Under the pieces are notes generated by a model. It was given only the letters and a program-made list of their open reading frames with translations. It was not told the DNA's origin and did no database searches. 54,186 nt of DNA from Prevotella sp. (GTDB lineage: Bacteria > Bacteroidota > Bacteroidia > Bacteroidales > Bacteroidaceae): the NCBI GenBank assembly GCA_017623155.1, contig JAGAPR010000016.1, forward strand, positions 1 through 54,186, read 5' to 3'. Both the position numbers and the translations under genes were made by a program. Positions 1-54,186 of this stretch are shown here, piece by piece; the stretch's first letter is position 1; each line of letters opens with the position of its first letter.

Positions 1-1
1 A

Positions 2-475
2 TGTCTTGAATGTACATCCTCAACATTACAAGAAAGTGAAGTATCAGATTTAGGAACTTATCCTGTTTATGGAGCAAATGGTATTGTGGGGTATCTTGAT
101 AGTTATAACACATCTGACGAAGCAATCTATATTGTAAAGGACGGTTCTGGAGTTGGTTCTGTTATCTATGTGAAAGGAAGGTGTTCTGCAACAGGAACTT
201 TGAATATCTTAACTGCGAAACAAGATTATTCACTCCAGTTCCTATACTACTTGCTGAGGGTGTTCAACTATGACCCTTATAAAACAGGAATGGCAATACC
301 ACACATTTACTTCAAAGACTATGGAAAGGCCAAAATATTTTGTCCACCTTATGCAGGGCAACTCCGATATGCACAAATGTTGGATGCTATAGACTCCAAG
401 CTATTAACAGAACAGAAATTTTTAATCAGTTTAAATTGCCAGAAACAATACTTGCTCCGTCAGATGTTTATATGA
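2..475 (+). pseudogene. hsdS: Silent hsdS half-cassette A (cut by window edge)
   Basis: This frame is open from the left edge to a TGA at 473-475 (157 codons) and has no start in the window. It encodes one HsdS target-recognition domain (GTYPVYGANGIVGYL early on) and a C-terminal conserved helix ending QKQYLLRQMFI. The same ending occurs in cassettes B and C and in the full-length hsdS. With one recognition domain visible and no promoter seen, it is most likely a donor cassette for a switching hsdS, although the missing left part could make it a second full gene. Its stop overlaps that of cassette B in the 8-bp sequence TTATATGA. Confidence 0.75.
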
Positions 476-488
476 ACATTTGACGGAG
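455..488. repeat. Inverted repeat at tail-to-tail junction of cassettes A and B
   Basis: The arms CTCCGTCAGATGTT and AACATTTGACGGAG face each other around TATATG with about two mismatches. They encode the identical C-terminal LLRQMFI of both cassettes. A weaker copy lies at the C/hsdS junction, 1645-1670. This shared 3' end gives inverted homology for recombination and may also act as a two-way transcript terminator. Confidence 0.7.
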
Positions 489-1117
489 AAGATACTGTTT
501 TTGAGTTACATACTGTTCAAGCATTGCTCTTTCGGTGCTTATCTTCATTGCTATACTGTTCAATACTGAGTGTATTCGCCTTTGATTATCCAAAGATGGC
601 AAAGTAATGCTTGCCTTTTCGAAGTCTGCCTTGCAAAGATTAAACCGTGTGCTTCCTTGTGCAAACGGATATATGAACTTCCTGAACGGAGTGGAAGAAA
701 CGTAATATGACAGGTATGGTGGATATGCCTGTTTTTCATTCACGATATGAATGCCAAAACAAAAGCTATTCAAATACACTTCAGCATGTCCTAAATAAAC
801 AGCTCCAATCCCCACTTCTTCTGGTGTTTCAGAAGAGAGAGTAAACAGCACATCACCATATTGGACAACATTCTGTTTCTCACCTTCGTCTATTCGAACA
901 TATTGATAGTCGTTCTCATTCACGACATTATTTGAATAGACATTCAAATATGTTATGAATGGTTTACCTGTTCCAAAATCCTCTGCTGACTTTCCTGACA
1001 ATCCAGAGTACGAATATCCTAATTTGTCAAAGGAAGTCCGTATATCATCACCATATCTCTTGTATAAAGAATCATTTAGCCCCTTGATTAAGGATTTTAT
1101 ATTTTGTAGGTCTGCGA
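468..1117 (-). pseudogene. hsdS: Silent hsdS half-cassette B
   Basis: The minus-strand frame is open from about 1202, but hsdS-like sequence begins near 1117 at a DLQNIKSLIKGL segment. That segment aligns with the central DLKKLKSAIIEK spacer helix of the full-length hsdS. One recognition domain follows (YSYSGLSGKSAEDFG, then ITYLNVYSN), then a C-terminal helix ending TQKQYLLRQMFI. The apparent N-terminal 25-30 residues are back-translation of cassette C and are not HsdS. There is no promoter of its own. The cassette is head-to-head with C and tail-to-tail with A. I infer a silent specificity donor; how it is recombined is not shown. Confidence 0.78.
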
Positions 1118-1659
1118 TTTCGGAAAGACTTTTCAAAGGTGTAAAAGGCTCTACAGTTCTGCTGTCCGATATTTGTGACATTGTTAAGGGCAAACAAATC
1201 AATGGGGAAAATCTATCTGAGAGTGGTAATTATTATGTAATGAATGGCGGTACAGAACCATCTGGTTATTATGACGATTACAATGTAGAAGCCAATACTA
1301 TTTCAATAAGTGAGGGCGGTAACTCTTGCGGATATGTGCAATTCAACACATCGCCTTTTTGGAGCGGAGGTCATTGTTATTCCATTCAGGACATTACAGA
1401 CAATGTGGACAATCTGTACTTGTACCATTATCTCAAATCGAAAGAAGATGCCATAATGAAATTACGCATCGGCTCTGGCTTACCCAATATTCAGAAGAAA
1501 GACTTGGCGATGTTTAAGATAATAATACCGACAGTTGAGCAGCAACTAAAAATCTCAACATTTCTGTCATCACTTGAAAGAAAAGTTGAGATTGAAGAAA
1601 GAATACAGAATGCCTTACTCAAAGAGAAACAATACTTATTGCACCAAATGTTTATATGA
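1105..1659 (+). pseudogene. hsdS: Silent hsdS half-cassette C
   Basis: The plus-strand frame is open from 955, but resemblance to HsdS starts near 1105 at RSAISERL, which matches KSAIIEKH in the spacer helix of the full-length hsdS. The DNA shares GTCTGCGATT there. A recognition domain of another type follows (VLLSDICDIVKGK, then YYVMNGG), then a C-terminal helix ending EKQYLLHQMFI. It meets the full-length hsdS tail to tail, with stops overlapping in TTATATGA. Inversion between the two spacer-helix sites would exchange this domain with the second domain of the expressed gene. That is inference from the layout. Confidence 0.78.
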
Positions 1660-2866
1660 ACATCTGACGAAGTAAATATGTCTTCTGACCGTTTAGCAAA
1701 CTAATGTAAATGTTTTCAATATTCATTTTTGCATCCAAGGCTAATAAACACTTAGCCATTCTATTTTGTTCTTCCAAAGAAGGTAAGAATAGTTTGGCTT
1801 TTTCAATATCAGTATAATGCAAATGAATTATGGTGCTTCCCTTTGCAAATTTTGCCAATTGCCTTTTGGCGATATGATTGAAGTAGTAACTTAGATATTG
1901 GGCATTAAAGTTAGTACTGATGTGAATTCCAAACATATCACCGCCCAATATAACCCCATCTACATTAATGACAGATGGGGCAATTAAGGACATTGCGTCA
2001 ACAGTTGTTGAAGAAGGAAACAACAAATCTCCTTTCTTACTCAAAATCATGCCCTCTGTTTTGTTCGTATGACTTTCTATTTGAGAAATTATTTCGCCAT
2101 AAGTCGTAAATAGCTCTCCATATATAACACAAGGCATTCCTGTTTCAGCCAAATCATCCTTTGCCAAATTGCCAACATTAAAAGGTTCGCCCAAATCTGT
2201 GACACAGACTATCTGTTTTTCGGTTTGACTATAATGTTTTTCAATAATCGCAGACTTTAGTTTCTTCAAATCCTCAATGATTTTGTTTTGGGTAGCAATG
2301 CGCTCGTCTATGAGAGACAATAGACGTGTTATCTTCTTTTGTTCCTCAATGGCAGGATGATAAACTCTAATATGCTTTAAGTTTTCACCATACAGGTGTA
2401 CGACAGAAACACCTTGGGCGACACGAGCGATGTCTTTTTTACGAGCACCATTAAGTTGATAGGCAAAGAATCCTCCATCATCATGTTTGAGTCTTATGAT
2501 ATTCAAATCTCCACCCAGCAGGATGTTATTAAATGGAACACATCGAGCTGTTGATATTTCTATAGCAGTTTCTCCAGAACATGGGATTATGACATCATTA
2601 GCCTTACTTTTAACCAGCGATGATGAATCCAACTCTGTTCTACTATATACCTCATTAATAATTTCAGACTTGTACTTGGTATAAAGTTCACCATACAATA
2701 TACAAGGAGAGCCCTGTTCAGATAATTGATCTTTAGATATTCCACTGCCTTTTGTTATCTCTGAAATTTTGCCCAATGTAGTTTCCTCCCACTCCCCACT
2801 GAACTCCGGGAATCTCAAATGGGGAACATTAAGGACTTTTTTATCTTTATTTTCTGCCATAGTCAT
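1652..2866 (-). CDS. hsdS: Type I restriction enzyme specificity subunit HsdS (full-length)
   Basis: This is the DNA-recognition subunit that directs HsdM methylation and HsdR cleavage. At 404 aa it has the normal two-half layout. The first recognition domain covers about residues 20-165 (GEWEETTLGKISEITKG), followed by a central spacer helix with LLSLIDERIATQNKIIEDLK. The second domain covers about 215-355, and the C-terminal helix ends KTYLLRQMFI. The start may be at 2866 or at a second ATG, 2860 (MAENKDKK), which sits better behind the AAAAAAAGA tract. It is the last gene of the R-M operon and the only complete hsdS in view. The downstream cassettes make phase-variable specificity likely. 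Confidence 0.93.
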   Translation of the reverse strand: MTMAENKDKKVLNVPHLRFPEFSGEWEETTLGKISEITKGSGISKDQLSEQGSPCILYGELYTKYKSEIINEVYSRTELDSSSLVKSKANDVIIPCSGETAIEISTARCVPFNNILLGGDLNIIRLKHDDGGFFAYQLNGARKKDIARVAQGVSVVHLYGENLKHIRVYHPAIEEQKKITRLLSLIDERIATQNKIIEDLKKLKSAIIEKHYSQTEKQIVCVTDLGEPFNVGNLAKDDLAETGMPCVIYGELFTTYGEIISQIESHTNKTEGMILSKKGDLLFPSSTTVDAMSLIAPSVINVDGVILGGDMFGIHISTNFNAQYLSYYFNHIAKRQLAKFAKGSTIIHLHYTDIEKAKLFLPSLEEQNRMAKCLLALDAKMNIENIYISLLNGQKTYLLRQMFI

Positions 2867-3016
2867 TCTTTTTTTATGAATCTGATTACGTAAACAGGTC
2901 GCTGTTTGCTACTGGTTATTTGTGTCCTTTCTAAAACTGCAACAGGCTGTTGCAGAAATTACCGTATTCGACCAACTTAATATTCTCAGATTTATCATTG
3001 CTGTCTTTTATAAATT

Positions 3017-3114
3017 CTCAGTTACATGCCGGTTACACAAAATATTCATTGATATTCAGCGTTTTATAATTGCTACCGCCAATTTTAACCCCGCTCAGTT
3101 ACATGCCAGTTACA
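3017..3114. repeat. Pair of 21-bp direct repeats upstream of hsdS
   Basis: CTCAGTTACATGCC(G/A)GTTACA occurs at 3017-3037 and 3094-3114, one mismatch apart and 77 bp start to start. Both lie in the 252-bp gap between the AlbA_2 gene and hsdS. No convincing reading frame covers them. They may be protein-binding sites, recombination sites or remnants of an insertion; the sequence does not decide. Confidence 0.6.
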
Positions 3115-3118
3115 TGTG

Positions 3119-4558
3119 TCAAACATAATATGGAACATAAGTCATAAGCTTTTTAGAAACAATATCCGTGTTTGCAACCTTAATCAGATTGGCTTCTACT
3201 GTATCTGCAATTATCCGTGAAGCCACAGAAGATTGAGTTTTCTTTAAATTGAAACGTTCTCTGACTGATTGGTTGTTCATGCTTTTACCGTCCTCGTTGA
3301 GCAAACATGCGTGTTGATAACAAGCCCCGACTTTTTCCTCCTTAGTCATGTCGTTGAGTTCTTTGTGTGGGTATAGCGTTACTCGTGTACAAGACTCCTC
3401 TTTTGCAATACGTGGAGCCGGAAGATACATCTCCTCAATGGCGGCAATGGCACGGTCTATACCACTTCCACGTCTTTCGCAAAAACCGAGCAAAAACATT
3501 TGTTCTGCCAATTTCTCGTTACGAGAGTTTGGTGGTAAATCTATCAGTCGGTTCACATCATTTAGAGGTGCACCAGGATTAGTTATCACAATTCTGTTTG
3601 CAAAAATTTCAATGGTTATATTTATTCCAGATATGCCGAAATCTTGATGAACAAGAGCATTTGCCACAAATTCTCGGATTGCGACTCTTGGGTATTCTGC
3701 AACGGATTCTCTTTTCACATTAATATTTTCTGTTGATACGTACTTCATTATAAAATCTATGAGACCTTCAAAACCGACAGCATAACCAGACTGCTCGATT
3801 TGTTCTATGAGCATATCACGGTTATTTGTTCCAACATATTTTCTCACGATTACCTTTCTGCTTGCCAGTTCCTTAAAATCATTAAGATTATTGGCAAACA
3901 GTATAGCCCCAAGATTTGTTATATTCCATAAGTCTTCAGCACCTGTACAAATGCCGTATTCTGTCATTCTTGAAATAATACTGTCTATGGACTTTGGAAT
4001 GTCCTTATCGAGTAATTCGAATAACTTGCGGAAATTAAGCAAAAGGAGAAGGTCGTTTTTGCTGACATTCCTTTTTGCCATCCTCTCCTCAAAACAGATT
4101 CCTTGTGATGTAGCTATAATATTGCGTACTTGAAGATCAGACATACGCAAGGTTTGCCCATTAGAGCGACAATAGGCTTCCCGGTAGTCTTTCCCACGTA
4201 GATAAATTGGTTTCTCTCTTTGTTCTGGAACATAAACGAACAATACAGGATGACCTTCATATTCCAATATAGTATGATCAATATCAATTGCATTGGAAAG
4301 ATTATTATGAGCGATATTTCCGAGTCTTTTCACAATTTGCTCAACCTGTTCTTTGTTCAAAGTGGTAAATGTTGCATCGTCATTAATGCCGTAAACAAGC
4401 ATTCCTCCTCCTTGATGATTGCTAAAGGCACATATATGCTGAGCCAATCTATCTGTCTTTGACGAAAGTCCGCTTTTCCAATCCAGTTCACTTAATTCAT
4501 GCGGAACAGGTGTCATACTTGCCCTTAGAATCTCTAACGCTTTATCTTTCCAATCCAT
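3119..4558 (-). CDS. AlbA_2 (Schlafen-type) domain protein with HATPase_c_4-like domain
   Basis: The 479-aa protein starts with an AlbA_2 domain: ELDWKSGLSSKTDRLAQ, then ICAFSNHQGGGMLVYGIND at about residues 45-65. It continues into a HATPase_c_4-like region (AIREFVANALVHQDFG, then RIVITNPGAP and ERRGSGIDRAI, about 285-390). A C-terminal winged-helix-like segment follows. Such proteins are often called ATP-dependent helicase or transcriptional regulator, but their biochemical role is unsettled. The gene sits between hsdM (95 bp away) and hsdS (252 bp away), same strand. This association is common in Bacteroidetes type I loci. A part in control or modulation of the R-M system is inferred. Confidence 0.85.
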   Translation of the reverse strand: MDWKDKALEILRASMTPVPHELSELDWKSGLSSKTDRLAQHICAFSNHQGGGMLVYGINDDATFTTLNKEQVEQIVKRLGNIAHNNLSNAIDIDHTILEYEGHPVLFVYVPEQREKPIYLRGKDYREAYCRSNGQTLRMSDLQVRNIIATSQGICFEERMAKRNVSKNDLLLLLNFRKLFELLDKDIPKSIDSIISRMTEYGICTGAEDLWNITNLGAILFANNLNDFKELASRKVIVRKYVGTNNRDMLIEQIEQSGYAVGFEGLIDFIMKYVSTENINVKRESVAEYPRVAIREFVANALVHQDFGISGINITIEIFANRIVITNPGAPLNDVNRLIDLPPNSRNEKLAEQMFLLGFCERRGSGIDRAIAAIEEMYLPAPRIAKEESCTRVTLYPHKELNDMTKEEKVGACYQHACLLNEDGKSMNNQSVRERFNLKKTQSSVASRIIADTVEANLIKVANTDIVSKKLMTYVPYYV

Positions 4559-4574
4559 ATCTCTTTCTATTTTG

Positions 4575-4650
4575 GAATTTACTTTGCAAATAAAAAGTTG
4601 TTGATAATCAAAGATTTATTAAGCAACAGAATTTACTTTGCAAATAAAAA
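4575..4650. repeat. Pair of 22-bp direct repeats between hsdM and the AlbA_2 gene
   Basis: An identical 22-bp sequence containing GAATTTACTTTGCAAAT occurs at 4575-4596 and 4629-4650, the second touching the 3' end of hsdM. On the plus strand TTTACTTTG is one base off the Bacteroidetes -7 box, and would point into hsdM antisense. They could equally mark the ends of a small past insertion or be operator sites. Confidence 0.6.
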
Positions 4651-4653
4651 AAC

Positions 4654-6198
4654 TTATTCTACTATTCCCAATTCTTTCAGATATACCTCAATCTCCTTAT
4701 CCAACTCGGCACGCTTGGCTTCCAATTCCTTGATTTCAGCCATTACCGCCTTGATGTCGATAGGTTCTTCCTCTTCAAAGGTATCTACATAACGGGGAAT
4801 ATTCAAGTTGTAGTCGTTCTCTTCCACCTCCTTTAAGGTTGCGAGATGGCTGTATTTCTCTATCTCCTTACGCTCGCGATAGGTTTCCACTATCTTTTGG
4901 ATGTGCTGCGGACGGAGTTTGTTCTGCGTCTTCACCTTCTCAAACTCCTTGCTGGCATCGATGAACAGGATATTGTCATCCTCTTTACGACATTTTTTGA
5001 AAACGAGAATGCAAGTCGGAATGCTCGTACCATAGAATATGTTGGCCGGCAAACCGATAATGGCATCAATATAGTTCTTCTTTTCGATGAGAAAACGGCG
5101 GATGACACCTTCCGCATTACCACGGAACAACACACCATGAGGAGCCACACAAGCCATCGTGCCGCCCTCATTCAAATGGTAAATCATGTGAAGTATAAAG
5201 GCGTAGTCGGCAGTCTTGCGTGGTGCAAGGCGTCCTGCTTTGCTGAAGCGGTCATCGTTATTAAACTTTTCCGCCGCACTCCATTCGGCAGAGAACGGAG
5301 GATTGGCTACAACGGCATCAAACTGCTCCTCGGGGAAGGCATCGGCTTCGAGCGTGTCACCGTTCTCTATGCAGAAATCGCTGAACTTCACGCCATGCAG
5401 CAGCATGTTCATACGTGCAAGATTGTAGGTTGTCGGATTCTTTTCCTGTCCGTATATCAAATCGGCTTTGCCGTTTCGTGCCGTACGAAGCAGCAGCGAG
5501 CCGGAGCCACATGTAGGGTCATAGACATTTTTCAGCCGGGTCTTTCCTGTGGTAACGATGTCGGCAAGTATTTGGCTCACCTCCTGTGGGGTATAGAACT
5601 CGCCCGCTTTCTTTCCGGCACCGGCGGCAAACTGACCTATCATATATTCGTAAGCATCACCGAGAATGTCAATATCGGAAGCCTCGCTCAGTCCGAAATC
5701 TATGTCATCGAGTGCCAGCAGCACGTTGCTGATAAGCGTATTCTTGTCGTTGGCAGTCTTGCCCAACTTAGGTGAAGCAAGGTCAATGTCAGAGAAGAGT
5801 CCTCCGAAATCCTCTTCACTATCGTGTCCGATAGTGCTGTCTTCAATCTTCTTCAGCGAGCGTTCGAGCATGGGCAGGATATTTTCCTTGTGCTTGATAG
5901 CCTCAATAACGGACGAATAAAGAAACTCCGGCTCTATGAAATAGCCAAGATTTTCCATACTTATTTCTTTTATTTCGTCTTTCAATTCCTGTTCGGCACT
6001 CTTCCAAGCCTCCTTGAAAGTCATCTCGTCCGCTTCAAGTTCGCTATCAAGATACATCTCTATTTTCTCCGACAGATACTTGTAGAAGATGAATCCGAGG
6101 GTGAAATACATAAAGTCGCTTGCCGACATATTGCCTCGCAATGTATTTGCCACAGTCCAAAGCTGTGTGCGCAGTTTCTGTTGCAGTTCTTCGCTCAT
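4654..6198 (-). CDS. hsdM: Type I restriction-modification system DNA methyltransferase HsdM
   Basis: This is the modification subunit that transfers methyl groups from S-adenosylmethionine to adenine N6. In 514 aa it shows the N-terminal HsdM bundle (LWTVANTLRGNMSASDF, residues 13-29). The entry to the methyltransferase domain is GEFYTPQEV (199-207). The SAM-binding motif I is DPTCGSGSLL (227-236) and the catalytic NPPF is at 299-302. The C terminus is a coiled coil (KELEAKRAELDKEI) that contacts HsdS. Length is normal. It starts 11 bp after the cysteine-peptidase gene, so the two are probably cotranscribed and translationally linked. Confidence 0.96.
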   Translation of the reverse strand: MSEELQQKLRTQLWTVANTLRGNMSASDFMYFTLGFIFYKYLSEKIEMYLDSELEADEMTFKEAWKSAEQELKDEIKEISMENLGYFIEPEFLYSSVIEAIKHKENILPMLERSLKKIEDSTIGHDSEEDFGGLFSDIDLASPKLGKTANDKNTLISNVLLALDDIDFGLSEASDIDILGDAYEYMIGQFAAGAGKKAGEFYTPQEVSQILADIVTTGKTRLKNVYDPTCGSGSLLLRTARNGKADLIYGQEKNPTTYNLARMNMLLHGVKFSDFCIENGDTLEADAFPEEQFDAVVANPPFSAEWSAAEKFNNDDRFSKAGRLAPRKTADYAFILHMIYHLNEGGTMACVAPHGVLFRGNAEGVIRRFLIEKKNYIDAIIGLPANIFYGTSIPTCILVFKKCRKEDDNILFIDASKEFEKVKTQNKLRPQHIQKIVETYRERKEIEKYSHLATLKEVEENDYNLNIPRYVDTFEEEEPIDIKAVMAEIKELEAKRAELDKEIEVYLKELGIVE

Positions 6199-6209
6199 AT
6201 CTATTTCTC

Positions 6210-6860
6210 TTATATGCGTTCAATAATTAAAGTGTCTGATATTTGAATTGCAGGACAGTTGTATGGATTGTCTGTCAAACATTGATGTTTATATTTCCCA
6301 TTAAACATATCTAAAGATATAACCATATTCCAATATGAAGTAGGATTGCATGTATATCCCGGGTCTAAACAAAAGACATGGAATAATCCTTCTTCATCAT
6401 CTTCGTACCCTATGGCTAAAACGGCATGTCCTCCTTTTTTAAAATCTACACCTAAAACAATTGGCTGGTCTTTATCAATTATGTTTTTGATTTGTGCCTT
6501 GAAACTATCTTTTGCCTCGGAACAATCGCTTCCAGAATAAACTGCATGAACTTTTGTTCCAAAAGAACGATTGACAAGCCTTGCAAGCTCATCAAAATAT
6601 AGTCCTCCACGAACTAAGCCATGTTTGTCAAAAAACTCATGAAATAGTTGCTTAATTTCTGGACTCTTCTTGATCCTATCATATATGTCTTCAAGTTGGT
6701 TTCTACTAATACATTTTTGGATTAGTAAATCCATCATTAAAGTGTATATTGAACATGCTCCATCTATATCACCTTGGCGAATATGTACAGGGTAAAAATG
6801 TCTGTTTTTTACACAACATCCATTCTCTGTCAAATATAGACTATTTATAACTTTTATCAT
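6210..6860 (-). CDS. Predicted papain-fold (C39-like) cysteine peptidase inside the R-M operon
   Basis: The 216-aa product is not a standard R-M subunit. It shows the pattern of a papain-like peptidase or transglutaminase fold. Gln29 and Cys36 sit in RQGDIDGACSIYTLM, followed by a long helix. His145 lies in KKGGHAVLAIGY and Asp166 in FCLDPGY. That gives the Gln-Cys-His-Asp order and spacing expected of the fold. No signal peptide or membrane segment is visible, so it should be cytoplasmic. It lies 15 bp after hsdR and 11 bp before hsdM. Two sampled lines read about one third GC, against about 43-53% in hsdR and hsdM, which suggests insertion as cargo. Substrate and role are unknown. Confidence 0.8.
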   Translation of the reverse strand: MIKVINSLYLTENGCCVKNRHFYPVHIRQGDIDGACSIYTLMMDLLIQKCISRNQLEDIYDRIKKSPEIKQLFHEFFDKHGLVRGGLYFDELARLVNRSFGTKVHAVYSGSDCSEAKDSFKAQIKNIIDKDQPIVLGVDFKKGGHAVLAIGYEDDEEGLFHVFCLDPGYTCNPTSYWNMVISLDMFNGKYKHQCLTDNPYNCPAIQISDTLIIERI

Positions 6861-6875
6861 GTCATTTATTTTATA

Positions 6876-9716
6876 TTATTCCCAACTAAATGTACTTATA
6901 ATATTTCTCAACTTTGTTATCAAACTTTTCAGCAGCCAAGAGCGTTGCATAAGACGAAGCCCTTTCTTCTGTTTGATGGCACGCTGAAGTATTTCCGGTT
7001 TCTCGCGTTGCAGATAGTCGTACTCCTGTACATATTTGACAAGAGCCTTTTCGTCAATGTCTTCCTCCTTTGCCAGATCGGAAATGGCACGCAAACGAGC
7101 TTCTTTAACATATTTCGTCAGGCGGCTTTCCAAATCCATCGTTCCATCTGCCTTGCTGCGAGTGAAGCCCTCGTGGTCGTTATCGACATTCTCACGGATG
7201 AAGTTGTCTATGATGCGTGTCTTGTTGCGCATCACAGGGTCTTTTATCATCGTGTCTATGATATGCTGGCGCTTTTCTCCGTAGTCATCACTGTCAGGAT
7301 TGAGGTCGGCTATCAGTTCGAGAATGTATGCCACATTGATGACATCGCTGTGAAGCAGTTCAAGGCAGAAGTCTATGTCGGTGATTTCTCCCTGCTGGTC
7401 TTCTGCAACCATGTTTGATGTTTCATCCGTTCCCGTTTCACGTTCGTCATTCTCGGTAGAGATAAAGCCAAGTGTCATGTCAAGGTACTTGGAACGATAG
7501 TCATTGAACTGCTGGTCGGTCATTTCCCATGCGGGGGCATCAGCATCAAACTCCTCGTATATCTGTATTTCGGAACGTTTCTTGATAATGTCTCTGAATG
7601 CAAGGATGAAGGCGCGCTTGTCATATTCGTTCTGAATGCGGTCAACAGATGCCATGTCGGGGTAACGTGTCAGGAAGGTATGGCACAGGGTGTTCAGTTC
7701 CTTCTTTACATCTTCGAATGGCGCACGCAACACAAAGCCCAATGCCTCGGGAGCGTTGGTGTTACTGAACAGTTTGACGGCCTTATCCACATTGTCTTTC
7801 ATATTGCGGAAACAGACCACCTTTCCAAACCTCTTTTTCTCGTTGAGCACTCGGTTAGTGCGGCTGAATGCTTGCAGGAGTCCGTGATATTCCAGATTCT
7901 TGTCAACATAGAGCGTGTTGAGCTTCTTGGCATCAAAGCCCGTGAGGAACATTCCGACAACAAGCAGCAGGTCGAGCGGCTCCATGTCGGCACGCTTCTT
8001 CTTCATGCGCAGGTTGATGTCGTCATAATATGCGCTGAAATTATCGGTCGAGAAGTTGGTGTGGAACATACCGTTGTAATCGTCCATGATAGCCTGCAAC
8101 TCGTCTGCCGTCACTTTCTCATTGGCAAAGCCTTGGTTCATGCCTGTCTGCTCGTCGTCCTGACTGTCATTTGCAGCATAAGTGAACACCGCTCCGATGC
8201 GTATCTTCGGATTGAGTTCCTTGAATATCTTGTAGTAGCGAAGCAGCATGGGTACTGACTGTATGGCAAACAGGGCGTTGAAATCTCCATCGTATGTCGA
8301 TTTATTGAAGTTGTTGAGGATAAACTGTGCTATCTCCCTCATGCGTTTCTCTTCCATCACATCAACATCGCCACTCTCCTTGTAATATTCCACCAAGAAA
8401 CCCAGCACGTTCTCATCGGCTATGGCATCCTTGATAAGATAACGGTGGAGACAATCGCCAAACACCTCGGCTGTGGTGTGTTCGCCTCTTGCATTCTCAG
8501 AGAAGATAGGTGTGCCGGTAAAACCGAATATCTGTAGGTTCTTGAAGAAATGCACAATATTCTTGTGGCACTCGCCAAAATGACTGCGATGACATTCGTC
8601 GAAAATCATCACTACCTTTTGGTCTTTCACCTCTTGCAGGTGTTTGTTGTAGTAGTTTCGGGTGACGGCACAATTAAGTTTTTGAATGGTGGTAATGATG
8701 ATTTTTGAGTTACCGCCAAGTCGCTTGATAAGCTCGTAGGTATTGTCCGTTCCATCCACGGCACCCGGTTCAAAGGCTTCGTATTCCGACTGGGTCTGGG
8801 TATCGAGGTCATGACGGTCAACCACAAACATCACTTTGTCAATACCGTCAATCTCGCTGACCAACTGCGCGGCCTTGAATGAAGTGAGTGTCTTTCCTGC
8901 TCCTGTCGTATGCCAGACGTATCCGTTCTTGTTGGAGTTCTTCACTTTGTCCAATATCTTCTCCACTGCATAGAACTGGTATGGACGAAGTACCATCAAG
9001 CATTTGTCACCCTCATGAAGCACAATGTATTTACCGATGATTTTACCAAGTGTACATTTCTCCAAGAAAAATGCGGCAAACTTATCCAGTTCGTTAAATG
9101 GAACATTGGCAGCATCCGTCCAGTTGAAAGTGAATTTATAGCCACTGTTCGGATTGTTGGCAAAGTAGCGCGTATTGACACCATTGGAGATAACGAATAA
9201 CTGGATATAATCAAACAATCCGTGGAATGATGTCTTATGGTAACGCTGTATCTGATTATACGCCTGTTTGAGTTCTACACCCCGGCGCTTCAGTTCAATC
9301 TGCACCAATGGCAGACCGTTTATAAGAATAGTCACATCGTAACGGCACTTCTTACGACCCTCTACCGTGATTTGATTGGAAACCTGAAATTCATTCTGAC
9401 ACCACTGCTGCCTATTCAGAAATTCCACCCAAATACGCTTCCCGTCTGCCGTGTCAAGCGGATAAAGGTCGCGGAGTTTTTTCGCCTTTTCAAACCGTGT
9501 GCCGCCCTCAAGGTGAATGAGTATCTTTTCAAATTCCTCATCTGTAAATTCTGTACGGCCATGTTCTGCCAACCGTTTACGGTTATGCACCTCCAACTGT
9601 CTTTTGAAATTGGCTTGAAGATTTTCCTCCTCAGCAATTTGGACATATTCATAATCCATCTGCTGAAGTGTGGCGATTAGTCCGGCTTCCAATGCCGCTT
9701 CACTCTGTATAGACAT
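6876..9716 (-). CDS. hsdR: Type I restriction endonuclease subunit HsdR
   Basis: This is the motor and nuclease subunit of the type I complex. The 946-aa protein has an N-terminal PD-(D/E)xK nuclease: Asp127 in CRYDVTIL, then IELKRRG with Glu141 and Lys143, and the downstream QIQRY (Q155, Y159) typical of HsdR. A superfamily 2 translocase follows, with Walker A HTTGAGKT near 269-276 and DECHRS near 375. The later helicase motifs include GFTGTPIF, LLLVVGMFLTGFDA and QAFSRTNR. A C-terminal helical domain contacts HsdM. All key residues are present, so it should be active. It is first in the minus-strand operon. Confidence 0.96.
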   Translation of the reverse strand: MSIQSEAALEAGLIATLQQMDYEYVQIAEEENLQANFKRQLEVHNRKRLAEHGRTEFTDEEFEKILIHLEGGTRFEKAKKLRDLYPLDTADGKRIWVEFLNRQQWCQNEFQVSNQITVEGRKKCRYDVTILINGLPLVQIELKRRGVELKQAYNQIQRYHKTSFHGLFDYIQLFVISNGVNTRYFANNPNSGYKFTFNWTDAANVPFNELDKFAAFFLEKCTLGKIIGKYIVLHEGDKCLMVLRPYQFYAVEKILDKVKNSNKNGYVWHTTGAGKTLTSFKAAQLVSEIDGIDKVMFVVDRHDLDTQTQSEYEAFEPGAVDGTDNTYELIKRLGGNSKIIITTIQKLNCAVTRNYYNKHLQEVKDQKVVMIFDECHRSHFGECHKNIVHFFKNLQIFGFTGTPIFSENARGEHTTAEVFGDCLHRYLIKDAIADENVLGFLVEYYKESGDVDVMEEKRMREIAQFILNNFNKSTYDGDFNALFAIQSVPMLLRYYKIFKELNPKIRIGAVFTYAANDSQDDEQTGMNQGFANEKVTADELQAIMDDYNGMFHTNFSTDNFSAYYDDINLRMKKKRADMEPLDLLLVVGMFLTGFDAKKLNTLYVDKNLEYHGLLQAFSRTNRVLNEKKRFGKVVCFRNMKDNVDKAVKLFSNTNAPEALGFVLRAPFEDVKKELNTLCHTFLTRYPDMASVDRIQNEYDKRAFILAFRDIIKKRSEIQIYEEFDADAPAWEMTDQQFNDYRSKYLDMTLGFISTENDERETGTDETSNMVAEDQQGEITDIDFCLELLHSDVINVAYILELIADLNPDSDDYGEKRQHIIDTMIKDPVMRNKTRIIDNFIRENVDNDHEGFTRSKADGTMDLESRLTKYVKEARLRAISDLAKEEDIDEKALVKYVQEYDYLQREKPEILQRAIKQKKGLRLMQRSWLLKSLITKLRNIISTFSWE

Positions 9717-9744
9717 ATTCCTTTTACTTGTTACTCATTTTTAT

Positions 9745-9920
9745 TCATACCGTGATAATATCAATGCCCAATGCGTTTTCTAACATGATTGCAGCTATAT
9801 ATATTGCGAGTATTGCGTCCAATCTTTTATATCTGTTGTGTCTTCACTTCTTGCGTTTTTGACATCAAAATCTCCGAAAGCGTGATGCCAGTCATTGTAT
9901 TCATTGAAAATATCGTTTGG
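9745..9920 (-). pseudogene. Possible decayed reading frame upstream of hsdR
   Basis: On the minus strand a frame without any start codon is open from 9920 to a TAG at 9795 and reads protein-like (EYNDWHHAFGDFDV, then DIKDWTQYSQYI). It runs into a TATATATA tract. If one TA is removed there, the frame continues as AAIMLENALGIDIITV to a TGA at 9745. Another frame offers a 25-codon ORF from an ATG at 9904. I recognise no family. It may be the C-terminal remnant of a gene lost upstream of hsdR, or chance. Confidence 0.3.
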
Positions 9921-9984
9921 CTATTCGTCTGTAAAGGTACAATAATTTTCTCAGGCAAACAACTTTTGTAACAAAATTATTCCA

Positions 9985-10422
9985 CCCGTTTATTTGTTAA
10001 TTCTATTAAAGATACCTTAAAATTATGATTAATATTTTACAAGAAGAGGCTTCATAATTCAAAAATTTCAAAATTATTTTCCGGAGGGCGAAATTTTTCA
10101 ATTTTTGAGCAATTTACGTAAACATTTGTTTGTCAGCTATTTACCTATTTACAACATCAAGTAAGCTCACAACTCATTTCCAATTAGGCCGTAATTGCAT
10201 CGCAATTAGGCCGTAATTGGAATGCAATATGGCCGTAAATGCAATGCAATTACGGCCTTATTGCAGAGCAAAAACGACAAAAATACGCCTTCACCCCCGA
10301 ATAATTGCATCTCAAGCATCAAATAATGATACAAAAATATTAATTTCAAGTGTTAACAAAACCTACATTGAAGAAAAAATATCGAAGTTTTTATTTTAAC
10401 GTTTTGAAGACTTTTTAAGAAA
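9985..10422 (+). repeat. Interspersed ~430-bp repeat element, left copy
   Basis: This intergenic stretch matches, in inverted orientation, 42422-42855. Strong blocks are the sequence around ATTTTCCGGAGGGCGAAA (10040-10092) and the block containing AACAAAACCTACATTG (10353-10400). The 22-bp palindrome array lies between them. The middle is diverged but keeps the same order and almost the same total length. There is no shared reading frame. The rest of the 9717-10651 gap holds the decayed frame near hsdR, nothing I can identify at 10423-10580, and the DUF1846 promoter. Confidence 0.75.
10181..10268. repeat. Four tandem 22-bp units with 17-bp dyads (CAATTA family)
   Basis: Units start at 10181, 10203, 10225 and 10247, exactly 22 bp apart. 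Each is a near-palindrome CAATTA-GGCCG-TAATTG (17 bp) plus a variable 5-bp spacer (CATCG, GAATG, CAATG, CAGAG). Units 3 and 4 are degenerate in the right arm. The same family with the same period lies at 42579-42661. Confidence 0.88.
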
Positions 10423-10580
10423 AGCAGGATTCAACTTAATAACGGAATATTCATTTTTTCAACATTCCATCTTCTGCCGCACGGACACATGCAGGTCGCA
10501 AATACGAAAAGAGGCATAAGTCGGTCCGACGGATGAAACAGATGCACCCGCAACAAAATATTCAAAAAGCGGCGGAAAAC

Positions 10581-10612
10581 TTTGGCACTCTCACCAATAA
10601 TCGCTAATTTTG
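10581..10612 (+). promoter_or_regulatory. Bacteroidetes-type promoter for the DUF1846 gene
   Basis: TTTG at 10581-10584 and TAATTTTG at 10605-10612 are separated by 20 bp. This fits the -33/-7 pattern TTTG-N19-21-TAnnTTTG. The ATG of the gene is 39 bp downstream. Confidence 0.7.
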
Positions 10613-10651
10613 TAACCCGTATTTATTGTAATCAGTTTTTGGAATAAAGAA

Positions 10652-12115
10652 ATGAAATACGGATTTGACAACGACAAGTACATCGCGACCCAGAGTGAGC
10701 ATATCAAGGAAAGGATTGCGAAGTTCGGAAACAAACTATATCTTGAATTAGGCGGAAAGCTGTTCGACGACCATCATGCGTCGCGTGTGCTGCCGGGATT
10801 TCAGCCCGACTCGAAGCTGCGCATGCTCCGGCAGCTCAGCAGTTCGGCAGAGATTGTCATCGTGATATCCGCCGAGGATATCGTGAAAAACAAGGTGCGC
10901 GCCGACCTTGGCATAACATACGACGAGGATGTGCTCCGCCTGCGCGACGAGTTCCAAAGCCGCGGCTTTACTGTCGGTTCGGTGGTCATCACCCACTACA
11001 ACGGACAACGCGCCGCCGACGACTACCGCAGCCGTCTGAAGCGGATGGGGATAAAATCGTATGTGCACTATATCATCGATGGCTATCCGCATAATGTAGA
11101 ACTCATTGCTTCCGACGAAGGCTTCGGCAAGAACGACTACGTGGAAACGACTCATCCGCTGGTCATCGTCACCGCCCCCGGTCCCGGTTCGGGCAAGATG
11201 GCCGTGTGCCTCTCACAGCTCTACAACGAGCACAAGCGCGGAATAACAGCGGGATATGCCAAGTTCGAAACATTCCCCGTGTGGAACCTTCCGCTGAAAC
11301 ATCCCGTGAACATCGCCTACGAGGCGGCCACCGCCGACCTCAACGACGTCAACATGATAGACCCGTTCCATCTTGAGGCATACGGCAAGACAGCCATCAA
11401 CTACAACCGAGACATCGAGATTTTCCCCGTGCTCAACGCCCTCTTCGAAGGCATCTACGGCGAAAATCCGTACAAGTCGCCGACGGATATGGGCGTGAAC
11501 ATGGTGGGCAACTGCATCAGCGACGACGACGTGTGCCGCGAGGCGTCGAAGCAGGAGATAATACGCCGCTACTATGCCGTGCTTAATCTGATGGCCGAGG
11601 GCAAGGAGGTGACGTCGGAGGTGCAGAAGATAGCCCTGCTGTTCAAGCAGGCCGGCATCAACTCGGCATACCGCGCGACCACCGTCGCCGCCAAGGAGAA
11701 GGCTGAGCAGACGGGACACACCTCGTCGGCGATAGAGTTTGACGACGGAACGATAATCACGGCCAAGTCGTCGGAACTGTTGGGATGCTCCGCCGCCCTG
11801 CTGCTGAACTCGATGAAATATCTCGCCGGCCTCGACAAGGAGGTGAAACTCATACCGCAGGACCTCATAGAACCGATACAATACACGAAAGTCACTTATC
11901 TGAAAGGCCGCAACCCGCGTCTCCATACCGACGAGGTGCTCGTGGTGCTCTCCGCCCTCACGGCCCGCGACGAGCGTTGCCGCATGGCTCTCGAACAGCT
12001 GCCGAAGTTCAACGGTGCGCAGGTGCACACCACGGTGATGCTCTCCGAGGTGGACCGCAAGATATTCAAGAAGCTCGGCGTGGATGTCACTTGCGACCCT
12101 GTGAGGAAGAAATGA
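10652..12115 (+). CDS. DUF1846 domain-containing protein
   Basis: The 487-aa protein matches the DUF1846 family from its start (MKYGFDNDKYIATQSEHIKE), along the LYLELGGKLFDDHHASRVLPG signature, to the C terminus. A glycine-rich TAPGPGSGKMAVCLSQLY segment near residue 173-190 resembles a nucleotide-binding loop. The family is widespread in anaerobes and gut bacteria, has solved structures but no agreed function. It stands alone: divergent from the R-M locus and convergent with the sugar-kinase gene. It should be cytosolic. GC content jumps here relative to the R-M region, marking return to ordinary chromosomal sequence. Confidence 0.93.
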   Translation: MKYGFDNDKYIATQSEHIKERIAKFGNKLYLELGGKLFDDHHASRVLPGFQPDSKLRMLRQLSSSAEIVIVISAEDIVKNKVRADLGITYDEDVLRLRDEFQSRGFTVGSVVITHYNGQRAADDYRSRLKRMGIKSYVHYIIDGYPHNVELIASDEGFGKNDYVETTHPLVIVTAPGPGSGKMAVCLSQLYNEHKRGITAGYAKFETFPVWNLPLKHPVNIAYEAATADLNDVNMIDPFHLEAYGKTAINYNRDIEIFPVLNALFEGIYGENPYKSPTDMGVNMVGNCISDDDVCREASKQEIIRRYYAVLNLMAEGKEVTSEVQKIALLFKQAGINSAYRATTVAAKEKAEQTGHTSSAIEFDDGTIITAKSSELLGCSAALLLNSMKYLAGLDKEVKLIPQDLIEPIQYTKVTYLKGRNPRLHTDEVLVVLSALTARDERCRMALEQLPKFNGAQVHTTVMLSEVDRKIFKKLGVDVTCDPVRKK

Positions 12116-12154
12116 CCCCGCGCAAATGATTAACGACAAGTATTCAGGCCGCTG

Positions 12155-12994
12155 TCACCCTGCCGAATGATACTTCACAAGACCGGCCATGGGGCTGCGC
12201 TCTATCAGTCCCAAGGTAAAGTCTTCGGCACGGGCGGCCTCGTCAAGCTCTGCCTTGAAATAGTGAGCGATGCTGCCCACAACATTTACCGGCAGCTCGC
12301 GATGATTGTACGGGGATATGTTGCGGCGGAAAAAGGCGCGGAAGTTATCTGTGACAACGGCTCTCAGCTCTGTACAGTCAAGATGCTCGTGTATGAACGG
12401 TGCCATAGACGCAAGATACCTGTTGGCCAACGGCTCGCGATACACCCGTCGGATGATATCGGCCATGGTCTGTCCCGTGGACGAGAGATATTCCCGGCGC
12501 ACGCTGTCGGGCAGCACGCCTTTGAACATTGCGTTGACAAACAGGCGGCCGAGCACGGCACCGCTACCCTCATCACCGAGTATATAACCCAACGGCGGGG
12601 TATTCATAACAATGGTTTTACCGTCGTACAGACATGAGTTCGCGCCCGTGCCGAGAATGCAGGCAATACCCTCTCCCGCCCCGCACAGCGCGCGTGCCGC
12701 CCCGAGCAAATCGCCGCGGGCCTCTATCTGCCGCACACCGGGAAAAACTTCTGCGAAAACTCCTGTCACCGCCGGCACAAACTCCTCACGACAACCGCTG
12801 CCATAGAAGTAAACGGCATCCACTTCGCACTCACACAAGTGCGGAAGCAATTCGTCTTCCAATATACTTTTCACCGTTTCCATGTCTTGATGAAACGGAT
12901 TTATGCCCTGAGTGGCTATCCGCTTCACCATCGTCGCGCCGCAGGCAAGTGCCCAGTCGGTTTTCGTACTTCCGCTATCAGCAATGAGTATCAT
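12155..12994 (-). CDS. BadF/BadG-type ATPase, probable N-acetylglucosamine kinase
   Basis: An ASKHA-fold kinase of 279 aa. The phosphate-1 motif DSGSTKTDW is at residues 6-14, GTGANSCLYDGK is the central phosphate-2 region, and LGYILGDEGSGAVLGR is characteristic of GlcNAc kinases of the BadF/NagK type. An ATG at 13021 is in frame, but a promoter -7 box lies at 13011-13018, inside that extension. I therefore place the start at 12994. The likely reaction is ATP-dependent phosphorylation of GlcNAc or a related amino sugar, fitting with nagB at 45 kb, though the two are far apart. Confidence 0.85.
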   Translation of the reverse strand: MILIADSGSTKTDWALACGATMVKRIATQGINPFHQDMETVKSILEDELLPHLCECEVDAVYFYGSGCREEFVPAVTGVFAEVFPGVRQIEARGDLLGAARALCGAGEGIACILGTGANSCLYDGKTIVMNTPPLGYILGDEGSGAVLGRLFVNAMFKGVLPDSVRREYLSSTGQTMADIIRRVYREPLANRYLASMAPFIHEHLDCTELRAVVTDNFRAFFRRNISPYNHRELPVNVVGSIAHYFKAELDEAARAEDFTLGLIERSPMAGLVKYHSAG

Positions 12995-13010
12995 ATAACT
13001 TTCTTTTCCG

Positions 13011-13018
13011 CAAAAGTA
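13011..13018 (-). promoter_or_regulatory. -7 box for the BadF-type kinase gene
   Basis: TACTTTTG on the minus strand matches TAnnTTTG and lies about 16 bp before the ATG at 12994, giving a very short leader. It rules out the longer annotated start. Confidence 0.65.
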
Positions 13019-13190
13019 CAAAAAAAATGTTTTTCAATCGCAAAAAATGACTGTTATGAGCCGATAAATGATGGCTATAACATTGCAAAAGATGTTTTTG
13101 AGGTGATATAAAACGATTGCAATGACATATTAATATGTGCACGGAACAAAAAATAAGGCTTTTTTGTTTACGAGTTACATTAATTTTAAC

Positions 13191-13198
13191 TAACTTTG
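13191..13198 (+). promoter_or_regulatory. -7 box for the kdsA cluster
   Basis: TAACTTTG matches the Bacteroidetes -7 consensus and ends 28 bp before the kdsA ATG. A T-rich tract (TTTTTTG) lies upstream, but the spacing to it is slightly long. Confidence 0.65.
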
Positions 13199-13226
13199 CA
13201 GTCTGACAAAACGTTTATCACGAATT

Positions 13227-13982
13227 ATGAGAAATACATTTATCGCCGGTCCGTGCGTCATTGAGTCGGCCGAACTTTTGGATATCGTGGCACAAGAGCT
13301 TGTGAGAATAAACAAGACACTGGGCACCGACATTATTTTCAAGGCTTCGTTCGACAAAGCCAACAGAACCTCGATACACTCTTTCAGAGGTCCGGGACTT
13401 GAAAAAGGACTGCAAATGCTGGCCGACATAAAAAGCCGCTACGGCCTGAGAATACTGACAGACATACATGAAAGCGCTCAGGCAGAGGCCGCGGGCGAAG
13501 TGGCCGACGTGTTGCAGATACCGGCATTCCTGTGCCGGCAGACCGACTTGCTCGTGGCTGCGGCACGCACAGGGCGCACGGTGAACATCAAGAAAGCACA
13601 ATTTCTCAGCGGCAATGACATGCGCTATCCGGTGGAAAAGGCCCGCGAGGCAGGAGCGAAAGACGTGTGGCTGACAGAACGCGGCAACACTTTCGGATAC
13701 AATAACCTCGTGGTCGACTTCAGAAACATCGACGATATGCTCGGTATCGTGCCCACCGTAATCATGGACTGCACACACAGCGTGCAGCGACCGGGAGGAG
13801 CCGGCGGCAAGACGGGAGGCGACCGACGCTTCGTGCCGCAAATGGCAATGGCGGCAAAGGCATTCGGCGCCACGGGGTATTTCTTCGAAGTGCATCCCGA
13901 CCCGGACAAGGGACTGAGCGACGCTGCCAACATGCTCGAGCTGAACAAGCTCGAAAGCATTATCGGAAAACTTGAAGAATAA
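13227..13982 (+). CDS. kdsA: 3-deoxy-8-phosphooctulonate synthase (Kdo-8-P synthase)
   Basis: KdsA condenses phosphoenolpyruvate with arabinose 5-phosphate to give Kdo-8-phosphate, the entry to Kdo for lipopolysaccharide inner core. The 251-aa TIM-barrel protein has GPCVIES at residues 8-14, KASFDKANRTS, LTDIHE, and VIMDCTHSVQRPGG with a C-terminal FFEVHPDPD. Cys10 in GPCVIES is the metal-ligand cysteine of the metal-dependent class; metal-independent KdsA has Asn there. It is the first gene of a plus-strand cluster; kdsD, which makes its substrate, follows after 52 bp. Confidence 0.96.
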   Translation: MRNTFIAGPCVIESAELLDIVAQELVRINKTLGTDIIFKASFDKANRTSIHSFRGPGLEKGLQMLADIKSRYGLRILTDIHESAQAEAAGEVADVLQIPAFLCRQTDLLVAAARTGRTVNIKKAQFLSGNDMRYPVEKAREAGAKDVWLTERGNTFGYNNLVVDFRNIDDMLGIVPTVIMDCTHSVQRPGGAGGKTGGDRRFVPQMAMAAKAFGATGYFFEVHPDPDKGLSDAANMLELNKLESIIGKLEE

Positions 13983-14034
13983 ACGCCGACAAGCGTAATA
14001 CAATACATGACATCAAACAAAACCACCGAAAGGA

Positions 14035-14982
14035 ATGACCACAAAAGAATACGCCATACAATGCATTAAAGACGAGGCCGCGGCCCTGCTCGACCTGATA
14101 CCGAAAATGGACGAGAACCTCGACAAGGCCGTAGATCTGATGTTCAACTGCCGGGGCAAGGTAATCATAACCGGTGTGGGCAAAAGCGGACATATCGGAG
14201 CAAAGATAGCAGCCACACTATCAAGCACAGGCACACCATCGTTTTTCATCAATCCGCTCGACGTGTTTCACGGAGACCTCGGAGTAATGACAAAAGACGA
14301 TGTGGTACTGGCAATTTCAAACTCGGGACACACAGACGAACTGCTGCGATTTATACCTATGGTGCTGCACATGCAAATACCGATAATAGGCATGAGCGGC
14401 AACCCGAAATCGCTGCTCGCGAAATATTCGACATGCCATCTCAACGTGAGCGTGAAGAAAGAGGCCTGTCCGCTCAACCTCGCGCCGACAAGCAGCACCA
14501 CAGCCATGCTCGCAATGGGCGACGCGCTCGCCGTGGCTCTGATGCAAAAACGACACTTCCAACCAAACGATTTCGCACAGTTCCACCCGGGAGGCGAGCT
14601 CGGAAAACGGCTCCTGACAACGGCACAAGACGTGATGCACAAAGAAAACATGCCCGTAATCACGCCTGAGATGCACCTCGGCGAAGCCATAATACTCGTA
14701 AGCAAGGGCAAGCTCGGACTCGGAGTGGCAGAAAAAGACGGCAAGGTGTGCGGACTTATCACCGACGGCGACATCAGAAGAGCCATGGAAAAATGGCGCG
14801 CCGAGTTTTTCGACCGCACTGTCTCCGACATCATGACAACCACGCCAAAGACAGTATTGCCACAAACAAAGATAACAGACATACAGAGTATCATGAACAA
14901 ATATAAAGTTCACTCGGTGCTCGTTGTCGATGAACAATACAGACTACTCGGAGTGGTGGACCACTATTCCTGCATGATATAA
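14035..14982 (+). CDS. kdsD: Arabinose-5-phosphate isomerase (KpsF/GutQ family)
   Basis: This enzyme interconverts ribulose 5-phosphate and arabinose 5-phosphate, supplying KdsA. The 315-aa protein has an N-terminal SIS sugar-isomerase domain (TGVGKSGHIG at about 46-55; AISNSGHTDELL; CPLNLAPTSSTTA). Two CBS domains follow (about 200-260 and 265-315; LITDGDIRRAM is a typical CBS end). Length and order match KdsD. It lies between kdsA (52 bp) and the large regulator gene (38 bp), so all are likely in one transcript. Confidence 0.95.
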   Translation: MTTKEYAIQCIKDEAAALLDLIPKMDENLDKAVDLMFNCRGKVIITGVGKSGHIGAKIAATLSSTGTPSFFINPLDVFHGDLGVMTKDDVVLAISNSGHTDELLRFIPMVLHMQIPIIGMSGNPKSLLAKYSTCHLNVSVKKEACPLNLAPTSSTTAMLAMGDALAVALMQKRHFQPNDFAQFHPGGELGKRLLTTAQDVMHKENMPVITPEMHLGEAIILVSKGKLGLGVAEKDGKVCGLITDGDIRRAMEKWRAEFFDRTVSDIMTTTPKTVLPQTKITDIQSIMNKYKVHSVLVVDEQYRLLGVVDHYSCMI

Positions 14983-15020
14983 CATATAAAAACCTTTTCA
15001 GAAACCACAAGACAAGAGGT

Positions 15021-18000
15021 ATGAAGACATTTAAAAGGTTAATGATAATCATAATGGCACTTCTCCCGCTATATGCGGCAGGAGTGTTTATGTTTAAAAC
15101 TCTCGATGCAAGAAACGGACTGAACAGCAGCCAGATAAATTGTATACTGAAAGACTCGCGCGGATTTGTGTGGCTCGGCACTCCGGCCGGACTGTACCGA
15201 TACGACGGCTACACGTTTAAAAGCTATCAGTCTAATTCACAAGACGGCTCGTCGCTGCCCGACAGCTACATCAGAAGCATTCAGGAGTCGCTCGACGGAA
15301 ACCTTTGGGTGCAGACTCCGGCCGGGATGTGCATATACAATCCGCAATACGACAGCTTTGAACGAGACATGCGACAGGTGTACGGCAAGATGGGAATAAA
15401 CGATTTGCCCGACATAGTATATATCGACAGCCACAAAAATATATGGATGTATGTTCCCAAAAAGGGCATTCTGGCATACAACATGCAACAACAGTTGCTC
15501 TACGAGTTCGGATATACCGACGACGCACACGGCGTGCCGGAAGGCGAAATCTGCTCGATAAACGAATGTCGCGACGGTGCCGTAATCGTATACAAGGACG
15601 GTAAACTGGTCTGTTGCAACATAGCACGACAGCAAAACACTGTATGGAAGACGACAACAGTAGCCGATGCGCACCTGAGACACTCATCGACCCTCAAAGC
15701 CTTTGCCGACCAAATGGATAACATCTGGCTCTATGGGCAGGGAACACTGATGGTTTACAACAAGAACGCCAACAAATGGGACACAACTATCGGTGATAAC
15801 ATCGGCCTGACAGGCGTGGAAGTAGACCGGGCCGTGAACGGTATTACCGGCGACAGGAAAGGTAACATCTGGATAGGAACCGACGCTACCGGACTGATAA
15901 GGATGAACGTGAACAGCCATGAAATGGAATTTGTAAGCCCGAAAAGCTCGAGCCGAACCGATAACGACAATGAAACCGTTGCCATTCAGAGCGTTTACGT
16001 CGACGACACCGATCTGCTATGGGTGGGAACGGAAAAAGCCGGACTCGCTTTCTGCGGCAATAACATATATAAATTCAAGTCGGAACAGCATGGAGACATT
16101 ACCGCTATAACCCAAGACGCAGATGGAAAAGTGTGGTATGGAACAAGCGACAACGGTGTGATTGGTTACGACGGACCGTTAGCCGGCAGAAAAGTAACAG
16201 CCATGGTGGTGACTCCCGACGGAAGTTTGTGGGTCGGCTCGAAACGCAACGGACTGACACGCATTAAAGACGGAAACGCAAAGATATACTCGGCGATAAG
16301 AGACAGCATGCACACTCTTATCGACGACCGTATCAATGACTTATGCACTGACAAATCGGGAAATCTTTGGATTGCCACAAGCGGTGGCTTACAGGTGTTC
16401 AATACGAGGTTACAGACATTTGCAACATACACCCGTGAGAACAAGAAGTTGAGCACAAACACCATCACCACCCTGTTTTACGGCAACGGGAACAAGATGT
16501 ATATCGGCACAAACGAGGGATTGATAATACAAAATCTGTCAACAAACGAACGAGAGACTCTTATCGGTAACTCCACCGGAATGGAAAAATTCACCAACAA
16601 CTATATCACTCAGGTAATAGAAGACTCGCGCGGCTTGCTGTGGATCGGCACAAGAGAAGGTGTGAACGTGCTTGACATAGAAAACGATAAACTTGATTAT
16701 TTGACGGAAAAAGAAGGATTGGCCAACAACTGCGTGTGCGGATTGACGGAAGACAAAAACCACAACATCTGGATAACCACAAGCAACGGCGTGACACGTG
16801 TAGTAGTACAGAGAAACCACGAGGAAGGCTCTTTCAATTACGGACTGTATAACTATGACACATCGGACGGATTACAAAGCAACGAATTCAATCCCGGTGC
16901 CATCTTTACAAAAAAGGACGGCAACGTATTACTCGGCGGACTGTACGGTGTCAGCAGCATAAGACAAAGCATAAAGAACGACAGAGCATCGCTGCCAAAG
17001 GTTATGCTCACACAACTTTTCATCGGAGACACCGAGATAATGACCGGACATGAATACGACGGACACGTGCCACTGCCACAGTCTCTCAACGAAAGCAGCT
17101 GCATAGAACTGGCAAATAAACAAAACACATTCACCATAAAATTCGCCGCGGGCAACTATAACCAGAGCGAACGTCTGCTCTTCATGTACTGGATGGAGGG
17201 AAAAGACGACAACTGGAAAAACGGAGACCCGCTGACACACGGTGTCACTTTCACCGACCTTGCCAGCGGAACATACATACTGCACGTCAAAGCGATAAGC
17301 GCCGACGGCACAATAAGCAATCAAGAACGTACTCTCGAAATAAAAATCATGCGCCCATGGTGGTTATCATGGTGGATGATCTTGCTCTATATCGTATCTC
17401 TTATCGTCATTATATATATATGGAGAGTGGGAACAAAACAGGTCTCATATATCTGGACAAAGAAAAAAGCTGTGATAAGAGAGTTGATGACACAACGCGA
17501 AGAGATTAAAGCCGCAAGCGAGGAACTGCGCGTGCCACTGTCGAGAATGACCACGATAATCGGCAATATGGCCGAAAAAGATGGCACGGTGAAAGAGAAA
17601 GAACAAATAAACTCACTACACTTCCAAGTCTTACAGGTGATAACGAAAATCTCGGATATGCAAACTTCGCTTGAAAACCCGGAAGCACATGCAAAAGACA
17701 GAGCCGACAACCGCCTGCAACTGAACAGCAAAGGAGAGGTATTGGCCGTTCAATATGACAACGACAACACGTTGACTTCCGAAATAAAACCGCGAAGAAC
17801 AGACCTCGCCACCATGCAATACACCATCGTTGTGATAGATGATAACGACGATTTCCTCAAATTCTTCATGGCACATTTCCGCGATATGTATAATGTTATG
17901 GTATATAACAACATGAATGCGGTTGCAGCCGACATTGAAGTTATCAATGCCGACATCATCGTTTGCAAGCAAAACATGCCTAAAATGACAGGTAGCGAAC

Positions 18001-18782
18001 TTTGTAACAGGATAAAGACGAGTCAAAGAATGGGAAAAACAAAATTCGTGCTAATGACTGACGGCGTGTTGACACAGGCAGACATGAAGAGCATGAACAT
18101 AACGTTGGCTGCCGACGACTATCTTGCCAAGCCGTTTAACATACAGGAAACGACAATGAGATTTAACCGCTTGTTGGGACTTGCACCTACCGAAGGAATG
18201 GAAATGATATCCAATGATAACGGTACTCCAATGCTTGAAAGCATGGACTCTGTAATGATGTCTGACAACGGAATGAGTACCACATCGGACGAGAACGTGG
18301 AAAGCATCCTTTCTTCCACAAGTTACGGCGACACAGGCAATGAAGACAACGCGCACAATCGTCAGGACGAGAGTGCTGCCGCGGCGAAAGGTATACAGCT
18401 ATATAACACAGGTGAAACCATAGGAGACTATTCTATGAACAATGTCATGGACAAGCAGCTGATGACAAACGTCGAGCAATATGTTCTCCACAACATGAGC
18501 AGAGGGCATATCAGTCTCGAAGAGATGGCAACAGCAATGGGAATGGGACGAGTGCCGTTCTTCCATAAGATAAGAAGCATCACGTCAAAGACTCCGGCCG
18601 AGCTTATAAGAGAACTGCGCTTGAAGCATGCTTGCACGCTACTCGAACGCACAAACATAAACATTGGCGAACTTGCGTCGACACTTGGATTTATGACTCC
18701 TGAGAACTTCACATTCATTTTCAAAGAAAAATATGGCATGTCGCCGCTCGAATACAGAATAAAACACAGGCAACAAGCATGA
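15021..18782 (+). CDS. Two-component-like regulator: Reg_prop propeller, Y_Y_Y, degenerate HisKA and receiver, AraC HTH
   Basis: The 1253-aa protein has the outline of a Bacteroidetes hybrid two-component system. It starts with a signal/anchor (MKTFKRLMIIIMALLPLYAA), then a periplasmic Reg_prop beta-propeller (repeats such as DSRGFVWLGTPAGLYRYDG, about 25-690) and a Y_Y_Y domain (about 700-775). A membrane helix (about 780-800) and a C-terminal AraC-type HTH (about 1150-1250) complete the layout. The signalling core is abnormal. In the HisKA position the motif reads SEELRVPL, with Glu834 where His is expected. No ATPase domain follows. The receiver keeps its acidic pair (D940, D941) and Lys1037 but has Lys983 at the phospho-Asp position (VCKQNMPKM). 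It probably signals without phosphotransfer. The stop overlaps the next ATG. Confidence 0.92.
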   Translation: MKTFKRLMIIIMALLPLYAAGVFMFKTLDARNGLNSSQINCILKDSRGFVWLGTPAGLYRYDGYTFKSYQSNSQDGSSLPDSYIRSIQESLDGNLWVQTPAGMCIYNPQYDSFERDMRQVYGKMGINDLPDIVYIDSHKNIWMYVPKKGILAYNMQQQLLYEFGYTDDAHGVPEGEICSINECRDGAVIVYKDGKLVCCNIARQQNTVWKTTTVADAHLRHSSTLKAFADQMDNIWLYGQGTLMVYNKNANKWDTTIGDNIGLTGVEVDRAVNGITGDRKGNIWIGTDATGLIRMNVNSHEMEFVSPKSSSRTDNDNETVAIQSVYVDDTDLLWVGTEKAGLAFCGNNIYKFKSEQHGDITAITQDADGKVWYGTSDNGVIGYDGPLAGRKVTAMVVTPDGSLWVGSKRNGLTRIKDGNAKIYSAIRDSMHTLIDDRINDLCTDKSGNLWIATSGGLQVFNTRLQTFATYTRENKKLSTNTITTLFYGNGNKMYIGTNEGLIIQNLSTNERETLIGNSTGMEKFTNNYITQVIEDSRGLLWIGTREGVNVLDIENDKLDYLTEKEGLANNCVCGLTEDKNHNIWITTSNGVTRVVVQRNHEEGSFNYGLYNYDTSDGLQSNEFNPGAIFTKKDGNVLLGGLYGVSSIRQSIKNDRASLPKVMLTQLFIGDTEIMTGHEYDGHVPLPQSLNESSCIELANKQNTFTIKFAAGNYNQSERLLFMYWMEGKDDNWKNGDPLTHGVTFTDLASGTYILHVKAISADGTISNQERTLEIKIMRPWWLSWWMILLYIVSLIVIIYIWRVGTKQVSYIWTKKKAVIRELMTQREEIKAASEELRVPLSRMTTIIGNMAEKDGTVKEKEQINSLHFQVLQVITKISDMQTSLENPEAHAKDRADNRLQLNSKGEVLAVQYDNDNTLTSEIKPRRTDLATMQYTIVVIDDNDDFLKFFMAHFRDMYNVMVYNNMNAVAADIEVINADIIVCKQNMPKMTGSELCNRIKTSQRMGKTKFVLMTDGVLTQADMKSMNITLAADDYLAKPFNIQETTMRFNRLLGLAPTEGMEMISNDNGTPMLESMDSVMMSDNGMSTTSDENVESILSSTSYGDTGNEDNAHNRQDESAAAAKGIQLYNTGETIGDYSMNNVMDKQLMTNVEQYVLHNMSRGHISLEEMATAMGMGRVPFFHKIRSITSKTPAELIRELRLKHACTLLERTNINIGELASTLGFMTPENFTFIFKEKYGMSPLEYRIKHRQQA

Positions 18783-20038
18783 GATACTACATTTTTATCA
18801 TAGGGTTGTTGGTATACTGCCATACAAGCAAGGCCCAATCCAGCGACTCTATGATAGTCGATATACTGGAAAAAAAAGGAATAACATTCACAAACAACAA
18901 CAGCATAACGCTTCTTACAACAGGCAAAGACAAGTTCGATGACATGTTCAAAGCCATTGAACAGGCCAAAAGCAGCGTTCATCTCGAATACTTTAATTTT
19001 AGAAACGACTCGATAGCATCAGCTCTTTTCAATATTTTAAGACGAAAAGCGAAAGAGGGTGTCGAGGTAAGGGCACTCTTTGACGGATTTGGAAACGACT
19101 CAAACAACAAGCCGTTGCTCAAAGAGCACATACGGAAGCTAAGGGAAGACGGCATTGAGATATACGAATTCGACCCTATTCGGTTTCCTTGGATAAACCA
19201 TGTGTTCCACAGAGACCACCGTAAAATAGTAGTGATAGACGGTAATATAGCATATACCGGCGGCATGAACGTGGCCGACTACTACATAAACGGAACAGAA
19301 CAAGTGGGTGAATGGCACGACATGCACTGCCGAGTGGAAGGCGGAGTAGTGAGCCAGTTGCAACTTATTTTCATCAAAATGTGGCGAAAAGTCACCGGAC
19401 AAGATATTTGGAATCCCAAATATTTCAACGCTTACGCGCCAGTGGAATTTGAAGGTTTGACTGCCGACACCACCGAGACAGCCGGAAGGAAGACCGTGGG
19501 AGTGATAAACCGCGAGCCACGAACAACAAACGACATTATAAGAACATTCTATGTCAATGCCATAGACTGTGCTAAAGACTCCATAAAACTCATCAATCCA
19601 TATCTGACATTAAACCGGAAACTGAAAAAATCGTTGGCAAATGCCGTGAAACGCGGAGTGAAAGTTGAAATTCTCGTGTCGGCAAAAAGCGACATTCCGC
19701 TCACTCCCGATTGTGTTTTCTACAATGTTCACAAACTGATGAAGAAAGGGGTAGACGTGTGGATGTTTCAACCGGGATTTCATCACACAAAGGTTATCAT
19801 GGTAGACGGCAAATTCTGTACCGTCGGGAGTGCCAATCTTAACGCCCGAAGTCTCAGTTGGGATTACGAGGAGAATGTAGTAATCATCGACAAGCACACG
19901 ACAAAAGAACTCGATGACCTGTTCGACAACGAGAAAAAAAGGAGCATTTATCTCACGGAAAAAACATGGAATGAGTTCAGAACCCCGTGGAAAAAGTTTG
20001 TGGGATGGTTCGCGCATCTGTTGGCTCCGTTCCTGTAA
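18779..20038 (+). CDS. Phospholipase D / cardiolipin synthase-like protein
   Basis: The 419-aa protein has two HKD motifs of the phospholipase D superfamily. The first is HRKIVVID (H147, K149, D154) followed by GGMN. The second is HTKVIMVD (H336, K338, D343) followed by GSANLNARS. This pair is typical of cardiolipin synthase-like enzymes. The N terminus (MRYYIFIIGLLVYCHTSKAQ) reads as a signal peptide rather than the two membrane helices of classical Cls, so a periplasmic or membrane-attached location is likely. Its ATG overlaps the regulator stop by 4 bp (ATGA), indicating coupled translation. Phosphatidyl transfer is the best guess; nuclease activity is less likely. Confidence 0.88.
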   Translation: MRYYIFIIGLLVYCHTSKAQSSDSMIVDILEKKGITFTNNNSITLLTTGKDKFDDMFKAIEQAKSSVHLEYFNFRNDSIASALFNILRRKAKEGVEVRALFDGFGNDSNNKPLLKEHIRKLREDGIEIYEFDPIRFPWINHVFHRDHRKIVVIDGNIAYTGGMNVADYYINGTEQVGEWHDMHCRVEGGVVSQLQLIFIKMWRKVTGQDIWNPKYFNAYAPVEFEGLTADTTETAGRKTVGVINREPRTTNDIIRTFYVNAIDCAKDSIKLINPYLTLNRKLKKSLANAVKRGVKVEILVSAKSDIPLTPDCVFYNVHKLMKKGVDVWMFQPGFHHTKVIMVDGKFCTVGSANLNARSLSWDYEENVVIIDKHTTKELDDLFDNEKKRSIYLTEKTWNEFRTPWKKFVGWFAHLLAPFL

Positions 20039-20112
20039 TCAGCCAAAAAGCAATAAAAGCCCCAAACAGTCACAGCCAATCAAATCACGATAAAAACAAA
20101 ATACGCACCCGA

Positions 20113-21291
20113 ATGAAAAGAGACGAGACAATATCAATATGCAAAGCGTTCGGTATTATACTGATGGTTATCGGGCATGCTAACTGTCCCGGCCCGCTAA
20201 GCAACTTCCTATACGAGTTTCACATGCCGCTGTTCTTCATCGCGGCGGGCTACTTCTTCTCGTTGAAATATCTCGACGACGAGGCCACATTCGTGAAAAA
20301 ACGCATAAAGGGACTGTATATTCCATTCCTAAAATGGTCTGTCTTTTTTCTCGTTATCCACAATATGATGTTCAAGTTGGGCATTCTCAACGAGCAATAC
20401 GGCAATGCCACCGGCGGAGTTACACACCCATACTCATGGCATCAGATGCAACAGAACTTGTGGACAATGGTATGCGCGATGGGAGGATACGACCAGTTTC
20501 TCAACGGCGCGTTCTGGTTTTTCCGCGGATTGTTTGTCGCAAGCATCGCATATCTCGTACTTTTCAAAATCACAAACGCCATTTTCAACAAGACGTTCGT
20601 CAAGCATTTCACACAGAATAACAGAGAAAACAACGACATCAACGCTACTGCCGACAATCAGGCAAAAGGATACGGCACACTCGCCGTGCCTATAACGATT
20701 TGCATTATAGCTCTTCTCATCGAGGCATGGAAAACACTTGAAGGCCTGAAAGTGATAAATCTGATACAGGGAGGCAACAGAGAGATACTGGGAGTTTTCT
20801 TCTTTGGTTGCGGATTTATATTCAAACAGTTGAAAGACAAATACCGAGTCACGTGGTGGGCCACGATATTATCGGCAGCGACTGTATATCTCTTTTCTCG
20901 TTTCGCGCCGTCGAGCATGGGCTGGAGAATGGATTTCAACAGGTTCATTGCCCTACCCTTACCTGCCATCTGCGGCTTTATCATGACATACAACATCAGT
21001 CATCAACTGTCAAAACACAACGGTCGACTGAAAGATTTTCTTGTGTTCTGCGGCAACAACACCATGTGCATATTCGTTTTTCACATCGTGGCATACAAGG
21101 TTGTGAGCCTCATAAAGATTTGGTATTATGATTTAGACTACTTGCAGATAGGCTGCCACATGGTGATACACAAGTATTCCGACACAGATTGTTTCTGGAT
21201 ACTGTATTCGATTGCCGGTGTCGGCATACCCTTGGCATGGACTTGGGCTTATCGCAAAATTTCAACACTGATTAAGTCCGACATCAACTGA
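20113..21291 (+). CDS. Acyltransferase 3 family membrane protein
   Basis: An integral membrane O-acyltransferase-like protein of 392 aa. It opens with the family signature ISICKAFGIILMVIGHA (residues 6-22) and FHMPLFFIAAGYFF, followed by about ten hydrophobic segments. Members acetylate sugars of surface polysaccharides or LPS; the substrate here is not shown. An upstream in-frame ATG at 19987 lies inside the preceding gene, so I chose 20113. The gene follows the PLD-like gene by 74 bp and closes the envelope cluster. Its last 43 bp overlap, tail to tail, the end of the minus-strand TPR gene. Confidence 0.88.
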   Translation: MKRDETISICKAFGIILMVIGHANCPGPLSNFLYEFHMPLFFIAAGYFFSLKYLDDEATFVKKRIKGLYIPFLKWSVFFLVIHNMMFKLGILNEQYGNATGGVTHPYSWHQMQQNLWTMVCAMGGYDQFLNGAFWFFRGLFVASIAYLVLFKITNAIFNKTFVKHFTQNNRENNDINATADNQAKGYGTLAVPITICIIALLIEAWKTLEGLKVINLIQGGNREILGVFFFGCGFIFKQLKDKYRVTWWATILSAATVYLFSRFAPSSMGWRMDFNRFIALPLPAICGFIMTYNISHQLSKHNGRLKDFLVFCGNNTMCIFVFHIVAYKVVSLIKIWYYDLDYLQIGCHMVIHKYSDTDCFWILYSIAGVGIPLAWTWAYRKISTLIKSDIN

Positions 21292-23504
21292 ATATCGATA
21301 TCCCCGATGCCATGGCTCGTAATGAAGCCTTTTTCACTCTCGATGATATCCTTTTCCGCACGCTCACGATAATAATCGGCTGTTGAGTTTTTGTATTTCG
21401 ATTTCAGATAGCGCGCGAACAGTCTCGCAGCCTCGCGATGTTTGCCCGCAAACCACTTGCAAAATCCATGGTTTACGTAGTCGTCCGGTTCCGTTTTATC
21501 GGCATCGGACAACTTCAAATACATATTTTCCGCCTGCTCATACTTACCGGCTCCCACCAAGGCACGGGCCAAAATTCTCTTTACCGTTTCATCTTCCGGA
21601 TACTCATAGTCTAACTTGTAAAGCACTTTCAAAGTCTCGTCATATCTCTCCAAGTTGACAAGACAGACACTGTATCCGATCAAAAAGCTCTTCTTTTCGG
21701 GTGTTGCGGCAATCAGTTTTTCATAAGCCGCGCACGCTTCCGTGTAGTTGCCCTCATAAAAACACGCTCTCGCAAACCCCATGAGTGCCCGCTCATCGCC
21801 CGGCATGCACTCCATTGCCTTGCGGAAACATTCCGACGCCGTCTCTCCTGCCATGAACTCGCGCGATATCATCTCTCTTTCATGCCGCAACACATTGCCG
21901 CACAGCATATAATATTGATAGTCTTTATCCTCGTCGGCATAGCAACACAGCACTTCCGCAGCCTCGGCATACATGCCGCGCTTCATCAGGAACGTTACAA
22001 TCTCACCGTTTTTCTTTGCCAGCGGCGTATCTTTGAATATGTCATTTGCGAAAAACACGTAATCGGCAGACCATCGTTCACCCTTACGATAGTCGAAAGG
22101 ATTATAGAAATAACTGCGTGACGGATAAAGACGGAAAAAACGATAGATGTCTTGCAAATATATTCTTCTTATATACGCCGCACTTTGCTTGTCTATATCC
22201 ATCACATGCGATATGCCCGTCACCTCGCCACTGCCAATCATTTCGCGCATGCTCTGCGGTATACGGTCGATAACCTGACTGAAAGCCAGCACGAAAGAAT
22301 ACTTGTCGCTATCGCAAAACGGCCCGCTGGCGATAATCGTCTGAACGAGCTTTCCGTTTTTCTTGCTGTCACAGATCGGTGCTACCGCCGGATGCTCCGC
22401 ATAGAACGGCACAAACCAATTACTGATATTATCGAAAAACGGGAAACGCTTCATCTGCGAGAAACCGCCGAAATATATGTCGGAACCGGCTTTCTGCATA
22501 TCTATCATGCGGCGAAAACTCTTCTCCACTTTTTCCATATTGCTCTCAGCCTCCTCCGGATTGAGAATGTCCTGCATCGGGTCTTCGTCACGTTCCTCAA
22601 TGCCGTTACGTGTGATATTGAAATTATTGTGTTTCAACAGGTCGGGCATTATCTCCTTTTGAATGGTGCGATTATCGTTTTCGGCACTCATACATAATAA
22701 TAACTGCATCTGCAATTCGGACAGTTCGGCGCATACACTCTCCGAGCCCAGCAACTCTTCGACAGTCGTTTTCAGTTCAGGAAACAAGTCACAAGCACCT
22801 TTTCCCAACGCGAGTACCCATCCCACAAGAGCCCGCTGACGCACTTTTTCGTCTATGCTGCGTCTGTATACGCCGATGAGCAAAGCTATCTTGTTGGCAT
22901 CGAAAACGTTCATTGCCGACAAACTTACGGCCGATACTATCAGTGCTTGGTCGTTGACATCCACTGTCGGCGACAGGAGCATCTCCTCGTATATGCCGGC
23001 CAAGTCTTCCGACCACTGTTCAGAAAGCAATATCCAATTGAACAAATCAGACATAAGTGACTGATGCCGCGCGTAAAGTACCGCTTTCTTTTCGCCTTTG
23101 ACATGCTCCGGTTCCAAGTCAAGCAAAGCCACATCCGATACAAACTCCTCCAAATCGGCCTGTACAGCGGCCGGAGTACGGTCGCGCCCGTTTGTCGCCA
23201 CGGCGCGACTCAAAGACGAATAATACGGCACATGGGTTACTCCGTAACGCAACATCATATTCGACACCAGACAATACATGCGCAATGTCAGTCTGCCGTA
23301 TATCTCGCCAAGCTGCGGGTCGCGATACCCGCCGGCCCAATAATCGGCCATCAGCATGTAGTCGCTCTTTATCCCGTCAAGCACATCGGCATGTCCGAGC
23401 TCGGGATATTTATAAAAGAATGTCTCCAGATGTTCTATCGCCAAGCCTAATTTGCGCTCGGTGAGCAGCGTCAATATATCGTCTAACTCCTTATTCCTTT
23501 CCAT
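21249..23504 (-). CDS. Tetratricopeptide-repeat protein
   Basis: This 751-aa protein has no signal peptide. The C-terminal 250 residues carry TPR-like helical pairs (CFRKAMECMPGDERALMGFA, YEKLIAATPEKKSFLIGYS, VLYKLDYEYPEDETVKRIL). The N-terminal two thirds are helical and I recognise no catalytic motif. TPR proteins serve as scaffolds, so a function cannot be named. It starts 14 bp inside the upstream lipoprotein gene, so the two form a translationally coupled pair. Its end overlaps the convergent acyltransferase gene by 43 bp. Confidence 0.85.
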   Translation of the reverse strand: MERNKELDDILTLLTERKLGLAIEHLETFFYKYPELGHADVLDGIKSDYMLMADYWAGGYRDPQLGEIYGRLTLRMYCLVSNMMLRYGVTHVPYYSSLSRAVATNGRDRTPAAVQADLEEFVSDVALLDLEPEHVKGEKKAVLYARHQSLMSDLFNWILLSEQWSEDLAGIYEEMLLSPTVDVNDQALIVSAVSLSAMNVFDANKIALLIGVYRRSIDEKVRQRALVGWVLALGKGACDLFPELKTTVEELLGSESVCAELSELQMQLLLCMSAENDNRTIQKEIMPDLLKHNNFNITRNGIEERDEDPMQDILNPEEAESNMEKVEKSFRRMIDMQKAGSDIYFGGFSQMKRFPFFDNISNWFVPFYAEHPAVAPICDSKKNGKLVQTIIASGPFCDSDKYSFVLAFSQVIDRIPQSMREMIGSGEVTGISHVMDIDKQSAAYIRRIYLQDIYRFFRLYPSRSYFYNPFDYRKGERWSADYVFFANDIFKDTPLAKKNGEIVTFLMKRGMYAEAAEVLCCYADEDKDYQYYMLCGNVLRHEREMISREFMAGETASECFRKAMECMPGDERALMGFARACFYEGNYTEACAAYEKLIAATPEKKSFLIGYSVCLVNLERYDETLKVLYKLDYEYPEDETVKRILARALVGAGKYEQAENMYLKLSDADKTEPDDYVNHGFCKWFAGKHREAARLFARYLKSKYKNSTADYYRERAEKDIIESEKGFITSHGIGDIDIQLMSDLISVEILR

Positions 23505-24432
23505 TTTCTTTCCCGTTTGCTTTCAACCAGTTGTCGGCTTTATCCATGTCGCGGTCGCACGGAGCGGCGGCATGAGTAAATTTTATGTCTTTCGGAATGG
23601 CATTCACCACGTCAGCCGTCACCGAGCAGTAATCTTTCACGATTTCCGCATACGCTTTTATGCCGTTCTTGTTTATCGAATCGCACGCCATGTCGTATGC
23701 TTTCACAAACACGTCTATCTGCCTTTTCCGTGCAGTATCGGCAAAAAGCTCTTCCCTGAAAGCCACCGCGCCAAACCGCATACCGAGTTTGCGCGAGTCG
23801 GCCACGACCCTATGTTTCGCCTTTCGCGCTGCCGTGGCCTGCGGCTCAGGCAACCATGCGGCATCCATCATGTTGTTCTCGAGCATCTTGAAACGTATGT
23901 TCACATCGTTTATCTGCACCTTGAATGTCCGTTCCTCACCAAGTTTCACGCTGTCGCGCACGTAGTCGCTCAGCAAGTCGGTGGCCGAGAAACGTGCCAT
24001 GGCCGTCATCTTGTCGTCGAGTTGCTTTAAAGTCTTTATACGCGCGCTCTTGTTGGTTATCAGTTGCCAATATGCCCCGGTGGCGGCAACATATTTCAGC
24101 GGAATGCCCCGCTCCTCAATGCGCCGTCCTCTCACAATATCGGTAATCATGCCTTCCACTTTTCGCTTCCCGAGTGCCTTATCACAGTCCATCTGTGCCA
24201 CGAAATGCTTTAACCGAATGTCGGCTCCGAGCCGCTCGTACAGCCCGTAGTGCCGCGCAACATACATCGGCAGACAATCGAGAGTGGGCATCACGGCTAT
24301 CTTTAAAGCACTCGAATCTTCACGCGCCAAGCGCTTCTGATCTTCGCGCGACAGGCGTTGTTGTTCCTCGTACGACTGTCCGCAGGCAACAACAAGCAAC
24401 AGGGAAAAGACTATACCTATTATATTTCTCAT
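23491..24432 (-). CDS. Periplasmic binding protein-like lipoprotein (NMT1/THI5-SsuA type)
   Basis: The 313-aa protein has a lipoprotein signal with lipobox VVACG (Cys about residue 17), then a binding-protein fold beginning LKIAVMPTLDCLPMYVARH. Features of the NMT1/THI5/SsuA class are YGLYERLGADIRLK and ITNKSARIKTLKQLDDKM. The linker after the lipobox carries a short repeated motif (QRLSRED, KRLARED). No ABC permease or ATPase gene is adjacent, which is unusual. The coupled partner is the TPR protein instead. Ligand unknown; thiamine precursors, nitrate or sulfonates are known for relatives. Confidence 0.8.
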   Translation of the reverse strand: MRNIIGIVFSLLLVVACGQSYEEQQRLSREDQKRLAREDSSALKIAVMPTLDCLPMYVARHYGLYERLGADIRLKHFVAQMDCDKALGKRKVEGMITDIVRGRRIEERGIPLKYVAATGAYWQLITNKSARIKTLKQLDDKMTAMARFSATDLLSDYVRDSVKLGEERTFKVQINDVNIRFKMLENNMMDAAWLPEPQATAARKAKHRVVADSRKLGMRFGAVAFREELFADTARKRQIDVFVKAYDMACDSINKNGIKAYAEIVKDYCSVTADVVNAIPKDIKFTHAAAPCDRDMDKADNWLKANGKENGKE

Positions 24433-24452
24433 CCGATAATCATTTATTTAAA

Positions 24453-24539
24453 AAGGGCGCCAACGTATTCTGAACAAACACGAGCCGCCCTTACTAATGT
24501 TTAATGTGCGATATTAGCTTTTATCACGTTGCAAAATTA
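24453..24539 (-). promoter_or_regulatory. Promoter and structured leader of the lipoprotein-TPR pair
   Basis: On the minus strand TAATTTTG (24539-24532) matches the -7 box. The ~95-nt leader can form two stems: CTAAT/ATTAG, then AAGGGCG/CGCCCTT (24492-24486 with 24459-24453) followed by a short T run. This resembles a weak attenuator. No known riboswitch consensus was recognised. Together with the GH2 promoter this accounts for the 311-bp gap 24433-24743. Confidence 0.45.
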
Positions 24540-24660
24540 ATAAATAAATCTGTAATGCACCATATAATAATCATAAATATTACGCCGGCAAGAACTTCTT
24601 TTCGTACTATTATACTATTTTTCGTATAAATGTCTACGGTAAATATTGCCGTTTTTTACC

Positions 24661-24668
24661 TATTTTTG
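24661..24668 (+). promoter_or_regulatory. -7 box for the GH2 gene
   Basis: TATTTTTG matches TAnnTTTG and lies 75 bp before the GH2 ATG, giving a leader of about 70 nt. Confidence 0.6.
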
Positions 24669-24743
24669 CAGAAAATAAATAATCCATAATCTGCATGTAA
24701 TGCAACAATTTATAATATTTGATAATAACTAACATAAACAATA

Positions 24744-27242
24744 ATGATGAAAAGACTTATCACAGCTATTGCCTTTGCCGTATTGCTTGGAAGCTATGTT
24801 CCCGCGATGGCACAGTACCAAAACGTGAAAGAGAAGGTAGCGGAAAACAACAAACCATTGGCTGAATTTGCCGAGAAACAGAAAACTTTGTTTAATTTCG
24901 GATGGAAATTTCAACTCGTTACAGATGAAAACAAAAATACAGACTTCGCCAATCCGTCGCTCGACGACTCGTCATGGCGCACAATCGACCTGCCCCACGA
25001 TTTTCAGTTCGAGCAACCTTGGAGCAAAGATGGCGGCGGAGCACGAGGCTTCAAACCTATGTGTGAGGGATGGTATCGCAAAACTTTCAATGCCGACCCC
25101 AAATGGAAAGGACTCAGAGTATCGCTCGATTTCGGCGGAATAATATACTTCGGCGATGTATATATCAACGGACACAAAGTCGCTTCGACCGATTACGGCT
25201 ACGTGGGACTTGAAGCCGACCTCACGCCTTACCTGCGCTTTGACGGTGATAACGTAGTGGCCGTATATGCATCTACGGGTCCAAAGAAAGGGTCACGATG
25301 GTATACAGGAGCCGGATTGTTCCGTGATGTGACGCTTAACATATCAAACCACACCCGCATAGCACGACACGGTGTCTTTATCTCTACACCCAAGGTAAAC
25401 CGGAAACATGCTGATGTGAGCGTACAGGTGGAGGTCGAAAACTGGCAGAAGAACGACGTGAGAATTAAAACCCGTATAAAAGACGCCGTCGGAAATATAA
25501 TCGGCACAGCCGAAAGCGGTATGCCCGGCCACACCAACCAAAAGATTACGGAGGTCGTCCTACCCAAAATCAGCATCTACAATCCATCATTATGGTCACC
25601 AAACACACCTTATCTATATAATGCGGAGGTTGTTGTGTACTCAAAAGGCGTCGCCATCGACAGCCTCAACGAAACATTCGGCATCAGAAAGATTGAGTTT
25701 TCGCCCGAGTTCGGCTTCAAACTCAACGGAGAGAAGATTTTTCTTAAAGGCAACTCCGGACACCACGACCTCGGCGCGCTCGGTGCCGCCGCACACGACC
25801 GGGCCATCGAACGCATGATGCTGCAACTGAAGGAGTTCGGATATAACACAATACGTTGTTCGCACAATCCATATAGTGACAGCTTCGCGAGGATTGCCGA
25901 CCGTGTCGGAATGATCATCGTCGACGAGCTGATAGACAAGTGGAGCGACGGCGACTATTGGGGCGGACGCCAGCCGTTCACCAATCTGTGGTACCGGCTC
26001 ATCCCCGAATGGATAAAACGCGACCGCAACCGCCCGAGCGTCATAATGTGGAGCCTCGGCAACGAGCTGCAGATACGCGAGGATTGGGCGGGGTTCGGCG
26101 GTTTCAATGACTGGGGCGTGACCACATACAGGATATTCGACGAGCTGGTCAAACGATTCGACAACACCCGCATGACAACGGTGGCAATGTTTCCCGCACG
26201 GGCCGGAGCGATAACCAAGCGCGCCAAGGACTTCAACAGTTATCTCGTGCCGCCGGAACTGAGCTGCGCCACCGAGATAGCCTCGTTCAACTATCAGTCT
26301 TCCCGATATGCCGATTATAAAAAACATGCTCCCCATCTGATCATCTTCCAGAGCGAGGCCGAGACGTCCAACATGCTCGAGGCCTACTACAACATGGACC
26401 ACAAGAGCAGCGTCGGCATGGCCTACTGGGGTGCCGTGGAATATTGGGGCGAGTCGAACGGCTGGCCGAAGAAGGGCTGGAACTACTCTTTCTTCAACCA
26501 CACCATGCGCCCCTACCCTCAGGCTTACCTCGTACGCTCGGCCTTCAAGGCTGACGAACCGCTGGTGCGCATCGGCGTGATAGACCGCAAGGGCGGCGAG
26601 AGCGTCAGCTGGAACGATGTCATCGTCGGCCGTCCGGCCATCCTCGACCACTGGAATTTTGCGGCGGGAACGACGCAGGACGTCGTGACGTACACCAACG
26701 CGCGGTCGGTCGAGCTCGTCATCAACGGCAAGAGCTTCGGCACGCAGATAAACGACACGACTGTCAAGGACAAGTCGCAGCGCAACACAATCCTTTGGAA
26801 AGACGTGCCATACGCTAACGGCGGCTCCATCGAGGCCATCGCCCGCGACGCCGACGGACGTGAGACGGCACGCCACCGCATCGAGACAGCCGGCCGGGCC
26901 GTCGCACTGCGCATCTCGCCGGAGACCGCCAAGTGGACGGCAGACGGCATGGATCTCATGTACCTCAACGTAACGGCTGTCGACAGCCGCGGCCGCGTCG
27001 TCCCGACATTCGACGAAGAACTGACCGTCGACGTCGCTGGAGCGGCCACATTCGTCGCTATGGACAACGGCGACCACTACACGGACTCTCTCTTCCACGG
27101 CGTGACGGCAAAGCCGATGAAGGGCGGCCGCATGCAGGTGATACTGCGCAGCACAAGACAGAAGGGAAAGGTCACGGTGAAAGTGGCAACGACCAAACTG
27201 AAACAGAGCTATAAGGCGGCGACCATTAATATCCGGAACTAA
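24744..27242 (+). CDS. Secreted glycoside hydrolase family 2 protein (beta-galactosidase-like)
   Basis: An 832-aa GH2 enzyme with a signal peptide (MKRLITAIAFAVLLGSYVPA, cleaved near MAQ). Domains in order are the GH2 sugar-binding jelly roll (WRTIDLPHDFQFEQPW, about 50-220), an immunoglobulin-like domain (about 225-325), and a TIM barrel from FLKGNSGHHDLGALG. The general acid/base is Glu441 in WSLGNELQ and the likely nucleophile is Glu540 in SEAETSN. C-terminal beta domains follow. The family covers beta-galactosidase, mannosidase and glucuronidase; substrate is not fixed by sequence. The reverse strand has a long open frame that is only a shadow of this GC-rich gene. Confidence 0.93.
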   Translation: MMKRLITAIAFAVLLGSYVPAMAQYQNVKEKVAENNKPLAEFAEKQKTLFNFGWKFQLVTDENKNTDFANPSLDDSSWRTIDLPHDFQFEQPWSKDGGGARGFKPMCEGWYRKTFNADPKWKGLRVSLDFGGIIYFGDVYINGHKVASTDYGYVGLEADLTPYLRFDGDNVVAVYASTGPKKGSRWYTGAGLFRDVTLNISNHTRIARHGVFISTPKVNRKHADVSVQVEVENWQKNDVRIKTRIKDAVGNIIGTAESGMPGHTNQKITEVVLPKISIYNPSLWSPNTPYLYNAEVVVYSKGVAIDSLNETFGIRKIEFSPEFGFKLNGEKIFLKGNSGHHDLGALGAAAHDRAIERMMLQLKEFGYNTIRCSHNPYSDSFARIADRVGMIIVDELIDKWSDGDYWGGRQPFTNLWYRLIPEWIKRDRNRPSVIMWSLGNELQIREDWAGFGGFNDWGVTTYRIFDELVKRFDNTRMTTVAMFPARAGAITKRAKDFNSYLVPPELSCATEIASFNYQSSRYADYKKHAPHLIIFQSEAETSNMLEAYYNMDHKSSVGMAYWGAVEYWGESNGWPKKGWNYSFFNHTMRPYPQAYLVRSAFKADEPLVRIGVIDRKGGESVSWNDVIVGRPAILDHWNFAAGTTQDVVTYTNARSVELVINGKSFGTQINDTTVKDKSQRNTILWKDVPYANGGSIEAIARDADGRETARHRIETAGRAVALRISPETAKWTADGMDLMYLNVTAVDSRGRVVPTFDEELTVDVAGAATFVAMDNGDHYTDSLFHGVTAKPMKGGRMQVILRSTRQKGKVTVKVATTKLKQSYKAATINIRN

Positions 27243-27253
27243 CGGTATAAAGA

Positions 27254-27493
27254 ATGATGAAAAGAATATTTATGATGGTTCTGGCAAACGTGCTGATGAT
27301 TATGACATCTCCGGCCCAGACCAACCGTATTCAGAATCCAATTCTCCCGGGGTCAATCCCGACCCGTCAATATGCAGAGGCGGCGAGAAGTCAAAGGCAC
27401 AGGCCGCTTTCGATTATTACGATTACAAGAATTTCAATGAAACGGAATTACCCGAAAGACAGTGTCACCGCCCGGAAAAGCCTAAACGATAAA
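27254..27493 (+). pseudogene. Frameshifted remnant of a secreted GH43-like gene
   Basis: The start encodes a signal peptide (MMKRIFMMVLANVLMIMTSP) followed by NRIQNPILPG, the usual beginning of a secreted glycoside hydrolase 43 enzyme. Directly after a run of G (near 27351) the expected continuation, VNPDPSICRGG, is found in another frame, one base off. That frame stops at 27491-27493 after about 50 codons that no longer resemble GH43. So a single-base loss plus a large deletion appear to have destroyed the gene. The undisturbed frame runs to 27517 as 87 meaningless residues. It sits 11 bp after the GH2 gene, suggesting a former polysaccharide-use operon. Confidence 0.65.
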
Positions 27494-27513
27494 CAACTAA
27501 AGAACAGAGAATT

Positions 27514-28485
27514 ATGAGAAAAACCTTATTGACGATCATCATTATCTTATGTTATGCCAACACAGCATTGGCTCAGGGACGCATAAAGGTGATATTGGAC
27601 AACGACTTCGCCGGTGATCCGGACGGTCTGTTTGCCCTCGCCCAACTCGTGGAATCACCTTCTGTGGATATAAGAGCCATCATCGGCTCCCATCTTCACC
27701 AAGGCGAGAACTGGACAGCCAAAGGCAAACCTTCGGCGACAACAGCCGTAGAGAACGTCAACACGCTACTGTCGATGATGGGAAAAGAAGGAAAGTATAA
27801 AGTTGCAGAAGGAAGCAATACAGCTCTTCGTGACACAGAGACACCGATACGCACAGCTGCCACCGACATTATAATAAAGGAGGCAATGGAGTGTTCTCCG
27901 CGAAATCCGCTATATGTGCTCTGTGGCGGCGGACTGACCGAGATCGCTTCGGCATGGATGCTCAACAAAGACATCGCCCAACGCATTATCCTCGTGTGGA
28001 TTGGCGGTGCCGAATATCCCGGACACACGCCTCCTCCGGGAGCAAAACTTGAATATAACACGACCATAGATACCAAGGCGGCACAAGTCATATTCAACCA
28101 ATCTGACATCAGACTATGGCAAATTCCGCGCAACGCATACAGACAATGTCTCATCTCACGTTCTGTTCTTCATGCACGCACAACGGGAAAGGACACCGTG
28201 GCAAAACATCTGTTATCCATGCTTGACTCACACATCGGACCGGACAAGCAGGCCGAATGTTACGTACTTGGAGACAGCCCGCTGGTTCTCGTATCCGCGT
28301 TGCAGAGCAACTGGGAGCGCGACGCCTGCTCATCCGACTATTCTTTTCGGCCACGCCCCACGGTCAACGACAAAGGAGAATATCACTTCGGAAACACGAG
28401 AAAAAGCACTGTCAAGGTCTTTGACCGACTGGACACATATCTGATGTTCGAAGACATGTTCGCAAAACTAAACTTTCCGCAATAG
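27514..28485 (+). CDS. Secreted nucleoside hydrolase family protein
   Basis: The 323-aa protein has a signal peptide (MRKTLLTIIIILCYANTALA) and an inosine-uridine nucleoside hydrolase fold. The calcium-binding N-terminal motif is DNDFAGDPDGLFAL, a variant of the classical DTDPGxDDxxAL with the key acidic residues kept. LYVLCGGGLTEIASAW is the central LGPLTN-like region. The expected reaction is release of base from ribonucleosides. Secreted relatives in Bacteroidetes sit in polysaccharide loci and may act on other N- or O-linked pentosides, which would fit the neighbouring GH2 and GH43 remnant. It overlaps the remnant's undisturbed frame by 4 bp. Confidence 0.82.
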   Translation: MRKTLLTIIIILCYANTALAQGRIKVILDNDFAGDPDGLFALAQLVESPSVDIRAIIGSHLHQGENWTAKGKPSATTAVENVNTLLSMMGKEGKYKVAEGSNTALRDTETPIRTAATDIIIKEAMECSPRNPLYVLCGGGLTEIASAWMLNKDIAQRIILVWIGGAEYPGHTPPPGAKLEYNTTIDTKAAQVIFNQSDIRLWQIPRNAYRQCLISRSVLHARTTGKDTVAKHLLSMLDSHIGPDKQAECYVLGDSPLVLVSALQSNWERDACSSDYSFRPRPTVNDKGEYHFGNTRKSTVKVFDRLDTYLMFEDMFAKLNFPQ

Positions 28486-28529
28486 TCAAACCGTTAATCA
28501 ACAACCGCGGAAAAAAAAAGGCTCTTTCA

Positions 28530-28595
28530 ACGCAGAAACGCAAAGTTATTGTCCAAGACTTTGGGCTTTGAAACAATAACTTTGCGTTTCTGCGT
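28530..28595. repeat. Perfect 22-bp inverted repeat with 22-nt loop
   Basis: Arms at 28530-28551 and 28574-28595 are exact reverse complements over 22 bp (left arm begins ACGCAGAAACGCAAAG). The loop (28552-28573) can itself pair weakly. TTTCAA before and TTGAAA after extend the fold. It could end transcription after the nucleoside hydrolase gene, but no strong T run follows. The gap 28486-28862 otherwise holds only the radA promoter. Confidence 0.85.
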
Positions 28596-28754
28596 CTTTG
28601 CATTGAAAAAAAGCATCCCTCTAAATCTTTGGCTCAGAGAGTCAAATCAATCCTAAAATATGAAAAGGAGAATACACACAACCTTGTACATGATATTTTC
28701 TGTCGTGGGGAGAATTATTCGCTTACGTATAAGCACTATTTCGAATAAAATTGT

Positions 28755-28762
28755 TAACTTTG
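28755..28762 (+). promoter_or_regulatory. -7 box for radA
   Basis: TAACTTTG matches the -7 consensus and lies 100 bp before the radA ATG. Confidence 0.55.
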
Positions 28763-28862
28763 TATCAGACATCGAAATATTGTAATTATCTAATAATGGG
28801 AATAAAGTCAACAATCAATACAACATAAAAATGGCCGCAAATTCCCGATATATTGAAACATT

Positions 28863-30254
28863 ATGGCAAAAGACAAGACAGCATACGTATGCAGCAACTG
28901 CGGACAGGAGTCGGCCAAGTGGATTGGCAAATGCCCCAGCTGCGGCCAGTGGAACACGTTTAAGGAAATAAGGATATCGGCCGATACCGGCTCTATGGCA
29001 GCCCGTTCGGCCGCCGTTTCTGTACGCGGCAACCGAACGGGAGACAAGAGCCGGCCTTTGTTTTTAAAGGAAATCAGTTCGAAAGACGAGCCGAGGATAG
29101 ACACCTGCGACGACGAACTGAACCGCGTGCTCGGCGGCGGACTCGTGCCCGGCTCGATTGTGCTGCTCGGCGGAGAGCCGGGAATAGGCAAAAGCACGCT
29201 CACTCTGCAAACAATTCTTCGGCTTCCTGAGCGAAACATCCTGTATGTTAGCGGCGAAGAGAGTGCTCATCAGCTCAAGATGCGCGCCGAACGCATAGCA
29301 CATCCCGACAACGAAAACCTCAGAATATTGTGCGAGACATCGCTCGAAAACATCTTCGCGCACATAAAAGAGGTTGCCCCCGATATTGTGATAATAGACT
29401 CGATACAGACAATATCCACCGAAGACGTGGAGACAAGTCCGGGCAGCGTGACACAGGTGCGCGAGTGTGCGTCGGCCCTGCTGCGCTTCGCCAAGACGAG
29501 CGGCGTGCCGGTGATACTCATCGGACATATAAATAAGGAGGGCACACTGGCCGGACCGAAAATTCTGGAGCACATCGTGGACACGGTGATACAGTTTGAG
29601 GGCGACCAGCACTACATGTACCGCATACTCCGCAGCATCAAAAACCGCTTCGGAAGCACGTCGGAATTAGGCATTTACGAAATGGGGCAAGGCGGTCTGC
29701 GACAGGTGAGCAACCCCTCGGAACTGCTGCTCACGCAAGACCATGACGGGCTGAGCGGCATCGCAATAAGTTCGGCGATAGAGGGTGTGAGACCGTTTCT
29801 CGTGGAGACTCAGGCACTGGTATCCACCGCGGCATACGGCACTCCCCAGCGCTCGGCCACGGGATTTGACCAGCGACGGCTCAACATGCTGCTCGCCGTG
29901 CTTGAGAAGCGCGTCGGTTTCAAACTGATGCAGAAAGATGTATTCATCAACATCGCGGGCGGACTGCGCGTCACCGACCTCGCCATGGACCTCAGCATCA
30001 TCGCGGCCGTGCTCTCGAGCAACGTCGACACAGCGATAGAAGCAGGCTGGTGCATGGCCGGCGAAGTGGGACTGAGCGGCGAAGTGCGCCCCGTAAACCG
30101 TATCGAGCAGCGCATAGCGGAGGCCGAAAAGCTCGGTTTCGGACACATCATCATCCCGAAATACAACATGTCGGGACTGAGTCACAAGAAGTTTAACATC
30201 GAGTTGCACCCCGTAAGAAAGGTGGAAGAGGCACTCAGAGAGCTGTTCGGATAG
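28863..30254 (+). CDS. radA: DNA repair protein RadA
   Basis: RadA is a RecA-like, Lon-related helicase that promotes branch migration in recombinational repair. The 463-aa protein has the N-terminal C4 zinc finger (CSNCGQES, then CPSCGQW, residues 10-30) and Walker A GGEPGIGKST (103-112). It also has the RadA-specific KNRFGS motif (about 260) and a C-terminal Lon-protease-like domain (GGLRVTDLAMDLSIIAAVLS, then AGEVGLSGEVR). Length is standard. It is monocistronic and convergent with queC. Confidence 0.97.
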   Translation: MAKDKTAYVCSNCGQESAKWIGKCPSCGQWNTFKEIRISADTGSMAARSAAVSVRGNRTGDKSRPLFLKEISSKDEPRIDTCDDELNRVLGGGLVPGSIVLLGGEPGIGKSTLTLQTILRLPERNILYVSGEESAHQLKMRAERIAHPDNENLRILCETSLENIFAHIKEVAPDIVIIDSIQTISTEDVETSPGSVTQVRECASALLRFAKTSGVPVILIGHINKEGTLAGPKILEHIVDTVIQFEGDQHYMYRILRSIKNRFGSTSELGIYEMGQGGLRQVSNPSELLLTQDHDGLSGIAISSAIEGVRPFLVETQALVSTAAYGTPQRSATGFDQRRLNMLLAVLEKRVGFKLMQKDVFINIAGGLRVTDLAMDLSIIAAVLSSNVDTAIEAGWCMAGEVGLSGEVRPVNRIEQRIAEAEKLGFGHIIIPKYNMSGLSHKKFNIELHPVRKVEEALRELFG

Positions 30255-30297
30255 AGATAAAACGCGTTTTTCAAGATCCGGAAATTTCACGCGGCCG

Positions 30298-30385
30298 TTG
30301 TAACGTTGTTACAAGGCTCTTGTAACGCTGTTACAACGGCCCTGTAACAACATTACAAGCGCCTTGTAACAGCATTATAAAGAAT
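30298..30385. repeat. Four tandem 22-bp units with 17-bp dyads (GTAAC family)
   Basis: Units start at 30298, 30320, 30342 and 30364, exactly 22 bp apart. Each is TTGTAAC-nnn-GTTACAA (17 bp) plus a 5-bp spacer (GGCTC, CGGCC, GCGCC, AGAAT). Units 3 and 4 are degenerate. The geometry is identical to the CAATTA arrays at 10181 and 42579 although the sequence is unrelated. It lies between the convergent radA and queC genes. Confidence 0.9.
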
Positions 30386-30486
30386 ACGCGATCTCCTTTT
30401 CGGCCATCAACGAGCTAACATCAACGACTATTCATCCTACCGGGCACACCACTGTGCATATTCAAAAAAGGTTATTGCTCAGGCTT

Positions 30487-31146
30487 TTACATGTCCGACA
30501 GGTATTTCGTGGTGTCTTCAATGCCGGCCTCGGCCAGTGCTTCGCGTCTCTCTACGCATGTGCCGCAACGGCCGCAATGAGTGTTGCCGCCCTTATAGCA
30601 CGACCACGTCTCCGAGTAATCGAGCCGCAACGCTTTCCCCTTGCGGGCGATGTCGGCCTTGGTGATGCCTGTATATGGAGCGAGAATGCTCACTCCCTCG
30701 TATGTGCCGGCACGGGTGGCGGCGTCGAACGCACTCACAAACTCCGTGCGGCAATCGGGATATATGGCATGGTCGCCGCCATGATTTGCCATCATCACAT
30801 ACTTCAACCCGTTGCTTTCGGCAATGCCTGTTGCAATAGCGAGCATTATACCGTTGCGGAAAGGCACCACGGTAGATTTCATGTTGCTGTCTTCATAGTG
30901 CCCCTCGGGAATGGCATCGGCACCTTCAAGCAGCGAGCTCTTGAAATATCTGCCCATGAAATCAAGGTTTATAACAAAATGCTTTATCCCCAAACGCTCG
31001 CAGTGCATGCGCGCGAACGGTATCTCGCGGGCATTGTGGTTGCTGCCGTAATCAAACGATATTCCTATCGCTATACGCTCGCTGTACTCGTAGAGCATCG
31101 TGACGCTGTCCATCCCGCCGCTTACTATTATAACTGAATCTTTCAT
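30487..31146 (-). CDS. queC: 7-cyano-7-deazaguanine synthase
   Basis: QueC converts 7-carboxy-7-deazaguanine to preQ0 with ATP and ammonia, in the queuosine tRNA-modification pathway. The 219-aa protein has the PP-loop SGGMDSVTMLYEY at its start, ISFDYGSNHNARE, and the C-terminal four-cysteine zinc site (CYKGGNTHCGRCGTC). An in-frame ATG at 31290 would add 48 hydrophobic residues, but a -7 box at 31175-31182 lies inside that extension. The start at 31146 is therefore preferred. No other queuosine genes are nearby. Confidence 0.93.
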   Translation of the reverse strand: MKDSVIIVSGGMDSVTMLYEYSERIAIGISFDYGSNHNAREIPFARMHCERLGIKHFVINLDFMGRYFKSSLLEGADAIPEGHYEDSNMKSTVVPFRNGIMLAIATGIAESNGLKYVMMANHGGDHAIYPDCRTEFVSAFDAATRAGTYEGVSILAPYTGITKADIARKGKALRLDYSETWSCYKGGNTHCGRCGTCVERREALAEAGIEDTTKYLSDM

Positions 31147-31174
31147 TCTATATCCTATTTGCTTTTTAATGCCG

Positions 31175-31182
31175 CAAAAGTA
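31175..31182 (-). promoter_or_regulatory. -7 box for queC
   Basis: TACTTTTG on the minus strand, 28 bp before the ATG at 31146. It decides the queC start. Confidence 0.6.
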
Positions 31183-31321
31183 GAAAAATAAAAGCAACGT
31201 CACAAGCAAACAAGAGTGTTTTTTATACAATATTGCAAACTCCATGTTACATTTCGATACACAAGCCGCAAAAAATATATAAAATCGCAATCGGCGGGCG
31301 GTTTTTATTGATATTATTTGC

Positions 31322-31329
31322 TAACTTTG
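31322..31329 (+). promoter_or_regulatory. -7 box for pgk
   Basis: TAACTTTG lies 50 bp before the pgk ATG. Confidence 0.6.
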
Positions 31330-31379
31330 CCGTTCAAAATCGTCATGCAGACAATAATTAATTATATAAACAAGTAGTT

Positions 31380-32630
31380 ATGAATATCGATCAATTCAGC
31401 TTTGCCGGCAAAAAGGCAATCGTACGCGTAGACTTCAATGTTCCATTGGATGAGAATGGAAACGTAACAGACGACACCCGCATACGCGGTGCGCTCCCGA
31501 CACTGAAAAAAGTTATCGCCGATGGCGGCGCACTCATCATGATGAGCCACATGGGCAAGCCCAAAGGCAAGGTAAAGAAAGAGTTGTCTCTTTCACAAAT
31601 CGTAAAGAATGTATCGGATGCACTCGGCGTAGAGGTTAAGTTTGCCGAAGATTGCGCCAAGGCTGCCGATGCCGCTGCGGCTCTGCAACCGGGCGAAGCC
31701 CTGTTGCTCGAGAACCTCAGATACTATGCCGAGGAAGAGGGTAAGCCCGTAGGCGTGGAGAAAGGCACACCCGAATACGACGAGGCAAAGAAAGAAATGA
31801 AAGCCCGTCAGAAAGATTTCGCGAAGACACTGGCCGGTTATGCCGACTGCTATGTGATGGATGCGTTCGGCACCGCACACCGCAAGCACGCCTCTACCGC
31901 CGTTATCGCCGACTACTTCGATGCCGACCACAAGATGCTCGGCTACCTGATGGAGAAAGAAGTGCAGGCCGTAGACAACGTATTGAGCAACATCAAACGC
32001 CCGTTCACCGCTATCATGGGCGGCTCAAAGGTATCCACAAAAATCGGAATTATCGAAAATCTGCTCGGAAAGGTTGACAACCTCATCCTCTGCGGCGGTA
32101 TGACATACACATTCGCTAAGGCTTTGGGCGGCAAAATCGGCAACTCGATATGCGAGAACGACAAGTTGGAACTTGCTCTCGACATCATGAAGAAAGCCAA
32201 AGAGAACGGCGTGAACCTCGTGCTCGGCACAGACTGTATCGCCGGCGACAACTTCTCTAACGATGCCAACACTCAGGTTTGTCCCGTAAACGACATTCCC
32301 GAAGGATGGGAAGGCATGGATGCCGGTCCCGATACACGCAAACGCTTTGCCGAAGCGATAGAAGGAGCAAAGACAATACTGTGGAACGGTCCGGCAGGAG
32401 TGTTCGAGTTCGACAACTTCGCAGGCGGCTCGAAAGCCATTGCAGAAGCTATCGCAAAGGCAACAGCCGACGGAGCATTCTCTCTTATCGGCGGAGGTGA
32501 CTCGGTGGCTTGCATCAACAAGTTCGGCATGGCAGACAAAGTAAGCTACATATCTACCGGTGGCGGAGCACTGCTCGAAGCCATAGAAGGCAAAGTACTG
32601 CCCGGTGTAGCAGCCATCAAAGGTGAATAA
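31380..32630 (+). CDS. pgk: Phosphoglycerate kinase
   Basis: This glycolytic enzyme transfers phosphate from 1,3-bisphosphoglycerate to ADP. The 416-aa protein shows the N-domain signature [17 protein letters not shown] (residues 11-27), the substrate-binding SHMGKPKG, the hinge region [13 protein letters not shown], and the nucleotide-site motif [16 protein letters not shown] near the C terminus. Length matches bacterial PGK. It is transcribed alone: it has its own promoter and is followed by an intrinsic terminator. Confidence 0.98.
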
Positions 32631-32664
32631 ACAAATAAAAAAACAATAAAACCAACCACGAAAG

Positions 32665-32701
32665 AAGGCTGCCGGAACATACATTCGAGCAGCCTTTTTT
32701 C
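32665..32701 (+). terminator. Intrinsic terminator after pgk
   Basis: AAGGCTGC (32665-32672) pairs with GCAGCCTT (32689-32696), followed by a run of T. It lies 35 bp after the pgk stop. Confidence 0.85.
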
Positions 32702-32718
32702 GTTAATACCCAAAAATC

Positions 32719-33528
32719 ATGAAAGCAAAAAGCATTATCATCGCATTGGCGACAGCGCTAACGACAGCTTGCGGAAACAATACCGCGAGCAACAACGATT
32801 TTACCACCGACTCGATAGCGTTCAGCGAAAAGACCAAAACAGCCGAAGTGATTGTTCAAGCCGACTTTCCCAAAAGCGGAAACCTGACAACGACAAACAT
32901 CATCAGAGAATATATCAACGAGGAACTTGGCGGCACTTACGGTGGAAACATCACCGAAAGCGACTCCATGCTCGCATATTACGGCAAGGCACAAATGGCG
33001 GAACTTGAAAAACTGTCGGCCGAATTTGAGACAGAGAGTGCTGTAAGTATGTATAGTTCGCGTCACGTATCAAAAATATATGAAACCAATCAATACATCA
33101 CTTACATAAGTTCGTTCGAATCGTATACAGGAGGAGCACACGGAATGCACGGTGCCACATACACCACTTTCAGAAAGAGCGACGGCAGACGCTTCGGCAA
33201 CGAAATGCTGACAAGGCGCGACACGGAAGAGTTCAGAGCACTGATCAAAGACGGACTGAAACGCTATTTCGCCGAAGATGAGGGCAAAGAGATAAGCGAC
33301 GATGAACTGAAAGAGATGCTGTTGACAAACAGCGGTGTCGACTATCTGCCCTTACCGCAATACCCACCCTGCCTCACCGAGAAAGGAATGATGTTCGTCT
33401 ACCAGCCATACGAGATAGCTCCATACGCAGCCGGTATGCCGCATTTCACCGTTCCATACGACAAAATAAAGCCGTTCTTGACCGTAACGGCCATCAAACT
33501 CATTGACGGCAAAACGGAAAATGAGTAA
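32719..33528 (+). CDS. DUF3298-type lipoprotein
   Basis: The 269-aa protein has a lipoprotein signal (MKAKSIIIALATALTTACG, lipobox TTACG). The C-terminal part has the DUF3298 pattern (MMFVYQPYEIAPYAAG, then FTVPYDKIKPFL). The middle carries SSFESYTGGAHGMHG, typical of the DUF4163/DUF3298 (RsiV-like) group. Some relatives bind lysozyme or peptidoglycan fragments; no function is proven for this branch. It stands between the pgk terminator and the SLC13-type transporter gene 67 bp downstream. Confidence 0.85.
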   Translation: MKAKSIIIALATALTTACGNNTASNNDFTTDSIAFSEKTKTAEVIVQADFPKSGNLTTTNIIREYINEELGGTYGGNITESDSMLAYYGKAQMAELEKLSAEFETESAVSMYSSRHVSKIYETNQYITYISSFESYTGGAHGMHGATYTTFRKSDGRRFGNEMLTRRDTEEFRALIKDGLKRYFAEDEGKEISDDELKEMLLTNSGVDYLPLPQYPPCLTEKGMMFVYQPYEIAPYAAGMPHFTVPYDKIKPFLTVTAIKLIDGKTENE

Positions 33529-33595
33529 TATAAGGATACAAAAGCCTACCCGTTAAAACATATTAAGCAATCATACATAACAATACAAAGTGCCA

Positions 33596-35428
33596 ATGAC
33601 AATAACACTCATCATCATTATAACGACGATAGTACTATTCGTGACAAGCAAAATAAGAGCAGACATAGTGGCACTATGCGCTCTTACATCACTGATTATT
33701 TCCGGAATACTCACTCCCGGTGAAGCTCTTTACGGATTTTCATCTACCGTTGTCATAATGATGGTGGGGCTTTTTGTTGTCAGCGGGGCAATATTGCAGA
33801 CCGGTCTTGCAAAAGCTGTAAGCCAACGGATAATGAAACTCGCCTCTGGCAGCGACACAAAACTTTTTATCCTCGTTGTGATTGTAACCGCGACGATTGG
33901 TGCTTTCATAAGCAATACCGGCACCGTGGCTCTGATGATGCCCATTGTAGTGAGCATGGCCACACAGGCCGGCATACGACCGGGACGTCTTCTCATGCCA
34001 CTGGCTTTTGCCAGCAGCCTCGGCGGCATGCTCACACTCATCGGAACACCGCCAAACCTTGTGATACAAGACTCGCTGACCGGAGCCGGATATGCTCCGC
34101 TGAAATTCTTTTCATTTCTTCCCGTGGGCCTCATATGCCTCGCTGTCGGCATCATCGTAATGCTGCCGCTAAGCAAACTGTTCCTATATAAAAAGAAAAA
34201 AGAAAAGGACAAGACCCCGAACAGCCATAAATCACTCGAAGAACTGGTTAAAGAATACAGATTGGAAAGTACTCTGCGAAGATATAAGATAAAATCGTCA
34301 TCAGCCGTAAGAGGCAAGACAGTGGCCGAACTGAACCTAAGAAGAATATACGGACTGTCTATTCTCGAAATACGCAGCGAGAGCACAGACCGCAGCGGAT
34401 TGATACGCAATGTGCGGCAAAGCCTCGCCGGACCCGACAGTATACTGAATGAAGGAGACATAATATACCTCACCGGTGACACGACGATAATGGATAAGTT
34501 TGCGAAAGACAACAACCTGAAACGTCTTGACAGCAACAACATGGACTTTTACGACATCGGCATTGCAGAAATTGTGCTCATGCCTATGGCCAAACTCATA
34601 GGAAGCCGCCTGAAAAATTCCGGGTTCAGGGAGAGATATGACATCAACGTTCTTGGAATAAAACGCGGAGAAAGCTATATCCAATCGGATTTACCCGATG
34701 AGAAACTGCAGTCAGGCGACGTATTGCTCGTACAAGGAAAATGGAGCAACATATCAAAACTCGACGATCAGGAAACAGACTGGGTGGTACTCGGACAGCC
34801 GGAAGAACAGGCTTCAAAAGTAACATTGAACCACAAGGCGCCGCTCGCCGCCATAATAATGCTCGCAATGGTGGCAACAATGGTATTCGACTTCATTCCG
34901 ATAGACCCTGTCACAGCCGTGATGGCAGCCGGCCTGCTGATGATTCTCACCGGATGTTTCCGCAATGTGGAGGCCGCATACAAAACCATCAACTGGGAGA
35001 GCATCGTGCTGATAGCGGCCATGATGCCAATGTCCGTAGCATTAGAGAAGACCGGCACGTCGGCCGTGATATCCCACTCGCTCGTATCATCGCTCGGTTC
35101 GATGAGTCCCACGATTCTCTTGGCCGGCATTTATTTCACTACATCGCTGCTTACCATGTTCATCAGCAATACAGCGACGGCCGTTCTCATGTCGCCCATC
35201 GCAATGACAGCATCGCTTGAAATAGGTGTAAGTCCTTACCCGATGCTTTTTGCCGTTACTCTCGGCGCAAGCATGTGCTTCGCCTCGCCGTTCTCAACGC
35301 CGCCCAACGCCCTCGTGATGCACGCCGGTGAATACACATTCACAGACTATGTGAAAATGGGACTGCCCTTACAGATTGTCATCGGGATAGCAATGACATT
35401 CATTCTGCCGTTGCTTTTCCCATTCTGA
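33596..35428 (+). CDS. SLC13/DASS-type transporter with two TrkA-C (RCK_C) domains
   Basis: The 610-aa membrane protein has two halves of hydrophobic helices around a soluble insert. The SNTGTVALMMPIV and GTPPNLVIQD pair in the first half and SNTATAVLMSPIA with SPFSTPPNALV in the second are the duplicated re-entrant motifs of divalent anion:sodium symporters. The insert (about 200-420) holds two TrkA-C domains (KSSSAVRGKTVAELNLRR, GSRLKNSGFRERYDINVLG). Likely substrates are sulfate, dicarboxylates or similar anions. A GTG at 33590 is in frame; I prefer the ATG at 33596. Confidence 0.9.
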   Translation: MTITLIIIITTIVLFVTSKIRADIVALCALTSLIISGILTPGEALYGFSSTVVIMMVGLFVVSGAILQTGLAKAVSQRIMKLASGSDTKLFILVVIVTATIGAFISNTGTVALMMPIVVSMATQAGIRPGRLLMPLAFASSLGGMLTLIGTPPNLVIQDSLTGAGYAPLKFFSFLPVGLICLAVGIIVMLPLSKLFLYKKKKEKDKTPNSHKSLEELVKEYRLESTLRRYKIKSSSAVRGKTVAELNLRRIYGLSILEIRSESTDRSGLIRNVRQSLAGPDSILNEGDIIYLTGDTTIMDKFAKDNNLKRLDSNNMDFYDIGIAEIVLMPMAKLIGSRLKNSGFRERYDINVLGIKRGESYIQSDLPDEKLQSGDVLLVQGKWSNISKLDDQETDWVVLGQPEEQASKVTLNHKAPLAAIIMLAMVATMVFDFIPIDPVTAVMAAGLLMILTGCFRNVEAAYKTINWESIVLIAAMMPMSVALEKTGTSAVISHSLVSSLGSMSPTILLAGIYFTTSLLTMFISNTATAVLMSPIAMTASLEIGVSPYPMLFAVTLGASMCFASPFSTPPNALVMHAGEYTFTDYVKMGLPLQIVIGIAMTFILPLLFPF

Positions 35429-35435
35429 CAGGCGA

Positions 35436-36344
35436 TTATCCTCTTCTATACCGCATCGGAGTAATTCCGGTCATACGACGAAAGAACTTGCAGAAGAAGC
35501 TGTCGTTGGCAAAACCGAGCGCATCTGAAATCCTGCCTACAGGCATATCGGTGTGCCTCAGCATCACTTTCGCCTTTGTGACAACAGCCTTATCAATCCA
35601 TTCCTTTACCGACGTGCCGCTTGTTTTGCTCACCACCGAACCGAGATAACGTTCCGAAAGACACATCTTCCCGGCATAATGCCCCACGGAATGGCCACGA
35701 CCGTTATCGGCATTGACATGCATTATGAAGTCGTCGAATATCTCCCTGTCTCTCGAACGCCGCTTTTCCATAAACAGTTTTGTGTCATTCCGCAAATCGG
35801 CATAGTAATGAAACAACGCCGACACCATGCCGTATAACATCTCACGGGAATGATTTTCCCAAGCAATCACATCGTATATGATTTTCAGAATACCACTAAT
35901 AACACTCGCTTCCCTGTCGGCTATCGACAAATAAAAGTGTCGTTCCTGTCCCATAAAGGCCTTGGGAATGTTCCCGTGAAGCGCAAGACCGAGAAAATCA
36001 TCGGTGGTAACAATCCCTTTAAGTATCAAATCATCAGACACTTTGTTTATCTGTACAATGCTTCCGTGACCGATATAGGCCAACGTTCCGGCTTTCAACT
36101 TATAATTAATAAGGTTTACCGTAACGTCAATCTCACCACGTTCGATGTATCCCAGCCGTGTGTCTTCTATCATCAAAGGTACACTATCATGCTGCATGAT
36201 GCTCTTGAACATGCTGCCTATGCCCAAACTGACAGCCAGATCTTTCGAAACACGGAACTTTTCCGCGTTGCCGTCTCCCACACCTGTGACTATCTCACGA
36301 ATTTCACGATACGTAATCTTCCTTATTTGTCTGCCTTTGTTCAT
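35436..36344 (-). CDS. AraC-family transcriptional regulator
   Basis: The 302-aa protein has an N-terminal cupin-like sensor region (IEDTRLGYIERGEIDVTVN, then KAGTLAYIGHGSIVQI). The C-terminal double helix-turn-helix of the AraC family is clear (MCLSERYLGSVVSKTSGTS, then ISDALGFANDSFFCKFFRR and GITPMRYR). It is divergent from the tolC-led efflux operon across 160 bp, so it is the obvious candidate regulator of that operon. It is convergent with the transporter gene, 7 bp apart. Confidence 0.93.
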   Translation of the reverse strand: MNKGRQIRKITYREIREIVTGVGDGNAEKFRVSKDLAVSLGIGSMFKSIMQHDSVPLMIEDTRLGYIERGEIDVTVNLINYKLKAGTLAYIGHGSIVQINKVSDDLILKGIVTTDDFLGLALHGNIPKAFMGQERHFYLSIADREASVISGILKIIYDVIAWENHSREMLYGMVSALFHYYADLRNDTKLFMEKRRSRDREIFDDFIMHVNADNGRGHSVGHYAGKMCLSERYLGSVVSKTSGTSVKEWIDKAVVTKAKVMLRHTDMPVGRISDALGFANDSFFCKFFRRMTGITPMRYRRG

Positions 36345-36364
36345 CTCATTATGCTTTTATGTGA

Positions 36365-36372
36365 CAAAGATA
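36365..36372 (-). promoter_or_regulatory. -7 box for the AraC gene
   Basis: TATCTTTG on the minus strand, 20 bp before the ATG at 36344. Confidence 0.6.
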
Positions 36373-36469
36373 ACAAATAGCATTGATTTTTGATGATATA
36401 TATATGATAATCAAACAAAAAGGACATTTATAAATAATAAAGGATAATCATTATAATAAAAAACAGCCT

Positions 36470-36477
36470 TATCTTTG
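36470..36477 (+). promoter_or_regulatory. -7 box for the efflux operon
   Basis: TATCTTTG, 27 bp before the tolC-like ATG. The AT-rich region between this box and the AraC promoter is where an AraC operator would be expected. Confidence 0.6.
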
Positions 36478-36504
36478 CATCATAAAACAATCTGAACGCA
36501 GGAA

Positions 36505-37746
36505 ATGACAAAAAGGAAATTAATAACAGCGGTAATCGTGATGACAGCAATGGCGGGAAAGGGACAAATCACCCTCGAAACATGCAAGCAAATGGCACGC
36601 GACAACTATCCGGCAGTGAAGCAATACCGCCTGATAGAGCAAAGCCGCGACTACAACATGGCCAATGCGGCAAAGGCGTGGCTGCCGCAGGTGGGCGTAA
36701 GTGCAGGCGCAAACGTATTCACCGACATGCTCGACATCGCACCGCAAGTGCCGGATGGCGATTTGGGCATGAAGAACGAGCTCTACAATGCCACGCTGCA
36801 AATAAACCAGACAATATACGACGGAGGAGCAACGGCGGCACGACGACGAACGATAAAAGCGCAATCCGACGTGCAACGGGAAAGACTTAACGTGGCAATG
36901 TATGAGCTCGACGGCCGCGTGGAGCAGATTTTCTTCGGCATAATAACGCTCGACGAGCAGATAAGACAAAACGAACTGCTACAAGCCGACATGACCATAA
37001 CGAAGCAAACTATCACGGACATGATGGCGTGCGGCATGGCAAACGAGAGCGATACCGAGGCCGTGGGCGTGGAACTGATGAAAGCCCGGCAGCAGGAAGT
37101 GGCACTGAAAACATCGCGCGACACATATATAAGAATGCTCGGCACGTTTATCGGCAGACAAATAGACTGCAACGAGACGTTCGAACGCCCCTCAATACCG
37201 ATTGTCGAAAGCGGATGCCGACGTCCGGAACTTGACTATTATGCCGCACAAGAACGCCTCGCAGACGAGCGGCGCAAGGCACTCGACACGGGATTGATGC
37301 CGTCGCTTGGCGTGTTTGGCACGGGAATGTATCACAATAAGGTGATGAGCATGATGAAAAACAACCTGCTGGCAGCGGGACTGACACTGAAATGGAACAT
37401 AGGAGCACTATACACACGCAAGAACGACAAGCGGAACATCGAGGCCGAACGGGGATTTAACGATGCCGAACGGCAGACATTCCTGTTCAACAACGGCATG
37501 AAAAGCACTCATTCCAACGGTAAAATCACAGCACTGCGCAAACAGATAGAAATGGACGACCGTATAATCGCATCGCAAGAACTCATCCGCGACAAGACGG
37601 AAGAAAAAGTAAAGAACGGCACCGAAACCGTGAACGAACTGCTGAGAGACATAAACGACGTGAACGAAGCACGCCAGACGAAAGCCGTCAGGGAAATAGA
37701 ACTTCTACAAGAGATGTATAATCTGAAAAACATTAACAACAACTGA
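36505..37746 (+). CDS. TolC-family outer membrane efflux protein
   Basis: The 413-aa protein has a signal peptide (MTKRKLITAVIVMTAMAGKG) and the TolC alternation of long helices and strands (LETCKQMARDNYPAVKQYRL, AKAWLPQVGVSAGANV, LQINQTIYDGGATAARRR). The second repeat begins near residue 230. It would form the outer-membrane channel for the ABC pump encoded downstream. The stop is 2 bp from the next ATG, consistent with one operon. Confidence 0.92.
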   Translation: MTKRKLITAVIVMTAMAGKGQITLETCKQMARDNYPAVKQYRLIEQSRDYNMANAAKAWLPQVGVSAGANVFTDMLDIAPQVPDGDLGMKNELYNATLQINQTIYDGGATAARRRTIKAQSDVQRERLNVAMYELDGRVEQIFFGIITLDEQIRQNELLQADMTITKQTITDMMACGMANESDTEAVGVELMKARQQEVALKTSRDTYIRMLGTFIGRQIDCNETFERPSIPIVESGCRRPELDYYAAQERLADERRKALDTGLMPSLGVFGTGMYHNKVMSMMKNNLLAAGLTLKWNIGALYTRKNDKRNIEAERGFNDAERQTFLFNNGMKSTHSNGKITALRKQIEMDDRIIASQELIRDKTEEKVKNGTETVNELLRDINDVNEARQTKAVREIELLQEMYNLKNINNN

Positions 37747-37748
37747 TT

Positions 37749-38642
37749 ATGAAAACAAACAACCTTATAGTCTTCGCTGCGGCGACATTACTTACCGCTT
37801 GCGGACAAAACGACACCGAATATGATGCCACCGGCACATTCGAAACCACGGAAATAACCGTCTCTGCCGAACAAAACGGACGGCTGTTGGCACTGGACAT
37901 TACCGAAGGCACCAAGATAAAGAAAGACAGCCGGGTGGGACTTATCGACACTGTGCAACTGCATCTCAAGGCAATGGCACTCGGAGCGACCAAAGATATA
38001 TATGCCTACCAACGTCCGGACATAAGCAAACAGATTGCGGCGACACGCAGCCAACTGGCCAAAGCGGAACGTGAGCGGGCCCGTTTCGAGGCTCTCGTGA
38101 GCAAAGGAGCGGCAAACAGCAAGGCACTCGACGACGCAATGAGCACAGAAAGAGAGCTTCGCGACCGCCTGCAAGCACAAATCTCATCGCTCGACAACAA
38201 TACACGGAGCCTCAACAGCCAGATGAGCGCGGCCGACATACAGCGTCTCGAGGTGCTGGACATGCTGAACAAGTGTCACATAAAGGCTCCGATAGACGGC
38301 ACCGTGCTCGAGAAATACGCCGAAGCGGGCGAATATGCCGTCACGGGAAAACCGCTGTTCAAAATCGCCGATATGGAAAACATGTTCATTCGGGCATACG
38401 TCACCACGGCGCAATTGGAGAAAATAAAACTCGGACAGCGCGTAAAGGTGATGAGCGATTATGGCAACGGCAACCGAAAGACATACGAAGGCATCGTCGC
38501 TTGGATATCGGAAAGTGCCGAGTTCACGCCGAAAACCATTCTCACCGACGACGAACGGGCCGACATTGTATATGCCGTCAAAGTGGCGGTGAAGAGCGAC
38601 GGAATGCTGAAAATAGGCATGTACGGAGAGGTTAAGTTCTAA
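37749..38642 (+). CDS. HlyD-family periplasmic adaptor (lipoprotein), YbhG-like
   Basis: The 297-aa membrane fusion protein has a lipobox (LLTACG). It has a split biotinyl-lipoyl domain (TVSAEQNGRLLALDITEG and CHIKAPIDGTVLEKYAEAG) around a coiled-coil hairpin (about 90-185, KAERERARFEALVSKGAANS). A beta-barrel domain follows (FIRAYVTTAQLEKIKLGQRV). It bridges the inner-membrane ABC pump and the TolC channel. Anchoring by lipid rather than a helix is usual in Bacteroidetes. It lies between tolC and the ATPase gene (11 bp). Confidence 0.93.
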   Translation: MKTNNLIVFAAATLLTACGQNDTEYDATGTFETTEITVSAEQNGRLLALDITEGTKIKKDSRVGLIDTVQLHLKAMALGATKDIYAYQRPDISKQIAATRSQLAKAERERARFEALVSKGAANSKALDDAMSTERELRDRLQAQISSLDNNTRSLNSQMSAADIQRLEVLDMLNKCHIKAPIDGTVLEKYAEAGEYAVTGKPLFKIADMENMFIRAYVTTAQLEKIKLGQRVKVMSDYGNGNRKTYEGIVAWISESAEFTPKTILTDDERADIVYAVKVAVKSDGMLKIGMYGEVKF

Positions 38643-38653
38643 AACGACATGCG

Positions 38654-40117
38654 ATGAGCGTGATAGAAGTCAGCAACATAAGCAAAAATCACGGCAAAGT
38701 GGAGGCTCTGCACGATGTGAGCATGAACATACGGCGGGGCGAGATGTTCGGCATCATCGGCCCTGACGGTGCCGGCAAGACCACATTGTTCCGCATCCTC
38801 GCCACCCTTTTACGCCCCGACAGCGGCACAGCCGCCGTTTGCGGCTTCGACACCGTGCGCCAAACAGACAGTATCAGGCGCATCATCGGTTACATGCCGG
38901 GCCGTTTCTCACTGTATCAAGATCTCTCCGTGGAGGAAAACCTGCGGTTTTTCGCCACGCTTTTCAACACAACCGTAGCCGAAGGATATGAACTTATCAA
39001 ACCGATATACAGCCGGTTGGAACCTTTCCGACACCGCATGGCCGGAGCCTTGTCGGGCGGAATGAAACAGAAGCTGGCCCTTTCGTGTGCCATCATACAC
39101 CGTCCAGAGGTGCTGTTTCTCGACGAGCCGACTACGGGAGTAGACCCCGTGTCGCGAAAAGAACTTTGGGACATGCTTGAAATGCTTAAAGAACACGGGC
39201 TGACGATAATCGCATCAACGCCCTATACCGACGAAATTCGCCGCTGCGACCGCGTGGTTTATCTCGACAAAGGCTCCGCTCTCGGCACCGACACTCCCGA
39301 AAACATACTCACAACATTTGCCGAAACACTGTGTCCGGAAGCTCCGACACGCGCCGTTGCGATGCATCCCGACAACGAAAACGTTATCGAGGTGAGTCAT
39401 CTGGTAAAGGCTTTCGGCGCTTTCCGTGCCGTCGACGACATCTCGTTCAGCGTTCGCAAGGGCGAGATATTCGGTTTTCTCGGGGCCAACGGGGCCGGAA
39501 AGACCACGGCAATGCACATCCTCACCGGACTGACACAGCCCACAAGCGGCACGGGAACGGTGGCGGGATATGATGTATCGACACATCATGAAGACATTAA
39601 GAGACACATCGGATACATGAGTCAGCGCTTCTCGCTCTACGAAGACATGACCGTAAGGGAGAACATACACCTCTTCGGCGGTATATACGGCATGAAAAAA
39701 CACGATATCGAGCGCAAGACAGAAGAGATGCTCTGCCGTCTCGGCCTTTCCGAACACGGCAACACCGTGGTCGGTTCGCTACCGCTCGGATGGAAACAGA
39801 AGCTCGCTTTCTCGGTGAGCATATTCCATTCACCGGATGTGGTGTTCCTCGACGAGCCCACGGGAGGCGTCGATCCGGCCACGAGAAGACAGTTTTGGGA
39901 ACTTATATACGAAGCCGCCGGGCACGGGATTACCGTTTTCGTGACCACACACTACATGGACGAGGCAGAATATTGCGACCGAATATCAATCATGGTAGAC
40001 GGTAAAATCAGTGCGATAGGCACGCCCGACGAGCTCAAGACACGCTTCGGCAAACCGGACATGGACAGTCTTTTCACTTTCCTTGCACGGCAGGCGAAGC
40101 GCGGCGACAACCCATAG
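38654..40117 (+). CDS. ABC transporter ATPase with two fused nucleotide-binding domains (YbhF-like)
   Basis: The 487-aa protein contains two ATPase domains. Domain 1 has Walker A GPDGAGKTT, signature LSGGMKQKL and Walker B LFLDEPTTGVDP. Domain 2, from about residue 240, has GANGAGKTT, an altered signature LPLGWKQKL and VFLDEPTGGVDP. The altered second signature is also known in E. coli YbhF. It energises the two ABC-2 permeases that follow, for drug or lipid-like substrate export. Confidence 0.94.
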   Translation: MSVIEVSNISKNHGKVEALHDVSMNIRRGEMFGIIGPDGAGKTTLFRILATLLRPDSGTAAVCGFDTVRQTDSIRRIIGYMPGRFSLYQDLSVEENLRFFATLFNTTVAEGYELIKPIYSRLEPFRHRMAGALSGGMKQKLALSCAIIHRPEVLFLDEPTTGVDPVSRKELWDMLEMLKEHGLTIIASTPYTDEIRRCDRVVYLDKGSALGTDTPENILTTFAETLCPEAPTRAVAMHPDNENVIEVSHLVKAFGAFRAVDDISFSVRKGEIFGFLGANGAGKTTAMHILTGLTQPTSGTGTVAGYDVSTHHEDIKRHIGYMSQRFSLYEDMTVRENIHLFGGIYGMKKHDIERKTEEMLCRLGLSEHGNTVVGSLPLGWKQKLAFSVSIFHSPDVVFLDEPTGGVDPATRRQFWELIYEAAGHGITVFVTTHYMDEAEYCDRISIMVDGKISAIGTPDELKTRFGKPDMDSLFTFLARQAKRGDNP

Positions 40118-40159
40118 ACGGCATAACAACAGTAGAAACGCCACTTTCACATCACCGCA

Positions 40160-41236
40160 ATGAACACATTTATATCATTTGTAATAAAAGAAACAAAGCA
40201 CATCCTGCGCGACAAACGCACGATGATGATACTCTTCGGCATGCCCGTGGTCATGATGATGCTCTTCGGATTTGCCATATCAACCGACGTAAAAGACGTG
40301 CGGCTGGCCGTTGTCACATCGCAGACGGACAACATGACCGAAAGAATATGCCACAGACTCGATGCCTCCGAATACTTCACCGTGACGCACCGGGTGGCTA
40401 CTCCCGCCGAGGCCAAGCGGCTGATGGGCGGCCACAAGGCAGACATGGCGATTGTGTTTGCCGCAGATTTCGCCAACAGACGCCACGACAGAGCCGCCGT
40501 GCAACTGATTGCCAATGCCGCCGACCCGAACATGGCCGTACAGCAGAGCAACTACGCCTCGCAAATAATACTCGCGGAGACCGGCGGGCGGCCTGTCACG
40601 GTGAATACAAAGATGCTCTACAATCCGCAAATGCGCAGCACATACAATTTCGTGCCGGGAATAATGGGAGTGCTGCTTATGATTATATGCACGATGATGA
40701 CTTCGGTGAGCATCGTCAGGGAAAAAGAGAGGGGCACCATGGATGTGCTTCTCGTCTCGCCGACACGCCCGATAACCATCATCGCGGCCAAGACCGTGCC
40801 CTATTTCGCCCTTTCCGTTGTCATAACAGTATGCATATTGCTCATCTCGGTGTTCGCTCTCGACGTGCCGATGGCGGGCGGCGTGGGATGGATATCGGTT
40901 CTGTCGCTGCTTTACATCATGCTTTCGCTGTCTATCGGACTGCTTATCAGCGTTGTCGCCGACACCCAGCTCACGGCCATGCTCGCCTCGGCCGTGGTGA
41001 TGTTGCTGCCGAGCATACTGCTGTCGGGCATGATATTTCCGGTGGAAAGCATGCCTGAGATACTACAATATATATCATGCGCCATGCCTGCCAGATGGTT
41101 TATATCGGCCATGCGCAAACTGATGATAATGGGAGTGGGAGTTTCCGCGATAGCGAAAGAATTAGCCGTGCTCGGCGGCATGACCGTGCTGATGCTCGGC
41201 GTGGCACTGAAACGCTTTAAGACCGCCGATAAATGA
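40160..41236 (+). CDS. ABC-2 type permease, first (YbhS/YbhR-like)
   Basis: The 358-aa protein has one N-terminal membrane helix (MMILFGMPVVMMMLFGFAIS, about 22-41), a large periplasmic domain (about 45-165), and five to six C-terminal helices. The family motif VREKERGTMDVLLVSPTRP is a cytoplasmic coupling region. It is half of a heterodimeric permease. The start is 42 bp after the ATPase stop. Confidence 0.93.
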   Translation: MNTFISFVIKETKHILRDKRTMMILFGMPVVMMMLFGFAISTDVKDVRLAVVTSQTDNMTERICHRLDASEYFTVTHRVATPAEAKRLMGGHKADMAIVFAADFANRRHDRAAVQLIANAADPNMAVQQSNYASQIILAETGGRPVTVNTKMLYNPQMRSTYNFVPGIMGVLLMIICTMMTSVSIVREKERGTMDVLLVSPTRPITIIAAKTVPYFALSVVITVCILLISVFALDVPMAGGVGWISVLSLLYIMLSLSIGLLISVVADTQLTAMLASAVVMLLPSILLSGMIFPVESMPEILQYISCAMPARWFISAMRKLMIMGVGVSAIAKELAVLGGMTVLMLGVALKRFKTADK

Positions 41237-41277
41237 CAACGCCGACACACATACCAACCACAGTAAATAAATAGAGC

Positions 41278-42390
41278 ATGATAATAAAACACCTCATAAA
41301 AAAAGAGTTTGTCAGGATGCGGCGCAACCCGTTCATCCCACGACTGATATTCGTTTTCCCGATAGTGATAATGTGCGTGATGCCTTGGGTGATGAATCTT
41401 GAAGTGAAAAACATCCGTGTCGCGGCCGTCGACAACGACCGCTCACAACTCTCCGGCAGACTCGTACGCCGCATTGCGGCTTCCGATTATTTTCTCTTTG
41501 CCGGCATGAGAAGGTCGTATGCCGAGGCTGTCGGAGACATTGAGAAAGGCGATGCCGACATAATAATCGAAATACCGCGACACTACGGGCGCGACATCGC
41601 CCGCGGCCGGATGCCGCAGGTGCTCATAGCGGCAAACGCGGTGAACGGCACGAAAGGCGGCATGGGGGCATCGTATCTGACAAACATAATAAACCAAAAC
41701 CTTATGTCGGACGCCGGGGGCACGGCTTTCGCCACAGAGAAACCGGCAGCCGGAGCGAAAATATCCACGCTATACCTGCACAACAACAGGCTCGACTACA
41801 AGGTTTTCATGATTCCCGCACTCATGTCGATACTGATGATTATGCTCTGCGGCTTTCTTCCGGCACTGAACATCGTGGGCGAGAAAGAACAGGGCACGAT
41901 AGAACAGATGAACGTAACCCCCGTAAGCAAATCCGTTTTCATTCTTGCCAAACTCATACCCTACTGGATTATCGGCATGACCGTGCTCACGATATGTTTC
42001 ATTCTCGCATGGCTCGTATACGACATAACGCCGGCCGGAAACATCCCCACCCTATACCTCATCTCATTCCTTCTGGCACTGACATTCAGCGGCTTCGGCA
42101 TCATAGTGTCGAATTACAGCGACACCATGCAGCAAGCCATGTTCGTGATGTGGTTTTTCATGGTTTGCATGATACTGCTCAGCGGACTTTTCACCCCTGT
42201 GACGAGCATGCCGGAATGGGCACAGAACATAACTGTGTTCAACCCGGTGAGGCATTACATCGATGCCATGCGCACGGTGTTCGTGCGCGGCGGCTCTTTC
42301 AGCGACATTCTGCCGCAGACAGGCACGCTCGCCATCTTCGCCGTAGTGGCCGACGCATGGGCGATAATGAGTTACAGGAAAAACAAATGA
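41278..42390 (+). CDS. ABC-2 type permease, second (YbhR/YbhS-like)
   Basis: The 370-aa protein has the same architecture as its neighbour: an N-terminal helix (FIPRLIFVFPIVIMCVMPWV), a periplasmic domain, then helices with the coupling motif VGEKEQGTIEQMNVTPVSK. It pairs with the preceding permease. It is the last gene of the efflux operon; 31 bp later the right copy of the interspersed repeat element begins. Confidence 0.93.
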   Translation: MIIKHLIKKEFVRMRRNPFIPRLIFVFPIVIMCVMPWVMNLEVKNIRVAAVDNDRSQLSGRLVRRIAASDYFLFAGMRRSYAEAVGDIEKGDADIIIEIPRHYGRDIARGRMPQVLIAANAVNGTKGGMGASYLTNIINQNLMSDAGGTAFATEKPAAGAKISTLYLHNNRLDYKVFMIPALMSILMIMLCGFLPALNIVGEKEQGTIEQMNVTPVSKSVFILAKLIPYWIIGMTVLTICFILAWLVYDITPAGNIPTLYLISFLLALTFSGFGIIVSNYSDTMQQAMFVMWFFMVCMILLSGLFTPVTSMPEWAQNITVFNPVRHYIDAMRTVFVRGGSFSDILPQTGTLAIFAVVADAWAIMSYRKNK

Positions 42391-42421
42391 CACGCCACAC
42401 GGATTTTGATGAGTCTGTCTG

Positions 42422-42855
42422 TTCTTAAAAAGTCTTTAAGATGTTAAAACGAAAACTTCGATATTTTTCTTCAATGTAGGTTTTGTTAACTTAAAATATT
42501 TAACTTAAAATACAGCCTGTTTAACATCAATAAACATTTACGTCCTACCTTTTCCCCGTTTTTTACATTTTTGTCTTGCAATTACGGCCTAATTGGAGTG
42601 CAATTACGGCTTAACGGGAATGCAATTACGGCCTAATTGCAATCCAATTAGGCCGTAATTGGAAATGAACAAGGGTCATGCCGGATATACATTTAACGTA
42701 ATCATCTGATTGACAGATAGATAAGCAAATCGCTCGAAACTCGTAAATTTTCGCCCTCCGGAAAATAATTTTGAAATTTTTGAATTATGGAGCGTCATTT
42801 TGTAAAGAACAAGTCATACGGTTAAGATACTTTTAATAAAATTAATAATTCGGGA
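42422..42855 (-). repeat. Interspersed ~430-bp repeat element, right copy (inverted)
   Basis: This is the reverse complement, with divergence, of 9985-10422. The best blocks are 42745-42786 (contains TTTCGCCCTCCGGAAAAT) and 42440-42492 (contains CAATGTAGGTTTTGTTAA). The order of blocks and the overall length are kept. It fills nearly all of the gap between the efflux operon and the flavoprotein gene and contains no gene. Confidence 0.75.
42579..42661. repeat. Four tandem 22-bp units (CAATTA family), right copy
   Basis: Units start at 42579, 42601, 42623 and 42645, exactly 22 bp apart. Three read CAATTACGG.. and the last CAATTAGGCCGTAATTG, so the orientation of the centre flips once within the array. 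Spacers are GAGTG, GAATG and CAATC. Confidence 0.88.
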
Positions 42856-42943
42856 AGTTTATTTGCCTTCGGTTTGCACTATCTTTCCTCTAAAGAAAAA
42901 CAGTTTCTTTTTCTTGCCGGTGTAGAATATCAATGATTTTATC

Positions 42944-42951
42944 TAAATTTG
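42944..42951 (+). promoter_or_regulatory. -7 box for the flavoprotein gene
   Basis: TAAATTTG lies 23 bp before the ATG at 42975 and downstream of a competing in-frame ATG at 42933. It therefore supports the later start. Confidence 0.6.
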
Positions 42952-42974
42952 CAAAAGATACAACGACATACAAA

Positions 42975-44216
42975 ATGCGCATAGCAATAATAGGAGCGGG
43001 AGCGGCAGGATGTTTTGCCGCCATAAACATAAAACGGAAAGCGGCCGATGCCGAGATAACAGTGTTTGAAAGCGGCCGGAAACCGCTGGCCAAGGTTGCC
43101 GTGACGGGCGGCGGACGATGTAACATCACAAACTCGTTTGAACATGTGAAGAGCATGGCGGCCGTATATCCGAGGGGGCACAGGCTTATGGAGCGGCTTT
43201 TTCACATGTTCGACAACAAAGACACATGCCGATGGTTTGAGGCCGAAGGCGTGCGGTTTGTGACACAGGAAGACGGTTGCGTGTTTCCAAAATCACAAGA
43301 CGCGATGGAGATTGTAGGCACGCTGGCACGGCTTATGAACAATATGGGCATAAGACTGATTACCGGACACAGAATTACACGGATAGAAAAGGCCGGGAAC
43401 GATAACGGAAACGGTTTCAGGATATACGCGGGCGATAGCGAAACGCCATACTACACGGACATCGCGGTGGTGACAACAGGCGGATGCCCGAAAGCGGGCA
43501 TGCTCGACATGCTCGCCCCGATAGGAGTGAAGACAGTGAGCCCGGTGCCATCGCTGTTCGGATTATGTCTGCCGGGCGACAACATCACAGCACTGACGGG
43601 CACGGTGGTGGAAAACGCGTCGGTGGCAATAGCCGGCACAAAGCATCGCGCCGAGGGCGACTTGCTGATAACGCACCGCGGTGTGAGCGGGCCGGCAATA
43701 CTGCGGCTGTCGTCGTATGCGGCACGCACACTGCACGACAACGACTATCGAGTGAAGCTGACGATAAACTGGATGGGAGCGGCGAGCGAGGCGGAGGTGC
43801 AGGAAGAACTGTATGCCATGGCCGCACAAAATCCGCAAAAGCAAATATCAAACATCTACCCCACCCGACTGAACGCCCGACTGTGGACACACTTACTGCT
43901 GCGGTGCGGCATAAAACCGGAACAACGGTGGAGCGAACTGGCCCGCAAGAGTTACAATAAACTGACGAATGTGCTGACAAACAGCACATTCGATGTGGAC
44001 GGGCGAAACAAGTTTAAGGAAGAATTCGTCACCTGCGGAGGCGTGGCGCTAAGCAATGTCAACCCCAACACACTGGAATGCAAATCCTGTCCGGGACTGT
44101 TTTTCGCCGGAGAAGTGCTCGACGTGGATGCCTTGACGGGCGGATTTAATCTTCAGGCGGCATGGACAATGGGGTATGTAGTGGCGGAAAAGAATAATTT
44201 CAGTGCAGAGTTATGA
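42975..44216 (+). CDS. HI0933-family FAD-dependent oxidoreductase
   Basis: A flavoprotein of 413 aa. It begins MRIAIIGAGAAGCFAAINIK, the dinucleotide-binding fold. It carries the family signature KVAVTGGGRCNITNS (about 40-54), then VTTGGCPKAGMLD, HRGVSGPAIL, and the C-terminal FFAGEVLDVDALTGGFNLQ. HI0933/YhiN-type proteins are widespread and of uncertain substrate. The start at 42975 is chosen because the earlier ATG lies before the promoter box. It is convergent with the HD-domain gene. Confidence 0.93.
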   Translation: MRIAIIGAGAAGCFAAINIKRKAADAEITVFESGRKPLAKVAVTGGGRCNITNSFEHVKSMAAVYPRGHRLMERLFHMFDNKDTCRWFEAEGVRFVTQEDGCVFPKSQDAMEIVGTLARLMNNMGIRLITGHRITRIEKAGNDNGNGFRIYAGDSETPYYTDIAVVTTGGCPKAGMLDMLAPIGVKTVSPVPSLFGLCLPGDNITALTGTVVENASVAIAGTKHRAEGDLLITHRGVSGPAILRLSSYAARTLHDNDYRVKLTINWMGAASEAEVQEELYAMAAQNPQKQISNIYPTRLNARLWTHLLLRCGIKPEQRWSELARKSYNKLTNVLTNSTFDVDGRNKFKEEFVTCGGVALSNVNPNTLECKSCPGLFFAGEVLDVDALTGGFNLQAAWTMGYVVAEKNNFSAEL

Positions 44217-44304
44217 GTGCAGAGTTATGATTACCTTGCACAGACTTGATTGAATTAAGTTTCTGAACCAAATTCCACACAAAAAGGTAATCATAACTCT
44301 ACAC
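44217..44304. terminator. Hairpin between convergent flavoprotein and HD genes
   Basis: AGAGTTATGATTACCTT (44221-44237) pairs exactly with 44284-44300, and four more bases pair with one mismatch. The loop is 46 nt. A direct repeat GTGCAGAGTTATGA precedes it. It is probably a two-way terminator derived from a dispersed repeat; a related hairpin lies at 44941-45016. Confidence 0.7.
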
Positions 44305-44309
44305 TGTAT

Positions 44310-44897
44310 TCACACGCGTTCCAATATATGCGAGGCAAGCAAATCGGCCGATTGCAGGACAACCGTGAGCGGATGTTCGGCGGCTTCGGAGATGTTGCAC
44401 TTGTCTTCATAACTTTGGAAAGGCAGATTCCACGCTCCCATGTGCCACCGGATGGCGAGTATTTCATCGTTGGTCAGTTCGAGACCGAGCCGCAGAAGCA
44501 TTATGACAGACTTCTCACCGTGCCCTGCCGGGAAGCGGGTGTAGTCGGCCTCGTAGGTATCATACTGTTCCCAACGGTTCTGAGCGTCTTTCCGCCACTT
44601 CTTCGCTTTCTTGTAAATATTGGCCTTGCACACGTCGTGCAATAAGGCGGCTATGGCCACACTGCTCTCGTTCAAAGCATCGGCCGTATCGGGACGCATG
44701 GCCATCATCTGCTCGCGAAGCATCATCGCCATGCGGTAGACATTAAAAGAATGTTCGGCCAAACCGCCGTCATGACACAGATGGCGGTTTATCGAAGCCG
44801 GAGCCTCGAAAAAACCGCACTTGTCGAGATAGTCGACAACAGCATCGATGCCTCTCCGCCCCGTGGCTTTCAATATTGAAACAAACTCTTGTCTCAT
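44310..44897 (-). CDS. HD-domain phosphohydrolase
   Basis: The 195-aa protein has the HD metal-site residues His49 (GLAEHS), His87-Asp88 (ALLHDVCK) and a downstream His in RWHMGAW. Such proteins hydrolyse nucleotides or related phosphates; the specific substrate is not evident. It is cytosolic. The gene is isolated between two related inverted repeats, one on each side. Confidence 0.85.
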   Translation of the reverse strand: MRQEFVSILKATGRRGIDAVVDYLDKCGFFEAPASINRHLCHDGGLAEHSFNVYRMAMMLREQMMAMRPDTADALNESSVAIAALLHDVCKANIYKKAKKWRKDAQNRWEQYDTYEADYTRFPAGHGEKSVIMLLRLGLELTNDEILAIRWHMGAWNLPFQSYEDKCNISEAAEHPLTVVLQSADLLASHILERV

Positions 44898-44940
44898 GTT
44901 TCTTTTACCTTTCTATTTCTTTACTTTTTTATATTTAGCC

Positions 44941-45016
44941 CGGAGTTTAGAATTATGATTGCCATTATGTCGTGAATGTATTTTGTTCTTATGGCAATCA
45001 TAAACTCTAAACTCCG
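44941..45016. repeat. Inverted repeat upstream of the HD gene, downstream of nagB
   Basis: The left arm (44941-44965, starts CGGAGTTTAGAATTATG) and right arm (44991-45016) pair over about 25 bp with one single-base bulge; the loop is 25 nt. It shares the GAGTT(TAGAA)TTATGATT(A/G)CC core with 44221-44300. It likely terminates the nagB transcript. Confidence 0.75.
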
Positions 45017-45024
45017 AACTAAAT

Positions 45025-45819
45025 CTACAATATGTTGTTGCGCTCTTTCTCCTTGAAATAACGGTAGGTGGCGACTTTCAACTCGTCGCACGAAGCGTCG
45101 TCGCACACGATAATGCCGTGACGGTGCATCTGCAAGGCACTGACAGTCCACATGTGAGTGACAGGTCCTTCGATGGCAGCCTGCAAGGCGTGTGTCTTTG
45201 AATGTCCGTTACAGAGTATCATCACCTCGCGCGCATCCATGACCGTGCCCACTCCCACCGTAAGAGCATACTGCGGAACATTCGACGGGTCGCCTCCGAA
45301 AAAGCGACTGTTGGCTATACGTGTGTCGCTGGTAAGGGTTTTCATGCGGGTTCGGCTCGAAAGGGAAGATCCCGGCTCGTTAAACGCGATATGCCCGTCG
45401 GGACCTATGCCGCCGACAAAAAGGTCGATACCGCCGTATTTCAATATAGTCTCTTCGTAACGGCGGCATTCCTCGTCGAGATCTTCGGCATTACCGTTGA
45501 GTATATGTATGTTTTCTTCCGGGCAATCAATATGATTGAAGAAGTTTTTCCGCATGAAAGAATGGTAGCTCTCAGGATGTGTCTCGGGCAATGCCACATA
45601 CTCATCCATGTTGAACGTTACCACATTGCGAAACGAGACGATGCCTTCCTGATAGGCACGGACAAGTGCCTGATACATGCCGAGCGGCGAAGAGCCTGTG
45701 GGAAGACCGAGCACGAAAGGCCGTTCCTTTGTGGGCCTCGCGGCGTTTATCAGTCCTATTACGTGATTTGCCGCCCATTGCGACAGCAATTGATAGTTTG
45801 GTTCTATTATTACTCTCAT
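45025..45819 (-). CDS. nagB: Glucosamine-6-phosphate deaminase
   Basis: NagB converts glucosamine 6-phosphate to fructose 6-phosphate and ammonia, the last step of amino-sugar use. The 264-aa protein carries [12 protein letters not shown] (39-50), catalytic Asp72 in FNMDEYV, and [15 protein letters not shown] with Asp141, His143 and Glu148. Those positions equal the E. coli enzyme. Length is typical. It follows fumarase after a 219-bp gap with a large hairpin and is ended by the inverted repeat at 44941-45016. Confidence 0.97.
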
Positions 45820-45890
45820 GATCTTGTTCTTTTATAATAAGATTATGTTATTCGTAATTAAGCCGTTTCAAGGCAATATAAAACATTAAA

Positions 45891-45977
45891 GGGGAGACCG
45901 AAAAAGCATTTTAAAGACACCGCGCCGGCCGCTTACGGCTTTCACTGCGTGCATATTAATGCTTTTTCTGTCTCCCC
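45891..45977. repeat. 20-bp inverted repeat between fumarase and nagB
   Basis: Arms at 45891-45910 (GGGGAGACCGAAAAAGCATT) and 45958-45977 pair with one mismatch around a 47-nt GC-rich loop. It may terminate the fumarase transcript or form part of a nagB leader. The remainder of the 45820-46038 gap shows nothing clear. Confidence 0.7.
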
Positions 45978-46038
45978 CCGACTTTATATATGTCTGTCGA
46001 CAAACAATGTTTCGATGTTTTTTTGCCTCAATTTCATT

Positions 46039-47685
46039 TCATCGGCACTTAGGACTCCAAGGCTTCAGCTGCTTGAAGAAATCGTTGCCTTTGTCGTCTA
46101 CGAGTATGAACGCCGGGAAATCCTCGACATTTATCTTCCAGATTGCTTCCATTCCGAGCTCCGGATACTCCACACACTCGATGCTCTTTATGGAGTTCAT
46201 CGACAGGACGGCAGCCGGACCGCCGATGCTTCCGAGATAGAAGCCGCCGTGCTTGTGGCATGCGTCGGTCACCTCTTGCGTGCGGTTGCCCTTAGCTATC
46301 ATCACCATGGAGCCGCCGTTGGCCTGAAATTCGTCTACGTAGGGGTCCATGCGGTTGGCCGTTGTCGGACCCATAGAGCCGCAAGGCATTCCCTCGGGAG
46401 TCTTTGCGGGACCGGCATAGAGCACGGGATGGTCTTTAAAATACTGCGGCAAGCCCTCGCCTGCGTCGAGACGAGCCTTTAATTTGGCGTGAGCAATGTC
46501 GCGGGCAACGATTATCGTGCCGTTAAGACTCACACGGGTAGACACCGGATAGCGGCTGAGAAGAGCGCAAATCTCGCTCATCGGCTTGTTAAGGTCTACC
46601 TTTACGGCATTGCCCTCGCCTGCATTGCGCAACTCTTCGGGTATCAGCTCGCCGGGATTGTCGTCGAGCTTCTCTATCCATATACCGTCTTTGGTTATCT
46701 TCGCCTTGATGTTTCTGTCGGCAGAGCAGCTCACACCAAGACCTATCGGGCAGCTTGCACCGTGACGCGGCAGGCGGATGACACGTATGTCATGAGCGAA
46801 ATACTTGCCTCCGAACTGTGCTCCGAGACCTATCTTGTGCGCCTCGTCGAGCAGTTGGTTTTCCAATTCGACATCGCGGAAAGCGCGTCCCGTCTCGTCT
46901 CCCGTCGTGGGAAGATTGTCGTAATAATGCGTTGAGGCGAGCTTCACGGTGAGAAGGTTCTTCTCTGCCGATGTACCGCCGATTACAAAAGCGATGTGAT
47001 AAGGCGGACATGCAGCCGTGCCGAGAGTCTTCATCTTCTCGACAAGGAACGGAACGAGCGTTCCGGGGTTTTGTATCCGGGCCTTGGTCTCCTGATAGAA
47101 ATATGTCTTGTTGGCCGAACCGCCACCTTTTACCACGCAGAGGAATTTGTACTCGTCGCCCTCCGTGGCCTCAATATCAATCTGAGCGGGCAGATTGCAG
47201 CGCGTGTTTACCTCGTCATACATATTCAACGGAGCGTTTTGGGAGTAGCGGAGGTTCTCTTCCGTATACGTCTTGTACACGCCTTTCGACAGTGCCTCCT
47301 CATCGCAGAAGCCCGTCCATACCTGCTGTCCTTTCTCTCCGTGGATGATAGCGGTACCTGTATCCTGACAGAAAGGCAACTTGCCTTTGCATGCAACCTC
47401 GGCATTGCGGAGGAAAGTGAGTGCCACATATTTGTCATTATCACTTGCTTCCGGGTCTGAAAGTATCTTCGCCACTTGCTCGTTATGTGAGCGACGCAGC
47501 AGGAAATTGACATCGCGGAACGCCGCGTTGGCCATCATTGTCAACGCTTCGGGCGCAACTTTCAAGATTGTCTTGCCTTCAAACTCGCCAATAGATACTC
47601 CTTCTTTCGATAACAAATAATACTCCGTGGTGTCTTTACCTGTCTGAAACATCGGAGCATACTTAAATTCAGGTATTGTTGCCAT
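46039..47685 (-). CDS. fumB: Fumarate hydratase, class I (iron-sulfur)
   Basis: The 548-aa oxygen-sensitive fumarase hydrates fumarate to malate and works in reverse in the succinate pathway of Bacteroidetes. Both halves are present in one chain. The N-terminal domain has [11 protein letters not shown] and [12 protein letters not shown], with [16 protein letters not shown]; the C-terminal domain has [17 protein letters not shown] and [12 protein letters not shown]. The cluster-ligand cysteines appear present. The symbol is by similarity to FumA/FumB and could be either. Confidence 0.95.
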
Positions 47686-47710
47686 ATTTAATTTATTGTT
47701 TTTAGTTCTC

Positions 47711-47744
47711 GGAGATTGCCAGACTTACATCTCGGCATATCTCC
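47711..47744 (-). promoter_or_regulatory. Leader hairpin upstream of fumarase
   Basis: GGAGAT/ATCTCC and TGCC/GGCA form a two-part stem about 30 nt before the fumarase ATG. No T run follows on the minus strand. It may protect or regulate the message, or end the M16 transcript. Confidence 0.4.
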
Positions 47745-47777
47745 TTGATATCATATTATTAATTTCGTTTCGTTACA

Positions 47778-50684
47778 TTAATATCCGAATATCTCGTCTG
47801 TCGCGATGCGACGGATAGGTGCTATTTTCTCCAAAGCCTTGATGTCGAGTTCTTTCTCGTCACCGAGAATGATGTAATGATAAGGCTTTCGCGCCATGCG
47901 CTCACGCTCGAAATCGACCATATCACTCATCTTCACAGACGGAATTGAGTTGTATATCTTCTCGTTTATGTCGTAATCAAGTCCCAGTTTCTTCGCTCTC
48001 ATGTAAGCATTGAGTATTCCGAACTTCGTTGTACGTGCCGCAGCGAGTCGCTTTATCAGTGCCTGCTTGGCCAGTTCAAACGCTTTATCTGATTGGGGAA
48101 TGGTATCTAAGATGCCGTTAAAGGTGTTAATACAATCAAGGAGTTTATCGTTTTGAGAAATAATATGCGTCAACGTGAACTCCGGATGACCCTTACGCGA
48201 CGGCGTCATATAGCTTGCCCATGCGTTATATGCAAGTGCACGACTCTCGCGCAGCTCTTGGAATACAACCGTATTCATGCCTCCGCCATAGTATTCGTTA
48301 AACAACGACACAAGTGTCTCGTTATCGGGAGACCACATTCTGCCGGCATTATTAAACTGACGCATGTATATATTCTTAGCTTCATACGGCGCAATGAGCA
48401 CTTCATTCGTCGGAGTCAACTGCTCCATATACTCTTTTCCCGTCGGAACAGGCAATAGTTTTTTCACCGTTTTGTGATATTTGTCAACCGTGGCGATAAG
48501 CTTTTTCATATCGTCAGGACCGTAATAATACACTTCATACTCATATTTACGAAGCGATTTTATCATGTCTACAAGTTCCTGCGGATCTCTCTCACCGAGT
48601 TCTTTGTTGCTTGGCACGTTGCGAACAGGATTATACGGACCGTAAACGCCATACAGATAAAGTGCCGTGAAGTTCTCTGTTTGGTCGAGTTTCCTGTCCT
48701 TTCGCACTTTCATCGTCACGTCGACATACTTCCGATAGGCCGTCGTGTCAACCTTGGCATTGGCCAAAAAGTCTTCCATCAGTGCGAGAGCTTCCGGCAT
48801 ATTGTCTGACAATCCGGATAAGGTAACGTAAAGTTCCGAGCTGCCCACGCTTATATTATAATTGCAGGCAAGTCCGTAGAATTTCTTTTTAAGCTGTTCC
48901 GACGTCATTTTCGGCGTGCCGAGATAGTTGACATACTCCGCCGCGAAAGGCAGCCACTTGTCGCTTTCCTCACCGAAAGAATAGCGGAAGCAAAGCGTGA
49001 ACGTGCCGTTTGTGGTGTTCTTCACATACATCACGGGCATTTTTTGCTTTGTTTTACCGTACGATATGTCTTTCTTGAAATCAAGAAAACGCGGCTGTAT
49101 AGGCTCGGGAGTGCTTTCTACAATCTCCTTTACAAACTCGCTCTGCATGTCACGGTTGGCCGGAATGGCCGTAATATGCGGCTTGTCAATCTTCTTTAAG
49201 TTCGTATCTTCACCCGTACGCTTGTAAACCGCAACGTAATTATCGGCGAAATGACGGTTTGCAAAGTCCGTTATATCTTTCTTTGTCAGCTTCGACATGC
49301 GGTCGAACTTGGTCACAACGCGCTCCCAATCGACACCGTTTATAAACGCGTTGACATACATGTCGGCTCTGTCTTCGTTGCTTTCGATGGCACGATAATA
49401 TTTAAGTTTGAGATTATTGACAACCGACTGTATCAGATTATCATCAAATTCACCTTTTCTCAACTTTCCAATCTCATCGAGCAACACAGTTTTCACGCCG
49501 TCGAGAGTCTGTCCTTCGTTGGGTCGTCCGTATAATATAAGCATCGAATACTCGTTCATAAAGTTATGAAATGCACCGGCTTCGGCACACAACATCTTCT
49601 GATTTATGTCGAGATCGAGCATTCCGGCCACATCGTTTTGAAGCATATACGACAACACTTCCACTGTATCGGCCTGCGCAGATGCGGCCTTGTCGAGCTG
49701 CCATCCAAGCATTATAAGTTCTGCTTCTTTACCAATCACCGTGGTGTCTGCCGGCGAAGTCAACTTCTTAACAGGCTCATACTGCGGGAACGACAAATCA
49801 TTTGAAGCCTTCCAGCTGCCGAAATAGCGGTCGATCATCTCCACTGTGCGCTCCGGATCGAGGTCGCCCGAAAGACAAACGGCCATATTGTTCGGCACAT
49901 AATATTTATTAAAATAATTCTTTATGTTTACTATCGACGGATTTTTAAGATGTTCCTGCGTTCCTATTGTGGTCTGTGTTCCATACGGATGATTTGGAAA
50001 CAACTTGGCACTCAGCGCCTTCCACATCTTGGAAAAGTCCTGCGCTATACCTATATTATACTCTTCATACACAGCTTCCAGTTCGGTATGGAATCCCCTT
50101 ATCACCATATTCTGAAAGCGGTCGCACTGTACTTTCGCCCAGTTTTCCAGCTCGTTAGACGGTATATTCTCCGTGTAGCAGGTCACATCCTCACCTGTAT
50201 AGGCATTCGTTCCCTGCGCACCGATGGATGCCATGAGCTTGTCATACTCACTCGGGATGTTATATTGGGCCGCAACCTGCGACAAACTGTCGATGGCATG
50301 ATAGCAACGGCGGCGTGCTTCGGGGTCTGTCAATGTGCGGTATACCTCGTAGCGATTTTGAATGGAATCGAGCAACGGTGCTTCTTTGTCTGCATCCGAT
50401 GTGCCGAAGTGCGTTGTTCCCTTAAACATAAGGTGCTCGAGATAGTGCGCGAGTCCCGTTGTCTCGGCCGGGTCGTTGCGACTTCCGGTGCGCACGGCTA
50501 TATATGTCTGTATGCGCGGTTTCTCCCTGTTTACCGACAGATAAACTTTCAGTCCATTGTCGAGCGTATATATACGGGTGTTCATCATGTCGCCTTTCAC
50601 GCTTTCATACTTGTAATCCTTTGCTTGGGTCGCCATCGGCACTACGGTCATTATGCATGCGGCCACGATTGATTTTATTTTCAT
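47778..50684 (-). CDS. M16 (insulinase-family) zinc metallopeptidase
   Basis: The 968-aa periplasmic protein has a signal peptide (MKIKSIVAACIMTVVPMATQ). It carries the inverted zinc motif HYLEH (His80, Glu83, His84) in GLAHYLEHLMFKGT. A second, inactive M16 half follows from about residue 540 (the RxxxY-like region ELRESRALAYNAW lies near 840). Such large M16 proteins degrade peptides in the periplasm. A -7 box precedes it at 50736-50743. Confidence 0.95.
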   Translation of the reverse strand: MKIKSIVAACIMTVVPMATQAKDYKYESVKGDMMNTRIYTLDNGLKVYLSVNREKPRIQTYIAVRTGSRNDPAETTGLAHYLEHLMFKGTTHFGTSDADKEAPLLDSIQNRYEVYRTLTDPEARRRCYHAIDSLSQVAAQYNIPSEYDKLMASIGAQGTNAYTGEDVTCYTENIPSNELENWAKVQCDRFQNMVIRGFHTELEAVYEEYNIGIAQDFSKMWKALSAKLFPNHPYGTQTTIGTQEHLKNPSIVNIKNYFNKYYVPNNMAVCLSGDLDPERTVEMIDRYFGSWKASNDLSFPQYEPVKKLTSPADTTVIGKEAELIMLGWQLDKAASAQADTVEVLSYMLQNDVAGMLDLDINQKMLCAEAGAFHNFMNEYSMLILYGRPNEGQTLDGVKTVLLDEIGKLRKGEFDDNLIQSVVNNLKLKYYRAIESNEDRADMYVNAFINGVDWERVVTKFDRMSKLTKKDITDFANRHFADNYVAVYKRTGEDTNLKKIDKPHITAIPANRDMQSEFVKEIVESTPEPIQPRFLDFKKDISYGKTKQKMPVMYVKNTTNGTFTLCFRYSFGEESDKWLPFAAEYVNYLGTPKMTSEQLKKKFYGLACNYNISVGSSELYVTLSGLSDNMPEALALMEDFLANAKVDTTAYRKYVDVTMKVRKDRKLDQTENFTALYLYGVYGPYNPVRNVPSNKELGERDPQELVDMIKSLRKYEYEVYYYGPDDMKKLIATVDKYHKTVKKLLPVPTGKEYMEQLTPTNEVLIAPYEAKNIYMRQFNNAGRMWSPDNETLVSLFNEYYGGGMNTVVFQELRESRALAYNAWASYMTPSRKGHPEFTLTHIISQNDKLLDCINTFNGILDTIPQSDKAFELAKQALIKRLAAARTTKFGILNAYMRAKKLGLDYDINEKIYNSIPSVKMSDMVDFERERMARKPYHYIILGDEKELDIKALEKIAPIRRIATDEIFGY

Positions 50685-50735
50685 CTTACATATTATTTAT
50701 AACTGATTATCAATCCAATCACTGTTTTACGCCGA

Positions 50736-50743
50736 CAAAGTTA
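50736..50743 (-). promoter_or_regulatory. -7 box for the M16 peptidase gene
   Basis: TAACTTTG on the minus strand, about 52 bp before the ATG at 50684. Confidence 0.6.
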
Positions 50744-50827
50744 CGTTTTTTTATCCATACGGCAAAAAACATAATAACGAATATATCATTTGCCACCCGG
50801 AAAACATCCTGCGCGTGACGTCTTCAT

Positions 50828-52651
50828 CTAATTGATATTAGCCAAGAAATCGCCTATCACACTATCACTGACATCTCCCAAGGCCGCTTCTTTTTCCGCG
50901 TCGCGGGCTATTGCGGCGAGCCATGCCTTGCGGGCGGTGTCGCCTTCGGCGATAATCCGCTCCGTATCGTCGGCGGTAAGAGTTTCTATGTCATAATAAT
51001 CGAGCAACAGTCCGTAGGTCATGTTCCACCGATAGTCGGCATAGCGGGCGTGCATCTCGATGAAACGCGCTTCGGTCTTGCCCACACTATCCACCGTTCC
51101 GGCCTTTATATCGTCGGCGAGCCTGTCTTTTTCCGACTTCGGTGCCAACAGTCCGGCAAGGTCAGTCCATTCGCCTGTGCCCTCCGTTCCGCTCGGAAGA
51201 CAGCATGACGAGTCTTTGACAACCTCTGAGAAATACATCTTCAAAGCCATGTCGTACAACATCATGCCCTTTACCAGCGAGCCATGTCTTATCGTACAGC
51301 CGCCATAAGAGTATTCCGCTGCATCGTCACCCTGCTCTGAACGGAGTTTTTCGAGCATCCGCTTTCCCGCCGCCATACTGCGTATGGTGTAAGGATTGAG
51401 CCAGTCGAAATTCACTATGCTCCGCTTGTCGGCATGCGGGCGCATGTCGCGTTTCGGCCATTTGGCCGTGTCTCTGTATGTGCCGACGGTGGCAAGATTG
51501 CATCCCGGCACCACAAACGTATTGTCGCCGGATGCTATCACATACGAGAAAGGCAGGCATGAGGTGTCGGGATGGTTTGATATTTTGCCCATGCACATGG
51601 AGAATGCGCCGATGGTGGCCGGCATGAGGATGTGTGCTCCGCTGGCAGTCTTCGAGCCGCGCTCTAATGTTCCGTAATGCACGGGGCCTATCTTGTAGGC
51701 ATGATTGCTGTAGTTCGTGCCCGAGCCGGCATTGTAAAACGACAATCGTGCACCGATGAGGAGTGTCGACTTGTGATGACTCACGGTGAACGGACCGCAG
51801 AAAGCGGCGCAGGCCTCACCGTTGTCCATGTATGAATTGGCGAAAAACACGCTGCTTTCGGCCGAGAAGCCCTTGCCTATATGGCACGCCTCGCCCACGA
51901 AACAATTGTCTACTTTCGCACCGTTAAGCACCGACGCGCCGGCCGATACAATGGTATTCTCGCATATCACGTCGTTTCCTATATACACACCCGAGTCGAT
52001 GCTGCCCGCCAAAGTACAGTCTACGAGCCGCGAGGCGCAGTTTATCTCGCAGTCATCGCTCACGCACACGTTGACAATCTCGCGCGAGTTCACTATCTTC
52101 ACCCTGTATCCCACAGTGCCCTGTGCCGGTCTGCGGCTGTCCACATGTCGCTTTATCATGTCTTTGAGCGCCGTCCACAGTTCCTTGTCGTCGGCAGCTT
52201 CCACCATGAACGCCGCCATCTGACTCGTCAGTCCGTCGTATAATATCACATTACCGTCGCCTGCCTCGTTCATCACCGATATGATGTTTCCGCACCCGTA
52301 GGTGGCTCCATCTACGGTGGTCATCACTCCGACGTTCGATATGTAGCACTCCTCGCCTATCGTATATCCGCTGATATGGTTACCGATATTCTCTATCAGA
52401 CAGTTGTCGCCCACGGTAACATTGCGCAGCGTGGCGTTGCTCAGTCCGGAATGGCGCGAAAAGCCCTCCTCCACCTCGATGTGCTTGTCGAACACTCCGA
52501 GGCTTACCTCGCCGTAAAATGCCACCCGGCGTATATGGTCGGGTGTGAAATCTTCGGCCACATACACCGTATTCCAGTCTTCTGCGGTACATCCGTTGTT
52601 TTCGAGCGTTGTTATCTCGTCGAGCGTCAGGCTTCTGTAATTGTCATTCAT
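50828..52651 (-). CDS. DUF4954 family protein with left-handed beta-helix
   Basis: The 607-aa protein matches DUF4954, a family largely of Bacteroidetes. The N-terminal half has hexapeptide-type repeats predicting a left-handed beta-helix (TVGDNCLIENIGNHISGYTI, VCVSDDCEINCASRLVDC, VYIGNDVICENTIVSAGASV). This fold is shared with sugar-nucleotide and acyl transferases. The C-terminal half is helical (SMAAGKRMLEKLR). Function is not established. Its ATG overlaps the hflX stop by 8 bp (ATGAATGA), so the two are translationally coupled. Confidence 0.9.
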   Translation of the reverse strand: MNDNYRSLTLDEITTLENNGCTAEDWNTVYVAEDFTPDHIRRVAFYGEVSLGVFDKHIEVEEGFSRHSGLSNATLRNVTVGDNCLIENIGNHISGYTIGEECYISNVGVMTTVDGATYGCGNIISVMNEAGDGNVILYDGLTSQMAAFMVEAADDKELWTALKDMIKRHVDSRRPAQGTVGYRVKIVNSREIVNVCVSDDCEINCASRLVDCTLAGSIDSGVYIGNDVICENTIVSAGASVLNGAKVDNCFVGEACHIGKGFSAESSVFFANSYMDNGEACAAFCGPFTVSHHKSTLLIGARLSFYNAGSGTNYSNHAYKIGPVHYGTLERGSKTASGAHILMPATIGAFSMCMGKISNHPDTSCLPFSYVIASGDNTFVVPGCNLATVGTYRDTAKWPKRDMRPHADKRSIVNFDWLNPYTIRSMAAGKRMLEKLRSEQGDDAAEYSYGGCTIRHGSLVKGMMLYDMALKMYFSEVVKDSSCCLPSGTEGTGEWTDLAGLLAPKSEKDRLADDIKAGTVDSVGKTEARFIEMHARYADYRWNMTYGLLLDYYDIETLTADDTERIIAEGDTARKAWLAAIARDAEKEAALGDVSDSVIGDFLANIN

Positions 52652-53891
52652 AGTCTTGATATAGGAAATCGTTGTATGGATATTTCTGCACGTGCAACTC
52701 TCTCACACGCTTATAAAGCACGTCGCGCAGTTCATCGATGTTCTGTTTCTCGCGTGCCGAGATGAAAAGACAACTGTCGTTCATCTTCGCCATCCACGTC
52801 TTCCGCAGTTCATCGAGTGTGATATTCTCCTTTGTCGGCGGTGTGAGGTCGTCGGGTTCTTTCTCCACCCATGTGTAAGCGTCGATTTTGTTAAACACTA
52901 TCATCGACGGTTTGTCGGCGCAACCGAGCTCGCCGAGCGTCTTCTCCACCACTCGTATCTGCTCCTCGAAGTCGGGATGCGATATGTCCACCACGTGAAC
53001 GAGCAGGTCGGCCTCGCGCACTTCGTCGAGTGTCGACTTGAAAGAGTCTACCAAGTCGGTGGGCAACTTGCGTATAAATCCCACCGTGTCTGCCAACAGG
53101 AACGGCAGATTGTCTATCACCATCTTGCGCACCGTGGTGTCGAGCGTGGCAAACAGTTTGTTCTCTGCGAACACTTCGCTCTTTGCCAGCAGGTTCATCA
53201 TCGTCGATTTGCCCACGTTGGTGTATCCCACGAGCGCCACACGAATCATCCTTCCGCGGTTCTTTCGCTGCGTGGTTTTCTGCCGGTCTATCTCTGCGAG
53301 GCGCTGTTTGAGCAGCGTTATGCGTTGCAGGATTATTCTTCGGTCCATCTCGAGCTGCGTCTCTCCCGGGCCGCGGAGTCCCACAGTGCCCTTGCCGCCA
53401 CCTCCGCCGGAGCCGCCGCCCTGCCGTTCGAGGTGGGTCCACAGCCGTTGCAGTCGCGGAAGCATGTATCGGTGTTGCGCCAGTTCCACCTGCGTCTTCG
53501 CCTCGGCGGTCTGTGCCCGCATGGCGAAAATGTCGAGAATGAGCGATGTTCGGTCGAGTATCTTCACTTTAAGCTCTTTCTCTATGTTGCGCATCTGCTT
53601 GGCAGTGAGCTCGTCATCGAATATCACCATGCCCACTTCGCGCTCGGCCTCTTCCTCGTCTTCGATGTATTTCTTTATCTCGGCGAGCTTTCCCGAGCCC
53701 ACATACGTCACCGAGCTCGGGCCGGCCGCTTTTTGCGTGAAACGCTTTACGGTAACAGCTCCGGCCGTGTCGGCGAGAAATTCCAGTTCGTCGAGATATT
53801 CTTTTGTCTTGGCCTCGTCCTGTTCTTTGGTCACGAGACCCACAAGCACGGCTGTTTCAGCCTTTGCCTCTGATATCACAAATTCTTTCAT
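52644..53891 (-). CDS. hflX: Ribosome-associated GTPase HflX
   Basis: HflX binds the 50S subunit and splits or rescues stalled ribosomes under stress. The 415-aa protein has the HflX N-terminal domain (VTYVGSGKLAEI, VIFDDELTAKQMRNIEKEL) and the glycine-rich linker ending GKGTVGLRGPGETQLEMDRR. The GTPase motifs are G1 GYTNVGKST (222-230), G3 DTVGF and G4 FNKIDA. Length is typical. It starts right after a tandem-repeat promoter region. Confidence 0.96.
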   Translation of the reverse strand: MKEFVISEAKAETAVLVGLVTKEQDEAKTKEYLDELEFLADTAGAVTVKRFTQKAAGPSSVTYVGSGKLAEIKKYIEDEEEAEREVGMVIFDDELTAKQMRNIEKELKVKILDRTSLILDIFAMRAQTAEAKTQVELAQHRYMLPRLQRLWTHLERQGGGSGGGGGKGTVGLRGPGETQLEMDRRIILQRITLLKQRLAEIDRQKTTQRKNRGRMIRVALVGYTNVGKSTMMNLLAKSEVFAENKLFATLDTTVRKMVIDNLPFLLADTVGFIRKLPTDLVDSFKSTLDEVREADLLVHVVDISHPDFEEQIRVVEKTLGELGCADKPSMIVFNKIDAYTWVEKEPDDLTPPTKENITLDELRKTWMAKMNDSCLFISAREKQNIDELRDVLYKRVRELHVQKYPYNDFLYQDYE

Positions 53892-53913
53892 TCAATGTCT
53901 TTTACTGTTTAAT

Positions 53914-54055
53914 TGCAAAGATAGCGCGAGCCGAGCGCAATGAAACTTGTTTCAAATTGCCGAGGCGAAGCCTATCTTATGCAAAGATAGCGCGAGTCGG
54001 GCGCAATGAAACTTGTTTCAAATTGCCAAGGCGAAGCCTATCTAGTGCAAAGATA
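53914..54055 (-). repeat. 66-bp tandem repeats carrying promoter boxes upstream of hflX
   Basis: Two full units (53914-53979, 53980-54045) and the start of a third (54046-54055) share TGCAAAGATAGCGCGAG and a central GAAACTTGTTTC dyad. Each unit is itself an imperfect long palindrome. On the minus strand each start gives TATCTTTG, an exact -7 consensus (53923-53916, 53989-53982, 54055-54048). The nearest lies 25 bp before the hflX ATG. I see nothing in 54056-54186. Confidence 0.8.
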
Positions 54056-54186
54056 CAACAAAAAACTGAGAATGAGAGAAAATCGGTGAAAGAACATTGT
54101 GATAAAGCATTTTAGCGAATTCCATGATCATCAAATCAAAGCCACTGGATGCCGCAAAAAAGCCACTTGAAGCAAGAGTTACGTTA

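What the first reader, a model, noticed from the sequence alone, without database searches (positions are those of the whole stretch)
6210..6860. Unrecognised papain-fold cysteine peptidase embedded in an hsdR-hsdM operon
A 216-aa protein with an apparent Gln29-Cys36-His145-Asp166 catalytic set lies 15 bp after hsdR and 11 bp before hsdM. It is strikingly more AT-rich than both. Type I systems do not need a peptidase. It could be a second-layer effector triggered when restriction fails or is blocked (abortive defence), a processing or turnover factor for HsdR, or an anti-anti-restriction device. Analogy is with proteolytic control of HsdR by ClpXP in enterobacteria, but here the gene is in the operon.
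Basis: partly seen in the sequence, partly recalled or inferred. Interest (0 to 1): 0.72.

Follow-up and report, generated by a model that had tools for sequence, protein, structure and literature searches.

The report
Swappable peptidase inside restriction operons
A small protein-cutting-type enzyme sits as an optional, exchangeable gene between the genes of a bacterial DNA-restriction system, and some of its relatives sit inside other anti-virus systems, so it is probably a second defensive weapon rather than a part of the restriction enzyme.

Summary
Window 6210-6860(-) encodes an intact 216-aa papain-fold cysteine hydrolase (AlphaFold2 pLDDT 91; C39_2-like) between an EcoR124-type hsdR and hsdM. 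Cys36, His145 and Asp166 are conserved and the family is under purifying selection. The linkage is real: in two profile surveys (399 and 393 genomes), 12 of 15 core-family members lie beside hsdR and/or hsdM. Relatives also sit in MADS-like, SNF2-helicase/type IIG and PLD/SIR2 operons; a divergent branch pairs with a deiminase-like gene; a Pseudomonas branch is not in defence loci. The gene is optional cargo: of 20 uncut operons with HsdR at least 70% identical to the window's, 5 carry it, 9 show no gene in the slot, 6 hold other genes. Operons with HsdR 98-99% identical carry peptidases only 31-33% identical, DNA identity breaking at the hsdR stop and resuming just before hsdM. This argues against an HsdR-processing role and against a tightly co-evolved PrrC-like clamp. 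Best reading: an autonomous accessory protease effector (phage-facing or abortive) carried in restriction operons. The effector role is inferred; substrate and trigger are unknown. New variant of a known kind (restriction-linked accessory genes).

The parts
6210..6860 (-). C39_2-like papain-fold cysteine hydrolase, 216 aa; Gln29, Cys36, His145, Asp166; in the core family also conserved Asp33, Gly151, Pro167, Trp177, Asn178
6876..9716 (-). hsdR, type I restriction subunit, 946 aa, EcoR124_C type; upstream gene of the operon
   Evidence: Pfam and NCBIfam hsdR 465 bits
4654..6198 (-). hsdM, type I methyltransferase subunit, 514 aa
   Evidence: NCBIfam hsdM 464 bits
6861..6875 (-). 15-bp junction between hsdR stop and peptidase start: upstream edge of the accessory slot
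   Evidence: junction shown beside those of peptidase-less operons
6199..6209 (-). 11-bp junction between peptidase stop and hsdM start: downstream edge of the slot
3119..4558 (-). SLFN_AlbA_2 / HATPase_c_4 protein, 479 aa, a second accessory gene between hsdM and hsdS
   Evidence: Pfam
1652..2866 (-). hsdS, specificity subunit, 404 aa, two target-recognition domains
   Evidence: Pfam Methylase_S, 2 stretches
86..1659 (.). three further hsdS-like stretches on both strands (86-475 +, 468-1202 -, 955-1659 +): possible alternative specificity modules
   Evidence: Pfam Methylase_S

Best explanation
The gene encodes a soluble, probably cytoplasmic papain-fold cysteine peptidase carried as exchangeable cargo in a slot between hsdR and hsdM. 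Shown: fold (predicted), conserved catalytic residues, purifying selection, repeated association with restriction-type operons, optional presence, and different alleles on near-identical type I systems. Inferred: it is co-expressed with the restriction enzyme but works on its own, as a second-line antiviral effector. It would stay low or latent and, when infection proceeds despite restriction, cut phage proteins or essential host proteins. The likeliest reason for keeping many divergent alleles is that either its trigger or its substrate is a variable phage protein. Substrate, trigger and even peptidase (rather than deamidase or other amidase) chemistry are not shown.
For: Fold: AlphaFold2 pLDDT 91.3, pTM 0.90; Foldseek PDB hits with probability 1.00 to IdeS/Mac-1, UfSP, SpeB and staphopain. 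No hydrophobic leader or membrane segment (best 19-residue Kyte-Doolittle mean 1.08). Linkage: 11 of 13 core-family members in 399 family genomes lie beside hsdR and/or hsdM on the same strand, and 12 of 15 after adding the 2 further places found in 393 genomes of the order; the 21 genomes with a match carry about one hsdM each (23 hits); binomial tail 2e-30 at a chance of 0.002 that I assumed, 4e-22 at 0.01. In the pattern scans, 16 of 58 distinct loci have hsdR/hsdM within 6 kb, all 16 on the same strand. Small control: none of the 5 other C39_2 hits (E up to 1e-5) in those 21 genomes lies near an hsdM hit; the closest on one contig is about 100 kb away. Partners are unrelated to one another: two HsdR types; mad7/mad8/SspF-like proteins plus PP2C; SNF2 helicase plus type IIG methyltransferase plus DruE-like helicase; PLD/SIR2; so a single shared subunit as target or clamp is unlikely. 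Cargo: slot with peptidase in 5, no gene seen in 9, other genes in 6 of 20 uncut operons. Swap: L011 against L109, HsdR 99%, HsdM 100% over 235 aa, peptidase 31%; L011 against L021, HsdR 98%, peptidase 33%; blastn identity (97%) ends at the hsdR stop and resumes 22-30 bp before the hsdM start (96%, 94%). The reverse also occurs: L012 and L040 share 86% peptidase but 52% HsdR; L024 and L108 have peptidase dS 0.22 against 1.37 and 0.96 for hsdR and hsdM. Peptidase ORF intact beside a broken hsdM (L011) or an HsdR of 299 aa (L019). dN/dS 0.05-0.22.
Against: No experiment shows defence, toxicity or proteolysis. Twelve tree rows from Pseudomonas (HcuA clade) share non-defence neighbours; at L008 these are a glucose/sorbosone dehydrogenase and an ABC transporter. 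22 of 82 tree rows fall in none of the seven contexts that I labelled, though several of these have defence-like neighbours. Two relatives (L006, L009) have hsdR 1-3 kb away on the opposite strand, not in an operon. Within one clade the peptidase evolves about as fast as HsdR (window against L014: 72% and 76%), so there is no sign of rapid point evolution. Swapping could be ordinary recombination of cargo without a phage-facing cause.
Confidence: 0.45

Rival explanations
1. Anti-anti-restriction device: the peptidase cuts phage or plasmid proteins that block type I enzymes (DNA mimics such as Ocr/ArdA, and the like), so it protects restriction itself.
For: Linked to DNA-modification-type restriction systems of several kinds; allele swapping on a constant R-M background fits a variable phage target.
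Against: Also present without recognised restriction genes, e.g. beside a deiminase-like gene (L110-L115, L117), AbiEi/AbiEii (L033, L035) or an Abi_2 gene (L030). No substrate known.
Confidence: 0.2
2. PrrC-like guarded toxin: the peptidase is held inactive by the type I complex and let loose when a phage inhibits or dismantles that complex.
For: Same kind of place as prrC, embedded in a type IC operon (PMC3874165 and PMC12707154, passages); EcoR124_C-type HsdR here.
Against: Peptidases 31-33% identical sit with HsdR 98-99% identical; unrelated partner systems; intact peptidase ORF beside a broken hsdM (L011) or a truncated hsdR (L019), which a lethal protein restrained only by R-M should not tolerate, unless the decay is very recent.
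Confidence: 0.12
3. Processing, turnover or regulatory protease for the defence operon itself (HsdR maturation, restriction alleviation, control of establishment).
For: Tight operon position; co-occurs with systems that must avoid self-restriction (inference).
Against: 9 of 20 comparable operons show no gene between hsdR and hsdM and 6 hold other genes; no shared substrate across partner systems; no AAA+ domain in the protein; a review passage puts type IC alleviation down to assembly failure, distinct from ClpXP (PMC12707154).
Confidence: 0.1
4. Non-proteolytic papain-fold enzyme (glutamine deamidase, amidase or acyltransferase) that modifies a protein or small molecule, possibly together with the deiminase-like neighbour.
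For: 2 of 55 members match Pfam Gln_amidase (papain-fold toxin) weakly, best E 0.006; weak profile match to Alr0975, a protein that I recall as phytochelatin-synthase-like (E 0.001); a PAD_porph neighbour in 7 of 8 divergent members (8th at a contig end) and in some type I, AbiE and MADS-like loci.
Against: Best structural matches are proteases; 27 of 55 members match Peptidase_C39_2 at E up to 0.01.
Confidence: 0.1

Closest known systems
Pfam Peptidase_C39_2 (PF13529)
   Same: Window protein above the curated cut-off (26.4 against 24 bits); 27 of 55 family members match at E up to 0.01; the homologue in G332 matches profile positions 6-142 of 143
   Different: The window match covers only the His/Asp half (profile 76-142); the Gln-Cys signature QGxxDGAC is the family's own; no more specific model matched in Pfam, NCBIfam (one match far under its cut-off), PADLOC or PHROGs
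PrrC in EcoprrI (type IC)
   Same: Optional gene embedded in a type I operon; candidate second-line effector (PMC3874165, PMC12707154, passages)
   Different: Protease fold instead of an anticodon nuclease; alleles swap independently of R and M
Campylobacter rlo/mlo genes (R- and M-linked ORFs; PMC5183652, passage)
   Same: Intervening ORFs between hsd genes, variable between strains
   Different: Described there between hsdR-hsdS and hsdS-hsdM; no peptidase is mentioned in the passage seen
Peptidases of NTP-dependent conflict systems (PMC7159879, 12 of 36 passages)
   Same: Peptidase domains (trypsin- and caspase-like, one papain-like) as parts of predicted prokaryotic conflict systems
   Different: The papain-like one is read there as a peptidoglycan peptidase in a NucA/EAD1 system; the passages seen give no link to hsdR/hsdM; C39 does not occur in its main text
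IdeS/Mac-1, UfSP, SpeB, staphopain (PDB)
   Same: Papain-like fold, Cys at helix start, His on a strand of the following sheet
   Different: Identity 7-23% and TM-score to query 0.27-0.57 for these entries; the bacterial ones are secreted (recalled), UfSP is eukaryotic (recalled)

Membership tests
Papain-like (clan CA) cysteine hydrolase | Papain-like fold with Gln/Cys/His/Asp-or-Asn in papain order | tested here: met
   AF2 pLDDT 91.3, Foldseek probability 1.00; order Q29-C36-H145-D166 conserved. Interatomic distances not measured.
Papain-like (clan CA) cysteine hydrolase | Cys-dependent proteolysis | not testable with these tools
   no biochemistry
Pfam Peptidase_C39_2 | Score over the curated cut-off | tested here: met
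   26.4 against 24 bits
Bacteriocin-processing C39 (PF03412 type) | Fused N-terminally to an ABC transporter | tested here: not met
   single 216-aa soluble domain flanked by hsdR and hsdM
Bacteriocin-processing C39 (PF03412 type) | Double-glycine leader precursor encoded nearby | not tested
   small ORFs were not searched for leaders
PrrC-like R-M guard | Embedded in a type I operon | tested here: met
PrrC-like R-M guard | Coupled to its own R-M complex, which holds it inactive | tested here: inconclusive
   coupling by sequence is absent (31-33% peptidase on 98-99% HsdR); binding not testable
PrrC-like R-M guard | Anticodon nuclease | tested here: not met
   different fold
ClpXP-type restriction alleviation | AAA+ unfoldase with compartment protease, general to the host | tested here: not met
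   216-aa papain-fold domain, optional operon gene
Known anti-phage system in PADLOC | Match of the peptidase to a PADLOC model | tested here: not met
   0 families at E up to 1

The most novel reading that the evidence does not exclude
A mobile, allele-swapping protease cassette serves as a general phage-facing add-on to DNA-modification defences: different restriction, MADS-like and helicase-nuclease systems recruit the same peptidase family into operon slots, and strains exchange peptidase alleles on an otherwise constant restriction system to track phage protein variants.
Probability: 0.3. Interest if true: 0.82.

Novelty: new variant of a known kind. Interest (0 to 1): 0.62.

Why it matters
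Genes embedded in type I restriction operons have been proposed to be suicide genes, mostly nucleases (PMC3506569, passages). Here an enzyme of protease type is repeatedly placed in the same slot, occurs as divergent alleles on a near-constant restriction system, and is reused in unrelated defence operons. If it is an effector, restriction systems carry a proteolytic second line. The natural series on HsdR backgrounds 97-99% identical (P. veroralis, Hallella colorans and G155 with three different alleles; G046 with another gene instead) makes that directly testable.

Tried and rejected
Chance ORF: rejected (homologues, purifying selection, fold). Bacteriocin-processing C39 transporter: rejected (no fused transporter, no hydrophobic leader; leader peptides nearby were not searched). 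HsdR maturation or turnover: disfavoured (optional gene, swap data). Composition as proof of foreign origin: weakened, because hsdS and AlbA of the same operon are also AT-rich, though the low GC3 recurs in 24 of 24 loci.

Tree caveats: quick search without bootstrap, several long branches flagged by the program.

Literature: 'C39 family peptidase' with 'restriction-modification' gave 0 papers, and 'methylation-associated defense system' with 'protease' gave 0. Seven other searches listed no paper whose title or abstract start describes such a peptidase, but the listings were cut in five of them (15 of 18, 15 of 515, 15 of 44, 15 of 126 and 12 of 720 papers). I saw passages of nine papers (PMC12707154, PMC3874165, PMC5183652, PMC12458937, PMC10853773, PMC3506569, PMC7159879, PMC13092281, PMC12715929) and one whole section of the first; none of these passages describes it. 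C39 has 0 occurrences in the main texts of PMC12458937, PMC10853773, PMC7159879 and PMC13092281; in PMC12715929 it names the transporter-type family PF03412. Most subscription papers are not in the library. The HcuA search gave nothing on its function in the listing (8 of 1,621).

Full report
WHAT IS THERE. Window 6210-6860 on the minus strand is an intact 216-codon gene, 15 bp after hsdR (6876-9716) and 11 bp before hsdM (4654-6198). HsdR carries an EcoR124_C domain, HsdM scores 464 bits against NCBIfam hsdM, and the operon goes on with an AlbA_2/HATPase gene and hsdS.

THE PROTEIN. Pfam Peptidase_C39_2 matches above its cut-off, over the His/Asp half only; 27 of 55 relatives match the same model at E up to 0.01, and a few match DUF3335, C10, C70 or Gln_amidase. 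An AlphaFold2 model from 55 homologues has pLDDT 91.3 and pTM 0.90. Cys36 opens the helix 36-47, His145 lies on the strand 143-155, and Asp166 follows the strand 158-165. Foldseek gives probability 1.00 to IdeS/Mac-1, UfSP, SpeB and staphopain entries. The best viral match is an uncharacterised Leptospira phage LE3 protein. No distance between Cys36 and His145 was measured. There is no hydrophobic leader.

CONSERVATION. Across 59 homologues Q29, C36, H145 and D166 are kept in 58, 58, 58 and 59; the exception for the first three is L013. Because the collection scans used a pattern with QG..DGAC, only His and Asp are unbiased there. In the profile survey, which did not require the motif, the ten core members L100-L109 keep C, H and D; of the 8 divergent members Cys is kept in 7, His and Asp in 8. 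dN/dS is 0.05-0.22 in the 12 of 15 C39 pairs where it could be computed, two of them with dS over 2.5.

LINKAGE. The profile survey of 399 genomes of the family gave 22 places in 21 genomes: 13 core members (over 215 bits), 8 divergent ones (120-145 bits) and a 40-residue fragment. Of the 13 core members, 11 have hsdR and/or hsdM close by on the same strand; in one of these (L104, the same place as L019) only a truncated HsdR is left. Of the other two, one (L107) lies on a 3.8-kb contig, and one (L105) stands between a KilA-N-like gene (my reading, no call) and an ORF matched by my GIY-YIG-cluster profile. The order survey (393 genomes; 4 with a match) added two places, one in a type I operon (L152) and one beside a large ORF whose twin in L032 carries an AlbA_2 domain (L151), giving 12 of 15. 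The 21 genomes have 23 hsdM hits at E up to 1e-20. In them 5 other C39_2 hits were found and none is near an hsdM hit. In the pattern scans 16 of 58 distinct loci have hsdR/hsdM within 6 kb, all on the same strand. Two blast-found relatives (L006, L009) have hsdR on the opposite strand. Twelve Pseudomonas rows form a separate clade (HcuA) outside defence loci, and 22 of 82 tree rows fall in none of the contexts that I labelled.

OTHER HOMES. L010 has mad7-, mad8- and SspF-like proteins, a PP2C phosphatase and, further upstream, hsdM- and hsdS-like genes. L057 has an SNF2 helicase (best DrmD), a type IIG/DrmMI-like methyltransferase and a DruE-like helicase; L068 shares these three clusters, and L060 shares the first two, on the opposite strand. 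L007 has SIR2, PLD and HTH_45 genes, and L037 and L039 share the clusters. L059 is followed by DUF6361 and DEAD genes. L033 has AbiEi/AbiEii, shared by L035. The divergent branch is next to a PAD_porph-type gene in 7 of 8 cases (the 8th is at a contig end), and such a gene also appears in the type I operon L016/L100 and beside L017. On the tree the label of the EcoR124-like type I class needs at least 8 changes on starred branches: the family has moved between systems many times.

CARGO BEHAVIOUR. HsdR proteins at least 70% identical to the window's were found in the family survey. Of 20 uncut loci, the slot holds the peptidase in 5 (window; G155; G026; G300 with GIY-YIG genes; G102 with DUF4268 and PAD), no gene in 9, and other genes in 6 (GIY-YIG-type in 3, a DUF5655 protein, a 23S_rRNA_IVP protein, a GmrSD_N-like ORF). 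The nearest HsdR relative, G485 (82%), has no gene there. L011 and L109 share HsdR at 99% and HsdM at 100% over 235 aa but peptidases at 31%; L011 and L021 share HsdR at 98% and peptidases at 33%. In blastn the identity runs to the hsdR stop and resumes 22-30 bp before the hsdM start. L028 (Hoylesella timonensis) has the same peptidase as L011 (P. veroralis). The converse also occurs: L012 and L040 (peptidase 86%, HsdR 52%), and L024 and L108 (peptidase dS 0.22; hsdR 1.37, hsdM 0.96). The peptidase has lower GC3 than every flanking hsdR/hsdM in 24 of 24 loci. Intact peptidase ORFs lie beside a broken hsdM (L011) and an HsdR of 299 aa (L019).

MECHANISM. A protein whose sequence is independent of R and M, which is absent from many comparable systems and shared by unrelated systems, is unlikely to be a maturation or turnover factor for HsdR, and unlikely to be clamped by specific contacts as PrrC is. 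The simplest reading is an autonomous accessory effector co-expressed with restriction. Whether it cuts phage proteins (including anti-restriction proteins) or host proteins is open. The PrrC precedent and the general idea of immunity loci carrying suicide genes are in print (PMC3874165, PMC12707154, PMC3506569: passages and one section); the last holds no mention of peptidase or protease in its main text.

VERDICT.

Noticed in passing
L110-L115, L117; also L013, L016, L017, L031, L033, L035: A divergent branch of the same family, and some core members, are paired with a PAD_porph (peptidyl-arginine/agmatine deiminase-like) gene, in several loci with a third unknown ~200-aa gene (cluster c25): a possible separate module. 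In L013 the Gln, Cys and His are lost; in L113 the Cys is replaced.
   Followed up: partly
L122, L124, L126, L102, L127, L130, L153: The same hsdR-hsdM slot holds GIY-YIG (T5orf172), DUF5655, 23S-rRNA-IVP or GmrSD_N-like genes in related operons: a general accessory slot.
   Followed up: partly
window 86-2866: hsdS followed by further hsdS-like stretches on both strands, as in phase-variable type I specificity loci (recalled); no inverted repeats of 20 bp or more were found in 1-4600.
   Followed up: partly
window 3119-4558: AlbA_2/HATPase gene between hsdM and hsdS; profile matches recur in the operons of L021, L023 and L109.
   Followed up: no
L019/L104 (G237): HsdR cut to its first 299 residues (89% identical to the window's over 297) directly before an intact peptidase.
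   Followed up: no
L008, L052, L056, L058, L063-L067, L069, L071, L072: Pseudomonas relative annotated HcuA at L008, there next to a glucose/sorbosone dehydrogenase and an ABC transporter: a non-defence branch of unknown function.
   Followed up: partly
BFVD A0A343LE36; L009; L076: Phage- or virus-labelled relatives: a Leptospira phage LE3 protein by fold, an unverified faecal phage scaffold with an HsdR gene, and an IMG/VR contig with hsdR-peptidase-hsdM-hsdS.
   Followed up: no
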